Made by a program: the position numbers and the translations under genes. A DNA stretch of 49,754 nucleotides, from positions 1 to 49,754 of the forward strand of contig NZ_JANIBK010000016.1 in the NCBI RefSeq assembly GCF_024505165.1, read 5' to 3'. Position 1 is the first letter of the stretch, and each line of letters starts with the position of its first letter. This stretch comes from Methylomonas rivi. GTDB taxonomy: Bacteria; Pseudomonadota; Gammaproteobacteria; Methylococcales; Methylomonadaceae. The notes beneath the pieces are model-generated. The model was given only the letters and a program-made list of their open reading frames with translations. It made no database searches and was not told the origin of the DNA. This document shows positions 1 to 49,754 of the stretch, piece by piece.

Positions 1-1183
1 CAACTTTGGCAAATTTTCGTTTACCTACTTGATAAACGTGATTACTGGCAACAGCCAAAACCGCTTTCGTATCTTCCAATTTTTCACCGTCAATTTTTAC
101 CGCCCCTTGTTTAATCATACGCAAAGCTTCGGACGTACTAGCCACAAGACCCGCTTCTTTTAATAAATTGGCGATAGGCATTCCTTGCGCATCCGCCGGC
201 AACTGAATTTCAGGCATATCATCTGGTAAGGCACCACGCTGGAAGCGCGCTTCAAAATTTTCCAGCGCCTTTTCCGCCGCCTGCTTACCATGAAACCTGG
301 ATACAATCTCCTGACCAAGACTAACCTTATAGTTTCTCGGGTTAGCTCCAGCTCGACACTCTTTACGCCATTTCTCGATTTCCACCATCGGCTTGAAGCT
401 TAACAATTCGAAATAGCGCCACATTAAATCGTCCGATACCGACATTATCTTACCGAACATATCATCCGGCGCATCGGCTATACCGATATAGTTATTCAGG
501 GACTTGGACATTTTTTGCACACCATCCAAACCCTCCAGAATCGGCATGGTTAAGACCACCTGCGGTTTTTGCCCGTAAATTTCCTGTAAATGCCGCCCCA
601 TCAATAAATTAAATTTCTGATCGGTGCCTCCTAATTCCACGTCGGCCTTCATTACCACCGAATCGTAACCCTGAATTAGCGGATACAAGAATTCATGAAT
701 GGCGATAGGCTGCCCGCCTTTATAACGCTTATGAAAATCGTCGCGCTCCAACATACGAGCAACCGTGTGCTTAGCGGCGAGCTGAATCATTTCGGCGCTG
801 GACATTGCCCCCATCCATTCGGAGTTAAACTTGATTTCCGTTTTTTCCGGATCCAGTATTTTGAACACCTGCTCCTGGTAGGTTTTGGCATTTTCGACCA
901 CCGCCTCCCGGCTTAAGGGCTTCCGAGTGACATTCTTACCGGTTGGATCACCTATCATCGCGGTAAAGTCCCCGATCAAAAACTGCACCCTGTGCCCCGC
1001 GTCTTGAAACTGTTTCAGCTTATTAATCAACACGGTATGCCCTAGATGCAAATCGGGAGCCGTGGGATCAAAACCTGCTTTAACCGTTAGCGGACGATTT
1101 TCTTCCAATTTCTTAATCAGTTCCGCTTCCAACAGAATTTCATCCGCTCCATATCGCAGCTGGGCCAAGGTTTCTTGCAACAA
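1..1183 (-). CDS. tyrS: Tyrosyl-tRNA synthetase (3' end cut by window edge)
   Basis: Charges tRNA-Tyr with tyrosine in the cytoplasm. The minus-strand reading frame runs from a TTG at 1183 to the window edge, about 394 codons, so only a few C-terminal residues are missing. The translation shows the class I signature HLGH near the N-terminus and KMSKS in the middle; KMSKS (not KFGKT) points to the TyrZ-like bacterial subtype of about 400 residues. The C-terminal part looks like an S4 RNA-binding domain. There is no ATG near the expected N-terminus, and a strong Shine-Dalgarno AGGAGAAGG at 1187-1195 lies 7 nt before TTG 1183, which decides the start. A second TTG follows directly at 1180. It diverges from the M23 peptidase gene; the 133 bp between them must hold both promoters. 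Confidence 0.96.
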
Positions 1184-1316
1184 TTTCCTTCTCCTAAAAT
1201 AATCATGTTTACGCTCATTATAAATTATCGACCCGATAATTCAGGACAAATTGGCCTTAAAGTTCGCCATATCCGCAAAAATTGCCTACAATGAACCGCT
1301 CGACAACCAATGAAGT

Positions 1317-2615
1317 GTGATTGCTGTGAAAAACAGAATACTCAAAACGGTGCTGTTAAGCACCTGCACCGTTGTTGCCGCTAGCGCAAGTTACGGACTT
1401 ATCCCTTACAAAAACTTTCAAGACTCAAAATCCCTGGAACAAGAAAAACTGATCTCCTCCAAGGTCAATCAATATACTAATTACGTCGCCCCTGCTCAGC
1501 CGGAAGCCACCTTTTCCGAAGACATGGAGCACACGGTTAAATCGGGCGAAAATCTATCGACCATCTTCTCGGACCTGAATCTCAGCCGCGAGGATTTGCA
1601 CAAAATCATTCATTCCAATGCCACGGGCAAGCAATTCGCCGACATGCTACCCGGACAGGATGTGGTTGCAACGGTTAATGCCGAAGGCGAACTGGAACAG
1701 CTCACTTACGCAAAAAACCCTTTCGAAACCCTGGTAGCCACCCGCAGTGACGATGGATTTGACGTTAAGCTGTTCAGCAAAAAAATCGACCATCAAATCA
1801 GCAGCGCCAAGGCCACGATACAATCATCGTTATTCGAGGACGGCGTAAAAGCCGGCCTGTCCGAAAAAATAATCTTGAAACTGGCCGACATTTTTGCCTG
1901 GGACATCGACTTTGCCCTCAACTTGCGCGAAGGCGATGAGTTCACGGTGGTTTACGAAAAACTATTCGTTGACGGCAAGGAATTCGACACCGGCGATATT
2001 TTATCGGTCGAATTCATTAACCAAGGCAAAGCCTACACTGCGGTGCGTTTTGCGGACAATCAAGGCCATACCGGTTACTACAGCCCAGAAGGCAACAGCC
2101 TGCGCAAAGCTTTTTTACAAAATCCGATGGATTTTGCAAAAATCAGCTCGCACTTTGATCTACACCGCAAGCACCCGATACTCAATACCATACGCGCCCA
2201 TAAAGGCGTCGATTATTCGGCTTCCATCGGCACGCCGGTCAAAACCACCGGCGACGGTAAAATCGTTTTCCATGGCGTAAAAAACGGCTACGGAAATGTA
2301 GTTGAAATCGAGCACGGTCAAAAATATTCCACGTTGTATGCCCACCTTTCCGGCTTCAAATCCGGCCACAAAGTCGGCAGCACCGTTAAACAAGGCGACG
2401 TGATCGGTTATGTCGGCAAAACCGGCTTGGCTACCGGCCCGCATTTACATTACGAATTCCGCATTGCCGGCCAGCATGTCAACCCTGTCACCGCCAAGCT
2501 GCCTCGCAGCCTGCCTATGGATAAAGCAGTGTTAGCCAAATTCAAAGCCCAAACCCAGCCACTGATGGCCGAATTGCAAAAGGCCAAAGGCGACGCCTTG
2601 CTTGCTAAAAATTAA
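1317..2615 (+). CDS. mepM: M23 family murein endopeptidase (MepM/OapA-like)
   Basis: Predicted envelope peptidoglycan hydrolase that cleaves cross-links to allow wall growth. An N-terminal hydrophobic segment (about residues 8-28) acts as signal or anchor. A LysM/OapA-like region follows (SGENLSTIF near residue 75). The C-terminal LytM/M23 domain has the zinc motifs HxxxD (H295, D299) and HLH (H376, H378), so it should be active. The frame opens with GTG at 1317; a second GTG at 1326 would give a more typical MKN-R start, and neither has a strong Shine-Dalgarno, so the exact start is uncertain. The stop overlaps the start of anmK by 14 nt, implying co-translation. The order tyrS-M23 peptidase-anmK is common in Gammaproteobacteria and links wall turnover to muropeptide recycling. 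Confidence 0.93.
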   Translation: MIAVKNRILKTVLLSTCTVVAASASYGLIPYKNFQDSKSLEQEKLISSKVNQYTNYVAPAQPEATFSEDMEHTVKSGENLSTIFSDLNLSREDLHKIIHSNATGKQFADMLPGQDVVATVNAEGELEQLTYAKNPFETLVATRSDDGFDVKLFSKKIDHQISSAKATIQSSLFEDGVKAGLSEKIILKLADIFAWDIDFALNLREGDEFTVVYEKLFVDGKEFDTGDILSVEFINQGKAYTAVRFADNQGHTGYYSPEGNSLRKAFLQNPMDFAKISSHFDLHRKHPILNTIRAHKGVDYSASIGTPVKTTGDGKIVFHGVKNGYGNVVEIEHGQKYSTLYAHLSGFKSGHKVGSTVKQGDVIGYVGKTGLATGPHLHYEFRIAGQHVNPVTAKLPRSLPMDKAVLAKFKAQTQPLMAELQKAKGDALLAKN

Positions 2616-3729
2616 CCCGAAAACCGAGCTTTATATCGGCTTAATGTCCGGGACCAGCCTCGATGGTATCGATGCCGGTCTCGTCGATTTTAGCCCCTCC
2701 CTTCCCCGCCTGATCGCTTTTCACTATCAAGCCTTTCCGGACGAACTCAGAAGCCAAATCCATCGGATCAGCCAGCCCGATACAGCCATTTTATTGAACG
2801 ATTACGGCACGCTGGATGCGCAACTCGGCCAATTATTCGCCGAAGCCGCCCTGGCCCTGCTTAAGAATACGGACATACCGGCCACGGAAATTAAGGCCAT
2901 AGGCAGCCACGGTCAAACCGTTTATCACGCGCCACAAGGACCATACGGTTTTTCGCTGCAGATCGGCGACCCTAATCGCATAGCGCAAACCACCGGCATC
3001 GCCACGATTAGCGACTTCCGCCGCCGCGACATAGCCGTCGGCGGCCAGGGCGCACCGCTAGTGCCTGCATTCCACCAAGCCCTGTTTGGCACCCCCGGCA
3101 AGACTGTTACCGTGCTGAATATAGGCGGTATTGCCAATATCAGTCTGCTAACCGCTCAAGGTGTACGGGGCTTCGACACGGGCCCCGGCAACACGCTGAT
3201 GGACCATTGGTGCCGACTGAATACCGGCCGCAATTACGATGCTAACGGCGACTGGGCCAAGACAGGCCAAGTTCAACCGGCTTTATTTCAGCAACTTCTG
3301 GACGACCCTTATTTCCGGCAAGCACCGCCCAAAAGCACGGGCAAGGAATATTTCTCGCCGGCCTGGCTTGCCGCAAAACTCACGGATTATTCAGCCTGCC
3401 AACCCGCCGACATTCAAGCCACTCTGTGCCGATTCAGCGCCGATAGTATTGCCAACGCCATACTGGCGCATGCGGCCGACAGTAGCCAAGTATTGGTCTG
3501 CGGCGGCGGCGTGCATAATCGGCAATTAATGGCCATGTTACGTAACAAGTTGCCGATACCGGTACTGTCGACCGCCGAATACGGCGTCAACCCCGACCAT
3601 GTGGAAGCCATGGCCTTCGCCTGGTTGGCGCGGCAAACTCTCAATGGCTTAACCGGCAATCTGTGCAGCGTTACCGGTGCCAGCGTGCCGGTGATACTGG
3701 GCGGCATTTATCCGGGCCACCCGGTTTAA
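2602..3729 (+). CDS. anmK: Anhydro-N-acetylmuramic acid kinase
   Basis: Phosphorylates and opens 1,6-anhydro-MurNAc to MurNAc-6-phosphate during recycling of peptidoglycan fragments in the cytoplasm. The 375-residue product has the family length and begins with the diagnostic GLMSGTSLDGIDAG stretch of the sugar kinase/HSP70 fold. Further family signatures are GSHGQTVYH, VLNIGGIANIS and GFDTGPGN, with VCGGGVHN near the C-terminus. The start is a TTG at 2602 lying inside the 3' end of the M23 peptidase gene; the next in-frame ATG (residue 15) is inside the conserved first motif, so the TTG is preferred. It converges on argC with 7 bp between the stop codons. Confidence 0.95.
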   Translation: MLKINPKTELYIGLMSGTSLDGIDAGLVDFSPSLPRLIAFHYQAFPDELRSQIHRISQPDTAILLNDYGTLDAQLGQLFAEAALALLKNTDIPATEIKAIGSHGQTVYHAPQGPYGFSLQIGDPNRIAQTTGIATISDFRRRDIAVGGQGAPLVPAFHQALFGTPGKTVTVLNIGGIANISLLTAQGVRGFDTGPGNTLMDHWCRLNTGRNYDANGDWAKTGQVQPALFQQLLDDPYFRQAPPKSTGKEYFSPAWLAAKLTDYSACQPADIQATLCRFSADSIANAILAHAADSSQVLVCGGGVHNRQLMAMLRNKLPIPVLSTAEYGVNPDHVEAMAFAWLARQTLNGLTGNLCSVTGASVPVILGGIYPGHPV

Positions 3730-3736
3730 ACCCGTT

Positions 3737-4765
3737 TTAAGGATATAGCGCCACCGTTTCCAGACCTTGCTGTTCAGGCAAACCGAATAGCAGATTCATA
3801 TTCTGCACTGCCTGGCCCGAGGCGCCTTTCACCAAATTGTCGATCACCGACAAAATCACCACGGTATCGCCGCCTTGCGGCTGATGCACGGCAATTTGGC
3901 AACGATTGCTACCCCGCACATTACGGGTATCGGCGTGCGAGCCGGCCGGCAACACATCCACGAATGCTTCGTTTTGATAACGCTGTTCGAATAGCGCCTG
4001 CAGATCGGCGCCACCCCTTAAGCGCGCATACAAGGTCGCGTGAATCCCGCGTATCATCGGCGTCAGATGCGGCACAAAAGTCAAACCGACCGATTCAGAC
4101 GTAGCAAGCTGCAGGCCTTGCCGAATTTCCGGCAAATGCCGATGCCCGGCCACCGCATAGGCTTTAAAACTCTCGCCGGCCTCGCTCATCAATGATGAAA
4201 TTTCGGCTTTCCGGCCTGCTCCGCTGACCCCGGATTTCACATCGGCAATCAAATACTGCGTATCGACCAGGCCATTTTCCAGCAAGGGCAAAAAACCCAA
4301 CTGCACGGCGGTGGGATAACACCCCGGACAGGCAATCAGGCGGGCCTGTTTAATCGCCTCCCGGTTGACTTCCGGCAAACCGTAAACCGCTTCGGTAATC
4401 AATTCCGGACTGGCATGTTGCATGCCGTACCATTTTTCCCATTCGGCTACGTCCTTGATGCGAAAATCGGCCGACAGGTCGATCACTTTGACGCCGCGCG
4501 CCAATAAATCCGCTGCCATTTGCATTGCCGTGCCATTGGGCGTAGCAAAAAACACCACGTCGCAAGCCGCCAAATTGTCGATTTCAGGCAAACTAAACGC
4601 CGCATCGCATAAACCTCTGAGACTGGGATACAGTTTATCCACGCGCTGTCCGGCATCGGCGCGCGACGTGACCGCCGAAACCGCCACCTCCGGATGCAAC
4701 GCCAAAATCCGTAATAATTCCACCCCGGTATAGCCGGTACCGCCCACAATGCCAGCACGTATCAT
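3737..4765 (-). CDS. argC: N-acetyl-gamma-glutamyl-phosphate reductase
   Basis: Third step of arginine biosynthesis: NADPH-dependent reduction of N-acetylglutamyl phosphate to the semialdehyde. The 342-residue product starts with the nucleotide-binding [17 protein letters not shown] and has the catalytic cysteine in ACPGCYPT (C149). The [11 protein letters not shown] loop and GHRHLPEI are also typical of ArgC. The ATG at 4765 fits the conserved N-terminus exactly. It is a single gene, divergent from the quinone oxidoreductase and not in an arg operon here. Confidence 0.96.
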
Positions 4766-4884
4766 GTATTTTGTATCTCATCAGTTATCAAAATGAAGCC
4801 GGGAACGCCGCAAAACCGCCTGCAACGCCGAGCATAAAGCCGCATATAATAAAGACTATCGCCACTCCGAAAAACCCCTTAAAC

Positions 4885-5862
4885 ATGCGCGCGATTGAAA
4901 TCATCCCCAATACCGCCGGAAACGCATTAACGCTGAGCGAACTGCCCACACCGGTTCCGAACGATTTCCAGGTCTTGATCGAGGTCAAGGCCGCCGGGAT
5001 TAACCGGCCGGATTTAATGCAGCGCCAGGGCGTATATCCGCCGCCTGCCGGCGCCTCGCCGATATTGGGATTGGAAGTAGCCGGCATCGTCGTGGAAACC
5101 GGCGGCAACGTGACCGGTTTCAAACCCGGAGACGCGGTTTGTGCGTTGCTTACCGGCGGCGGCTACGCCGAATATTGCGTGGCCAACGAAGTCTGCTGCC
5201 TACCCATGCCAAACGGATTGACTTTTACCGAAGCCGCCGCCTTACCTGAAACTTTTTTTACCGTCTGGAGCAATGTCTTCGAACGCGGCCGGCTAGCCTC
5301 CGGCGAAAGCCTGCTGGTACATGGCGGTGGCAGCGGCATCGGCACTACCGCCATCCAGCTGGCCAAGGCCTTCGGTCATACCATTTATGTCACGGCGGGC
5401 AGCGAGGAAAAATGTCGTCACTGTCTCGATCTCGGCGCAGACGCCGCCATCAATTACCGGCAACAGGATTTTGTCGAAACTATCAATCAATTGACCCGAA
5501 ACTGCGGCGTCGACGTCATTCTGGATATGGTAGGCGGCGACTACCTGCCGCGTAACCTCAAATGTCTGGCCGTTGAAGGCCGCTTGGTGCAGATTGCCAT
5601 TCAAAACGGCGCCAAAAGCGAAGTCAACCTGTGGCACATCATGCTCAAGCGCCAAACCATCACCGGCTCGACGCTGCGCGCCCGCGAGGACGATTTCAAA
5701 GCCGGTATTGCTTTACAATTACGCGAAAAAGTCTGGCCATTACTGGAGGCCGGCACACTCAAACCTAGCCTGGATTCCGTCTTTCCGCTGGCGGACGCCG
5801 AGCAAGCGCACGCCCGCATGGCCGGCAACCAGCATTTCGGCAAAATCATTTTGGAGATTTAA
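4885..5862 (+). CDS. NAD(P)H quinone oxidoreductase, PIG3/zinc-independent MDR family
   Basis: Medium-chain dehydrogenase/reductase that probably reduces quinones with NAD(P)H. I start it at ATG 4885 (MRAIEI), giving 325 residues as usual for PIG3-type enzymes; the open frame extends upstream to 4771, but that part has no family similarity and overlaps the argC promoter. Visible features are the GroES-like N-terminal half with AAGINRPDLMQRQG, then the Rossmann motif GGGSGIGTTAIQLAK, and DVILDMVGGDYL. No zinc-ligand cysteine pattern is seen. The stop is followed immediately by the ATG of the sulfurtransferase (TAAATG), so the two are an operon. Confidence 0.9.
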   Translation: MRAIEIIPNTAGNALTLSELPTPVPNDFQVLIEVKAAGINRPDLMQRQGVYPPPAGASPILGLEVAGIVVETGGNVTGFKPGDAVCALLTGGGYAEYCVANEVCCLPMPNGLTFTEAAALPETFFTVWSNVFERGRLASGESLLVHGGGSGIGTTAIQLAKAFGHTIYVTAGSEEKCRHCLDLGADAAINYRQQDFVETINQLTRNCGVDVILDMVGGDYLPRNLKCLAVEGRLVQIAIQNGAKSEVNLWHIMLKRQTITGSTLRAREDDFKAGIALQLREKVWPLLEAGTLKPSLDSVFPLADAEQAHARMAGNQHFGKIILEI

Positions 5863-6708
5863 ATGGCCTATACCACACTTATTTCCGCTGCCGAGCTGGC
5901 AGCCAACCTGCACAAATCCGATTGGGTGATTTTCGACTGCCGCTTTTCTTTAGCCGACGACACCGCCGGCAGCAAAGCCTATCGCCAAGGCCATATTCCC
6001 GGCGCGCGTTACGCGGACTTAAACCAGCAGCTGTCAGCGCCGGTGCAGAGCTATACCGGCCGCCATCCCCTACCCAACTTTGCGGCGCTTTCTCAACAGC
6101 TGGGTGCCTGGGGTGTCGGCAACCGCAGCCAAGTCGTGGTATATGACGATGCCGGCGGCGCTTTTGCCGGCCGCCTATGGTGGTTACTGAGAACCATGGG
6201 CCACCAGAATGTTGCCGTACTGGATGGCGGAATCCAATATTGGCAAAAACAAAATCTGCCGTTTACCACGGTTCTACCTAAAATAACGCCCAGCCATTTC
6301 CGCTGTTATCTGGATCAACAACAATGGTTAAGCGCTGCCGAAGTTGAAAATGCCCTGGCCGCTAACAGCATCACGTTAATAGACGCCCGCACGCCGGAAC
6401 GCTTCCAAGGCCTGCAGGAACCCATCGACCCGGTCTCCGGCCACGTACCCAAGGCGGTCAATCGGCCATTTCAATTGAACCTGGATAAACAAGGCTTGTT
6501 CCTGCCCGCAGAGCAGCTAAAAACCCAATTCCAAACCTTGACTCATTTACGGCCGCCGGCGCAAGTCGTGCACATGTGCGGTTCGGGCGTCACCGCCTGC
6601 CACAATCTGTTAGCGATGGAAATCGCCGGATTGAGCGGCTCCAAACTTTACGCGGGATCGTGGAGCGAATGGATTGTGAATAAAAATCGGCCGGTAGCGA
6701 AAGCTTGA
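5863..6708 (+). CDS. sseA: 3-mercaptopyruvate/thiosulfate sulfurtransferase
   Basis: Two-domain rhodanese that transfers sulfane sulfur from mercaptopyruvate or thiosulfate to an acceptor such as cyanide or thioredoxin. The 281-residue protein has tandem rhodanese domains: an inactive N-terminal one (around VIFDCRF and GHIPGARYADL) and a C-terminal one (LIDARTPERFQG). The active loop CGSGVT carries C239. The CGSGVT form is the mercaptopyruvate type, whereas classical rhodaneses have CRKGVT; this is family knowledge used to choose the name. It is translationally adjacent to the upstream oxidoreductase. Confidence 0.92.
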   Translation: MAYTTLISAAELAANLHKSDWVIFDCRFSLADDTAGSKAYRQGHIPGARYADLNQQLSAPVQSYTGRHPLPNFAALSQQLGAWGVGNRSQVVVYDDAGGAFAGRLWWLLRTMGHQNVAVLDGGIQYWQKQNLPFTTVLPKITPSHFRCYLDQQQWLSAAEVENALAANSITLIDARTPERFQGLQEPIDPVSGHVPKAVNRPFQLNLDKQGLFLPAEQLKTQFQTLTHLRPPAQVVHMCGSGVTACHNLLAMEIAGLSGSKLYAGSWSEWIVNKNRPVAKA

Positions 6709-7041
6709 ATGTATAACTGCCTGTTAAAGATCTTGATGCATTACAGAGTAATTGCTTCCCCTGCCTTCAAAACTCCGAACATAATCCAGCAGAAACAGTC
6801 CAGATGTTATGCAGAAAATTGCCAGACAATTGCTCGTAATCAACAAACAGTTGAATTCCATGAGCCTTAACCGTTGAAACGCCACCACCGAAATGAAAAA
6901 AATCACGATCTGGCTGTTGGTTGGATTTGTAAAGCCAGCCGTTGGAAGAGTTGCTATAGAAATGGCTATTCGCGCGAGGGATCTTTAAACTCATGAACAT
7001 AAAATACTCGAACTTGTGGTATTAACACCCCAAAGAACACT
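6709..7041. other. Intergenic stretch without a supported gene
   Basis: This 333 bp separates the convergent sulfurtransferase and subtilase genes. Two short overlapping minus-strand frames (about 6724-7000) read through here in different phases. One contains DRDFFHFGGGV and IQLFVDYEQLSGNF, weakly reminiscent of the repetitive beta segments of exported PEP-CTERM-type proteins. It could be a decayed gene remnant, but nothing supports a functional product: no clear Shine-Dalgarno, and the frame breaks. No convincing intrinsic terminator was seen. Confidence 0.3.
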
Positions 7042-9201
7042 TTAGTGACAAACTACGGAAAAGGTTACTCCAGAGGGGGCACTGTTGTACCCGTACAGGC
7101 TGATATAGTACTTCACATTGCCGTTTGTCATATTACAGGTCTCAACATTACTAGACGACTCCGACACGCAGGTCTTGGACGAATAGCTGGGCCAACCACC
7201 GATTTTCACGTAAAGATCGGCATCCGGCGTTCCCCCCGATGATGTAATGGTGGGATTGTTGCATGTGACGGTTCCAATCTGTTTCATTACATTTCGGGTG
7301 GCGGATAGGTTCGATTGCGGCCAAGCGGTGCAATTAACACCGGGACAACTGCCGCCACCATCGGCCGAGCAGTCGCTCGCGCAATGTGCATTGGTCTCGA
7401 TACCGTTGCACACGGTATCCCCACAGCTCGTTCCGAAACTCTGCAAGAAAAGATTGGGAGCCAAGTTGCCAGCCGGGCCTAAATAGCCTGTTAGTTTACC
7501 GCTGGCAGCGGCGCTGAGAATTGCGGTTTTGACCTCGGGTACGGTGGCGCTCGGGTTTTGCCCGCGATACAACGCAGCCACCCCCGCAGTGAGCGGTGAG
7601 GCGAAAGAGGTCCCGTCATCAGTCGTGAAGGCGGTGTTGGAAGTATTTGTCGCGAACCTTACATTTGTACCCGGAGCCCAAATATCCACTGCGGCACCCC
7701 AGTTCGAGTAGTCAGCGACCGAATCGGCCTGAGAGGTAGCTCCAACCACGAAGGCCGCAGGGGATGAGCCGGGGGAAGTTTTCGCAGCGTCCTGCATATT
7801 GTTCCCTGCGGCGACCGACACAAAGATTCCGGCATCGACGCATGCGGCTATGGAATTGTCCTCGGTGGCGTAGACAGCGTCTTCTCCGATGCTGAAATTG
7901 ATTATGGAAATGTTCGAGCCATTGTTCGCTAAAACCCAGTTAAAACCCGCAACTTGGTCGGACAGGAGGCCGTAGCCTGAATTTGGCATTGTTCGAACGG
8001 TGTGCAGGATAGCTGCCTTCGCCACACCGGCAGTGGCCCCACCAGAGAGGCTGAGCGTCCCTGTTCCGTGTGTACCGCTCTTCCCGCTCGTGCAGGCGTC
8101 CCCATATGTTCCTTGGCTAGTAGATGCACAGGCATCGAATCTCTCCAAGGTCAACCCGGTCACAGCTCGGTAACCGTAGACCATGATGTAGTAAGTACCC
8201 GTTCCGAAAGAAGACATGTCGCAGGTTTCGGTGTTGCTCGATGTATAAGGGCGGCAATCGTAGTTTGAGGCGGTGGGTGCAGAACCCTTTTTCACGTAGA
8301 GGTCTGCATCACCAGTTCCACCGTAGATTTTCACCATGACCTTGTCTCCAGAGATGATCGCTGGCGAAGGGGTATAGGGAGCCTTACTCCCGATGCTGAC
8401 GCTGGTGCTAAACATTTTAGCTCCCTCAACACATCCCCCCGACATACCACCCTGGATGTCCGGGCTGTTGGCAGCGCCGCATTGCATCCGGCCGGCAAAT
8501 TCAGTGTGCGTGGAAAGAGCGCCTTGGTCGAGGTTGTAAATGTGAACACCTGCACCGGTCATGGTGGTCGCGAAGGAATTGTTCAGGGTCGGGCTAGCTT
8601 GATCAATTCGATCCAGAGCCCATCCGGGGTTTGTGTACACGGTGTTGACGTGGACATAAGCGTCCTGTTCCACCAATAATACACGAGGATCCTTAACCAG
8701 GGCCGCCGCTTCCTCGTGGGACATCTGAGCCGAGAAACCCCGAATGGCGGCATTAAAGACGTGGCCCAACTTGACGGTCTTGAGCTGGTTCTCCTCGACG
8801 ACCATGCGCGCGATGTTCTTCGCGCGATCCATATTGAGGATCAGATTCTGGCCTTTAGCCACCACCATATCGTCCTTAAACTGGACGATGTACGAATCCG
8901 GGACTGCATTCTGGTGGACGATGATCCCGAAGGAGTCAAATTCAGGTATAGCCGAGCTAGTATTAGCATCTTTCCGAGAAGAGGCTGTTGTCAGCTCCTT
9001 TTCAGAATCCGGGATCATGGGAATGACCATATTGGTTTTGCTATCTGCCGGAGCAGGTACCGCTGTCGACTCTATTTCAGATGCCGAATCCATAGCGAGC
9101 AGATGCGTCCCATCGACTTTGCAACTTGAAAGTAATCCGCCTGACAGAATCATCAAGGCTGCCGATACACCGCGCCTACTTATAGCCAATATCTTTTTCA
9201 C
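7042..9201 (-). CDS. Lipoprotein subtilisin-like S8 protease with two PPC domains, one inside the catalytic domain
   Basis: Predicted secreted, lipid-anchored serine protease of the proteinase K-like S8 family. GTG 9201 is chosen as start because it is preceded by AAAGGAGAGG; the frame extends to 9264, but without a better site. The N-terminus has a lipobox (LLSSC near residue 29). Next come an I9-type propeptide (PDSYIVQFKDDMVV) and the catalytic residues D225 (NLDQG), H378 (HGTG) and S532 (GTSFASP). The Asp-His distance is 153 residues against about 30 in proteinase K. The extra segment (about 260-360) is a pre-peptidase C-terminal (PPC) domain with DADLYVKKGSAPT, YDCRPY and ETC. A Cys-rich linker and a second PPC domain (DADLYVKIGGWPS, ETC) close the protein. 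The usual DTG is DQG here. It is downstream of two other accessory genes on the same strand. Confidence 0.9.
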   Translation of the reverse strand: MKKILAISRRGVSAALMILSGGLLSSCKVDGTHLLAMDSASEIESTAVPAPADSKTNMVIPMIPDSEKELTTASSRKDANTSSAIPEFDSFGIIVHQNAVPDSYIVQFKDDMVVAKGQNLILNMDRAKNIARMVVEENQLKTVKLGHVFNAAIRGFSAQMSHEEAAALVKDPRVLLVEQDAYVHVNTVYTNPGWALDRIDQASPTLNNSFATTMTGAGVHIYNLDQGALSTHTEFAGRMQCGAANSPDIQGGMSGGCVEGAKMFSTSVSIGSKAPYTPSPAIISGDKVMVKIYGGTGDADLYVKKGSAPTASNYDCRPYTSSNTETCDMSSFGTGTYYIMVYGYRAVTGLTLERFDACASTSQGTYGDACTSGKSGTHGTGTLSLSGGATAGVAKAAILHTVRTMPNSGYGLLSDQVAGFNWVLANNGSNISIINFSIGEDAVYATEDNSIAACVDAGIFVSVAAGNNMQDAAKTSPGSSPAAFVVGATSQADSVADYSNWGAAVDIWAPGTNVRFATNTSNTAFTTDDGTSFASPLTAGVAALYRGQNPSATVPEVKTAILSAAASGKLTGYLGPAGNLAPNLFLQSFGTSCGDTVCNGIETNAHCASDCSADGGGSCPGVNCTAWPQSNLSATRNVMKQIGTVTCNNPTITSSGGTPDADLYVKIGGWPSYSSKTCVSESSSNVETCNMTNGNVKYYISLYGYNSAPSGVTFSVVCH

Positions 9202-9390
9202 AAGCCTCTCCTTTACAACTAAAATCTTGAAAGTAGACAGTAACCATTCGGTGACAATTTGCAAAACGAATGGTGTTTTCTTGCATGTAAGTTAAATAGT
9301 GTTTAAGTCATTGATTTTTCAAAAGGCCCTGAACTTAAGTCGACGCTATCGAGACGTATGCAAAATGGCTAAGTTTCAGCTTGAGTCGGA

Positions 9391-9804
9391 TTACTTTTTT
9401 TTGACGTACAACGTTACTGCGTAATCTCCGGATGAAATCGATACGCCGTCGATTCTGGGCGGGTTTAACGCGATCAATTTTAGCTCGTGCCCCTTCAAGG
9501 CTATTTCTTTCGGTTTATCCTCGGTATTCAAGAGCACTGTTTTATTTTGTCCAGCTATCTCAATGACTTCTAATTCGGCTTTGCCGTTACCCGCCCATAC
9601 ACAAACAGCATTAACAGGGCAGCGTGAATCTTCGAGAACAGCCTTAAATTTGATAACGAGTCCTTCGTCTTCAATCGTTACCGTTTGACCTACTCTCAGA
9701 GAAAATTCTGTATCCAAACTAACTTTGCTTGCTTGTGCCGAGGCAGCACCGATCCAGATAAAGAAAACGAAGAAAGTAAGGTAGCTATCAATCAACCGGT
9801 GCAT
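9391..9804 (-). CDS. Small secreted protein of unknown function with SRCP...C motif
   Basis: A 137-residue exported protein. A signal peptide is clear: basic start, hydrophobic stretch FFVFFIWIG, cleavage after AASA. ATG 9804 has an AAGGGCG Shine-Dalgarno. The mature part is predicted all-beta and holds a motif EDSRCPVNAVCVWAGNGKAE with two cysteines likely to form a disulfide. I recall similar SRCP/C-W-G sequences in uncharacterised exported proteins, but do not know their function. It lies between the subtilase and M4 protease genes on the same strand, so a role as inhibitor, chaperone or stabiliser of these proteases is possible; this is inference from position only. Confidence 0.8.
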   Translation of the reverse strand: MHRLIDSYLTFFVFFIWIGAASAQASKVSLDTEFSLRVGQTVTIEDEGLVIKFKAVLEDSRCPVNAVCVWAGNGKAELEVIEIAGQNKTVLLNTEDKPKEIALKGHELKLIALNPPRIDGVSISSGDYAVTLYVKKK

Positions 9805-9879
9805 AGTCGCCCTTAAAAACTGACATGATTAACTGCCAAGGCATTAAAGGGTTAGCTTTGTCATGTCACAAATTGTGTA

Positions 9880-9916
9880 GAAAACCCGAAAGGGCGAATG
9901 AAAGCGCCCCTTCGGG
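9880..9916 (-). terminator. Intrinsic terminator of the M4 protease gene
   Basis: Just downstream of the M4 stop (9930, minus strand) arms at 9905-9916 and 9885-9896 form a 12-bp stem (CCCGAAGGGGCG with CGCCCTTTCGGG, one imperfect pair) around an 8-nt loop. On the minus strand the stem is followed by GTTTTC at 9884-9879. This is the layout of a Rho-independent terminator and would separate M4 transcription from the downstream small secreted protein gene. Confidence 0.75.
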
Positions 9917-9929
9917 AAATAGTCCGCTA

Positions 9930-12900
9930 TTAATGGATTAAGGTAAGGTTATAAGGCACAGTTGTGCTGTAAGCACCACCAAAAGCAACTACCTTGATGT
10001 AATAGCTGACAATCGAGGCCGAGGTGTTTTTGTAACTCACTGACTCGGTTGAACCCACGTTGGCGCTGGTTCTTAGTCTGCTGCCGGAACTATTCATCAA
10101 GTAAAGATCGTAATCCTTTGCCGGCCCCTTCATATTCACCGTGAGGCTTTGACCGGCAGCAAGATTGATCTTGAAGTAGTCTTGGTCGGCAGAATTGCCG
10201 ATATAGCCTATGATCTTTGTGACTGTGGCGCTGATAGTATTGGCTGTGCGAATTGTGCCATTGTTCTCAACCTCGTCGTAGGTAGTGGAGGTCGCCCCGC
10301 CATTATTGATCGCAAAAGTCACAGTAGTGGAGGTGCCGATATTGCCGGCGGCATCGAAGGCTTTACCCATCAGCAAGTGATTGCCGTCGTCCAACGTCAG
10401 AGAATCCAGAACCATGCTGTAAGACACAGTCGTATCCGCGCCTTTAAGATTGTTGTCGACATAGAACTCCACTTTAGTGACGCCAACATTGTCCGTGGCG
10501 GTGGCATTGAAGGTGATATGCCCGCTAGAGCCGCTCTCACTAACAGAAATGACCGGCGATTCTTCGTCAATAATTGTATTGTCGACCATAAAGGTCACGG
10601 GGGATGACACGCCTAAGTTGCCAGTCGCGTCATACGCTTTTGCTACCAGCGTATGGCTGCCCTTGGTGAGCGTGGTGCTGTCCAGCTCAATGCTATAAGG
10701 CGCGATCTGATCAGTTCCTATAGATTTATTATCGACAAAAAACTCTACTTTAGTGACGCCAACATTATCGGTAGCGACGGCGGATAACGTAATGGTACCG
10801 CTAGAACCACTCTCGCTGGCGCTGACAGTGGGGGCTTTATCGTCAATTTCGTTACCGCCATCGGTTACGTTGAGATTGACCTTGTCCAGGATAAATCCGG
10901 TGGCGAGCGCCGAATCCTCGGCTCCCAAGAAATAGACTTGGATGGTTTGCCCTTTATAGGCGGCCAAATCATGGCTATAAATCTGATAACCGCTGGCTGC
11001 GTTCAAATTACTGTGAGTGGCCAGTGTTTTAAGAATAGTCCCTGAACTGCTGCGGATCTGCACGGCAAGGGTATCGCGAACCGAAGTTTTGCTGGTCTCC
11101 TGGGTTTCGATATGTAGGGCATAGCTCAATGTTGTCGAGGATACGTTGGCTGGAATATTGACCGACTGATAAAGAGCGACGCTCATTTGTGAGCCGGTAC
11201 CGCAAAACTTGGCCATCTTGATGCCGTCGTAAGGGGTTTGGCGCAAAATGGCGCCGATCTGCATACCGGTCGTATTCGACCAGCCCACGCCATAACCTTT
11301 TTCAAAGCTACCATTACGTATCAATTGTCCATTGGCAATCGTAAAGGTCATGGTGGCATTAGTGTATTGCCCCGTAGTATCGGTGGCTTTGGCAACCAAC
11401 GTGTGACTGCCGTCATCCTGCATGACGGAATCATAGGTTACTGAGTAAGGCGATGCGGTTTTAGTGCCCACCAAGGCGCCATCCAGCAGAAACTCAACTT
11501 TCACGACCCCTTTATCATCAGTGGCAGTGGCATTAAAGGTCAGGATGCCTTTTTGGCCGATTTCACTCACGGTGACGGATGGCGGCGTATCGGCGCCAGA
11601 CCAGGCACTGCCTACATTGATCGCCGCGAAGGCATTCCATACCGCGATTTCTTCTGGCCCCGAAACAGCGAATAGATCACGCACCGCCTGAATATTGGCA
11701 ACTCGGGCACCCAAGTAGTCTGTAGAGGAAGTCATGTAAGTGGTTAAGGCGCGATACCAAATTTTGGCTGCCTTGTCGTTACCAATGCCTTTCATGCCTT
11801 GCGGCAAATAAGAACTTGCTGTTTCACCGCTAGTGGTGGCGCCTTGACTCAGAAAATAAAAGGCGCGATTCATGGGGCCGGAACTGTAATGTACATCCAG
11901 GTTTTGTAACGTTGGGCTCCAGGCATCGGCGCTATTGCCATCCTTGCTGGGCTTGTACAGGAAGCGCATTTTTAACGGATAGGCTGCGGTTGTGATCTGT
12001 TCACCGTGCGTCCAGTTTCCGCCAGTGTCGGGGATGATATTGCCTTTGCCATTGGCGCCCCGCGCGTAAAATTCGGTCATTGTGCCTATGATGTCGGAAT
12101 TGGCTTCGTTCAGGCCGCCGGATTCCTTGTTGTAAATCAGATTGGCCGACGTAGAACAAACCCCATGCGAAAATTCATGGGCAGCGACATCGATTGCCGT
12201 CAGTGTCTGCAGTTTGGTGCCGTCGCCGTAAGTGATGCACATGCAATAGTCGGAATAGAAGGCGTTATCGTAAGCGTTGTCGTAATGTACGCGGGCATAG
12301 GTTGGGCTGCCCAGTCCATCAATACCACTACGTCCGAAAACGTTTTTATACATATCCCAGGTGGCTTGTATGCCAAAAGCAGCATCTACCGCGGCTGTCT
12401 GGCCATTGTCGGATGCGGTGGATTCAGGTTCTTCCTTGAAATTGTTGCCGTCGCCCCAGATATTATCGGAGTCCTTATAGAGCGTACCGGTGCCTGAAGT
12501 GGAATGGTCAAGATTATAAACCACGTTGCCGCCGCTGGCCGGTCTGGTCAAATCCCTTAACTCAAATCCGCTAGCCAAGCTATTGGTGTTTAGACTCACC
12601 GTGCCACTGTATTGGCTTTTGCCGGTGCCTAAGGCATTATCGGTACGAAGACTATCCCATTTTTCGATGATCGCGCCGGTGTGGGCATTCACCAGATAAT
12701 CCGTGTGTCGTGTGTCACCCGGTGATTCCAGCTCGGTATGGACATAATAGGCCAACAGGTAACCCTTCACTTCGCTAATAAAGTCTTCAGCGTTCAGTTT
12801 GTTTTCGGCAACAAGGGTCTTGCGCGGTAATACCTGTTTAGTTGTTTCGGGATAGACCACGAGCTCGGTCAGCGGTTTAGTGATGAAATCAGCGCGAGGA

Positions 12901-13283
12901 GCGATATCCTTTTTAACGACAGCCAGTACGTCGGTAACGGAAAGTTTCGGCTCGGTATCGACTTGAATGTCTTGCTTAAGCGCAAAAGTGGTGGGGGGAC
13001 GTTCTATCTGGTTTGGTTGTGTATGAGTAATGACTTCCCCTCCCCAGATGCGTATACCACGGTAGAGCTGTTGGAAGCGGACATGAGTTTGCCCCAGTTT
13101 GTCCTGCTGAAGATTTTGAAATTGAAAGGAATGATTCTCATCGAGACCTAACGTCTCGCGCATACCGGTCAGTCGTTGTTGCGATTGTAACATCAACTCA
13201 TTATTGCTAGGATTTGTAGCGGACGAGGGTGACGAGGTTACTAGCAATAATGCGAAGATAAGGACGAATTGACTATGTTTCAT
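9930..13283 (-). CDS. Secreted M4 (thermolysin-family) metalloprotease with Ig-like and PPC domains
   Basis: Large extracellular zinc endopeptidase, 1117 residues. ATG 13283 has a GAGGAG Shine-Dalgarno, and residues 1-22 are a signal peptide. An FTP/PepSY-type propeptide (about 30-215) follows. The catalytic domain has HEFSH (H369, E370, H373), the third zinc ligand E393 in GGLNEANSD, and the transition-state histidine H465 in DVHYSSGPMN. The C-terminal half has three Ig-like (Big_3-type) repeats near 570-650, 810-895 and 903-988. The last two are nearly identical (ESGSSG and ATDNVGVTKVEF). Between the first two is a jelly-roll-like segment (about 655-800). A PPC domain ends the protein (DEVENNGTI, DQDYFKINL, DYDLYLMNSSG). 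All catalytic residues are present. The product is probably exported by the Sec pathway, then released or surface-bound by its C-terminal modules. Confidence 0.93.
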   Translation of the reverse strand: MKHSQFVLIFALLLVTSSPSSATNPSNNELMLQSQQRLTGMRETLGLDENHSFQFQNLQQDKLGQTHVRFQQLYRGIRIWGGEVITHTQPNQIERPPTTFALKQDIQVDTEPKLSVTDVLAVVKKDIAPRADFITKPLTELVVYPETTKQVLPRKTLVAENKLNAEDFISEVKGYLLAYYVHTELESPGDTRHTDYLVNAHTGAIIEKWDSLRTDNALGTGKSQYSGTVSLNTNSLASGFELRDLTRPASGGNVVYNLDHSTSGTGTLYKDSDNIWGDGNNFKEEPESTASDNGQTAAVDAAFGIQATWDMYKNVFGRSGIDGLGSPTYARVHYDNAYDNAFYSDYCMCITYGDGTKLQTLTAIDVAAHEFSHGVCSTSANLIYNKESGGLNEANSDIIGTMTEFYARGANGKGNIIPDTGGNWTHGEQITTAAYPLKMRFLYKPSKDGNSADAWSPTLQNLDVHYSSGPMNRAFYFLSQGATTSGETASSYLPQGMKGIGNDKAAKIWYRALTTYMTSSTDYLGARVANIQAVRDLFAVSGPEEIAVWNAFAAINVGSAWSGADTPPSVTVSEIGQKGILTFNATATDDKGVVKVEFLLDGALVGTKTASPYSVTYDSVMQDDGSHTLVAKATDTTGQYTNATMTFTIANGQLIRNGSFEKGYGVGWSNTTGMQIGAILRQTPYDGIKMAKFCGTGSQMSVALYQSVNIPANVSSTTLSYALHIETQETSKTSVRDTLAVQIRSSSGTILKTLATHSNLNAASGYQIYSHDLAAYKGQTIQVYFLGAEDSALATGFILDKVNLNVTDGGNEIDDKAPTVSASESGSSGTITLSAVATDNVGVTKVEFFVDNKSIGTDQIAPYSIELDSTTLTKGSHTLVAKAYDATGNLGVSSPVTFMVDNTIIDEESPVISVSESGSSGHITFNATATDNVGVTKVEFYVDNNLKGADTTVSYSMVLDSLTLDDGNHLLMGKAFDAAGNIGTSTTVTFAINNGGATSTTYDEVENNGTIRTANTISATVTKIIGYIGNSADQDYFKINLAAGQSLTVNMKGPAKDYDLYLMNSSGSRLRTSANVGSTESVSYKNTSASIVSYYIKVVAFGGAYSTTVPYNLTLIH
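10455..10820 (-). repeat. Internal duplication of an Ig-like module in the M4 gene
   Basis: Two stretches about 280 bp apart (around 10465-10545 and 10745-10825) share nearly the same DNA, including ACTTTAGTGACGCCAACATT in both. They encode matching TDNVGVTKVEF segments of consecutive Ig-like repeats. Similarity at DNA level implies recent duplication or gene conversion within the gene. Confidence 0.7.
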
Positions 13284-13747
13284 GACGCACTCCTCGAGTG
13301 TATTTATTATTGAATTTTATGTATCAATTTCTGACCTATTTCCTTGTGCGTTAAAATGTCGCCGAAAAATATTACATGATGGATGTAGTAGTAATGCCTT
13401 GAAATCGCTAAGAATTATATTGGGCCGCCATCTGACGTTTGACTGTCTCGGGTGAGTATCTTCGCATATGACTCATAAGCATTATTTAATCAAATACTTT
13501 TAAAACAGATCAGTCTGAACAAGTCGTACAATTAAATACACCCTAGACTTTCCGGGTTAAAACCTCATCAATTTGAGTTGCCAAGTACGTTTCATTTCGT
13601 TGGCGGCTAGTTAATAGTCACGTTTTGCAAATCATGCCTCTTTTGTCGCTCAGTTCATGCGTTATGACTGATCTTTGGCTTGCCTTAAGGGACTTCGTTA
13701 TTCGTCAAGATTTACGGGATTCCCCCCAAGGCTTTACTTAATAAGCT
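13284..13747. other. Intergenic stretch, no gene seen
   Basis: The 464 bp between the C1 protease stop and the M4 protease start are AT-rich in parts and contain no open frame of plausible coding quality. It should hold the M4 promoter near 13300-13400 and the 3' end of the C1 transcript. I did not find a convincing terminator hairpin with a T-tract or an obvious repeat. Confidence 0.4.
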
Positions 13748-14626
13748 CTAAAGCCCGAATTTCTTGGTTTCGATATACTCGTGCTTGAGCAATGCCCACC
13801 AATCCACCGCTAGTCCTTTCAGTACATATTCATAGGGCAGCCAACCGTACCCCTCATCGCCCCAGCTGGTTCCCCAGGAGTTTCTGATTAATAACGCGCC
13901 GGTGGTGGCTGAACCACAATTGCTGTTCTTGATTTTCATAGCATCGTCATAGCCGACCGCCACAATCGCATGTCCGCCCACAACCTTGTCTTTAGGGCAA
14001 GGGAAAGGAATTTTGCCTTTACCGGCACCCTCTGCCTGCCTGTACGAGTCATAAACCGTAAATCCAAACATGACGGGCATATTGCCCGCTAAATTGGTTT
14101 TGATCTGATTAAGTAAGTTTGCAGATGTAGTGCCTGGAGGATCGAGCCGGTAATAATTAATCGCCTGGTAAGACTGAGCAAAGGCATATAAAAACGCGGA
14201 GGGTTCCACATCGAAGTCAGCGACTTTATAAGGCCAATACTTTTCCGGCGGTACACCGAACAAGACCATCGCACCCATGGTGGACCTTAAAAAAGCGCCT
14301 GTATCGCCAGTCCAGCCCAAAAGATTACGCGTCGCTTTGTAAAGGAATAATCTGGAAGCATCCAGCGCTACACCATAAGCCTTTCTTTCATAGAATTCGA
14401 TCAATCCAACGCCCGCGTTGGCGGTGCAAGAACCTAATGCCCCCTGATCTTCGATAGGCGAACACCATGCTCTAAGATCTACTTTCGTCGCTAACGTTGC
14501 CGGCTCCGACAAGACTTTGAGCTTTTTAAGCATCGGTTTGATTGCTTCATGCTCAGGCGAATAGTCCCTAATATCAGGCAGATCACGCATCCATCCCAGG
14601 CCGTATTTTTCATGTAATGTTTTCAT
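13748..14626 (-). CDS. Papain-like C1 family cysteine protease
   Basis: Predicted cysteine endopeptidase of 292 residues. ATG 14626 (MKTLHEKYG) has AAGGAGATAAAACC directly upstream; a longer frame to 14653 lacks this support. Catalytic residues are all visible: oxyanion Q61 and nucleophile C67 in EDQGALGSCTAN, H219 in GGHAIVAVGYDD, and N249 in IRNSWGTSWGDEGYG. There is no signal peptide and only a short N-terminal segment (LPDIRDYSPEH) in place of a typical inhibitory propeptide, so it could act inside the cell or leave by a non-Sec route. It lies upstream of two secreted proteases on the same strand but is separated by 464 bp, so probably has its own promoter. Confidence 0.92.
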   Translation of the reverse strand: MKTLHEKYGLGWMRDLPDIRDYSPEHEAIKPMLKKLKVLSEPATLATKVDLRAWCSPIEDQGALGSCTANAGVGLIEFYERKAYGVALDASRLFLYKATRNLLGWTGDTGAFLRSTMGAMVLFGVPPEKYWPYKVADFDVEPSAFLYAFAQSYQAINYYRLDPPGTTSANLLNQIKTNLAGNMPVMFGFTVYDSYRQAEGAGKGKIPFPCPKDKVVGGHAIVAVGYDDAMKIKNSNCGSATTGALLIRNSWGTSWGDEGYGWLPYEYVLKGLAVDWWALLKHEYIETKKFGL

Positions 14627-14846
14627 GGTTTTATCTCCTTGAAGTATAAGCATAAATTCATCTTATAAAAGACAGGGTAATACTAATTTTCAAAAGTATC
14701 TACTGAGCATTTAAGTCAAGATATAGACCCTAAATTATTGAAGCGAAGCTGGGTCAGAGAAGGGAATAAAACCATTCAACATAGTTGGCGATTTTATCTT
14801 TGCGGATTTGACAAGCCACCCAATCCGATTGATTGTCGGCCACTGA

Positions 14847-15108
14847 TTACAATCGCAAAACCGCCACCAACTTCGAGAGGCACGCCGATTCCCGCTTAGC
14901 ACGTCGAGAGTCGACTTCCCGCGCTAGTAACAGAGTAGGCATGTAAGGCGTCAGCTTACTGGTAACCTGTGGCCTTTTGAGATACCGGGTTGCCTTCCTT
15001 GAACTAGGTTTTAATGGTATTACGCGACAGACTGGTCCGGTGCTGGATTTCACTGATAGTGAGGTGGTTGCGATGAAACAAGCGACGAACTTTTGCGAAC
15101 ATTGACAT
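14847..15108 (-). pseudogene. Remnant of an IS21-type IstA transposase
   Basis: A minus-strand frame from ATG 15108 encodes MSMFAKVRRLF and a helix-turn-helix (LTISEIQHRTSLSRNTIK), then stops at a TAG. Continuing in the next phase gives RYLKRPQVTSKLTPYMPTLL and DSRRAKRESA. This order (HTH, then a P..SKL-P-Y/F segment, then a basic stretch) is that of the IstA N-terminus of IS21-family elements. The catalytic DDE domain and istB are missing. So this is a truncated and frameshifted fragment, at the boundary of the protease island. The flanks 14627-14846 and 15109-15290 show no other gene. Confidence 0.65.
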
Positions 15109-15290
15109 GTATTTCACTCGGGTTTTGCTCCCGCCTAAAATCGCAGCAGGATCCGTGGATTACCTAATCAATTTTCAATCGGCGCCAACATACTGCCTTT
15201 GAATCACTCCAGCCTGTCCTTTTGCGTATTGGCAAGGAATCGCCGAAGGAGGATACTTAGGCCAATTCCCCCCGGAATAAAGGATCAGTC

Positions 15291-16232
15291 ATGACCACTA
15301 CAATGAAACTTAAATGGCTATTGGCTTTAGTGATGGTGTTTGGCGGATTTACCGTTTATAAATTATTCGAGGGGCTGGCCCATAATCCTGCTTATCAAGA
15401 ATACGAATGGATATTCAAAGTCATTTCGGAATTTGGTTTGTTCATATCCGTGATCGTTTCGGCCGGTTATTTTCATCATTGGTTTATCGCCGCCGAAGAA
15501 CATAAAGAGGCGGAAATAAGTTTACACGCGACGTTGGGCAAATATGTCGATGGCGTTTTAATGAACTCCGTTAAAAGGGGATTTTTAGGCATCACTAATA
15601 AGGAGTTCGATTTCAGCCCGATTATGCATGGCCTGAAACCGGGAGATTACGTTTATTGGCTGATAACCTTCGATCCCCGTTTCAAAAACAAATCCCGTGA
15701 ACTGGAAAACGCCGTCAAAACCGGGGTTAATTTCAGGATACTGATTTTAAAAGCCGATTGCCGAAGCGGCGAATTGCGCGCCCAGGAAACCAACGGCTTT
15801 AATCCGCATGAGTTCAATGAATATTCCAAGCTGTTTAAAGTGTCGCTGGAGGACGTGATCAGTCGTATCGACGACAGCGTAACAGGTTCCTTAGGCGTGT
15901 TTGTCTATGACGGCCTGCCCAGCCTGCCGCTGTTTATCGTCATCCATAAGGAATCCAAAAAAGTTGAAGTATATAACAGCTTTTATCTGACCGAACCGGT
16001 TTCAAAAATGCCGTATTTGCATTGGGAAACCGAACTTAAATCAGGCAATCATGAATTGTTCGAATCCGATCACTGGAATATGTCCGAACTATTTCTCGAC
16101 TACTTCAAAAAACGCTGGGAAATGGAAAAGGAAAAGCTATATGTGGGCAACCAAGCAGTTGACCTCAAAGACTTTATCCATGCGCCGGCATCAGCTCAAC
16201 AAAAATGTACTGAACTGGTTGCTTTCACTTAG
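15291..16232 (+). CDS. Membrane-anchored PLD-like protein of unknown function
   Basis: 313 residues. ATG 15291 follows AAAGGATCAGTC. Two hydrophobic helices near residues 8-25 and 43-62 anchor the N-terminus, leaving a cytoplasmic region of about 250 residues. The segment YWLITFDPRFKNKSRELENAVKTGVNFRILILKAD resembles the first half of phospholipase-D-like domains found in small signalling or defence proteins, where a conserved 'leucine-rich strand plus basic/acidic helix plus RILILD' pattern recurs. I see no HKD (HxK) motif, so phosphodiesterase activity is doubtful. A late segment (SLGVFVYDGLPSLPLFIVIHKE) fits the second beta half. It stands alone, with an IS fragment upstream and trmL convergent downstream. 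Function unknown. Confidence 0.8.
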   Translation: MTTTMKLKWLLALVMVFGGFTVYKLFEGLAHNPAYQEYEWIFKVISEFGLFISVIVSAGYFHHWFIAAEEHKEAEISLHATLGKYVDGVLMNSVKRGFLGITNKEFDFSPIMHGLKPGDYVYWLITFDPRFKNKSRELENAVKTGVNFRILILKADCRSGELRAQETNGFNPHEFNEYSKLFKVSLEDVISRIDDSVTGSLGVFVYDGLPSLPLFIVIHKESKKVEVYNSFYLTEPVSKMPYLHWETELKSGNHELFESDHWNMSELFLDYFKKRWEMEKEKLYVGNQAVDLKDFIHAPASAQQKCTELVAFT

Positions 16233-16341
16233 CCGCCGGACGGAGAGAACCGGCATTCAAGCAAGCCTCGCGATAGCAAAACATTATTGCTGCAAGCCTT
16301 CCACCGCGTGGGCACAAAAAGCGAGCCCACCAGACAAGCCG

Positions 16342-16812
16342 CTATCGGCAATGCGCCCCCGGAAAACCCAGCTGTTTCCAGGCCTCGTAAAGCACGATAG
16401 CCACCGTGTTGGACAGATTCAAACTGCGGCTTTCCTGCCGCATCGGCAAATAGACTTTCAATGCGGCTGGATGCTGGGCGAGAAAATCGGCCGGCAGGCC
16501 GCGCGATTCGGGACCGAATAACAAGGCATCGCCGGTCTGAAATTTGATGTTGCCGTAACTTTGGCTGCCTTTTGTGGTCAACGCCAACACCCGCCTGGGT
16601 TGGCTGTGCTCGATATAGTCGTTCAGGGACGCGTACTGTTTGACGCTGACCCATTCGTGATAATCCAAACCCGCCCGGCGTAACCGTTTGTCGTCCAATT
16701 CAAAGCCGAGCGGTTGGATCAAATGCAGTTGCGCACCGGTGTTGGCGCACAAGCGGATGATATTGCCCGTATTCGCCGGTATTTCGGGCTCGAACAGGAC
16801 AATATCCAGCAT
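16342..16812 (-). CDS. trmL: tRNA (cytidine/uridine(34)-2'-O)-methyltransferase TrmL
   Basis: SPOUT-class methyltransferase that 2'-O-methylates the wobble base of tRNA-Leu isoacceptors. The 156-residue product has the family length and the signatures [20 protein letters not shown] at the N-terminus, [11 protein letters not shown] (SAM-binding knot) and [17 protein letters not shown] at the C-terminus. ATG 16812 lies 3 nt after the glgP stop (TAAACCATG), so it is translated from the same transcript as glgP. Confidence 0.94.
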
Positions 16813-16815
16813 GGT

Positions 16816-19320
16816 TTATTTGCTGTTGACGTCAATCGGCGACAGTTTCCAGATCTCGCGGTTGTAATCGCCGATGGTGCGGTCGGTGGAGAACTTACCG
16901 CTGGCGGCTGTATTCATGATGCTCATCTTGGTCCAGTATTCCTGGTCGCGCCACGCTTGATCCACGCGTCTTTGCGCATCCACGTAGCTGCGGAAGTCGG
17001 CAATGGTCATCCAGGGGTCGTGCGGATTTTTGATCGAGGCAATCACATCGTCGAAGATACCGGGTTCGAACTGATTGAAGTGTCCGCATTCCAGCAAACG
17101 CAACACCCCCTGCAAATCGGCGTCCTGATCGATATAGGCTTGCGGATTATAATGCGGCCGCAAGGCTTCCACTTCCTGCTCGGTCAAACCGAACAGGAAG
17201 AAATTTTCCTCGCCTACTTCCTCGCGAATTTCAATGTTGGCCCCATCCAGCGTGCCTATGGTCAAGGAGCCGTTCATCATGAATTTCATGTTGCCGGTGC
17301 CGGAGGCCTCCTTGCCGGCGGTGGAAATCTGCTCGGACAAATCGGCGCCCGGGCAGATTTTTTCCATCGCCGACACCCGGTAATTGGGCAGAAACACCAG
17401 TTTCAGCTTATCGCCCACTTCGGGATCGTTATTGATCACACTAGCGACGTTGTTGATCAGTTTGATGATCTTTTTGGCCATCACATAACCCGGTGCCGCC
17501 TTGCCGCCGATTAACACGCAGCGGTCCACCCAGTTTTGCGTATCGCCGCGCTTGATCCGGTCGTACAAATGAATCACATGCAGCACATTCAGCATTTGCC
17601 GCTTGTACTCGTGTATGCGTTTCACTTGCACATCGAACAGGGCATCCACATTGATTTCGATGTCCAGCTCGGCTTTTTTGAAGTCCACCAAACGCTGTTT
17701 GCTGGCTTGGTTCAAATCGCGCCAGGTTTTCCGGAACGAGGCGTCTTCGGCATAGGGTTTCAGTTTTTCCAATTGCGACAAATCGGTGATCCAGGCGTCG
17801 CCTATGGTGGCGGTAATGAATTCCGCCAATTCCGGATTGCAGCCCGCCAGCCAACGCCGCGGGGTGACGCCGTTGGTTTTGTTGTTGAACTTGTCCGGCC
17901 ATAACTCGTAAAAATCCTTAAACAAGCCTTCCTTCAATAATTTGGAATGCAATTCGGCCACTCCGTTCACCGAGAAGCTGCCGGCTATGGCCAGATAAGC
18001 CATGCGGACTTGCTTGACATGGCCTTCCTCGATCAGCGACATCCTCGTCAAACGTTCATTTTCGCCCGGCCAGCGCGCCGATACCTCGGCCAGAAAGTGG
18101 GCGTTGATTTCGAAAATAATCTCCATCAGCCGCGGCAACAGATTCTGCATCAAATTGACGGACCATTTTTCCAGCGCTTCCGGCAACAGGGTATGGTTGG
18201 TGTAAGCCATGGTTTTACGGGTAATGCCCCATGCTTCATTCCAGGACAAGCCGTGAATATCCATCAGCAAGCGCATCAATTCCGCCACCGCGATGCTGGG
18301 GTGAGTGTCGTTCAGTTGAAAGCAATTTTTCTCGGCGAATTTGGAGAAATTTCTGCCGTGCCGCCCGACCCAATTCGCGATCACGTCTTGCAAGCTGGCG
18401 GAAGCCAACAGGTATTGTTGCTGCAAGCGCAGCGCCTTACCATTTTCATTGGCGTCGTTGGGGTACAGCACCATGGTTATGTTTTCGGCGGTATTCTTCT
18501 GTGCCACGGCTTCCGCATAATCGCCGGCGTTGAACTCCTGCAGATTGAATTCTTCGGTGGCAATCGCCTTCCATAGCCGCAAGGTATTTACCGTGCCGTT
18601 TTTGTAACCGGGAACCGGCGTGTCGTAAGGCATGGCCAAAACATCGTGGGTGTCGACCCAACTGGTGCGCTTGTTGCCGTGTTCGTCGATATGCGACTGG
18701 GTACGGCCGCCGAATTTGACGCGGGTCATGTATTCCGGACGTTCGATTTCCCAGACGTTGCCGTTACGCAGCCAGTGGTCGGGTTTTTCCACCTGCTCGC
18801 CGTTGACGATTTCCTGGGTGAACATGCCGTATTCGTAACGCAAGCCGTACCCGGTGACCGGCAACTGCAGGGTGGCGCAACTGTCGATGAAACAAGCCGC
18901 CAACCGGCCCAAACCGCCGTTGCCTAAACCGGCGTCGGGTTCGCTTTCCATTAGCTCCTCGGCTTCCAGCCCCATGCCATACAAGGCCTTACTGACTTCG
19001 TCGTCGATGCCCAGATTCAGCATGGCATTGCTTAACGAGCGCCCCATCAAAAATTCCATCGATAGGTAAAAGGCTTTCTTGCAATCTTCGTCGCGGTAAA
19101 CGTTGTAGGTTTTTTTCCAGCGCTCGACCAGCCGGTCGCTGATGGCGAGCGATAACGCCTCATAAGCGTAATGCGGCGAACGGCAGTTTTCGTCCCGTCC
19201 CAAGCGATGGCTGTAATAGTGTTTGAAGTCGGCGGCGATATGCTTTTTTTCCATGCCCAGCTTGGGGAGTTTGGTGATATCGGCTTTCGGGTTACTCTTT
19301 CTGAAGACTTTAACTGGCAT
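16816..19320 (-). CDS. glgP: Glycogen/maltodextrin phosphorylase
   Basis: PLP-dependent phosphorolysis of alpha-1,4-glucans to glucose-1-phosphate. The 834-residue product matches the family length. Seen: NGGLGRLAACFIDS, VTPRRWL, RIHEYKRQMLN and the PLP lysine region EASGTGNMKFMMNGSLTIGTLDGANIEI. ATG 19320 is preceded by AAAAAGGG. It heads a two-gene unit with trmL. No other glycogen genes are in the window, so the pathway partner genes lie elsewhere. Confidence 0.97.
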   Translation of the reverse strand: MPVKVFRKSNPKADITKLPKLGMEKKHIAADFKHYYSHRLGRDENCRSPHYAYEALSLAISDRLVERWKKTYNVYRDEDCKKAFYLSMEFLMGRSLSNAMLNLGIDDEVSKALYGMGLEAEELMESEPDAGLGNGGLGRLAACFIDSCATLQLPVTGYGLRYEYGMFTQEIVNGEQVEKPDHWLRNGNVWEIERPEYMTRVKFGGRTQSHIDEHGNKRTSWVDTHDVLAMPYDTPVPGYKNGTVNTLRLWKAIATEEFNLQEFNAGDYAEAVAQKNTAENITMVLYPNDANENGKALRLQQQYLLASASLQDVIANWVGRHGRNFSKFAEKNCFQLNDTHPSIAVAELMRLLMDIHGLSWNEAWGITRKTMAYTNHTLLPEALEKWSVNLMQNLLPRLMEIIFEINAHFLAEVSARWPGENERLTRMSLIEEGHVKQVRMAYLAIAGSFSVNGVAELHSKLLKEGLFKDFYELWPDKFNNKTNGVTPRRWLAGCNPELAEFITATIGDAWITDLSQLEKLKPYAEDASFRKTWRDLNQASKQRLVDFKKAELDIEINVDALFDVQVKRIHEYKRQMLNVLHVIHLYDRIKRGDTQNWVDRCVLIGGKAAPGYVMAKKIIKLINNVASVINNDPEVGDKLKLVFLPNYRVSAMEKICPGADLSEQISTAGKEASGTGNMKFMMNGSLTIGTLDGANIEIREEVGEENFFLFGLTEQEVEALRPHYNPQAYIDQDADLQGVLRLLECGHFNQFEPGIFDDVIASIKNPHDPWMTIADFRSYVDAQRRVDQAWRDQEYWTKMSIMNTAASGKFSTDRTIGDYNREIWKLSPIDVNSK

Positions 19321-19376
19321 CGTTTTACCCTTTTTGAATGTGAATATTTGCTTGGCAAAAACTTAACACTACAAAG

Positions 19377-19407
19377 CAAAATGCGCCAGCTTTACAGCAT
19401 TGGCGCA
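19377..19407 (-). terminator. Intrinsic terminator downstream of secA
   Basis: Downstream of the secA stop (minus strand), TGCGCCA at 19407-19401 pairs with TGGCGCA at 19388-19382, extended by an inner GCT/AGC pairing. The stem is followed on the minus strand by TTTTGCTTT (19381-19373). It sits between secA and glgP and should separate the two transcripts. Confidence 0.7.
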
Positions 19408-19437
19408 CGTTTGCCTGCCGTAAATCGAATCGCTTGG

Positions 19438-22179
19438 CTAGCTCAATTTACCGTGGCAATGTTTAAATTTCTTGCCTGAACCACATGGGCAAGGGTCGTT
19501 GCGCCCGACTTTTTGCGATTCCCGTACAAACGGGTGTTCAGCACTATCGGCGTCCTCTGCCGGCGGAAGTTGTTCCGGCTCCGGCGCGAAAGCGGAATGC
19601 GCCTCGGCATGCTCGTAATGCATTTCCACCGGTGCCTGCCGCTGTTCGTCGATAGCCTGCACATCCTCTTCCCGGGTGACCTGAACCTTGGCCAGAATCG
19701 TCACCACTTCCACCTTGATGTGGCTCAACAGGTTATTGAACATTTCAAACGCTTCGCGCTTGTATTCCTGCTTGGGATCTTTTTGGCCGTAGCCGCGTAA
19801 ATGAATGCCTTGGCGCAATTGATCCATGGCCGCCAGATGTTCCTTCCAACTGTTGTCCAGCACTTGCAGCATCACGGATTTTTCGAAATGCCTGATCACG
19901 TCCGGCCCGATGGAAGCCGCCTTGGCTTCGCTTTCCTGCTCGGCTTTTTCGACGATCAGCTGGCGCAACTTAGGTTCGTTCAAATTGCGGTCGGCGTCCA
20001 GCATCCGCGCGATCGGCATGGCCATATTCAAATCTTGCTGCAGATAGGCCTCCAGACCGGCGATGTCCCACTGCTCCTCCATGGTTTTCGGCGGAATGAA
20101 CTGGGTGATGGCGTCATTAATGACATCGGAGCGGATGGCGGAGATGATGTCGGAAATGTCTTCCGCCGCCATCAATTCGTTACGCTGGGCATACACCACT
20201 TTACGCTGGTCGTTGGCCACGTCGTCGTAGGCCAGGATTTCCTTACGAATATCGAAGTTGCGGCCTTCAACCTTACGCTGGGCGCTTTCGATGGAACGCG
20301 TCACCCAAGGATGCTCAATGGCCTCGCCTTCCTGCATGCCCAGTTTTTGCATCAAACCGGCCACCCGGTCGGAGGCGAAAATCCGCATCAGATCGTCTTC
20401 CAAGGACAGGTAAAACCGCGAGGAACCCGGGTCGCCCTGCCGGCCGGAACGGCCGCGCAGCTGGTTGTCGATACGGCGCGACTCGTGCCTCTCGGAACCG
20501 ATCACATGCAAACCGCCGGCGGCGATGACTTTTTCGTGCCTGTCCAGCCAGGCCCCGCGCACTTGCTCTTTTTCGGCATCGCCGGCGTCCTCGCCCAGCG
20601 CGGCCAATTCGGCGCTCAAATTACCGCCCAACACGATATCGGTACCCCGTCCGGCCATATTGGTGGCAATGGTCACCGCGCCCGGCATGCCGGCGTTTTC
20701 CACGATATGCGCTTCGCGCTCGTGCTGTTTGGCATTCAATACTTCATGCGGAATGTTTTGCTGGGCCAATAAACTGGAAATCAATTCCGATTTTTCGATG
20801 GAGGTGGTACCCACCAACACCGGCTGCCCGCGTTTGTGGCAATCCTTGATGTCTTCGATGACGGCGTTGTATTTTTCCCGCGCCGACAGATAGACCAAAT
20901 CGCCCATATCCTTGCGTATCATCGGCCGGTGGGTAGGGATCACCACTACTTCCAGGCCATAGATTTTGTTCAACTCGAAGGCTTCGGTATCGGCGGTACC
21001 GGTCATACCCGACAGTTTTTGGTACAAACGGAAATAGTTTTGGAAGGTGATGGAGGCCAGAGTCTGGTTCTCGTTTTGAATGGTCACGCCTTCCTTGGCT
21101 TCGATCGCCTGGTGCAGGCCTTCCGACCAACGCCGCCCGGTCATCATCCGGCCGGTGAATTCGTCGACGATAATAATTTGGTCGTTTCTGACCACGTAAT
21201 CGACATCTTTCTGAAACAGCACATGCCCGCGCAAAGACGCATTCAGATAATGCATCAGGCGGATATTGGCGGGGTCGTACAGCGTGGAACCTTCCTCGAT
21301 CAAGCCGTGCTCGACCAATAAATGTTCGACCTTTTCGTAACCGGCTTCGGTCAAATGCACCTGGCGGGATTTTTCGTCGACGAAATAATCGCCCGGCATT
21401 TGATCCTGCTGTTCCGGATCGTCGGCTTTTTGCTGCCGGGTCAGGTGCGGAATCACCTGATTGGTTTTCAGATAAATATCGGTGCTGCCGTCGGCTTGGC
21501 CGGAGATGATCAGCGGCGTTCTGGCTTCGTCGATCAGAATCGAGTCCACCTCGTCGACGATACCGAAAAACAGCTCGCGCTGTACTTTCTGCTCCAGGCT
21601 GAAAGCCATGTTGTCGCGCAGATAATCGAAACCGAATTCGTTATTGGTGCCGTAGGTAATGTCCGCGGCATAGGCGGCCTTGCGTTGGTCGTGGTCCAGA
21701 TCGCTGACGATGACGCCGGTGGTCAAACCCAGAAAACCGTACAGTTTGCCCATGGTCTCGGCGTCGCGTCGGGCCAGATAATCGTTTACGGTGACGACAT
21801 GCACGCCCTTGCCCGGCAATGCATTCAGATAAGCCGCCAGGGTCGCCATCAGGGTTTTACCCTCGCCGGTTTTCATTTCGGCGATTTTGCCGTTATGCAG
21901 CACCATGCCGCCAATCAGCTGTACATCGAAGTGGCGCAGGCCGAACACACGGGTGGAAGCTTCGCGCACCAGCGCAAACGCTTCGGGTATCAGATTGTCG
22001 AGTTTTTCGTCTGCCGCCAATCGGTCGCGAAACTCTTGCGTTTTGGCTTGTAAGGCCGCGTCGGAGAGTTTTTCATATTCAGCCGCCAAGGCATTGACTT
22101 TTTTGACTAGCTTGCGTTTTTTCTTGATCAGCCTGTCGTTGCGGCTACCAATTACCAATTTAACCAGCTTACCCAGCAT
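19438..22179 (-). CDS. secA: Preprotein translocase ATPase SecA
   Basis: Motor that drives unfolded preproteins through SecYEG. The 913-residue product has full length. Walker A MKTGEGKT (near residue 102) and the DEAD-type [14 protein letters not shown] are visible, with [12 protein letters not shown] and the arginine-finger region [29 protein letters not shown] later on. It keeps the C-terminal zinc-binding tail [17 protein letters not shown], which binds SecB and lipid. ATG 22179 matches the conserved [16 protein letters not shown] start. It is monocistronic here, with a terminator after it. Confidence 0.98.
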
Positions 22180-22415
22180 GATACTTCCAGTGTGTGATTG
22201 AATTCAAAGCTAGCGATTATAAACCCTATCCCGCTCCCGCCGCCAGAAAACAACCGAACCAATCGGAACAGCGGCAATTAATCGGGACGAAATCCGGCAA
22301 AAATCCGGGCTGCCTGTCCGCAATGCGATTTTCCGGTCAAGCAACATGGCCGGCAACTGTTGGGGCGAGCCGACTAATCCGGCGCCACGCTTAAAGAACA
22401 AACCCGCAAACAGGC

Positions 22416-22907
22416 TTACTTCACGGACATTAACGCGCAAGGTATGCTCCATAGCAACTGCCCCGCCGCCGACTTGGAAAAGTCCGCCTGGACGCGGGTC
22501 AATGACGCCTTTTTAATCAGGATACTGTCGTCGTCGGCATCGATCAGCCGGGCGACCAAGCCGGACATGGCCGGTTCATGGCCCACCAGCCAAACATCGT
22601 TTACGCCGGCAGCCGCCAATATCTTCAGTTCGGCAATGATTGCGTGCGGATCGGCGCCCAAACTCAGCCAATCGACAACTTCAATGGCCGGGCAGTCCGG
22701 CAAATGCGTGTGCAATAATTTGGCGGTCTGCTGCGCGCGCCTAAGCGGACTACTGTAAAGCATGGCTGGAAGCAACGCATGCTTTCGGCAAAATTCGGCG
22801 ACCCGCACCACCTGATCCTTGCCTTTTTTAACCAGGGCCCGCTCGGCATCCGCCATGGGATCGGCGTGGGGTTCGGCCGTGGCGTGCCGCAAACAGGTGA
22901 TGAGCAT
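22416..22907 (-). CDS. sixA: Phosphohistidine phosphatase SixA
   Basis: Small histidine-phosphatase-superfamily enzyme that dephosphorylates phosphohistidine on phosphotransfer proteins. The 163-residue protein begins with CLRHATAEP, where RHA replaces the superfamily RHG as is usual for SixA, and carries the second catalytic histidine in VWLVGHEPAMSGL. SSPLRRAQQTA is also conserved. ATG 22907 has an excellent AAGGAGGT Shine-Dalgarno. It lies 90 nt downstream of ubiH on the same strand and may be co-transcribed with it. Confidence 0.9.
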   Translation of the reverse strand: MLITCLRHATAEPHADPMADAERALVKKGKDQVVRVAEFCRKHALLPAMLYSSPLRRAQQTAKLLHTHLPDCPAIEVVDWLSLGADPHAIIAELKILAAAGVNDVWLVGHEPAMSGLVARLIDADDDSILIKKASLTRVQADFSKSAAGQLLWSIPCALMSVK

Positions 22908-22997
22908 GAAACCTCCTTATCTAACGATCATGAAGACGCTTTCGCCACCCCGCATGAGAAGTGCCGGGTGACCGGAGTGCGAAAAAAGCCGGCTAAT

Positions 22998-24206
22998 TCA
23001 GTTGTTCTCAAGCCTGGGCAGGGGCTTTGCCAACCCCATGGCGTGTCTGGCCAACAGTTTTTTGGCGAGCGGCAAATGGTCCAAAAATGCCAGCCCGGTA
23101 TTGCGCAACGCAGCAACCGGCAGCCAATCGTTGGAAAAGATCCGCACTACGTTATCGGTAAAGCTTATGGTTTTACCATGATCGGCCACACGTTGCCGGG
23201 CGTAAGCGCTCAATAATTCCGCCGAGCCGATATCGCCTTGATTTTGCCGCTGGTTGAGCAGCCTTTCCGCCAGTTCGACCACATCGCGCATACCCAGATT
23301 AAAACCCTGCCCGGCCACCGGATGCAATTGATGCACGGCATTGCCGACGATCACGGCCCGTCCGGACACCATAGTCCCGGCCCGAATCAGGCTGAGAGGA
23401 AAAGCCCGCCGCGGCGCCGCCAGTTTCAATTCACCCAAGCGATAACCGAAACAGGCCTGCAATTCCGCCATAAACTCGGCCTCGCCGCCCGCCATCAACG
23501 CTTCAGCCTGCTCGTGCCCGCGCGTCCAGACCACCGACAATTGCCTGCCGGCAACCGGCAGCAAGGCCAATGGGCCCTGCTCGGTAAACCGCTCGTACGC
23601 GGTATTTAAATGCGGCAAGCCGGCGCGCACCGTGGTAACCAGTGCCGTTTGGCCGTATTCGGTAACTTGCTGCGGAATGTCCAATAATTTGCGCACCGTC
23701 GACTGGCCGCCATCGGCGCCAACCAACAATTGCGCGCTTAGATTCAGCGACTGGTTGTGCTGCTTAAGACTGACATTCACCGCATCGCGGCCCGACATCA
23801 CGCCCGCCACCCGGGTTTCGTATAAGCAGGTCACCGCTATTTGTTCAACCAGATTGGCCAGATGTTCTTCTATATCCCTGGCGGCAATCACGTAACCCAA
23901 TGCATCCACGCCCTGCTCCGCGGCCGACAAACGGGTTTTGCCGAAATGACCGCGATCGGAGATATGAATATTTTTGATGGCCGTGGCTTTCTCGGCCACG
24001 CCTTCCCAGGCCCCCAAGGCATCCAATAATTGCACGGTGCCGGCCGCTAGGGCCAAGGCCCGGTCGCCGGCCGGCGAATCCCTTAATTGCCGGCGGCTGG
24101 CGGCCTCGACGACGGCAAGACTAAGGCCGCTGTTTTTTAACGCCAGCGCCAGACAATTACCGGCCAGACCGGCGCCAACGATTATCAGGTCGTAGTGATG
24201 CTGCAT
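22998..24206 (-). CDS. ubiH: UbiH/UbiF-family FAD-dependent hydroxylase (ubiquinone biosynthesis)
   Basis: Flavin monooxygenase hydroxylating the benzoquinone ring during ubiquinone synthesis, probably at the C4 step (2-octaprenyl-6-methoxyphenol hydroxylase). The 402-residue protein shows the FAD GxGxxG motif (IIVGAGLAGNCLALAL), the DG motif LLVGADGGQSTVRK and the GD-type motif VGNAVHQLHPVAGQGFNLG. The assignment to UbiH rather than UbiF or UbiI rests on the ygfB-pepP-ubiH order known from enterobacteria. ATG 24206 abuts the pepP stop (TAAATG). Confidence 0.9.
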   Translation of the reverse strand: MQHHYDLIIVGAGLAGNCLALALKNSGLSLAVVEAASRRQLRDSPAGDRALALAAGTVQLLDALGAWEGVAEKATAIKNIHISDRGHFGKTRLSAAEQGVDALGYVIAARDIEEHLANLVEQIAVTCLYETRVAGVMSGRDAVNVSLKQHNQSLNLSAQLLVGADGGQSTVRKLLDIPQQVTEYGQTALVTTVRAGLPHLNTAYERFTEQGPLALLPVAGRQLSVVWTRGHEQAEALMAGGEAEFMAELQACFGYRLGELKLAAPRRAFPLSLIRAGTMVSGRAVIVGNAVHQLHPVAGQGFNLGMRDVVELAERLLNQRQNQGDIGSAELLSAYARQRVADHGKTISFTDNVVRIFSNDWLPVAALRNTGLAFLDHLPLAKKLLARHAMGLAKPLPRLENN

Positions 24207-25517
24207 TTAGCCACCCTGCATCAAGGCTTCGATAGCCGCGATACTTTTCGGCACGCCATGGGTAAGGATTTCATGGCCGTCCTTGGTCACCAGCACATCA
24301 TCCTCGATGCGAATCCCAATACCGCGCCATTGCTTGTCCACGCTGTCGCAATCGGCCGGCACATACAGCCCCGGCTCCACGGTCAATACCATGCCAGGCT
24401 CCAGCAAGCGCCAGTCGTCCTTGATTTTATAATCCCCCACATCGTGCACATCCATGCCCAACCAGTGGCCGATGCGATGCATATAAAACTGTTTGTATTT
24501 CTCGTCCTTAATGAGTTTTTTGACCCGTCCCTTCAACAAGCCCAATTCCACCAAACCTTTGGTGAGCACATCCACCGAGGCTTCATGAGCTTTATTCCAG
24601 GCAATGCCTGGCCGAATCCGTTCCAGCGCGGCGGCCTGGGCATCCAACACCAATTGGTACAGCAGCCTTTGCGGCTCGCTGAATTTGCCGGATACCGGAA
24701 AGGTGCGGGTGATGTCGGCGGCGTAATGGTCGCATTCCACGCCGGCGTCAATCAACAGCAAATCGCCTTTTTGCAGCTTGTCTTTATTTTCGATGTAATG
24801 CAGCACGCAAGCGTTCTTGCCGCCGGCGACGATGGACGGATAAGCCACCGCCCGCAAGCCGTCCTGAATGAATTCGTGTATCAGTTCGGCTTCGACTTGA
24901 TATTCGTACAGACCCGGTTTACAGGCTTGCATGGCCCGCACATGGGCGCGGGCGGACACGTCGGCGGCGCGGCGCATTAATTTGAGTTCTTCCGGACTTT
25001 TAAACAGCCGCATTTCATGCAACACATGCTCCAGCGACACCAATTCCCCCGGCGCCGTCACGCCGCTGCGCGATTGTTTGCGGATGTTATTGATCCAGTC
25101 CAGCAGCTTGTGATCCAGTTCGCTATCCTTGCCCATTGGGTAAAAAACTTTGCCTTTGTTCTCCAGCATGCCCGGCAAGATATCGTCCAGATCGTCGATC
25201 GGAAACGAGTCGTCGGCCTCGTAATGCTTGGTAGCGCCTTCCAAGCCGGCATGCGCGCCTTCCCACAACGCCTTGGTCTGGTCGAATTCGCGGCAGAACA
25301 GCACATATTCGCCCTGTTCGCGGCCCGGAATGAACACCGCCAACGATTCGGCTTCGTTGAAGCCGGTCAAATAATAAAAATCGCTATCCTGCCGGTAAGG
25401 GTAATGCACGTCGCGGTTGCGGGTTTGGTGCGGGGCGCTGGCAATAATGGCGATATTGCCCTTGCCGATCTGTTTCATCAGCGCGGCGCGGCGTTTTTTA
25501 AACTCGGCTTGTTTCAT
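24207..25517 (-). CDS. pepP: Xaa-Pro aminopeptidase
   Basis: Metallo-aminopeptidase (M24B) removing an N-terminal residue before proline. 436 residues from ATG 25517 (MKQAEFKKRRAALM), preceded by AGGGATG; the frame extends to 25571 but that would overlap ygfB and lacks similarity. Metal ligands are visible: two Asp in DAGVECDHYAADITRTFP, His in RIGHWLGMDVHDVGDY, Glu in VLTVEPGLY and Glu in GIRIEDDVLVT. It sits in the ygfB-pepP-ubiH cluster, 13 nt after the ygfB stop. Confidence 0.96.
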   Translation of the reverse strand: MKQAEFKKRRAALMKQIGKGNIAIIASAPHQTRNRDVHYPYRQDSDFYYLTGFNEAESLAVFIPGREQGEYVLFCREFDQTKALWEGAHAGLEGATKHYEADDSFPIDDLDDILPGMLENKGKVFYPMGKDSELDHKLLDWINNIRKQSRSGVTAPGELVSLEHVLHEMRLFKSPEELKLMRRAADVSARAHVRAMQACKPGLYEYQVEAELIHEFIQDGLRAVAYPSIVAGGKNACVLHYIENKDKLQKGDLLLIDAGVECDHYAADITRTFPVSGKFSEPQRLLYQLVLDAQAAALERIRPGIAWNKAHEASVDVLTKGLVELGLLKGRVKKLIKDEKYKQFYMHRIGHWLGMDVHDVGDYKIKDDWRLLEPGMVLTVEPGLYVPADCDSVDKQWRGIGIRIEDDVLVTKDGHEILTHGVPKSIAAIEALMQGG

Positions 25518-25530
25518 TCGGGCATCCCTA

Positions 25531-26055
25531 TCAATGCATGTTTGTATTTTTGTATTCGGCAAACTGATCACGCACGATCAATACCGCAGCGCGAACGTAT
25601 TCGTGAATTTCCATCAGCGCGGCTTCATCCTCTTCACCCGCCACATCGCTATCGATTTTGGTCAGCTCGATCAAATCCCGCATCACTTCGGCGCTATCGC
25701 CGGGCCAATCCGCATCGGTATGCGCGTATCCGACGCCGAATAAAAATCCCAGGCACCATACTCGCAGGGCTTCCACCTGCTCGCTTAGCGCCTCTTCCTC
25801 ATCCGGCAGCAGTAAATCGAAATTGAATTCTCCGTTTTCCGGATCGAGCAATGCCCGGCTGCGCTCGAATAAATCCGCCAACAGGGTTTTATCTTCATCG
25901 AACAAACCGTTTTGATCGGTAATCAACTCATGCAACCAATTGGCCGCATCAGACTTCAACTCGACGCATAACATCCCTACCGCCATGCCATGGGCTTCGG
26001 CGGCCCCCATGTCGGCATCGTATTTTTCCAAAACTGCATTGACGGCCTGATACAT
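25531..26055 (-). CDS. ygfB: UPF0149 (YgfB) family protein
   Basis: 174-residue acidic, mostly helical protein of the YgfB/YecA-like UPF0149 family. ATG 26055 (MYQAVNAVLEKY) has an AGGA Shine-Dalgarno; the open frame to 26103 has none. Visible family features are EAHGMAVGMLCVE at the N-terminus, LLPDEEEALSEQVEALRVWCLGFLFGVG in the middle and an Asp/Glu-rich end. A regulatory role was reported for a Pseudomonas homologue; nothing in this sequence shows what it does here. First gene of the pepP-ubiH unit and divergent from the zapA block. Confidence 0.93.
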   Translation of the reverse strand: MYQAVNAVLEKYDADMGAAEAHGMAVGMLCVELKSDAANWLHELITDQNGLFDEDKTLLADLFERSRALLDPENGEFNFDLLLPDEEEALSEQVEALRVWCLGFLFGVGYAHTDADWPGDSAEVMRDLIELTKIDSDVAGEEDEAALMEIHEYVRAAVLIVRDQFAEYKNTNMH

Positions 26056-26164
26056 GATTTTTCCTGACTTTCCTACTGTGTTAAAGCTGTTTAAAACTGG
26101 CACTTATGCTAACATTGTTCGCCATTTTGAATGATTTTAATGTCGTATCGGCCAACACTTTACT

Positions 26165-26392
26165 ATGTCTCAATCGGAAAAAGACCCTTATACGGAATTG
26201 GCATCGCTGGAAGCGAAACTGGATACGCTGATTGCGCAATTCAATCTGATGAAAAGCGAAAACAAATCGCTAAAAGTCAAACAAGACGCCTTGGTGAAAG
26301 AAAAAGCCAAACTGTTGGAAAAAACCACGCTGGCCAAGGCCCGCGTCGAAGCCATGATTGCCCGCCTGAAAGCAATGGAACACGATTCATGA
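26165..26392 (+). CDS. Short coiled-coil protein (TIGR02449-like)
   Basis: 75-residue protein that is a single predicted coiled coil from about residue 8 to 72 (heptad pattern LASLEAKLDTLIAQFNLMKSENKSLK). I recognise it as the small gammaproteobacterial family usually found just before zapA. The stop overlaps the zapA start (ATGA), so the two are translationally coupled. A link to cell division is inferred from this coupling and the coiled-coil shape, which recalls ZapB. Confidence 0.85.
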   Translation: MSQSEKDPYTELASLEAKLDTLIAQFNLMKSENKSLKVKQDALVKEKAKLLEKTTLAKARVEAMIARLKAMEHDS

Positions 26393-26682
26393 GCAAAACC
26401 ATGCAAGCGGTATCGCTGAATATTCTCGGCAAGGAATACAAAATCGCCTGCGCCAAGGAGGAACAGGCCGGCTTGATCCTGACCGCGCAGGAATTGGACA
26501 GGCAAATGCGCAAAATCCGCGACACCGGCAAGGTCGCCGGGGCCGACCGGATTGCGGTATTGGCCGCATTGAACCTAGCCCACGATGCGGTTACCGGCAA
26601 AAGCGCATCCGGCGATAGCGATTTTTGTGACCGCATAATCGATTTACGCCAAAAAATAGAAAAGGTTTTAGAAAATTCCTAA
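26389..26682 (+). CDS. zapA: Cell division protein ZapA
   Basis: Cytoplasmic FtsZ-ring stabiliser. 97 residues from ATG 26389: the ZapA fold begins at VSLNILGKEYKIAC and continues into a C-terminal coiled coil (DRIIDLRQKIEKVLENS). The conserved helix DRIAVLAALNLAHD is present. A longer in-frame extension upstream overlaps the coiled-coil gene and is not needed. The 6S RNA gene follows immediately, as in other Gammaproteobacteria. Confidence 0.93.
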   Translation: MSKTMQAVSLNILGKEYKIACAKEEQAGLILTAQELDRQMRKIRDTGKVAGADRIAVLAALNLAHDAVTGKSASGDSDFCDRIIDLRQKIEKVLENS

Positions 26683-26701
26683 ACCTGTTTAAAATAGCAA
26701 G

Positions 26702-26884
26702 CCTATCTCCTGCAGCGTTCGAGCAATGCTGGGTGTTTCCTGAACCTGTTTTTACCCCGGAAACTTTTTGCCATTCATGGTGCGCATGCCTGTTTATTCA
26801 GGAAGCCTGATTGACTGGATTTGGTTTCCACTTGAACCTCCGGTTCAAGGACGAAAGCATGAGACGGCGCAGGCGGGAGATCTC
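26702..26884 (+). ncRNA. ssrS: 6S RNA
   Basis: Small RNA that binds sigma70-RNA polymerase in stationary phase by mimicking an open promoter. Evidence: position right after zapA; length near 183 nt; a closing stem pairing ATCTCCTGC (26704-26712) with GCGGGAGAT (26873-26881); and the family hallmark hairpin CTTGAACC-TC-CGGTTCAAGG at 26831-26850 followed by a purine stretch. TAAAAT at 26690-26695 can serve as the -10 box, placing the start near 26702. Exact ends are estimated. The gene ygfA (5-formyl-THF cyclo-ligase), often next downstream, is absent here. Confidence 0.85.
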
Positions 26885-27059
26885 GTTTATCTCTTTTCCC
26901 CCGTAAGACCCATATCCCCGCGCATGCCATGCCGGGCGTTTAATCCCGCCGATTATCCCCCACTCCTTTACAACAGCGGTTTTTCTTTTCGTCCCGGCGG
27001 TTATAATGCGCGGCTAATTTTTCAATTACCTCTTCGCTCCGCGGCGCAACCCTGACATT

Positions 27060-27572
27060 ATGAAGTTATTGCTGAAGTATCTTTCCAGCTGTTGGTTTCT
27101 AAATAACCCGGCCGATTTGGTCCCGCCCGGATCCTTCATGTGGAAAAACGTGTCGTTTTATATTATCTCCGGCTGCATCGTCGAAGGCCTGATTTCAGAC
27201 CCGGCCGACGGCACACTGGAAGTGCTGGGCCGGTTTATCATGGCCTTCAGCTCCATAGCCGTCCTGCTGTTATTCGAAAAAAAATGGCATTACTTCAACC
27301 AGCTATACACCTCCATTTTCGTTTGCGAAAACTTCATCATGACCTTGGCGGTGGGCGCGGAGATGCTGGATTTATGGATGACGATGCAACACATCGAAAC
27401 GCGCGAGGAAATCAATATTGCCGCCGCGACAATTTTGGTGGTGTGGTATATCGCCATCGTCAGCTATATTTTCAGACAATTTTTCAACTACCGCACCAGC
27501 GTCAGCGTCATTTTCGCCTTCAGTTATTTTGTGCTGACCTACGGCGTTCCCATGCTGTTGATGGACATCTAA
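27060..27572 (+). CDS. Conserved-looking membrane protein, function unknown
   Basis: 170 residues with about four hydrophobic helices (around 30-45, 55-75, 85-103, 118-137 and possibly 145-168). The N-terminus LKYLSSCWFLNNPADLVPPGSFMWKN looks soluble. No catalytic motif or known domain was recognised. It lies between the 6S RNA gene and tgt, 61 bp before tgt and in the same direction, so it may share a transcript with tgt. ATG 27060 is the first possible start; no strong Shine-Dalgarno is seen. Confidence 0.8.
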   Translation: MKLLLKYLSSCWFLNNPADLVPPGSFMWKNVSFYIISGCIVEGLISDPADGTLEVLGRFIMAFSSIAVLLLFEKKWHYFNQLYTSIFVCENFIMTLAVGAEMLDLWMTMQHIETREEINIAAATILVVWYIAIVSYIFRQFFNYRTSVSVIFAFSYFVLTYGVPMLLMDI

Positions 27573-27630
27573 ACGCCGCTGGCCCGACTCTCGCCCCGTC
27601 CGGATAACACCGGGCTTTTATGTTTTATAA

Positions 27631-28743
<1,113 letters not shown>

Positions 28744-28765
28744 CGCCGCTTTAGGAGACTTGCCG

Positions 28766-29515
28766 ATGGCCATTACCGATAGTCTGGATTTGTTGCTTGC
28801 CGAAATCGACCTGCTTAAGGCGGAACTGCAATTGCAAGCGCCCGAAATCGACCGGGTTTTACAGCAAAATCTGGACATTGCCTACACCCATGACAGCACT
28901 GCCTTGGAAGGCGGCAGCCTGACTTTACCGGAAACCGACATGGTGATCAGAAACGGCCTGATGCTGCCCGGCAAACCGATGGCGGAAAATCTGACGGTAT
29001 TGAACCATTATCAAGCCATGCAATTCGTCCGCGAACAAGCCGCCGAACAAAATTTGCTGTCGACCGGCGCGCTGCAAAAACTGCATATCATGCTATCCCG
29101 CGGCCTGCAACATCAAACCGGCGGTGCTTACCGCAACCAGCCGGCCAAGCTGATCAACGATCAAATGGCGCCGCCGGCCGACCAAATACCGCAACTGCTG
29201 GAGGAACACCTGCATTGGCTGAACCTGGAAGGCCCATTTCTGCACCCGCTGCTGTTCGCCGCCGAAGCGCATTTCCGGCTGTTATCGCTGCAGCCTTTTC
29301 AAAACAATAACGGCCTCTGCGCGCGCCTGCTGATGAATCTGATTTTCTTGGGCGAAGACTATCCCGTACTCAATATCGCCGCCCATCGGACGGTTCGGAG
29401 CGACTACATCGCTGCATTCAATGCCGGGCAAACCGGCAAACCGCTGGCATGGCAACTGTTTATCGCCAAACAGGCCCTGCTTAACGGCCAAGATTTACTG
29501 CGCCGGCTGCAATAG
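28766..29515 (+). CDS. Fic-fold protein with degenerate catalytic motif
   Basis: 249 residues from ATG 28766, which sits 8 nt after AGGAG; the frame also opens at TTG 28760, too close to the Shine-Dalgarno. Fic proteins normally transfer AMP with the motif HPFx(D/E)GNGRxxR. Here residues 176-187 read QPFQNNNGLCAR: catalytic His is Gln, the acidic residue is Asn, the first Gly is Asn and the phosphate-binding Arg is Leu, while F178, G183 and R187 remain. The N-terminal inhibitory helix is kept (STALEGG, E48), as is the GGAYRNQP segment. So the fold appears intact but AMP transfer is unlikely. It follows tgt by 22 bp and probably shares its transcript. A binding or scaffold role is inference. 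Confidence 0.85.
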   Translation: MAITDSLDLLLAEIDLLKAELQLQAPEIDRVLQQNLDIAYTHDSTALEGGSLTLPETDMVIRNGLMLPGKPMAENLTVLNHYQAMQFVREQAAEQNLLSTGALQKLHIMLSRGLQHQTGGAYRNQPAKLINDQMAPPADQIPQLLEEHLHWLNLEGPFLHPLLFAAEAHFRLLSLQPFQNNNGLCARLLMNLIFLGEDYPVLNIAAHRTVRSDYIAAFNAGQTGKPLAWQLFIAKQALLNGQDLLRRLQ

Positions 29516-29551
29516 CAATCGCCCGTCGATGTCGAAAGCCATACCGCCGCA

Positions 29552-30601
29552 TTACCCCCGGCGGCTTTCCAGCACGCCCAAAACATCCAATACCCGGCGG
29601 CAATAAGCATGTTCGTTATCGTGCATTAGCGCCACGCCGAGCTGGCGCCGGTTGCTAAGGGTCAAATGTTCCATCAACACGATGGCCGAGTAAGGCGTTT
29701 CCTGATAATCGATACTGGCTTTCTGGTGGCCCCAAGCGCCGTATTCGCAATGCAGAATACCCGCCAGCGTACCGTTGGCATAGCTGTTGAATAATTCCGA
29801 CACTTCCTCCAGCTCAGTATCTCGCGACAGATTGGCGGTAAAATCGATCACCGACACAATAGCGGTCGGCACCCGATAGGACAAGGAATCCAGCTTGCCG
29901 TCCAATTCCGGCAGCACCAGCGCGGTGGATTTGCCGACATTGGTCGGCGTCGGCACAATCGACACCGCGCAGGCGCGGCCCAATTGCGAGGAAGGATGAT
30001 AGCCGTCCAGGACTTTTTGGTCGGATAGCGCCGGATGGATAGTAATGATACGAGCGTAATCGACGCCGAAATGTTTGTCGAGAATGTAGCACAAAGGCAC
30101 CATCGCATTGCCGGTGCAGGTGCTGGCGGAAATCACATCGTGCAAGGCCGGATCGTAACTCTGATGGTTAACCCCGAACACGACGCTGATGTCGCCCCCC
30201 GTTACATTCCAGGTGCACAGAATTTTTTTGGCGACTTTTTGCCGAATCAGGGCCCGAAAGTCGGCAATCGACGCGGTGCCGGTGGCGTCGAACAATACGT
30301 CCAAATCGAATTCCCTGAGCGGGGCAAAACTGTCGCTCTCGGGCGGACTGCGGCGGCGATCGACGCGTTGGTAACGCACTCTGTTGCCGCCCAAAATCAG
30401 ATCGCTACCCTCGTAATCCACCGTAAACGGCGGCCGCCCGTAGGTGCTGTCGTGAGCGATCAGATAGGCGACATGATCGATGGGCATCACGTCGCACACC
30501 ACCCGGATATCGTATTTCCCGCCCGGCGCCTGGGCGAAGTTGTTCCGCAGCACCCCGCCGCCTATCCTGCCCAACCCGACTATCCCCACCCGCAGGCTCA
30601 T
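29552..30601 (-). CDS. Divergent glyceraldehyde-3-phosphate dehydrogenase-family enzyme
   Basis: 349-residue member of the GAPDH fold. The N-terminal Rossmann motif GIVGLGRIGGGVLRN and the catalytic-domain layout are clear, with nucleophile C162 in ISASTCTGNAMVP and its partner H189 in IITIHPALSDQ. The canonical ASCTTNCLAP is altered (ASTCTGNAMVP), and the canonical T-V-H-(A/S) is TIHP, so its substrate may not be glyceraldehyde-3-phosphate; erythrose-4-phosphate or an organoarsenical-type role are alternatives. Residues 80-98 (RRRSPPESD) are unusual for the family. Single gene, convergent with the Fic-like gene. No arsenic genes are nearby. Confidence 0.85.
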   Translation of the reverse strand: MSLRVGIVGLGRIGGGVLRNNFAQAPGGKYDIRVVCDVMPIDHVAYLIAHDSTYGRPPFTVDYEGSDLILGGNRVRYQRVDRRRSPPESDSFAPLREFDLDVLFDATGTASIADFRALIRQKVAKKILCTWNVTGGDISVVFGVNHQSYDPALHDVISASTCTGNAMVPLCYILDKHFGVDYARIITIHPALSDQKVLDGYHPSSQLGRACAVSIVPTPTNVGKSTALVLPELDGKLDSLSYRVPTAIVSVIDFTANLSRDTELEEVSELFNSYANGTLAGILHCEYGAWGHQKASIDYQETPYSAIVLMEHLTLSNRRQLGVALMHDNEHAYCRRVLDVLGVLESRRG

Positions 30602-30774
30602 GACCGGTTACCCTTTGCGGCGGCAGGCAAGCGCTGCAAACAAGGCGAAAAAAACAAGGGGTGCGGCGTCGATGAGGGTTGCTTTATGGTCATGGCGAAT
30701 TTGTTATTGTTATTGACGGCAATTTTTATAAAAGCGAAATCAAACTAGGGCAATAACCGCTTCAAGTCAAGCGC

Positions 30775-30798
30775 CGGGTTAGGCACAGCCGTAACCCG
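30775..30798 (-). terminator. Possible hairpin downstream of lysC
   Basis: CGGGTTA (30798-30792, read on the minus strand) can pair with TAACCCG (30781-30775), about 37 bp past the lysC stop, with a partly paired loop. No T-tract follows, so it may be a processing or stalling structure rather than a terminator. Confidence 0.3.
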
Positions 30799-30834
30799 AC
30801 TTACGAGAACTTATTCCTCAGCGCGCAGACAGGC

Positions 30835-32055
30835 TTATTCCCGGTCCAGGCCAAAGGCTTTATGCAAGGCGCGCACGGCCAGTTCAAGATATTTTTCGTC
30901 CACCACCACGGAAATTTTGATCTCGGAGGTGGAAATCATCTGAATATTGATGCCTTCATCGGCCAGGGTTTTGAACATGGTACTGGCGATACCGGCATGC
31001 GAGCGCATGCCGACACCGACGATGGAGACCTTGACAATGCTGTTGTCGCCGATCACCGTGGTATTGCCGCCCAATTCGTTACGCAAACCTTCCAGCACGT
31101 TTTTGGCGCGGGCAAAATCGTTGCGGTTGACGGTAAAGGTAAAGTCGGTAGTGCCGTGGGCGGAAATGTTCTGCACGATCATATCCACTTCGATATTTTC
31201 GGCGGCGACCGGCCCCAGAATTTTCGACGCCACGCCCGGCAGATCAGGCACGCCGGTCAAAGTCAGCTTGGCTTCGTCCCGGTTAAACGCGATGCCTGAA
31301 ATTAACGCTCTTTCCATTTCTGATTCCTCGTAGGTAATAAGGGTGCCGTTGCCTTCCATAAACGAAGACAATACGCGCAATTTGACGTTGTATTTGCCGG
31401 CGAACTCGACCGAGCGGATTTGCAATACCTTGGAACCCAGGCTGGCCATTTCCAGCATTTCCTCGAAGGTGATGCGATCCAGGCGGCGGGCTTTGGGCAC
31501 CACGCGCGGGTCGGTGGTATACACGCCGTCGACATCCGTATAGATATGGCATTCGTCGGCCTTTAAAGCCGCCGCCAGCGCCACGCCGGTGGTATCCGAG
31601 CCGCCGCGGCCCAAGGTCGTGATATTGCCGTGCTCGTCCACGCCTTGAAAACCGGCGACAACCACCACCCGGCCGGCATCCAGATCGGCACGCATCTTAG
31701 CTTCGTCGATCTCGCGTATCCGGGCTTTGGTATGGGCGCTGTCGGTCAGAATGCGCACCTGCGCGCCGGTATAAGAACGCGCCTCGCAACCCAAATTGTG
31801 CAAGGCCATAGCCAACAAGGCGATGGTGACCTGCTCGCCGGTGGATAGCAGCACATCCAGCTCGCGATCGGTCGGCTGCATTTGCATTTCCTTGGCCAGC
31901 GCCACCAGGCGATTGGTTTCCCCGCTCATCGCCGACACCACCACCACGATCCGATCGCCCGCGTCGCGGGCTTTTTTGACTTTCTCGGCCACCGCTTTAA
32001 TGCGTTCGACCGTGCCGACGGAGGTACCGCCGAATTTATAGATGTACAATGCCAT
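30835..32055 (-). CDS. lysC: Aspartate kinase
   Basis: First step of the aspartate pathway (lysine, threonine, methionine). 406 residues with the kinase N-terminus YKFGGTSVG, LGRGGSDTTGVALAAAL, and VDGVYTTDPR, followed by two ACT domains (around 270-400: TLTGVPDLPGVASKIL and VSIVGVGMRSHAGIAS). The ACT pair suggests feedback control by lysine/threonine. ATG 32055. In many relatives lysC follows alaS directly; here about 2.8 kb of accessory DNA lies between them. The csrA gene often found next to lysC is not seen. Confidence 0.96.
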   Translation of the reverse strand: MALYIYKFGGTSVGTVERIKAVAEKVKKARDAGDRIVVVVSAMSGETNRLVALAKEMQMQPTDRELDVLLSTGEQVTIALLAMALHNLGCEARSYTGAQVRILTDSAHTKARIREIDEAKMRADLDAGRVVVVAGFQGVDEHGNITTLGRGGSDTTGVALAAALKADECHIYTDVDGVYTTDPRVVPKARRLDRITFEEMLEMASLGSKVLQIRSVEFAGKYNVKLRVLSSFMEGNGTLITYEESEMERALISGIAFNRDEAKLTLTGVPDLPGVASKILGPVAAENIEVDMIVQNISAHGTTDFTFTVNRNDFARAKNVLEGLRNELGGNTTVIGDNSIVKVSIVGVGMRSHAGIASTMFKTLADEGINIQMISTSEIKISVVVDEKYLELAVRALHKAFGLDRE

Positions 32056-32093
32056 GCTCTTTTAGACCTTCTCGGCTCTTAGGCTTTAATAAA

Positions 32094-32352
32094 TGTGTCG
32101 CTATCGCGACGGATTATTTTAACGCCGGTTCCCGCACCGGCAAGCGGGGTACTTTTCTTTGCTTGTCCAAAGAAAAGTACCCAAAAGAAAAGACACCCGG
32201 ACGCCGCTTATTCCCTGCGCTCCTCGCTTTCAACGGGGGTTGACGAAAGGGGCTTCCTGCCCCTTCGTCAACGCGATGCATCCCTGCATCGCCCCTATCG
32301 GGCTAATCCCGCCAAAAGCTCCGGTGCTCGGCGCGGCATACGGGGGAAAACC
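32094..32352 (+). repeat. Structured dispersed repeat, left copy
   Basis: About 255 bp that match 34078-34337 in inverted orientation. Order of shared blocks: hairpin GTCGC-TATC-GCGAC, a hairpin with arms GTACTTTTCTTTG and CAAAGAAAAGTAC (32149-32182), CCCGGACGCCGCTTA, GCGCTCCTCGCTTT, AACGGGGGTTG, GGGGCTTCCTGCCCC, GATGCATCCCTGCATC, CCGCCAAAAGCTCCGGTGCT and GGCGCGGCA. Several blocks are themselves palindromic, so a transcript would fold strongly. I recall similar blocks dispersed in several gammaproteobacterial genomes. Small open frames inside are treated as non-coding. Confidence 0.85.
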
Positions 32353-32442
32353 ATCCCGAAATTTGTAAGAAAACCAACCATTACAAAATATGGTTCGCTG
32401 TTTCGCTAAGAGACTCATCTAACAAACTTAACTATTTAAACT

Positions 32443-33831
32443 TTACGTCAGATTATTGACTTTACTAAAACCCAACATCTCTGTATCTTCAAAAACATTT
32501 ATGTCTGAAACAAGCCCCACACAAGTAAAAATATTATAGATTATTGAACCACAAAATACATATGGAACAGATTGATATGTTTCTCGATCTGAGCAATCCG
32601 CGTCTCGCAAAGCTGCCTGATGAATTAACATACTATCTTCAGTGGGTTCTTTTGGAAAAACTATTTCACAATCCATTGTTAATGGTAGAGAATATGATTC
32701 AATTCTCTCAATAAATCCTTTTGAATCCACATAGGGCGAAGTGTGAAATATATTTATCAATGTAAAACATGAGTAGACATCACGATTATCCCCAATAGCC
32801 TTAAGCATATGAAGATAACAATTGGTTAACGCGGCCAAAACTTGAGGAAAAATCGAATAATCAACTATATTCATATTTTCATAGCGCCTTTCATATGCAA
32901 TGCGACAAAATTGTTTTGCATATATATTTTTTTCATGAGTTTCTTGAAATCCAGAAAAATCATATAAATTTAACGGTACATCAAAGCGCACAACTCCATC
33001 GTGCCACCATCGAAATGTTAAAGTCGCTAGACTAGGGTCATTATTCGCAATCTGTCTAGCAACAAAACCATTCACCGCACTGTGAACAGCTGTCATTGGC
33101 GCATGTACACCAACAACACTGTTATCTGAATTTGTAACGATTCGAACAAATTCATCAAAGCTTAACTTTTTTTCCGGCGATAGTTGCCATTCGCTTGGCT
33201 TAAAGTAAATATGCACCCATGGTTGACTGGATTGGCTTTTTGGTAACTCAGGAATCTGAGTCAATCTTTTAATCGTTTTCTCACGATGTTCATTACCCCT
33301 TTTCCACAGTTCATCAAGAATATATCTGTCTGTTTCTTCTTTTGGTTTTGACTGATCAGCTAAACGACGATAGATTCTTCCAGATGAATGAATGTGGGGC
33401 GTATTGAAACTCCTTGGAATACCGATGACAATAATCGACTTCCCTTCAACTAGACCTATTTCTTCTAGGGGACCATCAATGACCTTTTCTTCATATAAGA
33501 TTTCCGGGTTTACATGAGAAGACGCAGCCTCTCTTATTTCTAATGTAATTTTTTCTACATTACTTTTTTCTACACCCAGAAATTCATCTGCAGATCGAGA
33601 TCCATCATTCTTCTCACTTACTCCAATTATTAACCATCCACCATATTGATTAGCGAAAGCGCACAAATGTTTTCCGTAATCAACAATTTTTAAACCTTGA
33701 ACCTTATAATCAATATACCAGCCTTCGGATATTTTTCTCAAAAGAGACAAGTCGCTTCCATCAATATCTTCCAATGCCTTATTGAATGGATAAAAAGAAT
33801 AATTAAGCAAACAATATTCTCCAACTAACAA
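32443..33831 (-). CDS. AlbA_2/Schlafen-type putative DNA-binding protein
   Basis: 462-codon frame, clearly more AT-rich than its neighbours. The N-terminal third has the AlbA_2 (divergent AAA-4/Schlafen) pattern: acidic/aromatic GWYIDYKVQG, then GKHLCAFANQYGGWLIIGVSE, and later IVIGIPRSFNTPHIHSSGRIYRRLADQS. The C-terminal 300 residues match nothing I know. Such domains occur in transcription regulators and in phage-defence or mobile-element genes. The frame opens at TTG 33831; TTG 33810 (8 nt after GGAG) is a better start, so the true N-terminus is uncertain. It is enclosed by inverted repeat copies and separates lysC from alaS, all signs of insertion. No partner gene on its strand. Confidence 0.75.
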   Translation of the reverse strand: MLVGEYCLLNYSFYPFNKALEDIDGSDLSLLRKISEGWYIDYKVQGLKIVDYGKHLCAFANQYGGWLIIGVSEKNDGSRSADEFLGVEKSNVEKITLEIREAASSHVNPEILYEEKVIDGPLEEIGLVEGKSIIVIGIPRSFNTPHIHSSGRIYRRLADQSKPKEETDRYILDELWKRGNEHREKTIKRLTQIPELPKSQSSQPWVHIYFKPSEWQLSPEKKLSFDEFVRIVTNSDNSVVGVHAPMTAVHSAVNGFVARQIANNDPSLATLTFRWWHDGVVRFDVPLNLYDFSGFQETHEKNIYAKQFCRIAYERRYENMNIVDYSIFPQVLAALTNCYLHMLKAIGDNRDVYSCFTLINIFHTSPYVDSKGFIERIESYSLPLTMDCEIVFPKEPTEDSMLIHQAALRDADCSDRETYQSVPYVFCGSIIYNIFTCVGLVSDINVFEDTEMLGFSKVNNLT

Positions 33832-33863
33832 ACTGTAATGATTTATCTTACAAAATATTGCTT

Positions 33864-33923
33864 TACCCTATCGCTAATTCAATCTACATAGGGGAGGGTT
33901 TTGTCCCGTATGCCGCGCCGAGG
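33864..33923 (+). repeat. Truncated extra copy of the repeat edge
   Basis: This stretch matches 34039-34101 in the same orientation: TATCGCTAA..CTACAT.. and GAGGGTTTT-TCCCGT-TGCCGCGCCGAG. It is the inner edge of the dispersed repeat without its main body. At GCCGCGCCGAG it passes abruptly into a different repeat (33927 on), marking a breakpoint. Confidence 0.7.
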
Positions 33924-33926
33924 GCC

Positions 33927-33980
33927 GTAGGCTGGGTAGAGCAACTCGAAACCCAGCAATAAACATCAAAGCTGGGTTTC
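33927..33980 (+). repeat. GTAGGCTGGGT-type palindromic repeat
   Basis: Begins GTAGGCTGGGTAGAGC and includes a perfect 10-bp inverted pair GAAACCCAGC (33948-33957) and GCTGGGTTTC (33971-33980). It is related to the element at 37517-37593 next to recX, which shares GTAGGCTGGGT and AAACCCAGC. A REP-like family. Confidence 0.75.
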
Positions 33981-34077
33981 ATTTCATTTAGCCTAGCCAA
34001 CAAAAATCAGCTGTCGCAGATTGCCGCTCCGAAATGTTGGGTTACGCTATTGCTAACCAAACCTACATTTAGGAGGG

Positions 34078-34337
34078 TTTTCATCCCGTTTGCCGCGCCG
34101 AGCACCGGAGCTTTTGGCGGGATTCGCCCGACAGGGGCGATGCAGGGATGCATCGCGTTGACGAAGGGGCAGAAAGCCCCTTTCGGCAACCCCCGTCAAA
34201 AGCGAGGAGCGCTGGGAGTAAGCGGCATCCGGGTCGCCTTTTCTTTGGATACTTTCTTTTGGCGACGCAAAAGAAAGTATCGCGGTTGTCGGTCCGCGAA
34301 CCGACATATAAATCACCCGTCGCGTCAGCGACAAATT
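34078..34337 (-). repeat. Structured dispersed repeat, right copy (inverted)
   Basis: Inverted counterpart of 32094-32352, with the same block order read on the minus strand. The central hairpin is GATACTTTCTTTTGCGTCGCCAAAAGAAAGTATC-like (arms near 34249-34259 and 34270-34280) and has changed in both arms relative to the left copy, i.e. compensatory change keeps the stem. The outer edge lies 3 bp from the DUF2442 stop. Confidence 0.85.
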
Positions 34338-34340
34338 AAC

Positions 34341-34583
34341 TCAAACAACCTCACCCTCTTCATACAAAGTCTCCGGCGCAATATCCGCTCCATTCGGCCA
34401 GGATATGCTCCAGCCATCGACAAAAAACTTCTGAAAATACTGTTTATCTTTCAATGGCTCGAAAACTTCGCCATTCAGCCATTTCCAACAATCAGCAATT
34501 CGTTTTTCGCCATTATCGAAAGTCAGTTTAATTTTGTAATCGCTTAAATATTCGGCATCAACAACAACGGGCATGTACTGCAT
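34341..34583 (-). CDS. DUF2442 family protein
   Basis: 80-residue small protein; the DUF2442 pattern is clear: N-terminal V.DAEYLSDYKIKLTFDNGEKRIADC and the end WSISWPNGADIAPETLYEEG. ATG 34583 has a GGAG Shine-Dalgarno. DUF2442 genes commonly pair with a DUF4160 gene, and that gene is directly upstream (but broken). The pair is often suspected to be toxin-antitoxin-like; function not shown. Confidence 0.88.
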   Translation of the reverse strand: MQYMPVVVDAEYLSDYKIKLTFDNGEKRIADCWKWLNGEVFEPLKDKQYFQKFFVDGWSISWPNGADIAPETLYEEGEVV

Positions 34584-34643
34584 GATTATTCTCCGTCAAT
34601 TGAGAGGTTCGATTCTATCAATCTGTTTACCTTGATTGGCTTT

Positions 34644-34845
34644 TTACCAGTTCTGCATCAGCTCTTCCTGATGCAGTAACGCCCATTCCTGAATCAGTTT
34701 TTTGGCGGTTTTAGAGCTTATGTTGCCTTTGATCATATTTCCATCCACCGCGTTGACCTTGATATTCAGCATGAAAATGCGGTGGATTGTGGTCGTTATG
34801 AAACATCCGAATAATAATTCCAAAAAACATGGATACGTAAGGCAT
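34644..34845 (-). pseudogene. DUF4160 family gene with frameshift
   Basis: From ATG 34845 the frame gives MPYVSMFFGIIIRMFHNDHN then PPHFHAEYQG, the conserved DUF4160 N-terminus (a G-I-I-I-x-M and NPPHFHA signature), then runs to an early stop. The next phase continues with VDGNMIKGNISSKTAKKLIQ and EWALLHQEELMQNW, the conserved C-terminus, ending at 34644. A single-base shift near 34750-34758 therefore splits one gene of about 66 codons. The intact DUF2442 partner follows 60 bp downstream. A sequencing error would also explain this. Confidence 0.8.
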
Positions 34846-34866
34846 CTTAATCCACCGCTCAAAACA

Positions 34867-37479
34867 CTAACCGGCTAGCCGCTCCCTCACCCACTCCGGC
34901 ACCGCTTTTAACGCTGCGGCCAGATTGGTTGGATCGTTGCCGCCAGCCTGAGCCATATCCGGCCGACCGCCGCCTTTACCGCCGACTTGAGTGGCAACAA
35001 AATTGACCAGTTCGCCGGCCTTGACCCTATCCATGGTGTCCTTGGAAACGCTGGCGATCAGGCTGACTTTATCGCCGCTGACCACCGCCAGCACCAGAGC
35101 CGCCGTGCCGAGTTTGTTTTTGAGTTGATCGGCCAAATCTCGCAGAGCTTTGGGGTCGACATCATCCAGCTTCACGGCCAACACTTTGACGCCGTTGACG
35201 TCGACGGCCTGACCGGTCATTTCGTCGCCGGCCGAACTGGCCAGCTTAGCTTGCAGTTTTTCCAGCTCTTTTTCCAGCGTGCGGTTTTTTTCCACCAGTT
35301 GCTGGACTTTGTCGGCGGCCTTATCCGGCGAGGTTTTCAGCAGACTGGCAATGTTTTGCAGGGCGTTTTCGCGCTGTTCAATCCATTCCAAAGCTGCTTT
35401 TCCCGTCACGGCTTCCAAGCGGCGCACGCCCGCGGCCACGCCGGTTTCGCCGATGATTTTGAACAAGCCGATGTCGCCGGCTCTATCCACGTGGGTGCCG
35501 CCGCACAGTTCCGTGGAAAATTCGCCGATTTTCAATATCCGCACTTCGTCGCCGTATTTTTCGCCGAACAAGGCCATCGCCCCGGCTTTCATGGCCTCGT
35601 CTTTGGCCATCACTTCCGCCGCCACCGGGTTGTTCAAACGAATTTGCTGGTTGACCATGTCTTCGATAATGGCGATTTCCGCCGCCGTCATCGGCTCGAA
35701 ATGCGAGAAGTCGAAACGCAAGCGCTCGGCATTAACCTGCGAACCTTTCTGCGCCACATGTTCGCCCAGCGTGGTGCGCAAGGCCGCGTGCAACAAGTGG
35801 GTGGCGGAGTGGTTGCGTTCGGTGGCTTTGCGGGTTTCCGCGTCGACGCTGACTTCGCAGGCCTGGCCGCTGGTTAGCGTGCCTTGCAGCACTTTACCCT
35901 TGTGCAGGAACAGCTTGCCGCCCTGTTTTTGGGTATCGTGCACTTCGAATACCGCGCCGCCGCATTCGATCAGACCGGTATCGCCGACCTGGCCGCCGGA
36001 CTCGGCATAAAACGGGGTTTGATCCAAAATCACCACGCCTTCGTCGCCGGCTTCCAGGCTTTCCACCGGTTGGCCTTTTTTATACAGGCCGATGATTTCC
36101 ACCGAACCGTTCAAGGTGTAATAGCCGGTAAACTCGGTATCGCTGTCGTGTTTGATGTCCTGATCGTAATCGGCCGCGAAGCTGCCGCCGGCGCGGGCGC
36201 GGTCGCGCTGGGCGCTCATTTCCACTTCGAAACCGTGGTGGTCGACGCTGAGATTGTGTTCGCGGGCGAAATCGGCGGTCAAATCGACCGGAAAGCCGTA
36301 GGTATCGTACAACTGAAACACCACGTCGCCGGGGATGACATGGCTGTCCAGTTTGGCGACGCAGGCCTCCAGAATTTTCATGCCTTGTTCCAGGGTTTCG
36401 GCGAAGCGTTCTTCTTCTTTTTTCAGCACCCGTTCGACTTGTTCCCGGGCCTTGGCCAGCTCTGGATAGGCCTCGCCCATCTCGGCCACCAAAGGCGCCA
36501 CCAATTGGTAGAAGAACACTTCCCGGATGCCCAAACGGTAACCGTGGCGGATGGCCCGGCGAATGATGCGGCGCAGCACGTAGCCGCGGCCTTCGTTGGA
36601 CGGCAATACGCCGTCGGCCACCATGAAGGCGCAGGAGCGGATATGGTCGGCAATCACCCGCAACGAGCTGTTGTTTAAATCGCTGGTGCCGGCCAGTTTG
36701 GCGGCCACTTTCAGCAGATTTTGGAATAAATCGATTTCGTAGTTGCTATGCACGCCTTGCAACACGGCGGCAATCCGTTCCAGCCCCATGCCGGTATCCA
36801 CGGAGGGCGCCGGCAGCGGCGTCAGGTTGCCGTCCTTGTCGCGGTCGTATTGCATGAATACCAGATTCCAGACTTCGATATAACGGTCGCCGTCTTCATC
36901 CGGGCTGCCTGGAGGGCCGCCGGCCACGTGTTCGCCGTGGTCGTAGAAAATCTCGGTGCAGGGGCCGCAAGGGCCGACGTCGCCCATGGACCAGAAATTG
37001 TCCTTGGCGCCGATGCGGGAAAACCGGTTCGGGTCGATTTTGACATCTTCCAGCCAGATGGCTTCAGCTTCCGAATCCTCGTTAAACACCGTCACCCATA
37101 GGCGTTCCGCCGGAATGCCGAGCTCCTTGGTCAAAAAGTCCCAGGCGTAATGAATGGCCTCTTTTTTGAAATAATCGCCGAAGCTGAAATTACCCAGCAT
37201 TTCGAAGAACGTATGATGTCGGGCGGTATAACCGACATTTTCCAGATCGTTATGCTTGCCGCCGGCCCGCACGCAGCGTTGGCTGGTGGCCGCGCGGGTA
37301 AAATCGGTTTTTTCCCGGCCCAAAAATACGTCTTTAAACTGCACCATCCCGGCATTAGTAAACAGCAAGGTCGGATCGTTACCCGGAACCAAAGAGCTGG
37401 AAGGACGCACGGCATGGCCGTGTTGACGGAAAAACTCCAAAAAGGCGGCCCGCAATTCGGCGCTGGTCATTTTTTTCAT
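34867..37479 (-). CDS. alaS: Alanyl-tRNA synthetase
   Basis: Charges and edits tRNA-Ala. 870 residues. Class II motifs at the N-terminus ([22 protein letters not shown]), the tRNA-recognition middle region, editing-domain zinc motifs [12 protein letters not shown] and [13 protein letters not shown], and the C-terminal C-Ala/DHHA1 domain with [15 protein letters not shown] are all visible. ATG 37479. Follows recA-recX on the same strand in the usual gammaproteobacterial order. Confidence 0.97.
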
Positions 37480-37516
37480 GGTGGTTACTTCGGTTGTTTT
37501 TATTCTTTAAACACAT

Positions 37517-37593
37517 GTAGGCTGGGTTGAGCGAAGCGAAACCCAGCGATAAGTCAATTGATGCCGGACTTCACGTAGCTCAACCCAGCCTAC
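37517..37593. repeat. Palindromic repeat between alaS and recX
   Basis: Perfect 15-bp inverted arms GTAGGCTGGGTTGAG (37517-37531) and CTCAACCCAGCCTAC (37579-37593), with an inner AAACCCAGC at 37540-37548. It overlaps the recX 3' end: the last codons and stop of recX (RLG-TGA) are read from the right arm. It is related to 33927-33980. It may act as a bidirectional transcript end or mRNA stabiliser. Confidence 0.85.
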
Positions 37594-38077
37594 GCAATTT
37601 AATCTTCAATTCCGCAAACAAGCGTTTGATCATCTCGCCGCTAAAGCCGCGTTGCTGCAAAAAACGGCTGCGTTTTAGCCATTCGTTTTGCGTTAAAGCT
37701 GTTTCCTCGCCATATTTGTTGCAGTACACGTCCATCAGCAGATTTTGCCAGTCGCCTTGCTGTTCAGCCAGCGCATCCAAATCGGCATGTTCTATACCGC
37801 GCTGCTGCAGTTCGTAACGAATACGCACCGGACCGTAGCCGCCGGCGATGCGCTGACGCACGTAACATTCGGCATAACGTTCGTCGTTTTGCCAGTTTTG
37901 TTCGGCCATATCGGCAATGACAAGTTCCACCTCATCGCGCTGAAAACCGCGCAGCGCCAGCTTATCCAGTAATTCCTTTCGGCTATGTTCGCGTCTGGCT
38001 AATAAACGCAGACAAGTCGCTTCGATTTGTTGCCGGCGCTCAGTCGCCGTCGACGAACTCGACGTCTGCTTCCGCAT
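37580..38077 (-). CDS. recX: Regulatory protein RecX
   Basis: Binds RecA filaments and limits their extension. The frame has 165 codons from ATG 38077 (MRKQTSSSS), overlapping the recA 3' end by 38 nt; a TTG at 38086 is a second option. RecX helical repeats are visible: [47 protein letters not shown] and a C-terminal [17 protein letters not shown]. No start codon exists between the recA stop and the first conserved helix, so the overlapping start is needed. The C-terminus is completed by a palindromic repeat. Confidence 0.92.
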
Positions 38078-39095
38078 CGGGCGCAACTGGCGGCAATGTC
38101 GCTAATTTGGCAAAGGCTTTTTCGCGTATGGCTTTTTCCAGCTCTGCGGCTTTGTCCGGGTTGTCCTTCAAAAACTGCTTGGCATTGTCCTTGCCTTGGC
38201 CGATTTTGTCGTTGTTGTAGCTGTACCAGGAACCAGACTTTTGTACGAAGCCGAATTCCACGCCCAGGTCGACCAGTTCGCCGAAGAAGGACACGCCTTC
38301 GCCGTACAGAATCTCGAAATCGGCCTGCTTGAACGGCGGTGCGACTTTGTTTTTGACCACTTTGACCCGGGTTTCGTTGCCGATCACCTCGTCGCCTTTC
38401 TTGATGGCGCCGATACGGCGGATATCCAGCCGAACCGACGCATAAAATTTCAAGGCGTTACCGCCGGTGGTGGTTTCCGGGTTGCCGAACATCACGCCGA
38501 TTTTCATCCGCAATTGGTTGATAAAAATCACCAGCGTATTTGAGCGCTTGATATTCGCGGTCAGTTTACGTAAGGCTTGCGACATCAAACGGGCTTGCAG
38601 CCCCATGTGCGAGTCGCCCATGTCGCCTTCGATTTCGGCTTTCGGCGTTAATGCCGCCACCGAGTCGACTACCACGATATCGACCGCGCCGGAACGTACC
38701 AGCATGTCGGTGATTTCCAGGGCCTGTTCGCCGGTATCCGGTTGCGATACCAGCAAATCGTCGATATTGACGCCGATTTTTTCCGCATAAACCGGGTCCA
38801 ACGCGTGCTCGGCATCGACAAACGCCGCCGTGCCGCCCAGTTTTTGCATTTGGGCTATGGTTTGCAAGGTCAAAGTGGTTTTGCCGGAGGACTCCGGCCC
38901 GTAAATTTCAATCACCCGGCCGCGCGGTAAACCGCCCACGCCCAAGGCAATATCCAAAGACAATGAACCGGTAGACACAACCTCAATATCGCGGGAGGCG
39001 GCGACATCGCCCATCCGCATGACCGAGCCTTTGCCGAACTGTTTCTCAATCTGCATCAATGCGGCGCCCAGCGCCTTTTTCTTGTTCTCGTCCAT
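38040..39095 (-). CDS. recA: Recombinase RecA
   Basis: Strand-exchange ATPase and SOS co-protease. 351 residues from ATG 39095 ([10 protein letters not shown]), preceded by GGGGATAAAA; the frame to 39116 is not needed. Walker [10 protein letters not shown] near residue 66, [34 protein letters not shown]2-loop region [16 protein letters not shown] and the acidic C-terminus (ADVEFVDGD) are visible. Overlaps recX, so the inhibitor is co-translated. Confidence 0.98.
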
Positions 39096-39134
39096 TTTTA
39101 TCCCCACACGATCCACAACTGGTTAAAGCCGCGC

Positions 39135-39165
39135 ATTATCACACAGATAGCCGCCTGTAAAACAG
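39135..39165 (-). promoter_or_regulatory. Possible recA promoter with short inverted CTGT/ACAG
   Basis: On the minus strand, TTTACA (39161-39156) and GATAAT (39140-39135) could be -35 and -10 boxes with a 15-nt spacer, 40 bp before the recA start. CTGTTTTACAG (39165-39155) overlaps the -35 but its half-sites are only 3 nt apart, not 8 as in the enterobacterial LexA box. Confidence 0.3.
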
Positions 39166-39213
39166 TTTCCATGCGATCTTGGCGGGCGTTTGCATAGACT
39201 GATTAATCTGATT

Positions 39214-39726
39214 CTACTGGCTGTCGATAATTTCCAGACAGCGTTGAAACGTACTCCGCACGATGAACAGCGTCATCACAATGGGATACAGTAGGTAATG
39301 GTCCGGCATCGCCAGCCCGATCAGCACAGCCACGGCCAACGCGCAGGTATCAAAACGCGACAGATATTGCTGCAGATAACGCAAAGCCTCCCGCGATTCG
39401 CGGTCGAAGCGGGGCGCTTTATTGATGAAGGCCAGCAGCATCCAGCCGCAAAGCAAAGCATAGTAGATGGGGAACACATGAAACATCGGCGAACCTTTGC
39501 TGAACAAGGGCTCCCAGTAACCGTACCAGGCCCATAAAACGCTACAGCAGAAACCGTCCTGCCAGACGCTGCTTGACAGTTTTTTCAAGCAACCGCCCAA
39601 CAAAAACAGCCCGGCCAGACCGGCTCCGGCCATCCATACCGGCTCATCGTTAAGGAAAGGCAAATAGAGACTCTGGGTTTGCACCAGCGTCGTCAACACG
39701 ATACAGAAGATGATGAAAATAGGCAT
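39214..39726 (-). CDS. Membrane protein of unknown function
   Basis: 170 residues with about five hydrophobic segments (1-18, 30-47, 58-70, 83-100, 127-155). ATG 39726. Between helices 4 and 5 is a charged loop (KAPRFDRESREALRYLQQYLSRFD). No motif recognised. It lies between the SRPBCC gene and recA on the same strand, 33 bp after the former, so they may be one unit. Confidence 0.78.
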   Translation of the reverse strand: MPIFIIFCIVLTTLVQTQSLYLPFLNDEPVWMAGAGLAGLFLLGGCLKKLSSSVWQDGFCCSVLWAWYGYWEPLFSKGSPMFHVFPIYYALLCGWMLLAFINKAPRFDRESREALRYLQQYLSRFDTCALAVAVLIGLAMPDHYLLYPIVMTLFIVRSTFQRCLEIIDSQ

Positions 39727-39759
39727 TGGGATAAACCGGCTTGAACCAAAAGCCCTAAT

Positions 39760-40224
39760 TTACACGCCCACGCCCCATTTGGCATGCAAATAAGCTTGCC
39801 GGGTGTCGAAAATCCGTTGCAGTTTTTTACGAATCAGCAAACTGTGCATGATCCGCCCGAACCAGCCGAACGGCATGGCATAAAACACAATGTCTTCCAT
39901 GACAATATGCCCCTGCTGTTCGGTCAGGCACACTTCGTGACTCCAAAACTTGAACGGGCCGACCGCTTGTTGATAGACAAACCGGTGCGGCTCGTCGCAG
40001 TGGCTGATTTCCGACAACCAGGGCATAGCCCTGCCGAACACGGCTCTCATCCGGTAAGCTATCATCAGGCCGGTGTAAATTTTTGCCGGAACCTTCGAGG
40101 TAATTTCAACGTTAAAAAAGTCCGGGGTGATCTGGTTCAGGTAATGCGGCGAGGAAAAGAAATCCCAGGCTTCCTGACGTGTCAGCGTTAATGCCTGCCG
40201 GCGATAGAGTTGATAAAGATTCAT
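39760..40224 (-). CDS. SRPBCC (START-like) ligand-binding protein
   Basis: 154 residues, similar to the uncharacterised SRPBCC proteins described as 'ligand-binding' or coenzyme-Q-binding-like. Visible: LTRQEAWDFFSSPHYLNQITPDFFNVEI at the N-terminus, then the beta strands (HRFVYQQAVGPFKFWSHE, HIVMEDIVFYAMPFG) and the C-terminal amphipathic helix (LLIRKKLQRIFDTRQAYL). It likely binds a hydrophobic ligand; which one cannot be told. ATG 40224, divergent from the SOUL gene. Confidence 0.82.
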   Translation of the reverse strand: MNLYQLYRRQALTLTRQEAWDFFSSPHYLNQITPDFFNVEITSKVPAKIYTGLMIAYRMRAVFGRAMPWLSEISHCDEPHRFVYQQAVGPFKFWSHEVCLTEQQGHIVMEDIVFYAMPFGWFGRIMHSLLIRKKLQRIFDTRQAYLHAKWGVGV

Positions 40225-40338
40225 AGGCTTAATCCTGAAAGATCAACTGGAGCACGTCAGCAATCTACCGCAAAAAAAATATTTCGCGGCATACTGGAAG
40301 CCGAGGGCGATTTGTCGCCATTATTCCCGGACTTGCAA

Positions 40339-40959
40339 ATGATAAAAACGTTAATGCAACTATTGGCAAGCCTGTTTTTAGCGGGGTGCTCCATACTTGG
40401 TATACGCAACAGCGCGGAAGCCGCGTACACGTTGATTTTGCAAGACGGCGACATTGAAATCCGCGCCTATCGGCCTTTACTGATCGCGGAAACCCACGTA
40501 GACGCCGATTACGCCAACAGCGGTTCGGTAGGGTTTAACCGTCTGGCCGGCTATATTTTCGGTAACAATCGCCAACAGCAAAAAATGGCCATGACCACGC
40601 CGGTTTACCGGGAACAGCAAGGCGAAAAAATAGCCATGACCGCTCCGGTGTTACAGCAAAAATCCGCCGGACATTGGCGCATGGCGTTCGTGATGCCGCC
40701 GGAATACACGTTATCCACCCTGCCCGAACCGCTGGATCCTCTGGTGGAAATCAAACAACTACCCGCCAAAAAGGTCGCCGTGCTGCGGTATTCCGGCAGT
40801 TTGAGCGAGGAAAAAATCAGCACGATGGCAGACGAATTAAGTGCCTGGCTGAACCGGCATGCTTATAAAGCCCTATCGCCCGCGCGCTCGGTGGCTTACG
40901 ATCCGCCCTGGACGATCCCGGCATTACGCCGCAACGAAGTACATATCGATATAGAATGA
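40339..40959 (+). CDS. SOUL-family haem-binding lipoprotein
   Basis: 206 residues from ATG 40339; the open frame goes back to 40210, but only this start puts the lipobox (LFLAGC) at the end of a signal peptide. The SOUL domain follows: YTLILQDGDIEIRAYRPLLIAET, FNRLAGYIFGNN, KMAMTTPVYRE and KIAMTAPVLQQ, WTIPALRRNEVHIDI. The paired M-T-x-P-V motifs are typical of the family. Likely a haem/tetrapyrrole-binding protein anchored in the envelope. It converges on yejF with 1 bp between stop codons. Confidence 0.9.
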   Translation: MIKTLMQLLASLFLAGCSILGIRNSAEAAYTLILQDGDIEIRAYRPLLIAETHVDADYANSGSVGFNRLAGYIFGNNRQQQKMAMTTPVYREQQGEKIAMTAPVLQQKSAGHWRMAFVMPPEYTLSTLPEPLDPLVEIKQLPAKKVAVLRYSGSLSEEKISTMADELSAWLNRHAYKALSPARSVAYDPPWTIPALRRNEVHIDIE

Positions 40960-40960
40960 G

Positions 40961-42571
40961 TTAATGCTTCCGCGTGGACTGCAGTTTTGGCACGGCCGCC
41001 AGCAAGGTTTTGGTGTAAGCATGCCGGGGCTGGGTTAAAACCTGTTCGACCAGTCCTTGTTCGACGATTTTACCCCGGTACATCACCGCCACTTCGTCGG
41101 CCATTTCCGCCACCACGCCCAGATTGTGGGTGATCAGCAAAAAGCTCAGGCTTTGCTGTTTTTGCAGTTCTTTCAGCAAGGCGATGATTTGCGCCTGTAC
41201 CGAAACATCCAATGCGCTGGTCGGCTCGTCGCAAATAATCAGTTTGGGTTCCACGGCCAGCGCCCGGGCAATACAGATACGCTGCCTCTGGCCGCCGGAA
41301 AATTCGTGCGGATAACGCAAGGCGGCATCAGCAGGTAAATCCACTTGCTGCAGCAATTCAGCCACCCGGCTTTGCATCAGCGGACGAGTGATGTCCGATC
41401 GCAATGCACGCAAGCCTTCGGCGATAATGTCGCCCACCAGCATTCTGGGATTCATGGCCGCGAACGGGTCTTGAAACACGATCTGCATGGCCGCCCGTTG
41501 TTTCCGCAAGGCTTCGCCCTGCAATTGCGTCAAATCGATGTCATCAAACAACACCCGCCCGGCATGGGCCGGAATCAGATTCAACAAGCCCTTGCCCATG
41601 CTGGTTTTACCGCAGCCGGATTCTCCGACCAGCGCCAGCGTGGTGCCGGCATGCAGTTCAAAATCCACCCCATCCACGGCTTTGACATGACCTACCACGC
41701 GTTTGAAAATGCCTTTGCGGATCGGGTAATAGACCTTGAAATCCTCCACCTTCAACAACGGCGGCTTGTTTTGGGCGACTCGATCCAGGCAGCTTTCCAT
41801 CTTCGGCAAAGCCGCCAGTAATTTCAAACTGTAAGGGTGCTTGGCTTGCCGAAAAAATTCGCCGGTGGCGGCGGTTTCGACTATCTTGCCTTTTTGCATC
41901 ACCGCGATGCGATCGGCGATATTGGATACCAGAGCCAAATCGTGACTGATCAGCCACAAGGCCATGCCGGTTTGCTGCTGCAGATTTTTCAGCAAGTCCA
42001 GAATCTGCGCCTGTATGGTCACATCCAGCGCCGTGGTCGGCTCATCCGCGATCAGCAAATCCGGTTTGCCGGCCAGCGCAATCGCAATCATCACCCGCTG
42101 CCGTTGGCCGCCGGACAATTGATGCGGATATTCGTTGATGCGGCGCTCGGGTTCCGGAATTTCCACCTGTTTGATCAGTTCCAATACCCGTTGCCTGACC
42201 TCGTCCTTGGCTAGTTGAAAATGGATATTCAATACTTCGGCAACCTGCTCGCCGATCGTCATGACCGGATTCAGCGACGACATCGGGTCCTGGAAAATCA
42301 AACCGATGCGGCGACCGCGCAGCCTGCAAAAATCGATTTCCGGAATTTTCAGCAAATCCCGGTCTTGTAAAACCATGCCTGCTGCCTGCATCTGCGCGTT
42401 ATTCGGCAACAACCGCAGCACCGACAACGCGGTAATGGATTTACCGGAACCGGATTCACCGACCAAAGCAAAGGTTTCGCCGGAACGGATTTCGAAGCTG
42501 ATGTCGTCGACGACTTTATTTTGGAAGCTAAAGCTAACCGATAAATGTTCGACTGATAACAAGGGCTTCAT
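40961..42571 (-). CDS. yejF: Peptide ABC transporter, fused dual ATPase (YejF-type)
   Basis: 536-residue protein with two ABC ATPase domains. Each has Walker A (GESGSGKS near 39-46; GESGCGKTS in the second), the signature LSGGQRQRV or FSGGQRQRI, and Walker B ([24 protein letters not shown]). Powers uptake through YejB/YejE; relatives import oligopeptides or microcin C. ATG 42571 directly follows the stop of the inserted DUF4276 gene (TAGATG). Here it is separated from yejE by a 1.8-kb gene pair. Confidence 0.95.
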
Positions 42572-43276
42572 CTAGGCAGTTCCTAAATCGGTTAATTGCT
42601 GATACCAATCAGCAAAATGTTTGCACTCTGCACATAATTTATCGATACCGATGTTTTGAATCGCCAGCGGGCCATGATAGGTCTTACGGTAAGATTTTTT
42701 GGAGCTGGCAAAAATTTGTACTGACTCCAAAGCCTTCTTGATGCGTTCGGAAGGTTTAGTTTCATAGCTATTATTAATGTGCTCAGGTGTTTCAAAGTCG
42801 CTACGATCAGCTTGTAACTTAATTAATGCTTTTGACCATTCTGAATGAATATCCGTTAATTTTGAAATGTCTGAGAATAGTAACCCTTCAAACTCATAAG
42901 GCTGAATGTAAGGCACAAAGCGATTTAAATATGTATTATTTGATTGAGCAATATCATCTTTCAGCGCTTGTTCGAGAAACTGAGTTCTTTGATAAACATC
43001 GATTATCGCCTGACTTTTCTCATAACCAGGAAAGCGTTTTTCCAGTCCATACAGATCAAAAAAAGTGGTGATAATAGTAGCATTTTCTTCTTTCAGGCAA
43101 TTAAGGATAAACAGCTTTACCCGATCATAATTTAAAGCCCCTCCTCTATGACCTCGTGAAGTTGTAACACCGCGTCCAGTCAAAAAAATCTGCTGATGAG
43201 CCAGTTTTGGTGCCAAAACATTTCGTACAAAAGTTTCTTCAGTTGGCCCTTCGCAGACAACATAAACGCGCATCAT
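42572..43276 (-). CDS. DUF4276 protein, TOPRIM-like; partner of AAA ATPase
   Basis: About 234 residues. ATG 43276 overlaps the AAA stop by one base (TAATG), with a second ATG at 43273. It opens with MRVYVVCEGPTEETFVRNVL, where E8 (CEGPTEE) matches the first acidic residue of TOPRIM-like folds, and TIITTFFDLYGL supplies D73 in the position of the second acidic motif. The C-terminal half (PYIQPYEFEGLLFSD, ETKPSERIKKAL, YRKTYHGPLAIQNIG) is typical of DUF4276. Such proteins pair with an AAA15/21-type ATPase in modules with the same plan as AbiL or PARIS defence systems; a nuclease or effector role is inferred. Lower GC than the flanking yej genes. Confidence 0.85.
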   Translation of the reverse strand: MMRVYVVCEGPTEETFVRNVLAPKLAHQQIFLTGRGVTTSRGHRGGALNYDRVKLFILNCLKEENATIITTFFDLYGLEKRFPGYEKSQAIIDVYQRTQFLEQALKDDIAQSNNTYLNRFVPYIQPYEFEGLLFSDISKLTDIHSEWSKALIKLQADRSDFETPEHINNSYETKPSERIKKALESVQIFASSKKSYRKTYHGPLAIQNIGIDKLCAECKHFADWYQQLTDLGTA

Positions 43277-44361
43277 TAGGCTGGCCTCCCGCCAATAATG
43301 TTTTGCTTCCACAAATCTCCTAAGCTGTAATCCATTAGCCAATCCGTTAATTGGGATTCATCGAGCCGTCGAAAAGTAGATGCATTATTGACTCGATCCA
43401 CCACAATTAAATCGTTGACTGAGAAATAATTGATTAACTCGACCGACTGTGTAGAGATGATTAACTGAGTACTTTCCGAAGCAAGCTTTATCAAATCAGC
43501 TAAAACACCCAAAGCATAAGGATGTAAACCTAACTCCGGCTCATCAATCAAGATGGTGTCGGCCATCAATAACTTAGGTTGTAATAGCAAAGTTGCAAGA
43601 CAAATAAACCTCAAAGTACCATCTGACAATACATGTCCTTTGAAAGGAGTATCTGGGTTGCCGATTTCTTTCCATTCCAGTTGAATTGATTCTTCGCCTT
43701 CACGAATAATAAAATCATCGAAGAATGGAGCAACTAACCGTATTGTTTTAATAATTAGAGAATAATTTTGTGGAAACTTAAGTTTTAGTCTATTTAAAAA
43801 TGCCGCCAAATTTGAGGCATCCGGCTTGAGTCTTAAGTTATCTGACACTGAGTGAATTTGCTTAACTAATGCCGTATCACTAGTGTCATGAAAATGATAG
43901 ACGCGCCAACTTTCTATAGCAGGTTTAATGTACTGAGCATAATGATGCTTGGATTCTTTTAGCAACGATTCATCATTGCCAGAGTTGATGATTGTTGATG
44001 AAGGGTAAGGCGCAATCACACTACCGTCATAACAAAGCTCTTCTCTAACAAATACAAGTCTATTATCTAGAGTGGGCCTCAGAGAAAACTCGTAGCTATT
44101 ATGGCCAAAATGAAATGCCAAGGACATTTGAGTAGTTTTTTTTCGCCCATAATATAATAATAAATCCGGGCCACCGTTCATTTGAACATATGCTTTAAGA
44201 TTTCTATCATATATGTTGGCCAAGAACTTAAATGCAGAAATAAAATTACTTTTACCTGCGCCATTAGCACCTAACAAAATATTTATTTCGTTTAATTCAA
44301 GGCCTTTCAAGCTGTGAATTGACTTGTAGCCGCTAATACTAAGTTTTTTTAATCTAGACAT
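43276..44361 (-). CDS. AAA15/21-type ABC ATPase of a putative defence pair
   Basis: 361 residues from ATG 44361 (MSRLKKLSISGYKSI); a TTG at 44367 is the other option. SMC/Rad50-like single-chain ATPase: Walker A GANGAGKS (31-38), an N-terminal GYKSI..LKGLEL typical of OLD-like ATPases, signature region HVLSDGTLRFICLATLL, Walker B TILIDEPELGLHP (D273, E274) and the switch-H region QLIISTQSVELINYF. All ATP-binding elements are present. It is followed by the overlapping DUF4276 gene and lies 14 bp after yejE. AT-rich and probably acquired. Likely senses something during infection and controls the DUF4276 protein (inference). Confidence 0.88.
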   Translation of the reverse strand: MSRLKKLSISGYKSIHSLKGLELNEINILLGANGAGKSNFISAFKFLANIYDRNLKAYVQMNGGPDLLLYYGRKKTTQMSLAFHFGHNSYEFSLRPTLDNRLVFVREELCYDGSVIAPYPSSTIINSGNDESLLKESKHHYAQYIKPAIESWRVYHFHDTSDTALVKQIHSVSDNLRLKPDASNLAAFLNRLKLKFPQNYSLIIKTIRLVAPFFDDFIIREGEESIQLEWKEIGNPDTPFKGHVLSDGTLRFICLATLLLQPKLLMADTILIDEPELGLHPYALGVLADLIKLASESTQLIISTQSVELINYFSVNDLIVVDRVNNASTFRRLDESQLTDWLMDYSLGDLWKQNIIGGRPA

Positions 44362-44375
44362 AATCAATTCATCGT

Positions 44376-45719
44376 TTAACTTGCTTGAGCTCGTCTCGGA
44401 TCAAACGCATCCCTGACGCTATCGGCAAACAAATTCGCCGCCAGCACCAGCGCGAACATGAAGACGAAGGCCGCCGTCAGCGACCACCACACCACCGGCT
44501 CTCTGGCCATTTCCAGGCGGGCGCTGTTGATCATGTTGCCCCAGCTGTGTGTGGTGGGGTCGACGCCGATGTTGATGTAGGACAGCACCGCTTCGGCCAG
44601 TACCAGTGAACTGAAATCCAGCACCACACTGATCAGCACGATGTGCATGACGTTGGGCAGGATGTGGCGGAACAGGATCATGGCCGGTTTGACACCCAGG
44701 GCTTGCGCGGCCAACACGTATTCCATTTCCCGCAGCTTTAGGGTTTCGGCGCGTAGCAAGCGACATAGGCCGGTCCAGCTGGTCACGCCCAAAATCAGGC
44801 ATAGAAACAGCAAGCGCATGTCGGCGCGCACCAGCAGATTGTTGAAATTTTCCGGGTGGTTGGTCATGTAGACCTGCACCATCAGAATCGAAGCGGCTAT
44901 CAATAACACACTGGGAATGGAATTGAGCGTGGTGTAGATGAATTGAATCACATCGTCGACCCAGCCCTTGAAAAACCCGGCCATGATACCGAATACGATG
45001 GCTAGCGGCAGCATGACCAAGGTGGTCAGGGAACCGATCACCAGGCCGGTGCGTATGCTTTTCAGGGTTTGATAAAACACGTCCTCGCCGACCTTATCGG
45101 TACCCAGCACGTGGTAATACGCCGACAGGGAAAACAAGGTATAACAGCCGCTCACCACCAAGAACAAGGCGGCCCATACGGCCTTGCTGCTGGCGCTGCG
45201 CCATAAAACCCGGCGCCGTTCGTGTTGGTCGCCCCAAGCCAGCAATAACACCATCAGCATCAGGCCCGCACCCCTGCTGAATCCGCTAAGCGTTTTATCG
45301 AAAACATCGCCCGCCCATTCCGTTTCGGGATCGGCCAGATGCGCGCCGCCGTATTGCAGGCGCGGATAATCCCAGCGGGTGGAGCCGTCGTCTAGGGCTA
45401 GCGTTTCCTTGGCATAGCCATGGACTGCAAACGGCGCGGAATAGGTTTTCTCGCCGTGTTTGCGCATGGTGTCGCAAGCCACGTCCAGCAAGCTGACGGC
45501 TTCGTTACCGCGACTGTCGCCGTCTTTAAAATGTATCGAATCGGCCAAACCGATCAGCGCGAAACATAGCAGCAAGGTCAAAGAGGCCATTGCAACCGGA
45601 CTGGCGGCGATTTTTTTTAACGGCCTGCGCATGTGCTGTTGCCGGCCTAAATACCAGGCAAACACCACGCTGGTTACCACCAACAGATAAATCAACGCGT
45701 CTGTCCACAGCACGATCAT
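44376..45719 (-). CDS. yejE: Peptide ABC transporter permease (YejE-type)
   Basis: 447 residues, inner-membrane permease. The C-terminal part has the binding-protein-dependent transport motif ALGVKPAMILFRHILPN and six helices. The N-terminal ~190 residues include two additional hydrophobic stretches (8-24; 43-62) and a periplasmic region with KTYSAPFAVHGYAKETLAL. E. coli YejE is about 340 residues, so this one is roughly 100 longer. The ATG overlaps the yejB stop (TAATG), so they are translationally coupled. Confidence 0.93.
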   Translation of the reverse strand: MIVLWTDALIYLLVVTSVVFAWYLGRQQHMRRPLKKIAASPVAMASLTLLLCFALIGLADSIHFKDGDSRGNEAVSLLDVACDTMRKHGEKTYSAPFAVHGYAKETLALDDGSTRWDYPRLQYGGAHLADPETEWAGDVFDKTLSGFSRGAGLMLMVLLLAWGDQHERRRVLWRSASSKAVWAALFLVVSGCYTLFSLSAYYHVLGTDKVGEDVFYQTLKSIRTGLVIGSLTTLVMLPLAIVFGIMAGFFKGWVDDVIQFIYTTLNSIPSVLLIAASILMVQVYMTNHPENFNNLLVRADMRLLFLCLILGVTSWTGLCRLLRAETLKLREMEYVLAAQALGVKPAMILFRHILPNVMHIVLISVVLDFSSLVLAEAVLSYINIGVDPTTHSWGNMINSARLEMAREPVVWWSLTAAFVFMFALVLAANLFADSVRDAFDPRRAQAS

Positions 45720-46696
45720 TAGCTTAACCTCACGCGCGGGTCGACCAGGGTATAGGAAATATCGGTCAGCAGCAGGCCGGCGATATAGAGCACCGAGCCC
45801 AAAAACACCATGGAGCGGACGATGGCGAAATCCTGCCGATTAATGGCATCGATGGTGTAACTGCCCAGGCCGGGGATGCTGAAAAACGATTCCATAATCA
45901 GACTACCCATAAACAACAACGGCAATACCACCACCACACCGGTCAGAATTGGGATCATGGCGTTTTTCAGCACGTGCTTGAACAATACCTGGGTTTCGGT
46001 AAGGCCTTTGGCGCGGGCGGTACGCACGTAATCTTTTTCCACTTCTTCCAGAAAAAGCGTCCGGTACCAGCGCGCGCCGGAACCGATGCCGGCCACCACG
46101 CTGATAATCACCGGCAGAATTAAAAACTTGAGCGCCGCCAATCCGCTGTCGTAACCGGAAATCGGCACCAGCTTCAGCAGTTTGCCGATCAGGAACTGCC
46201 CGCCGATGATGTAAAACAACGACGATACCGACATCAGCATCACGCACAACACGCTGCTGCCCAGTTCGACATAAGTATTGCGGAACAGCACCATCAACAG
46301 CGCCAGCGTGATATTCACCAGCAAGCCGACGATCAAGGACGGCAAGGCCAGTGCCAGACTGGGCCACATGCGCTGGCGAATGTCGGTACCAATGTTGCGG
46401 CCGCTGTCGGAAATGCCGAAATCGAACAAAAACAGGTTCACCGATTTTTGATAGAAAATGGTGTCGGTCAGTTGTTTGCCGCCCGCCTGTCCGCCATTCC
46501 ACAAAAGCGGCAAATCGTAACCGTGCTGATGCTTCCAGTTTTGAATCGCTTGTTCGGTGACGTGCTTTTGCCCCAGCTGCATGCGGGCCATATCGTCCGG
46601 ACTATTGACCACGAAAAACAGCACAAAAGTCAGCACATTGACCGCCATCAACAGCGGCAAGGCGTAAAGAAAGCGGCGAATGATATACGTGATCAT
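45719..46696 (-). CDS. yejB: Peptide ABC transporter permease (YejB-type)
   Basis: 325-residue permease with an N-terminal helix (MITYIIRRFLYALPLLMAVNVLTF) and the cytoplasmic coupling motif RTARAKGLTETQVLFKHVLKNAMIP. Works as a heterodimer with YejE. ATG 46696. It lies 49 bp after the PIN toxin gene, and the yejA gene is upstream of that, so the toxin-antitoxin pair interrupts yejA-yejB. Confidence 0.95.
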   Translation of the reverse strand: MITYIIRRFLYALPLLMAVNVLTFVLFFVVNSPDDMARMQLGQKHVTEQAIQNWKHQHGYDLPLLWNGGQAGGKQLTDTIFYQKSVNLFLFDFGISDSGRNIGTDIRQRMWPSLALALPSLIVGLLVNITLALLMVLFRNTYVELGSSVLCVMLMSVSSLFYIIGGQFLIGKLLKLVPISGYDSGLAALKFLILPVIISVVAGIGSGARWYRTLFLEEVEKDYVRTARAKGLTETQVLFKHVLKNAMIPILTGVVVVLPLLFMGSLIMESFFSIPGLGSYTIDAINRQDFAIVRSMVFLGSVLYIAGLLLTDISYTLVDPRVRLS

Positions 46697-46745
46697 ATTA
46701 AATAAAACTTATCGGTGGACGCTTGAGCATAAATTGCAACTGCCG

Positions 46746-47126
46746 TTATTTTTCAATGAGCAAAACATCCTCGGTATAGACTTGAAACGCCTTGTCGTAG
46801 GTTACTATCCGCAAGCTTTCGCATCGCGCTTGCGCAATGAGTAAACGATCGAACGGATCTTTGTGGTGCGGGGCTAATTGTTGAATCGCTTGCGCATGAA
46901 ACGGCGTCATGTTCAGCCATTGAAAGCCCTGCGCCTGTATGTCTTCCGCGAAAGCCGGGGTGGGCAACGGCAATTTTCCCAGTCCATTTTTAATCGCCAT
47001 TTCCCAAATCGAAACCGCGCTGACGAAAGCGCCTTCTTGCTGAATTTTTTCGACCAGCCACAAGGGCTCGATCCGCCCCATCAACCAATCGTAAACAATG
47101 CAGGTATCAAGCAACAGACGCATCAT
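46746..47126 (-). CDS. PIN-domain toxin (VapC-like)
   Basis: About 126 residues from ATG 47126 (a second ATG at 47123). The open frame extends to 47213 but that part overlaps the antitoxin. Acidic active-site residues of the PIN RNase are visible: LLLDTCIVYDW (first Asp), VSAVSIWEMAIK (Glu), HHKDPFDRLLIAQA (Asp) and IVTYDKAF (Asp). Probably cleaves RNA when free of antitoxin. Overlaps the antitoxin gene by 20 nt, the usual coupled arrangement. Confidence 0.93.
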   Translation of the reverse strand: MMRLLLDTCIVYDWLMGRIEPLWLVEKIQQEGAFVSAVSIWEMAIKNGLGKLPLPTPAFAEDIQAQGFQWLNMTPFHAQAIQQLAPHHKDPFDRLLIAQARCESLRIVTYDKAFQVYTEDVLLIEK

Positions 47127-47358
47127 CCGTTCCATTGAACAAATCGGCGATTTCGGCATTGGTTTCGGCGGAATCCCAATCGGTAGAATACACCACCCGC
47201 TGTAACCAAGCACCGGGCGGCGAAACTTTGGGCGCGCTGTATTTAACGAGCTTGGCGACCGGTACCCCGTTACGGGCGATAATCACCTCTTCGTCTCGCT
47301 CGGCGGCAACCACCAGACTGGACAAATTGTTTTTGGCTTCCAAAATATTAACTTGCAT
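47107..47358 (-). CDS. Phd/YefM-family antitoxin
   Basis: 83 residues. N-terminal Phd fold MQVNILEAKNNLSSLVVAAE then GEEV-like RDEEVIIARNGVPVAKLVKY, the usual DNA-binding part; the acidic C-terminal tail (DSAETNAEIADLFNGTDD) binds the PIN toxin. ATG 47358. Upstream palindromes form a likely autoregulatory operator. The unit sits between yejA (stop 47458) and yejB. Confidence 0.93.
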   Translation of the reverse strand: MQVNILEAKNNLSSLVVAAERDEEVIIARNGVPVAKLVKYSAPKVSPPGAWLQRVVYSTDWDSAETNAEIADLFNGTDDASVA

Positions 47359-47374
47359 CGCATGCCCCTACAGC

Positions 47375-47402
47375 TTGGCTAATATTAGCCAAAATATGGC
47401 TA
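47375..47402 (-). promoter_or_regulatory. Palindromic operator of the antitoxin gene
   Basis: A perfect 18-bp palindrome TTGGCTAATATTAGCCAA at 47375-47392 overlaps a second inverted pair TAGCCA (47386-47391) and TGGCTA (47397-47402). So three TGGCTA-type half-sites lie 17-44 bp upstream of the antitoxin ATG, the expected position for Phd autorepression. The -10 probably falls inside the AT-rich centre. Confidence 0.75.
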
Positions 47403-47457
47403 TCAGCCGGTTTTGTCAATCGATAACACACGTCCTTTAACACCAAGGCAACCCTTA

Positions 47458-49605
47458 TCAAGTTTCGAATTGCCTGCGGCGATAAGCCTTAACCGCCGGA
47501 TAAATCGCCAAGCCCAAGGCGGCAAAAATCGCCAACAACGGCCAGAACTCGGCATGATTCCATTCCCGGCGTTTTTGTTCGCGCAAGCCGGTATCAATGC
47601 GGCTGTATTTCAAGCGGTTGTTGATCATGCGAGCCGGCTTGAGGTTTTTATACCAGCTATGCAGCAAGGCGAAATCCTTGGGGAAATAGCCGAACAGCCA
47701 AGGCGCGTCCCGGCGCAAGATGCTTTGCATGCGGTCGATGATGATTTGCCGTTCCGGACCGTTGTCCATGTTGCGCATTTGCTCGAACAGGCGGTCGAAT
47801 TCCGGGTTGGCGTAATTGCCGGCGTTCTCGCCGCCCTGCTTGACCTTGGAATTGGGCCCATACAACAGAAAGAAGAAGTTTTCCGGGTCGGGATAATCGG
47901 CATTCCAGCCCCAAACGAAAATCTGCGCCGCGCCGCTGCGCATTTTTTCCTGAAAGCGGTTGTAATCGGTGCCGCGTATCACCAGCTGAATGCCGAGCTT
48001 TTCGAATTGCTTGCGGTACCAGTTCATCAAAGCCTTGTCGTCGCTGCCGGTCGCCGTGGTATCAAAATACAGCAGCAAGGCTTCGCCGGTTTTCGGGTCT
48101 ATACCGTTCGGGTAACCGGCCTCCGCCAGCAATTGCTTGGCTTTTTCGATGGATTTACGCTGCGGTTTGCCGTTTTGCCAGTCGTAAACCACCGGATTGA
48201 TGCCGGCCTCGCCGTCCTGATAGCCGAAGATGCCCGGCGGCAACGCGCCTTGCGCGGCCACGCCGCGGCCGTTGGCGAAAATGGCGATAAATTCTTCATA
48301 ATCCACCGCAATGGAAATGGCTTGCCGCAGTTTGCGGTTTGCTTCGCTATCGCCGCCTATGACGGGGTCCAGCATATTAAAGCCCATGTAAAACACCGAA
48401 GTGGCCACCGAGGTTTGCAGTTGAATCTGCTTGTCCCGCATCATCGGGGTCAACTGCGGATCGCCGCTGCCTGAAAACTGCACGGCTTGGTCGAAACTAT
48501 CCGAGGCAATGCCGGAGGCGTCGTAATAGCCTTGTAAGAATTTGGCCCAGTACGGAATGGTTTCTTTTTCCAAGGTGTACACCACCTTGTCGACAAACGG
48601 CAGCGGCTTGCCGGCGTCGTTCAACCAACCGGCTTCGCGGTCGCCCGCGTCGCCCTCACTCGGATAAAAGTCCGGGTGGTAATGCGGATTTTTCGCCAGT
48701 ACCATGCGCCGATTGGGATTGTTTTCCTGCAACCAATAGGGCCCGGTGCCGACCGGAAACCAGTCCAGGGTAATGTTTTTGTTTTTCAAACCCGGCTGCG
48801 CATAAAACGCATCGGCTTCCCACGGCATCGGCGCGAAAAACGGCATGGCCAGCCAATATTGAAATTGCGGATATTTGCCTTTGATGCGGATGCGGTATTG
48901 ATTCTCGCTCAAGGCTTGCACGCCGCGCATGGATTGGTTTTTCAGCTCTTGAACCGGAATTGCCGCCGTAGCTTGGGCAAACTCGGCAAAGCCGTCTATA
49001 TACCCGGCCATCAATTCAGCGATAGGCGACTGCGTTTTCGAATAGGCCAGCCGCTTGATCTGGTAAACATAATCTTCGGCCGTTAAGGTTCGGCTTTGCT
49101 GCACCGGCAAGTCCGCCAGTGTATTGATGCTCAACAATTGTTCGTCAGTCAGGGCGTGATACAAATAATCGCCGGATTCGCTTCGGCTGAAAGCCGGATG
49201 CGGTTGGCAAGCAATGCCCGGTTTAATGGTTATCAGATATTCGCTAAACGCAATCGCCGCGTCGACTGCGGTTTCCGGCAATGCGTTACCTTGTGCGTCC
49301 AGGTAGCGAACTACGGGCATTTTGGCAGCTGTTAAAGGTTCCAGTTGATACGGCCGTTTCAAATAATGGTATTGCAACGGCGGTTCGTAAATCTGGCCAA
49401 TAAAGCCGTATTCGTCACTGCTATAGGCTACCGCCGGGTCCAAGTGCTTGGGCCGCTCGGCAAAAGACGAATACAGGATAGCCTGACCGTGGTCGGACTC
49501 GGGATAAGGGTTATTGAGTTGGGAAACGTCGCACGCGGTTAAGATAAAAACCGACAGCAACAGCAGAAGATTGCGAACTTTAGGAACCGACAGATTGCTG
49601 GACAT
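47458..49605 (-). CDS. yejA: Peptide ABC transporter substrate-binding protein (YejA-type, SBP family 5)
   Basis: 715 residues from ATG 49605 (MSSNLSVPK), preceded by AAGG; an ATG at 49635 is less likely. A signal peptide ends in a lipobox LTACD, so it is a lipoprotein, unlike enterobacterial YejA. The SBP_bac_5 body shows RPKHLDPAVAYSSDEY, LTAEDYVYQIKRLA, WFPVGTGPYWLQENNPNRRM, SIAVDYEEFIAIFANGRG and ADYPDPENFFFLLYG. The C-terminus ends with a hydrophobic helix (WPLLAIFAALGLAIYPAV) and basic RRRQ, so it may be anchored at both ends. First gene of the operon; captures oligopeptides for YejBEF. Confidence 0.93.
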   Translation of the reverse strand: MSSNLSVPKVRNLLLLLSVFILTACDVSQLNNPYPESDHGQAILYSSFAERPKHLDPAVAYSSDEYGFIGQIYEPPLQYHYLKRPYQLEPLTAAKMPVVRYLDAQGNALPETAVDAAIAFSEYLITIKPGIACQPHPAFSRSESGDYLYHALTDEQLLSINTLADLPVQQSRTLTAEDYVYQIKRLAYSKTQSPIAELMAGYIDGFAEFAQATAAIPVQELKNQSMRGVQALSENQYRIRIKGKYPQFQYWLAMPFFAPMPWEADAFYAQPGLKNKNITLDWFPVGTGPYWLQENNPNRRMVLAKNPHYHPDFYPSEGDAGDREAGWLNDAGKPLPFVDKVVYTLEKETIPYWAKFLQGYYDASGIASDSFDQAVQFSGSGDPQLTPMMRDKQIQLQTSVATSVFYMGFNMLDPVIGGDSEANRKLRQAISIAVDYEEFIAIFANGRGVAAQGALPPGIFGYQDGEAGINPVVYDWQNGKPQRKSIEKAKQLLAEAGYPNGIDPKTGEALLLYFDTTATGSDDKALMNWYRKQFEKLGIQLVIRGTDYNRFQEKMRSGAAQIFVWGWNADYPDPENFFFLLYGPNSKVKQGGENAGNYANPEFDRLFEQMRNMDNGPERQIIIDRMQSILRRDAPWLFGYFPKDFALLHSWYKNLKPARMINNRLKYSRIDTGLREQKRREWNHAEFWPLLAIFAALGLAIYPAVKAYRRRQFET

Positions 49606-49754
49606 TATGCGAAGGCCTTGGAAACTTACCGGCATTCTAACAACAAGCCATTAAAATAATAAGCGGCAAGAAGAATACAGTAACGAATGCCGCTTGGTTC
49701 AACCAAACTTGCGGCCGCAAACCGCTTCGCCCCCTCGTTCCCACGGAGGACCGC
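49606..49754. other. Right edge, upstream of yejA
   Basis: 149 bp that should hold the yejA promoter. No gene seen; the final 60 bp are GC-rich with no clear open frame. Confidence 0.4.

Follow-up and report, generated by a model that had tools for sequence, protein, structure and literature searches.

Defence genes are usually sought in islands, in prophages and in integrase-linked hotspots. PARIS is a system of the ATPase-plus-effector type, and OLD and GajA are single proteins in which ATPase and TOPRIM domains are fused. The family closest to the genes described here, HEC-01, is one of the Hma-embedded candidates (HEC; PMC12988326), several of which, HEC-06 included, are said in that paper to have shown antiviral activity (PMC12988326, citing the preprint of Payne et al., 2024, 10.1101/2024.01.29.577857); HEC-01 itself appears, as a detection only, in the list of defence systems that PMC12724379 gives for Desulfovibrio piger strains. 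The literature searched yielded neither an activity test of HEC-01 nor a mention of DUF4276. According to PMC10273834, restriction–modification pairs of the PabI family are inserted in the glutamate and histidine operons of Helicobacter and Campylobacter, two systems seem to be rivals for a single operon niche, and post-segregational killing, it is suggested, may impose maintenance of the operon. In Escherichia coli, hotspots between core genes take up defence-carrying mobile elements (PMC10121019); neither 'operon' nor 'yej' was found as a word in the main text of that paper. Among the matches listed for literature on defence genes in operons and on yejABEF, no earlier report of a defence insertion between yejE and yejF was found.

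Here, we analyzed a two-gene cassette of the HEC-01 type lying between yejE-like and yejF-like genes of a Methylomonas rivi contig, in a stretch of 49,754 nucleotides (hereafter the window). Its likeness to described HEC-01 lies in two adjacent genes whose products match HEC-01A and HEC-01B over nearly their full length; whereas HEC-01 is by name Hma-embedded, the present pair sits inside a peptide-importer operon and not in an Hma system or a defence island. With the PabI pairs it shares the form of a two-gene defence unit within an operon, metabolic in their case, and the use of one niche by different systems, but here the systems are ATPase–DUF4276 and IetAS, the bacterial group is another, the operon encodes a transporter and the junctions are fitted to the next start codon. 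As in the E. coli hotspots, fixed positions among core genes carry different defence systems in different genomes; unlike there, the units are two-gene cassettes inside a co-directional operon, and neither an integrase ORF nor a direct repeat was seen. We interpret the pair as a stowaway without its own promoter, lodged at a recurrent hotspot within an operon, rather than as a device dedicated to linking defence with peptide import.

The pair and its host operon

The genes and sites of the operon, all on the minus strand, are as follows.

40961..42571, minus strand: yejF-like ATP-binding gene, downstream flank (ORF, family models)
42572..43276, minus strand: HEC-01B-type DUF4276 protein, 234 aa from the first ATG, second cassette gene (ORF, PADLOC, Pfam)
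43276..44361, minus strand: HEC-01A-type AAA_21 ATPase, 361 aa, first cassette gene (ORF, PADLOC, Pfam)
44362..44375, minus strand: 14-bp spacer from the yejE stop to the ATPase start (junction reading, consensus scan)
44376..45719, minus strand: yejE-like permease gene, upstream flank (ORF, Pfam, family models)
45719..46696, minus strand: yejB-like permease gene (ORF, family models)
46746..47117, minus strand: PIN-domain (VapC-like) toxin gene (Pfam PIN, 49.7 bits)
47107..47358, minus strand: Phd/YefM-type antitoxin gene, paired with the PIN gene (Pfam PhdYeFM, 38.1 bits)
47391..47419, minus strand: promoter-like site TTGACA-17-TATTTT ahead of the antitoxin gene (consensus match only)
47458..49635, minus strand: yejA-like peptide-binding protein gene, longest ORF (ORF, family models)

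An earlier note on this DNA had described an AT-rich ATPase–DUF4276 pair with tight junctions, and in these respects it was accurate. The stop of the ATPase gene and the ATG of the DUF4276 gene overlap by one base (TAATG), 14 bp separate the yejE stop (44376) from the ATPase start, and 0 bp separate the DUF4276 stop from the yejF ATG (42571); the GC content of the insert is 0.375 against 0.567 for yejE. The ATPase, as read from its translation, has an intact Walker A motif, GANGAGKS (residues 31–38), and a Walker B stretch, ILIDEPELGLHP, and is recognized by Pfam as AAA_21 (95 bits, cut-off 27); the partner is DUF4276 at 169.9 bits (cut-off 30.2).

The same note placed the pair among AbiL, PARIS-type or OLD-like defence modules. 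The profile search that it proposed upheld a defence-type family, a different one from those named: the best PADLOC match of the ATPase is HEC-01A (PDLC04175, 481 bits, residues 2–360 on profile positions 4–362 of 363), and the partner matches HEC-01B (PDLC04188, 254 bits) over nearly its full length, so that a full-length HEC-01A ATPase is adjoined by a HEC-01B DUF4276 protein. Six PADLOC models, all of them HEC-01B, and in Pfam only DUF4276, match the partner at E ≤ 1. The ATPase shares with those of PARIS (AriA/AriB) and AbiL the broad AAA_21/AAA_15 group, but it is far nearer to HEC-01A (99 bits for PARIS AriA and 85 for AbiLi), and the partner has no AriB or AbiLii match; both assignments were rejected. 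OLD/GajA was set aside as well, the ATPase and its partner being two separate ORFs here and the scores being 60 bits for Old and 53 for GajA. By its profile matches, the pair is thus HEC-01, a known candidate defence family, in an unusual setting.

The TOPRIM-like character that the earlier note gave to the DUF4276 protein found no confirmation. The AlphaFold model of the protein (pLDDT 89.6, pTM 0.87) begins with a beta–alpha–beta unit; Foldseek gave no match to it in the PDB at E ≤ 0.001, nor did the PDB hold credible sequence relatives. Residues invariant across 32 sequences include E8, G9, E12, D73, E127 and E129 (numbered from the second ATG).

The naming of the host genes, as used in the earlier note, is kept here in the weaker form 'yej-like', because the model scores of yejB, yejE and yejF all fall below cut-off: yejF has as its best model the YejF equivalog (600 bits, cut-off 834), and yejB and yejE match several oligopeptide permease models. 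The 14-bp spacer would be too short for a promoter of its own, and one within yejE is possible. A consensus scan found no promoter-like site inside the spacer; it returned 10 sites overall against 7.5 expected, the best of the scanned stretch being that at 47391..47419. The operon carries a second insert, the Phd/YefM–PIN pair at yejA–yejB, which recurs at the same place in another locus (L032, 93–95% identity, the PIN gene at 95%); the PIN gene has no PADLOC match. Other yejA–yejB inserts comprise a BrnT-like/CopG-like pair in L033, below the Pfam cut-offs, and a PIN gene in L060.

The yejE–yejF junction in related genomes

At E ≤ 0.001, 77 of 81 relatives have a homologue of yejE, weak ones counted; within the window's family, 175 of 237 genomes have yejE at E ≤ 1e-120 and 163 of 237 have yejF at E ≤ 1e-180. 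The comparison of yej operons suggested in the earlier note was carried out as a census of 150 yejE places and of the yejF places among the matches listed. In 73 of the 150, a listed yejF shares contig and strand with yejE and is no more than 30 kb away; left out were 53 with yejF elsewhere and 24 with no listed yejF. The gap from match to match is at most 65 bp in 60 of the 73 junctions and exceeds 150 bp in 13. Because relatives most often have yejE and yejF next to each other, the insert is something extra, and more than chance.

Seven of the 13 wide gaps hold defence cassettes: HEC-01 type 1 in three genomes (G000, that of the window, G043 and G165), HEC-01 type 2 in one (G175) and IetAS in three (G014, G015, G026). 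IetAS, listed as a defence system in PMC10855318, resembles the HEC-01 pair in having two genes at this same junction, but its proteins, an AAA ATPase and a subtilase, are unrelated to those of HEC-01; it is a different cassette at the same site. IetS occurs in 7 of 237 family genomes at E ≤ 1e-60, and in 3 of these 7 it is at yejE–yejF. Of the other six wide gaps, five belong to genomes of genus g32 and contain a small ORF (DUF2389 by Pfam in the one copy tested, L079), and the sixth, in G229, has an uncharacterised 829-bp insert. ParD/ParE was considered for this last insert and rejected: Pfam recognizes nothing in its 82-aa ORF at E ≤ 0.001 and the next frame holds a stop. Two further genomes, G004 and G029, both outside the 73, have a type 2 pair after yejE with no listed yejF adjoining. 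All nine cassettes were typed by PADLOC, and each of them ends with a stop codon that overlaps the presumed start of yejF or is at most 3 bp away from it. The G165 cassette begins 263 bp after yejE, apparently behind the g32 small gene. In G004 (L040) the yejF right after the cassette is decayed and another yejF copy is present on contig C38; one stop was seen in the yejF of G029 and one in that of G229. At 17 family loci where yejE is not followed by yejF, no relative of HEC-01 or IetAS was found near yejE, apart from one distant AAA match.

Thus, at the listed places, the junction shows the pattern of an intra-operon hotspot: 60 of 73 are empty and 7 are filled, by three kinds of cassette. 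Counting HEC-01 type 1, HEC-01 type 2 and IetAS as one event each, the minimum number of insertions is three. A weakly supported branch (64/49) of the type 1 tree has the three yejE–yejF copies together on one side; on this weak grouping, a single old type 1 insertion followed by many losses is possible. The partner protein of G004 is 62% identical to that of L181 and 40–44% identical to those of the other measured type 2 loci, which suggests a separate type 2 event in G004.

Two control junctions were examined. Between yejB and yejE, none of 49 measurable loci is interrupted (gaps of −4 to 13 bp). The sample comprised 71 loci (68 fetched, together with L013, L014 and the window), of which 49 have yejB, 24 in the window's family and 25 in other families; in the other 22, yejB is absent from the stretch, three of them (L041, L052, L078) being cut by the contig end or starting inside yejE. 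In the remaining 19, G165 and G175 included, other genes precede yejE. These 19, in which yejE with or without yejF follows unrelated genes (L079–L083, L085, L086 and L088–L091 among them), indicate that splitting or rearrangement of the yej operon is widespread in the family; the host unit in G165 and G175 is yejE–yejF only, and not yejABEF. Between trpB and trpA, none of 110 same-contig pairs in 121 genomes is interrupted (110 of 113 trpB places; in the three left out, trpA is on another contig). Fisher's test of 13/73 against 0/110 gives 3e-6, and without the five g32 small-gene genomes (8/73) 5e-4; both values ignore the relatedness of the genomes and, for that reason, are a guide only.

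The junction might be harmless for any gene, its defence content mirroring only the frequency with which defence genes are transferred. In other families of the order (L053–L078), the yejE–yejF gap measures 828–994 bp in 22 of 26 loci, and 6 of 7 such gaps that were read contain a SerB-like HAD phosphatase-like gene, one of them confirmed as HAD by Pfam; given this gene, the junction may simply tolerate insertion. The g32 small gene and the G229 insert point the same way, as does the variability of yejA–yejB, where 9 of 42 loci have inserts of at least 354 bp. However, all inserts of more than 1 kb among the 73 (7/7) are two-gene defence cassettes, and no such insert was seen at yejB–yejE or trpB–trpA, so that we regard indifferent tolerance as improbable. 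There is good evidence, drawn from comparison of genomes, for a recurrent intra-operon defence site at yejE–yejF.

Other homes of HEC-01 and the probable unit of transfer

DUF4276 (PF14103) was matched in 105 of 237 family genomes at E ≤ 0.001, in 101 of them over the cut-off, and 132 of 237 have no match at that threshold. Scanning named genome contigs for HEC-01B yielded 37 loci. Pairs of type 1 lie after ilvD and before argA (L140, L142, L143), between obgE and proB (L144, L145, L147), after trpC (L139) and elsewhere, more distant type 1 pairs being, by reading, beside type I restriction genes. Type 2 pairs were seen behind cysH (L174) and, at six loci, ahead of a PRTase_2-like gene in an operon of the tellurite type (L175, L177, L178, L180, L181, L186; PRTase_2 confirmed in L175). 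This last position holds one or the other HEC-01 subtype in several genomes, and in L177 (G203) type 2 and type 1 stand in tandem upstream of the PRTase-like gene. A third subtype is placed tightly between prfB and lysS, in L179 (PADLOC 467 and 262 bits) and, by reading, in L189, which belong to G008 and G026, respectively; a related pair is found between sucD and nadE (L184). The names obgE, proB, ilvD, argA, prfB, lysS, sucD, nadE, cysH and trpC were confirmed with NCBIfam in one example each; guaA, ftsH, thrC, hpnC, gshA and the other copies were named by reading.

As raw counts, the upstream neighbour is on the same strand in 40 of 43 HEC-01 loci, within 100 bp in 23 of the 43, and the downstream neighbour is on the same strand in 34 of 42; only 15 of 43 loci are tight on both sides. 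The 43 comprise 32 of the 37 loci of the HEC-01B scan, the window, 8 of 20 further loci, L085 and L040; L158, a near copy of L156, and the partial loci L160, L168, L169 and L171 were left out. These counts come from a simple ORF caller, several loci are near relatives, and one of the three opposite-strand upstream neighbours, that of L136, is spurious.

The distribution bears on the link between peptide import and defence that the earlier note had entertained, in which the cassette would work with the Yej importer, for example by sensing or answering imported antimicrobial peptides. Such a link would fit the tight, coupled junctions and the recurrence of one cassette family at yejE–yejF in several genera. 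Against it, IetAS occupies the same place in three species, HEC-01 also uses obgE–proB, ilvD–argA, prfB–lysS and other operons, many of them unrelated, and 60 of the 73 yejE–yejF junctions are empty. With IetAS and two HEC-01 subtypes at one junction and HEC-01 at many others, a dedicated peptide-import link was rejected, and we consider any functional tie to the importer very improbable.

Comparison of HEC-01 copies (hits longer than 250 bp and, in a second set, the best 45 hits longer than 500 bp) indicates what is shared between sites. In copies from different sites, shared DNA runs approximately from the ATPase ATG to the DUF4276 stop or ends tens of bases short: −3 to +1 of the ORFs for L141/L143 (85%), −8 to −22 for L143/L144 (79%), −1 to −20 in the window copy for window/L142 (69%) and −1 to 0 for L085 at yejE–yejF and L174 at cysH (73%). 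The longest different-site overhang among the pairs listed is 45 bp upstream (L140/L141). In copies from the same site, sharing extends from −51 to +337 for the window and L136 and from −400 to +400 for L144/L145; for L145/L147 it continues into the downstream flank only. The contrast is not uniform: for L140 against L142 and L143 (all at ilvD–argA) and for L175/L178 (both tellurite-type) sharing ends near the ORFs, which may reflect independent landings or spacers that change fast. Among the HEC-01 copies compared, different sites have no promoter, terminator or end repeat in common. Since sequence common to copies at different sites hardly extends past the two ORFs, what is transferred appears to be a pair of bare genes.

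Between yejE and yejF there is no other gene-sized ORF on the same strand, and hence no integrase or transposase ORF, and positions 42400–44500 contain no direct repeats and a single palindrome, inside yejF; a transposon or integrase-borne island was therefore rejected. A short resemblance (ATGAA) following the stop of yejE had raised the idea of a target-site duplication, but the junctions in relatives are varied and do not bear it out. An RNA element was dismissed on finding no Rfam match, and a phage origin on finding no relative in a phage collection or in a scan of viral contigs sensitive to close relatives only. Twelve plasmid records were matched, at no more than 41% identity.

Purifying selection on related copies is shown by codon comparison: dN/dS is 0.11–0.19 in the four pairs of loci with measurable dS. 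With the window copy, dS is saturated in every comparison but that of DUF4276 with L137, where dN/dS is 0.14 at a dS of 2.2.

The cassette could also be a selfish one, which persists mainly because losing it, or its operon, harms the cell, antiviral defence being secondary. Insertion as bare ORFs in many operons is compatible with this, and so are the PabI pairs in operons, for which post-segregational killing has been proposed (PMC10273834). However, with 60 of 73 sites empty and 132 of 237 family genomes without a DUF4276 match, loss seems easy, and the literature searched held no report of addiction for the HEC-01 family; we therefore think selfish maintenance unlikely.

Proposed expression of the cassette and possible exchange at operon junctions

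Our preferred reading, which we hold to be probable, is that a HEC-01 candidate cassette entered a yejABEF-like operon as bare ORFs, at a recurrent landing site, and is expressed from that operon. In related genomes, different defence cassettes occupy yejE–yejF, each fitted to the yejF start codon. The earlier note had also put the pair under the transporter's promoter: the layout, an insertion in a yej-like operon with tight junctions, is as claimed and makes co-transcription of yejE, the cassette and yejF likely, as a prediction. The cassette would be read from an upstream promoter and translated by coupling; with co-directional genes and a 14-bp spacer without room for a promoter, read-through and translational coupling are the simplest reading. 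By analogy with ATPase-plus-effector systems such as PARIS, the ATPase would hold the DUF4276 effector inactive and release it on infection, after which the cell would stop growing or die; an ATPase that restrains the effector until infection would make constant low expression safe.

These observations suggest that ordinary operons can serve defence genes as sites of both landing and expression. The layout implies constant, housekeeping-level expression of potentially lethal effectors, for which control at the protein level would matter. More tentatively, fixed junctions of core operons could, in this group of bacteria, be exchange sockets for promoterless cassettes. One bare pair of ORFs would replace another there by a precise mechanism as yet unrecognised, such as replacement assisted by homology, with selection for translational coupling. 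Defence would then be expressed at the level of housekeeping genes and controlled only at the protein level, scans of islands would miss such cassettes, and operon junctions would be a place to look for new systems. The presence of several subtypes at one junction offers a natural comparison for movement without a known mobile element.

Elsewhere in the window, an AT-rich SLFN_AlbA_2 gene of 462 aa (32443–33831, minus strand), with no PADLOC match, also looks like a foreign insert amid housekeeping genes; it lies between two genes read as alaS and lysC. At 7042–13283 (minus strand), a subtilase with PPC domains adjoins an M4 thermolysin-like protease with Ig-like domains. The genome of the window also holds, on contig C116, a second, distant DUF4276 match (L191, 46 bits) beside an ATPase-like ORF.
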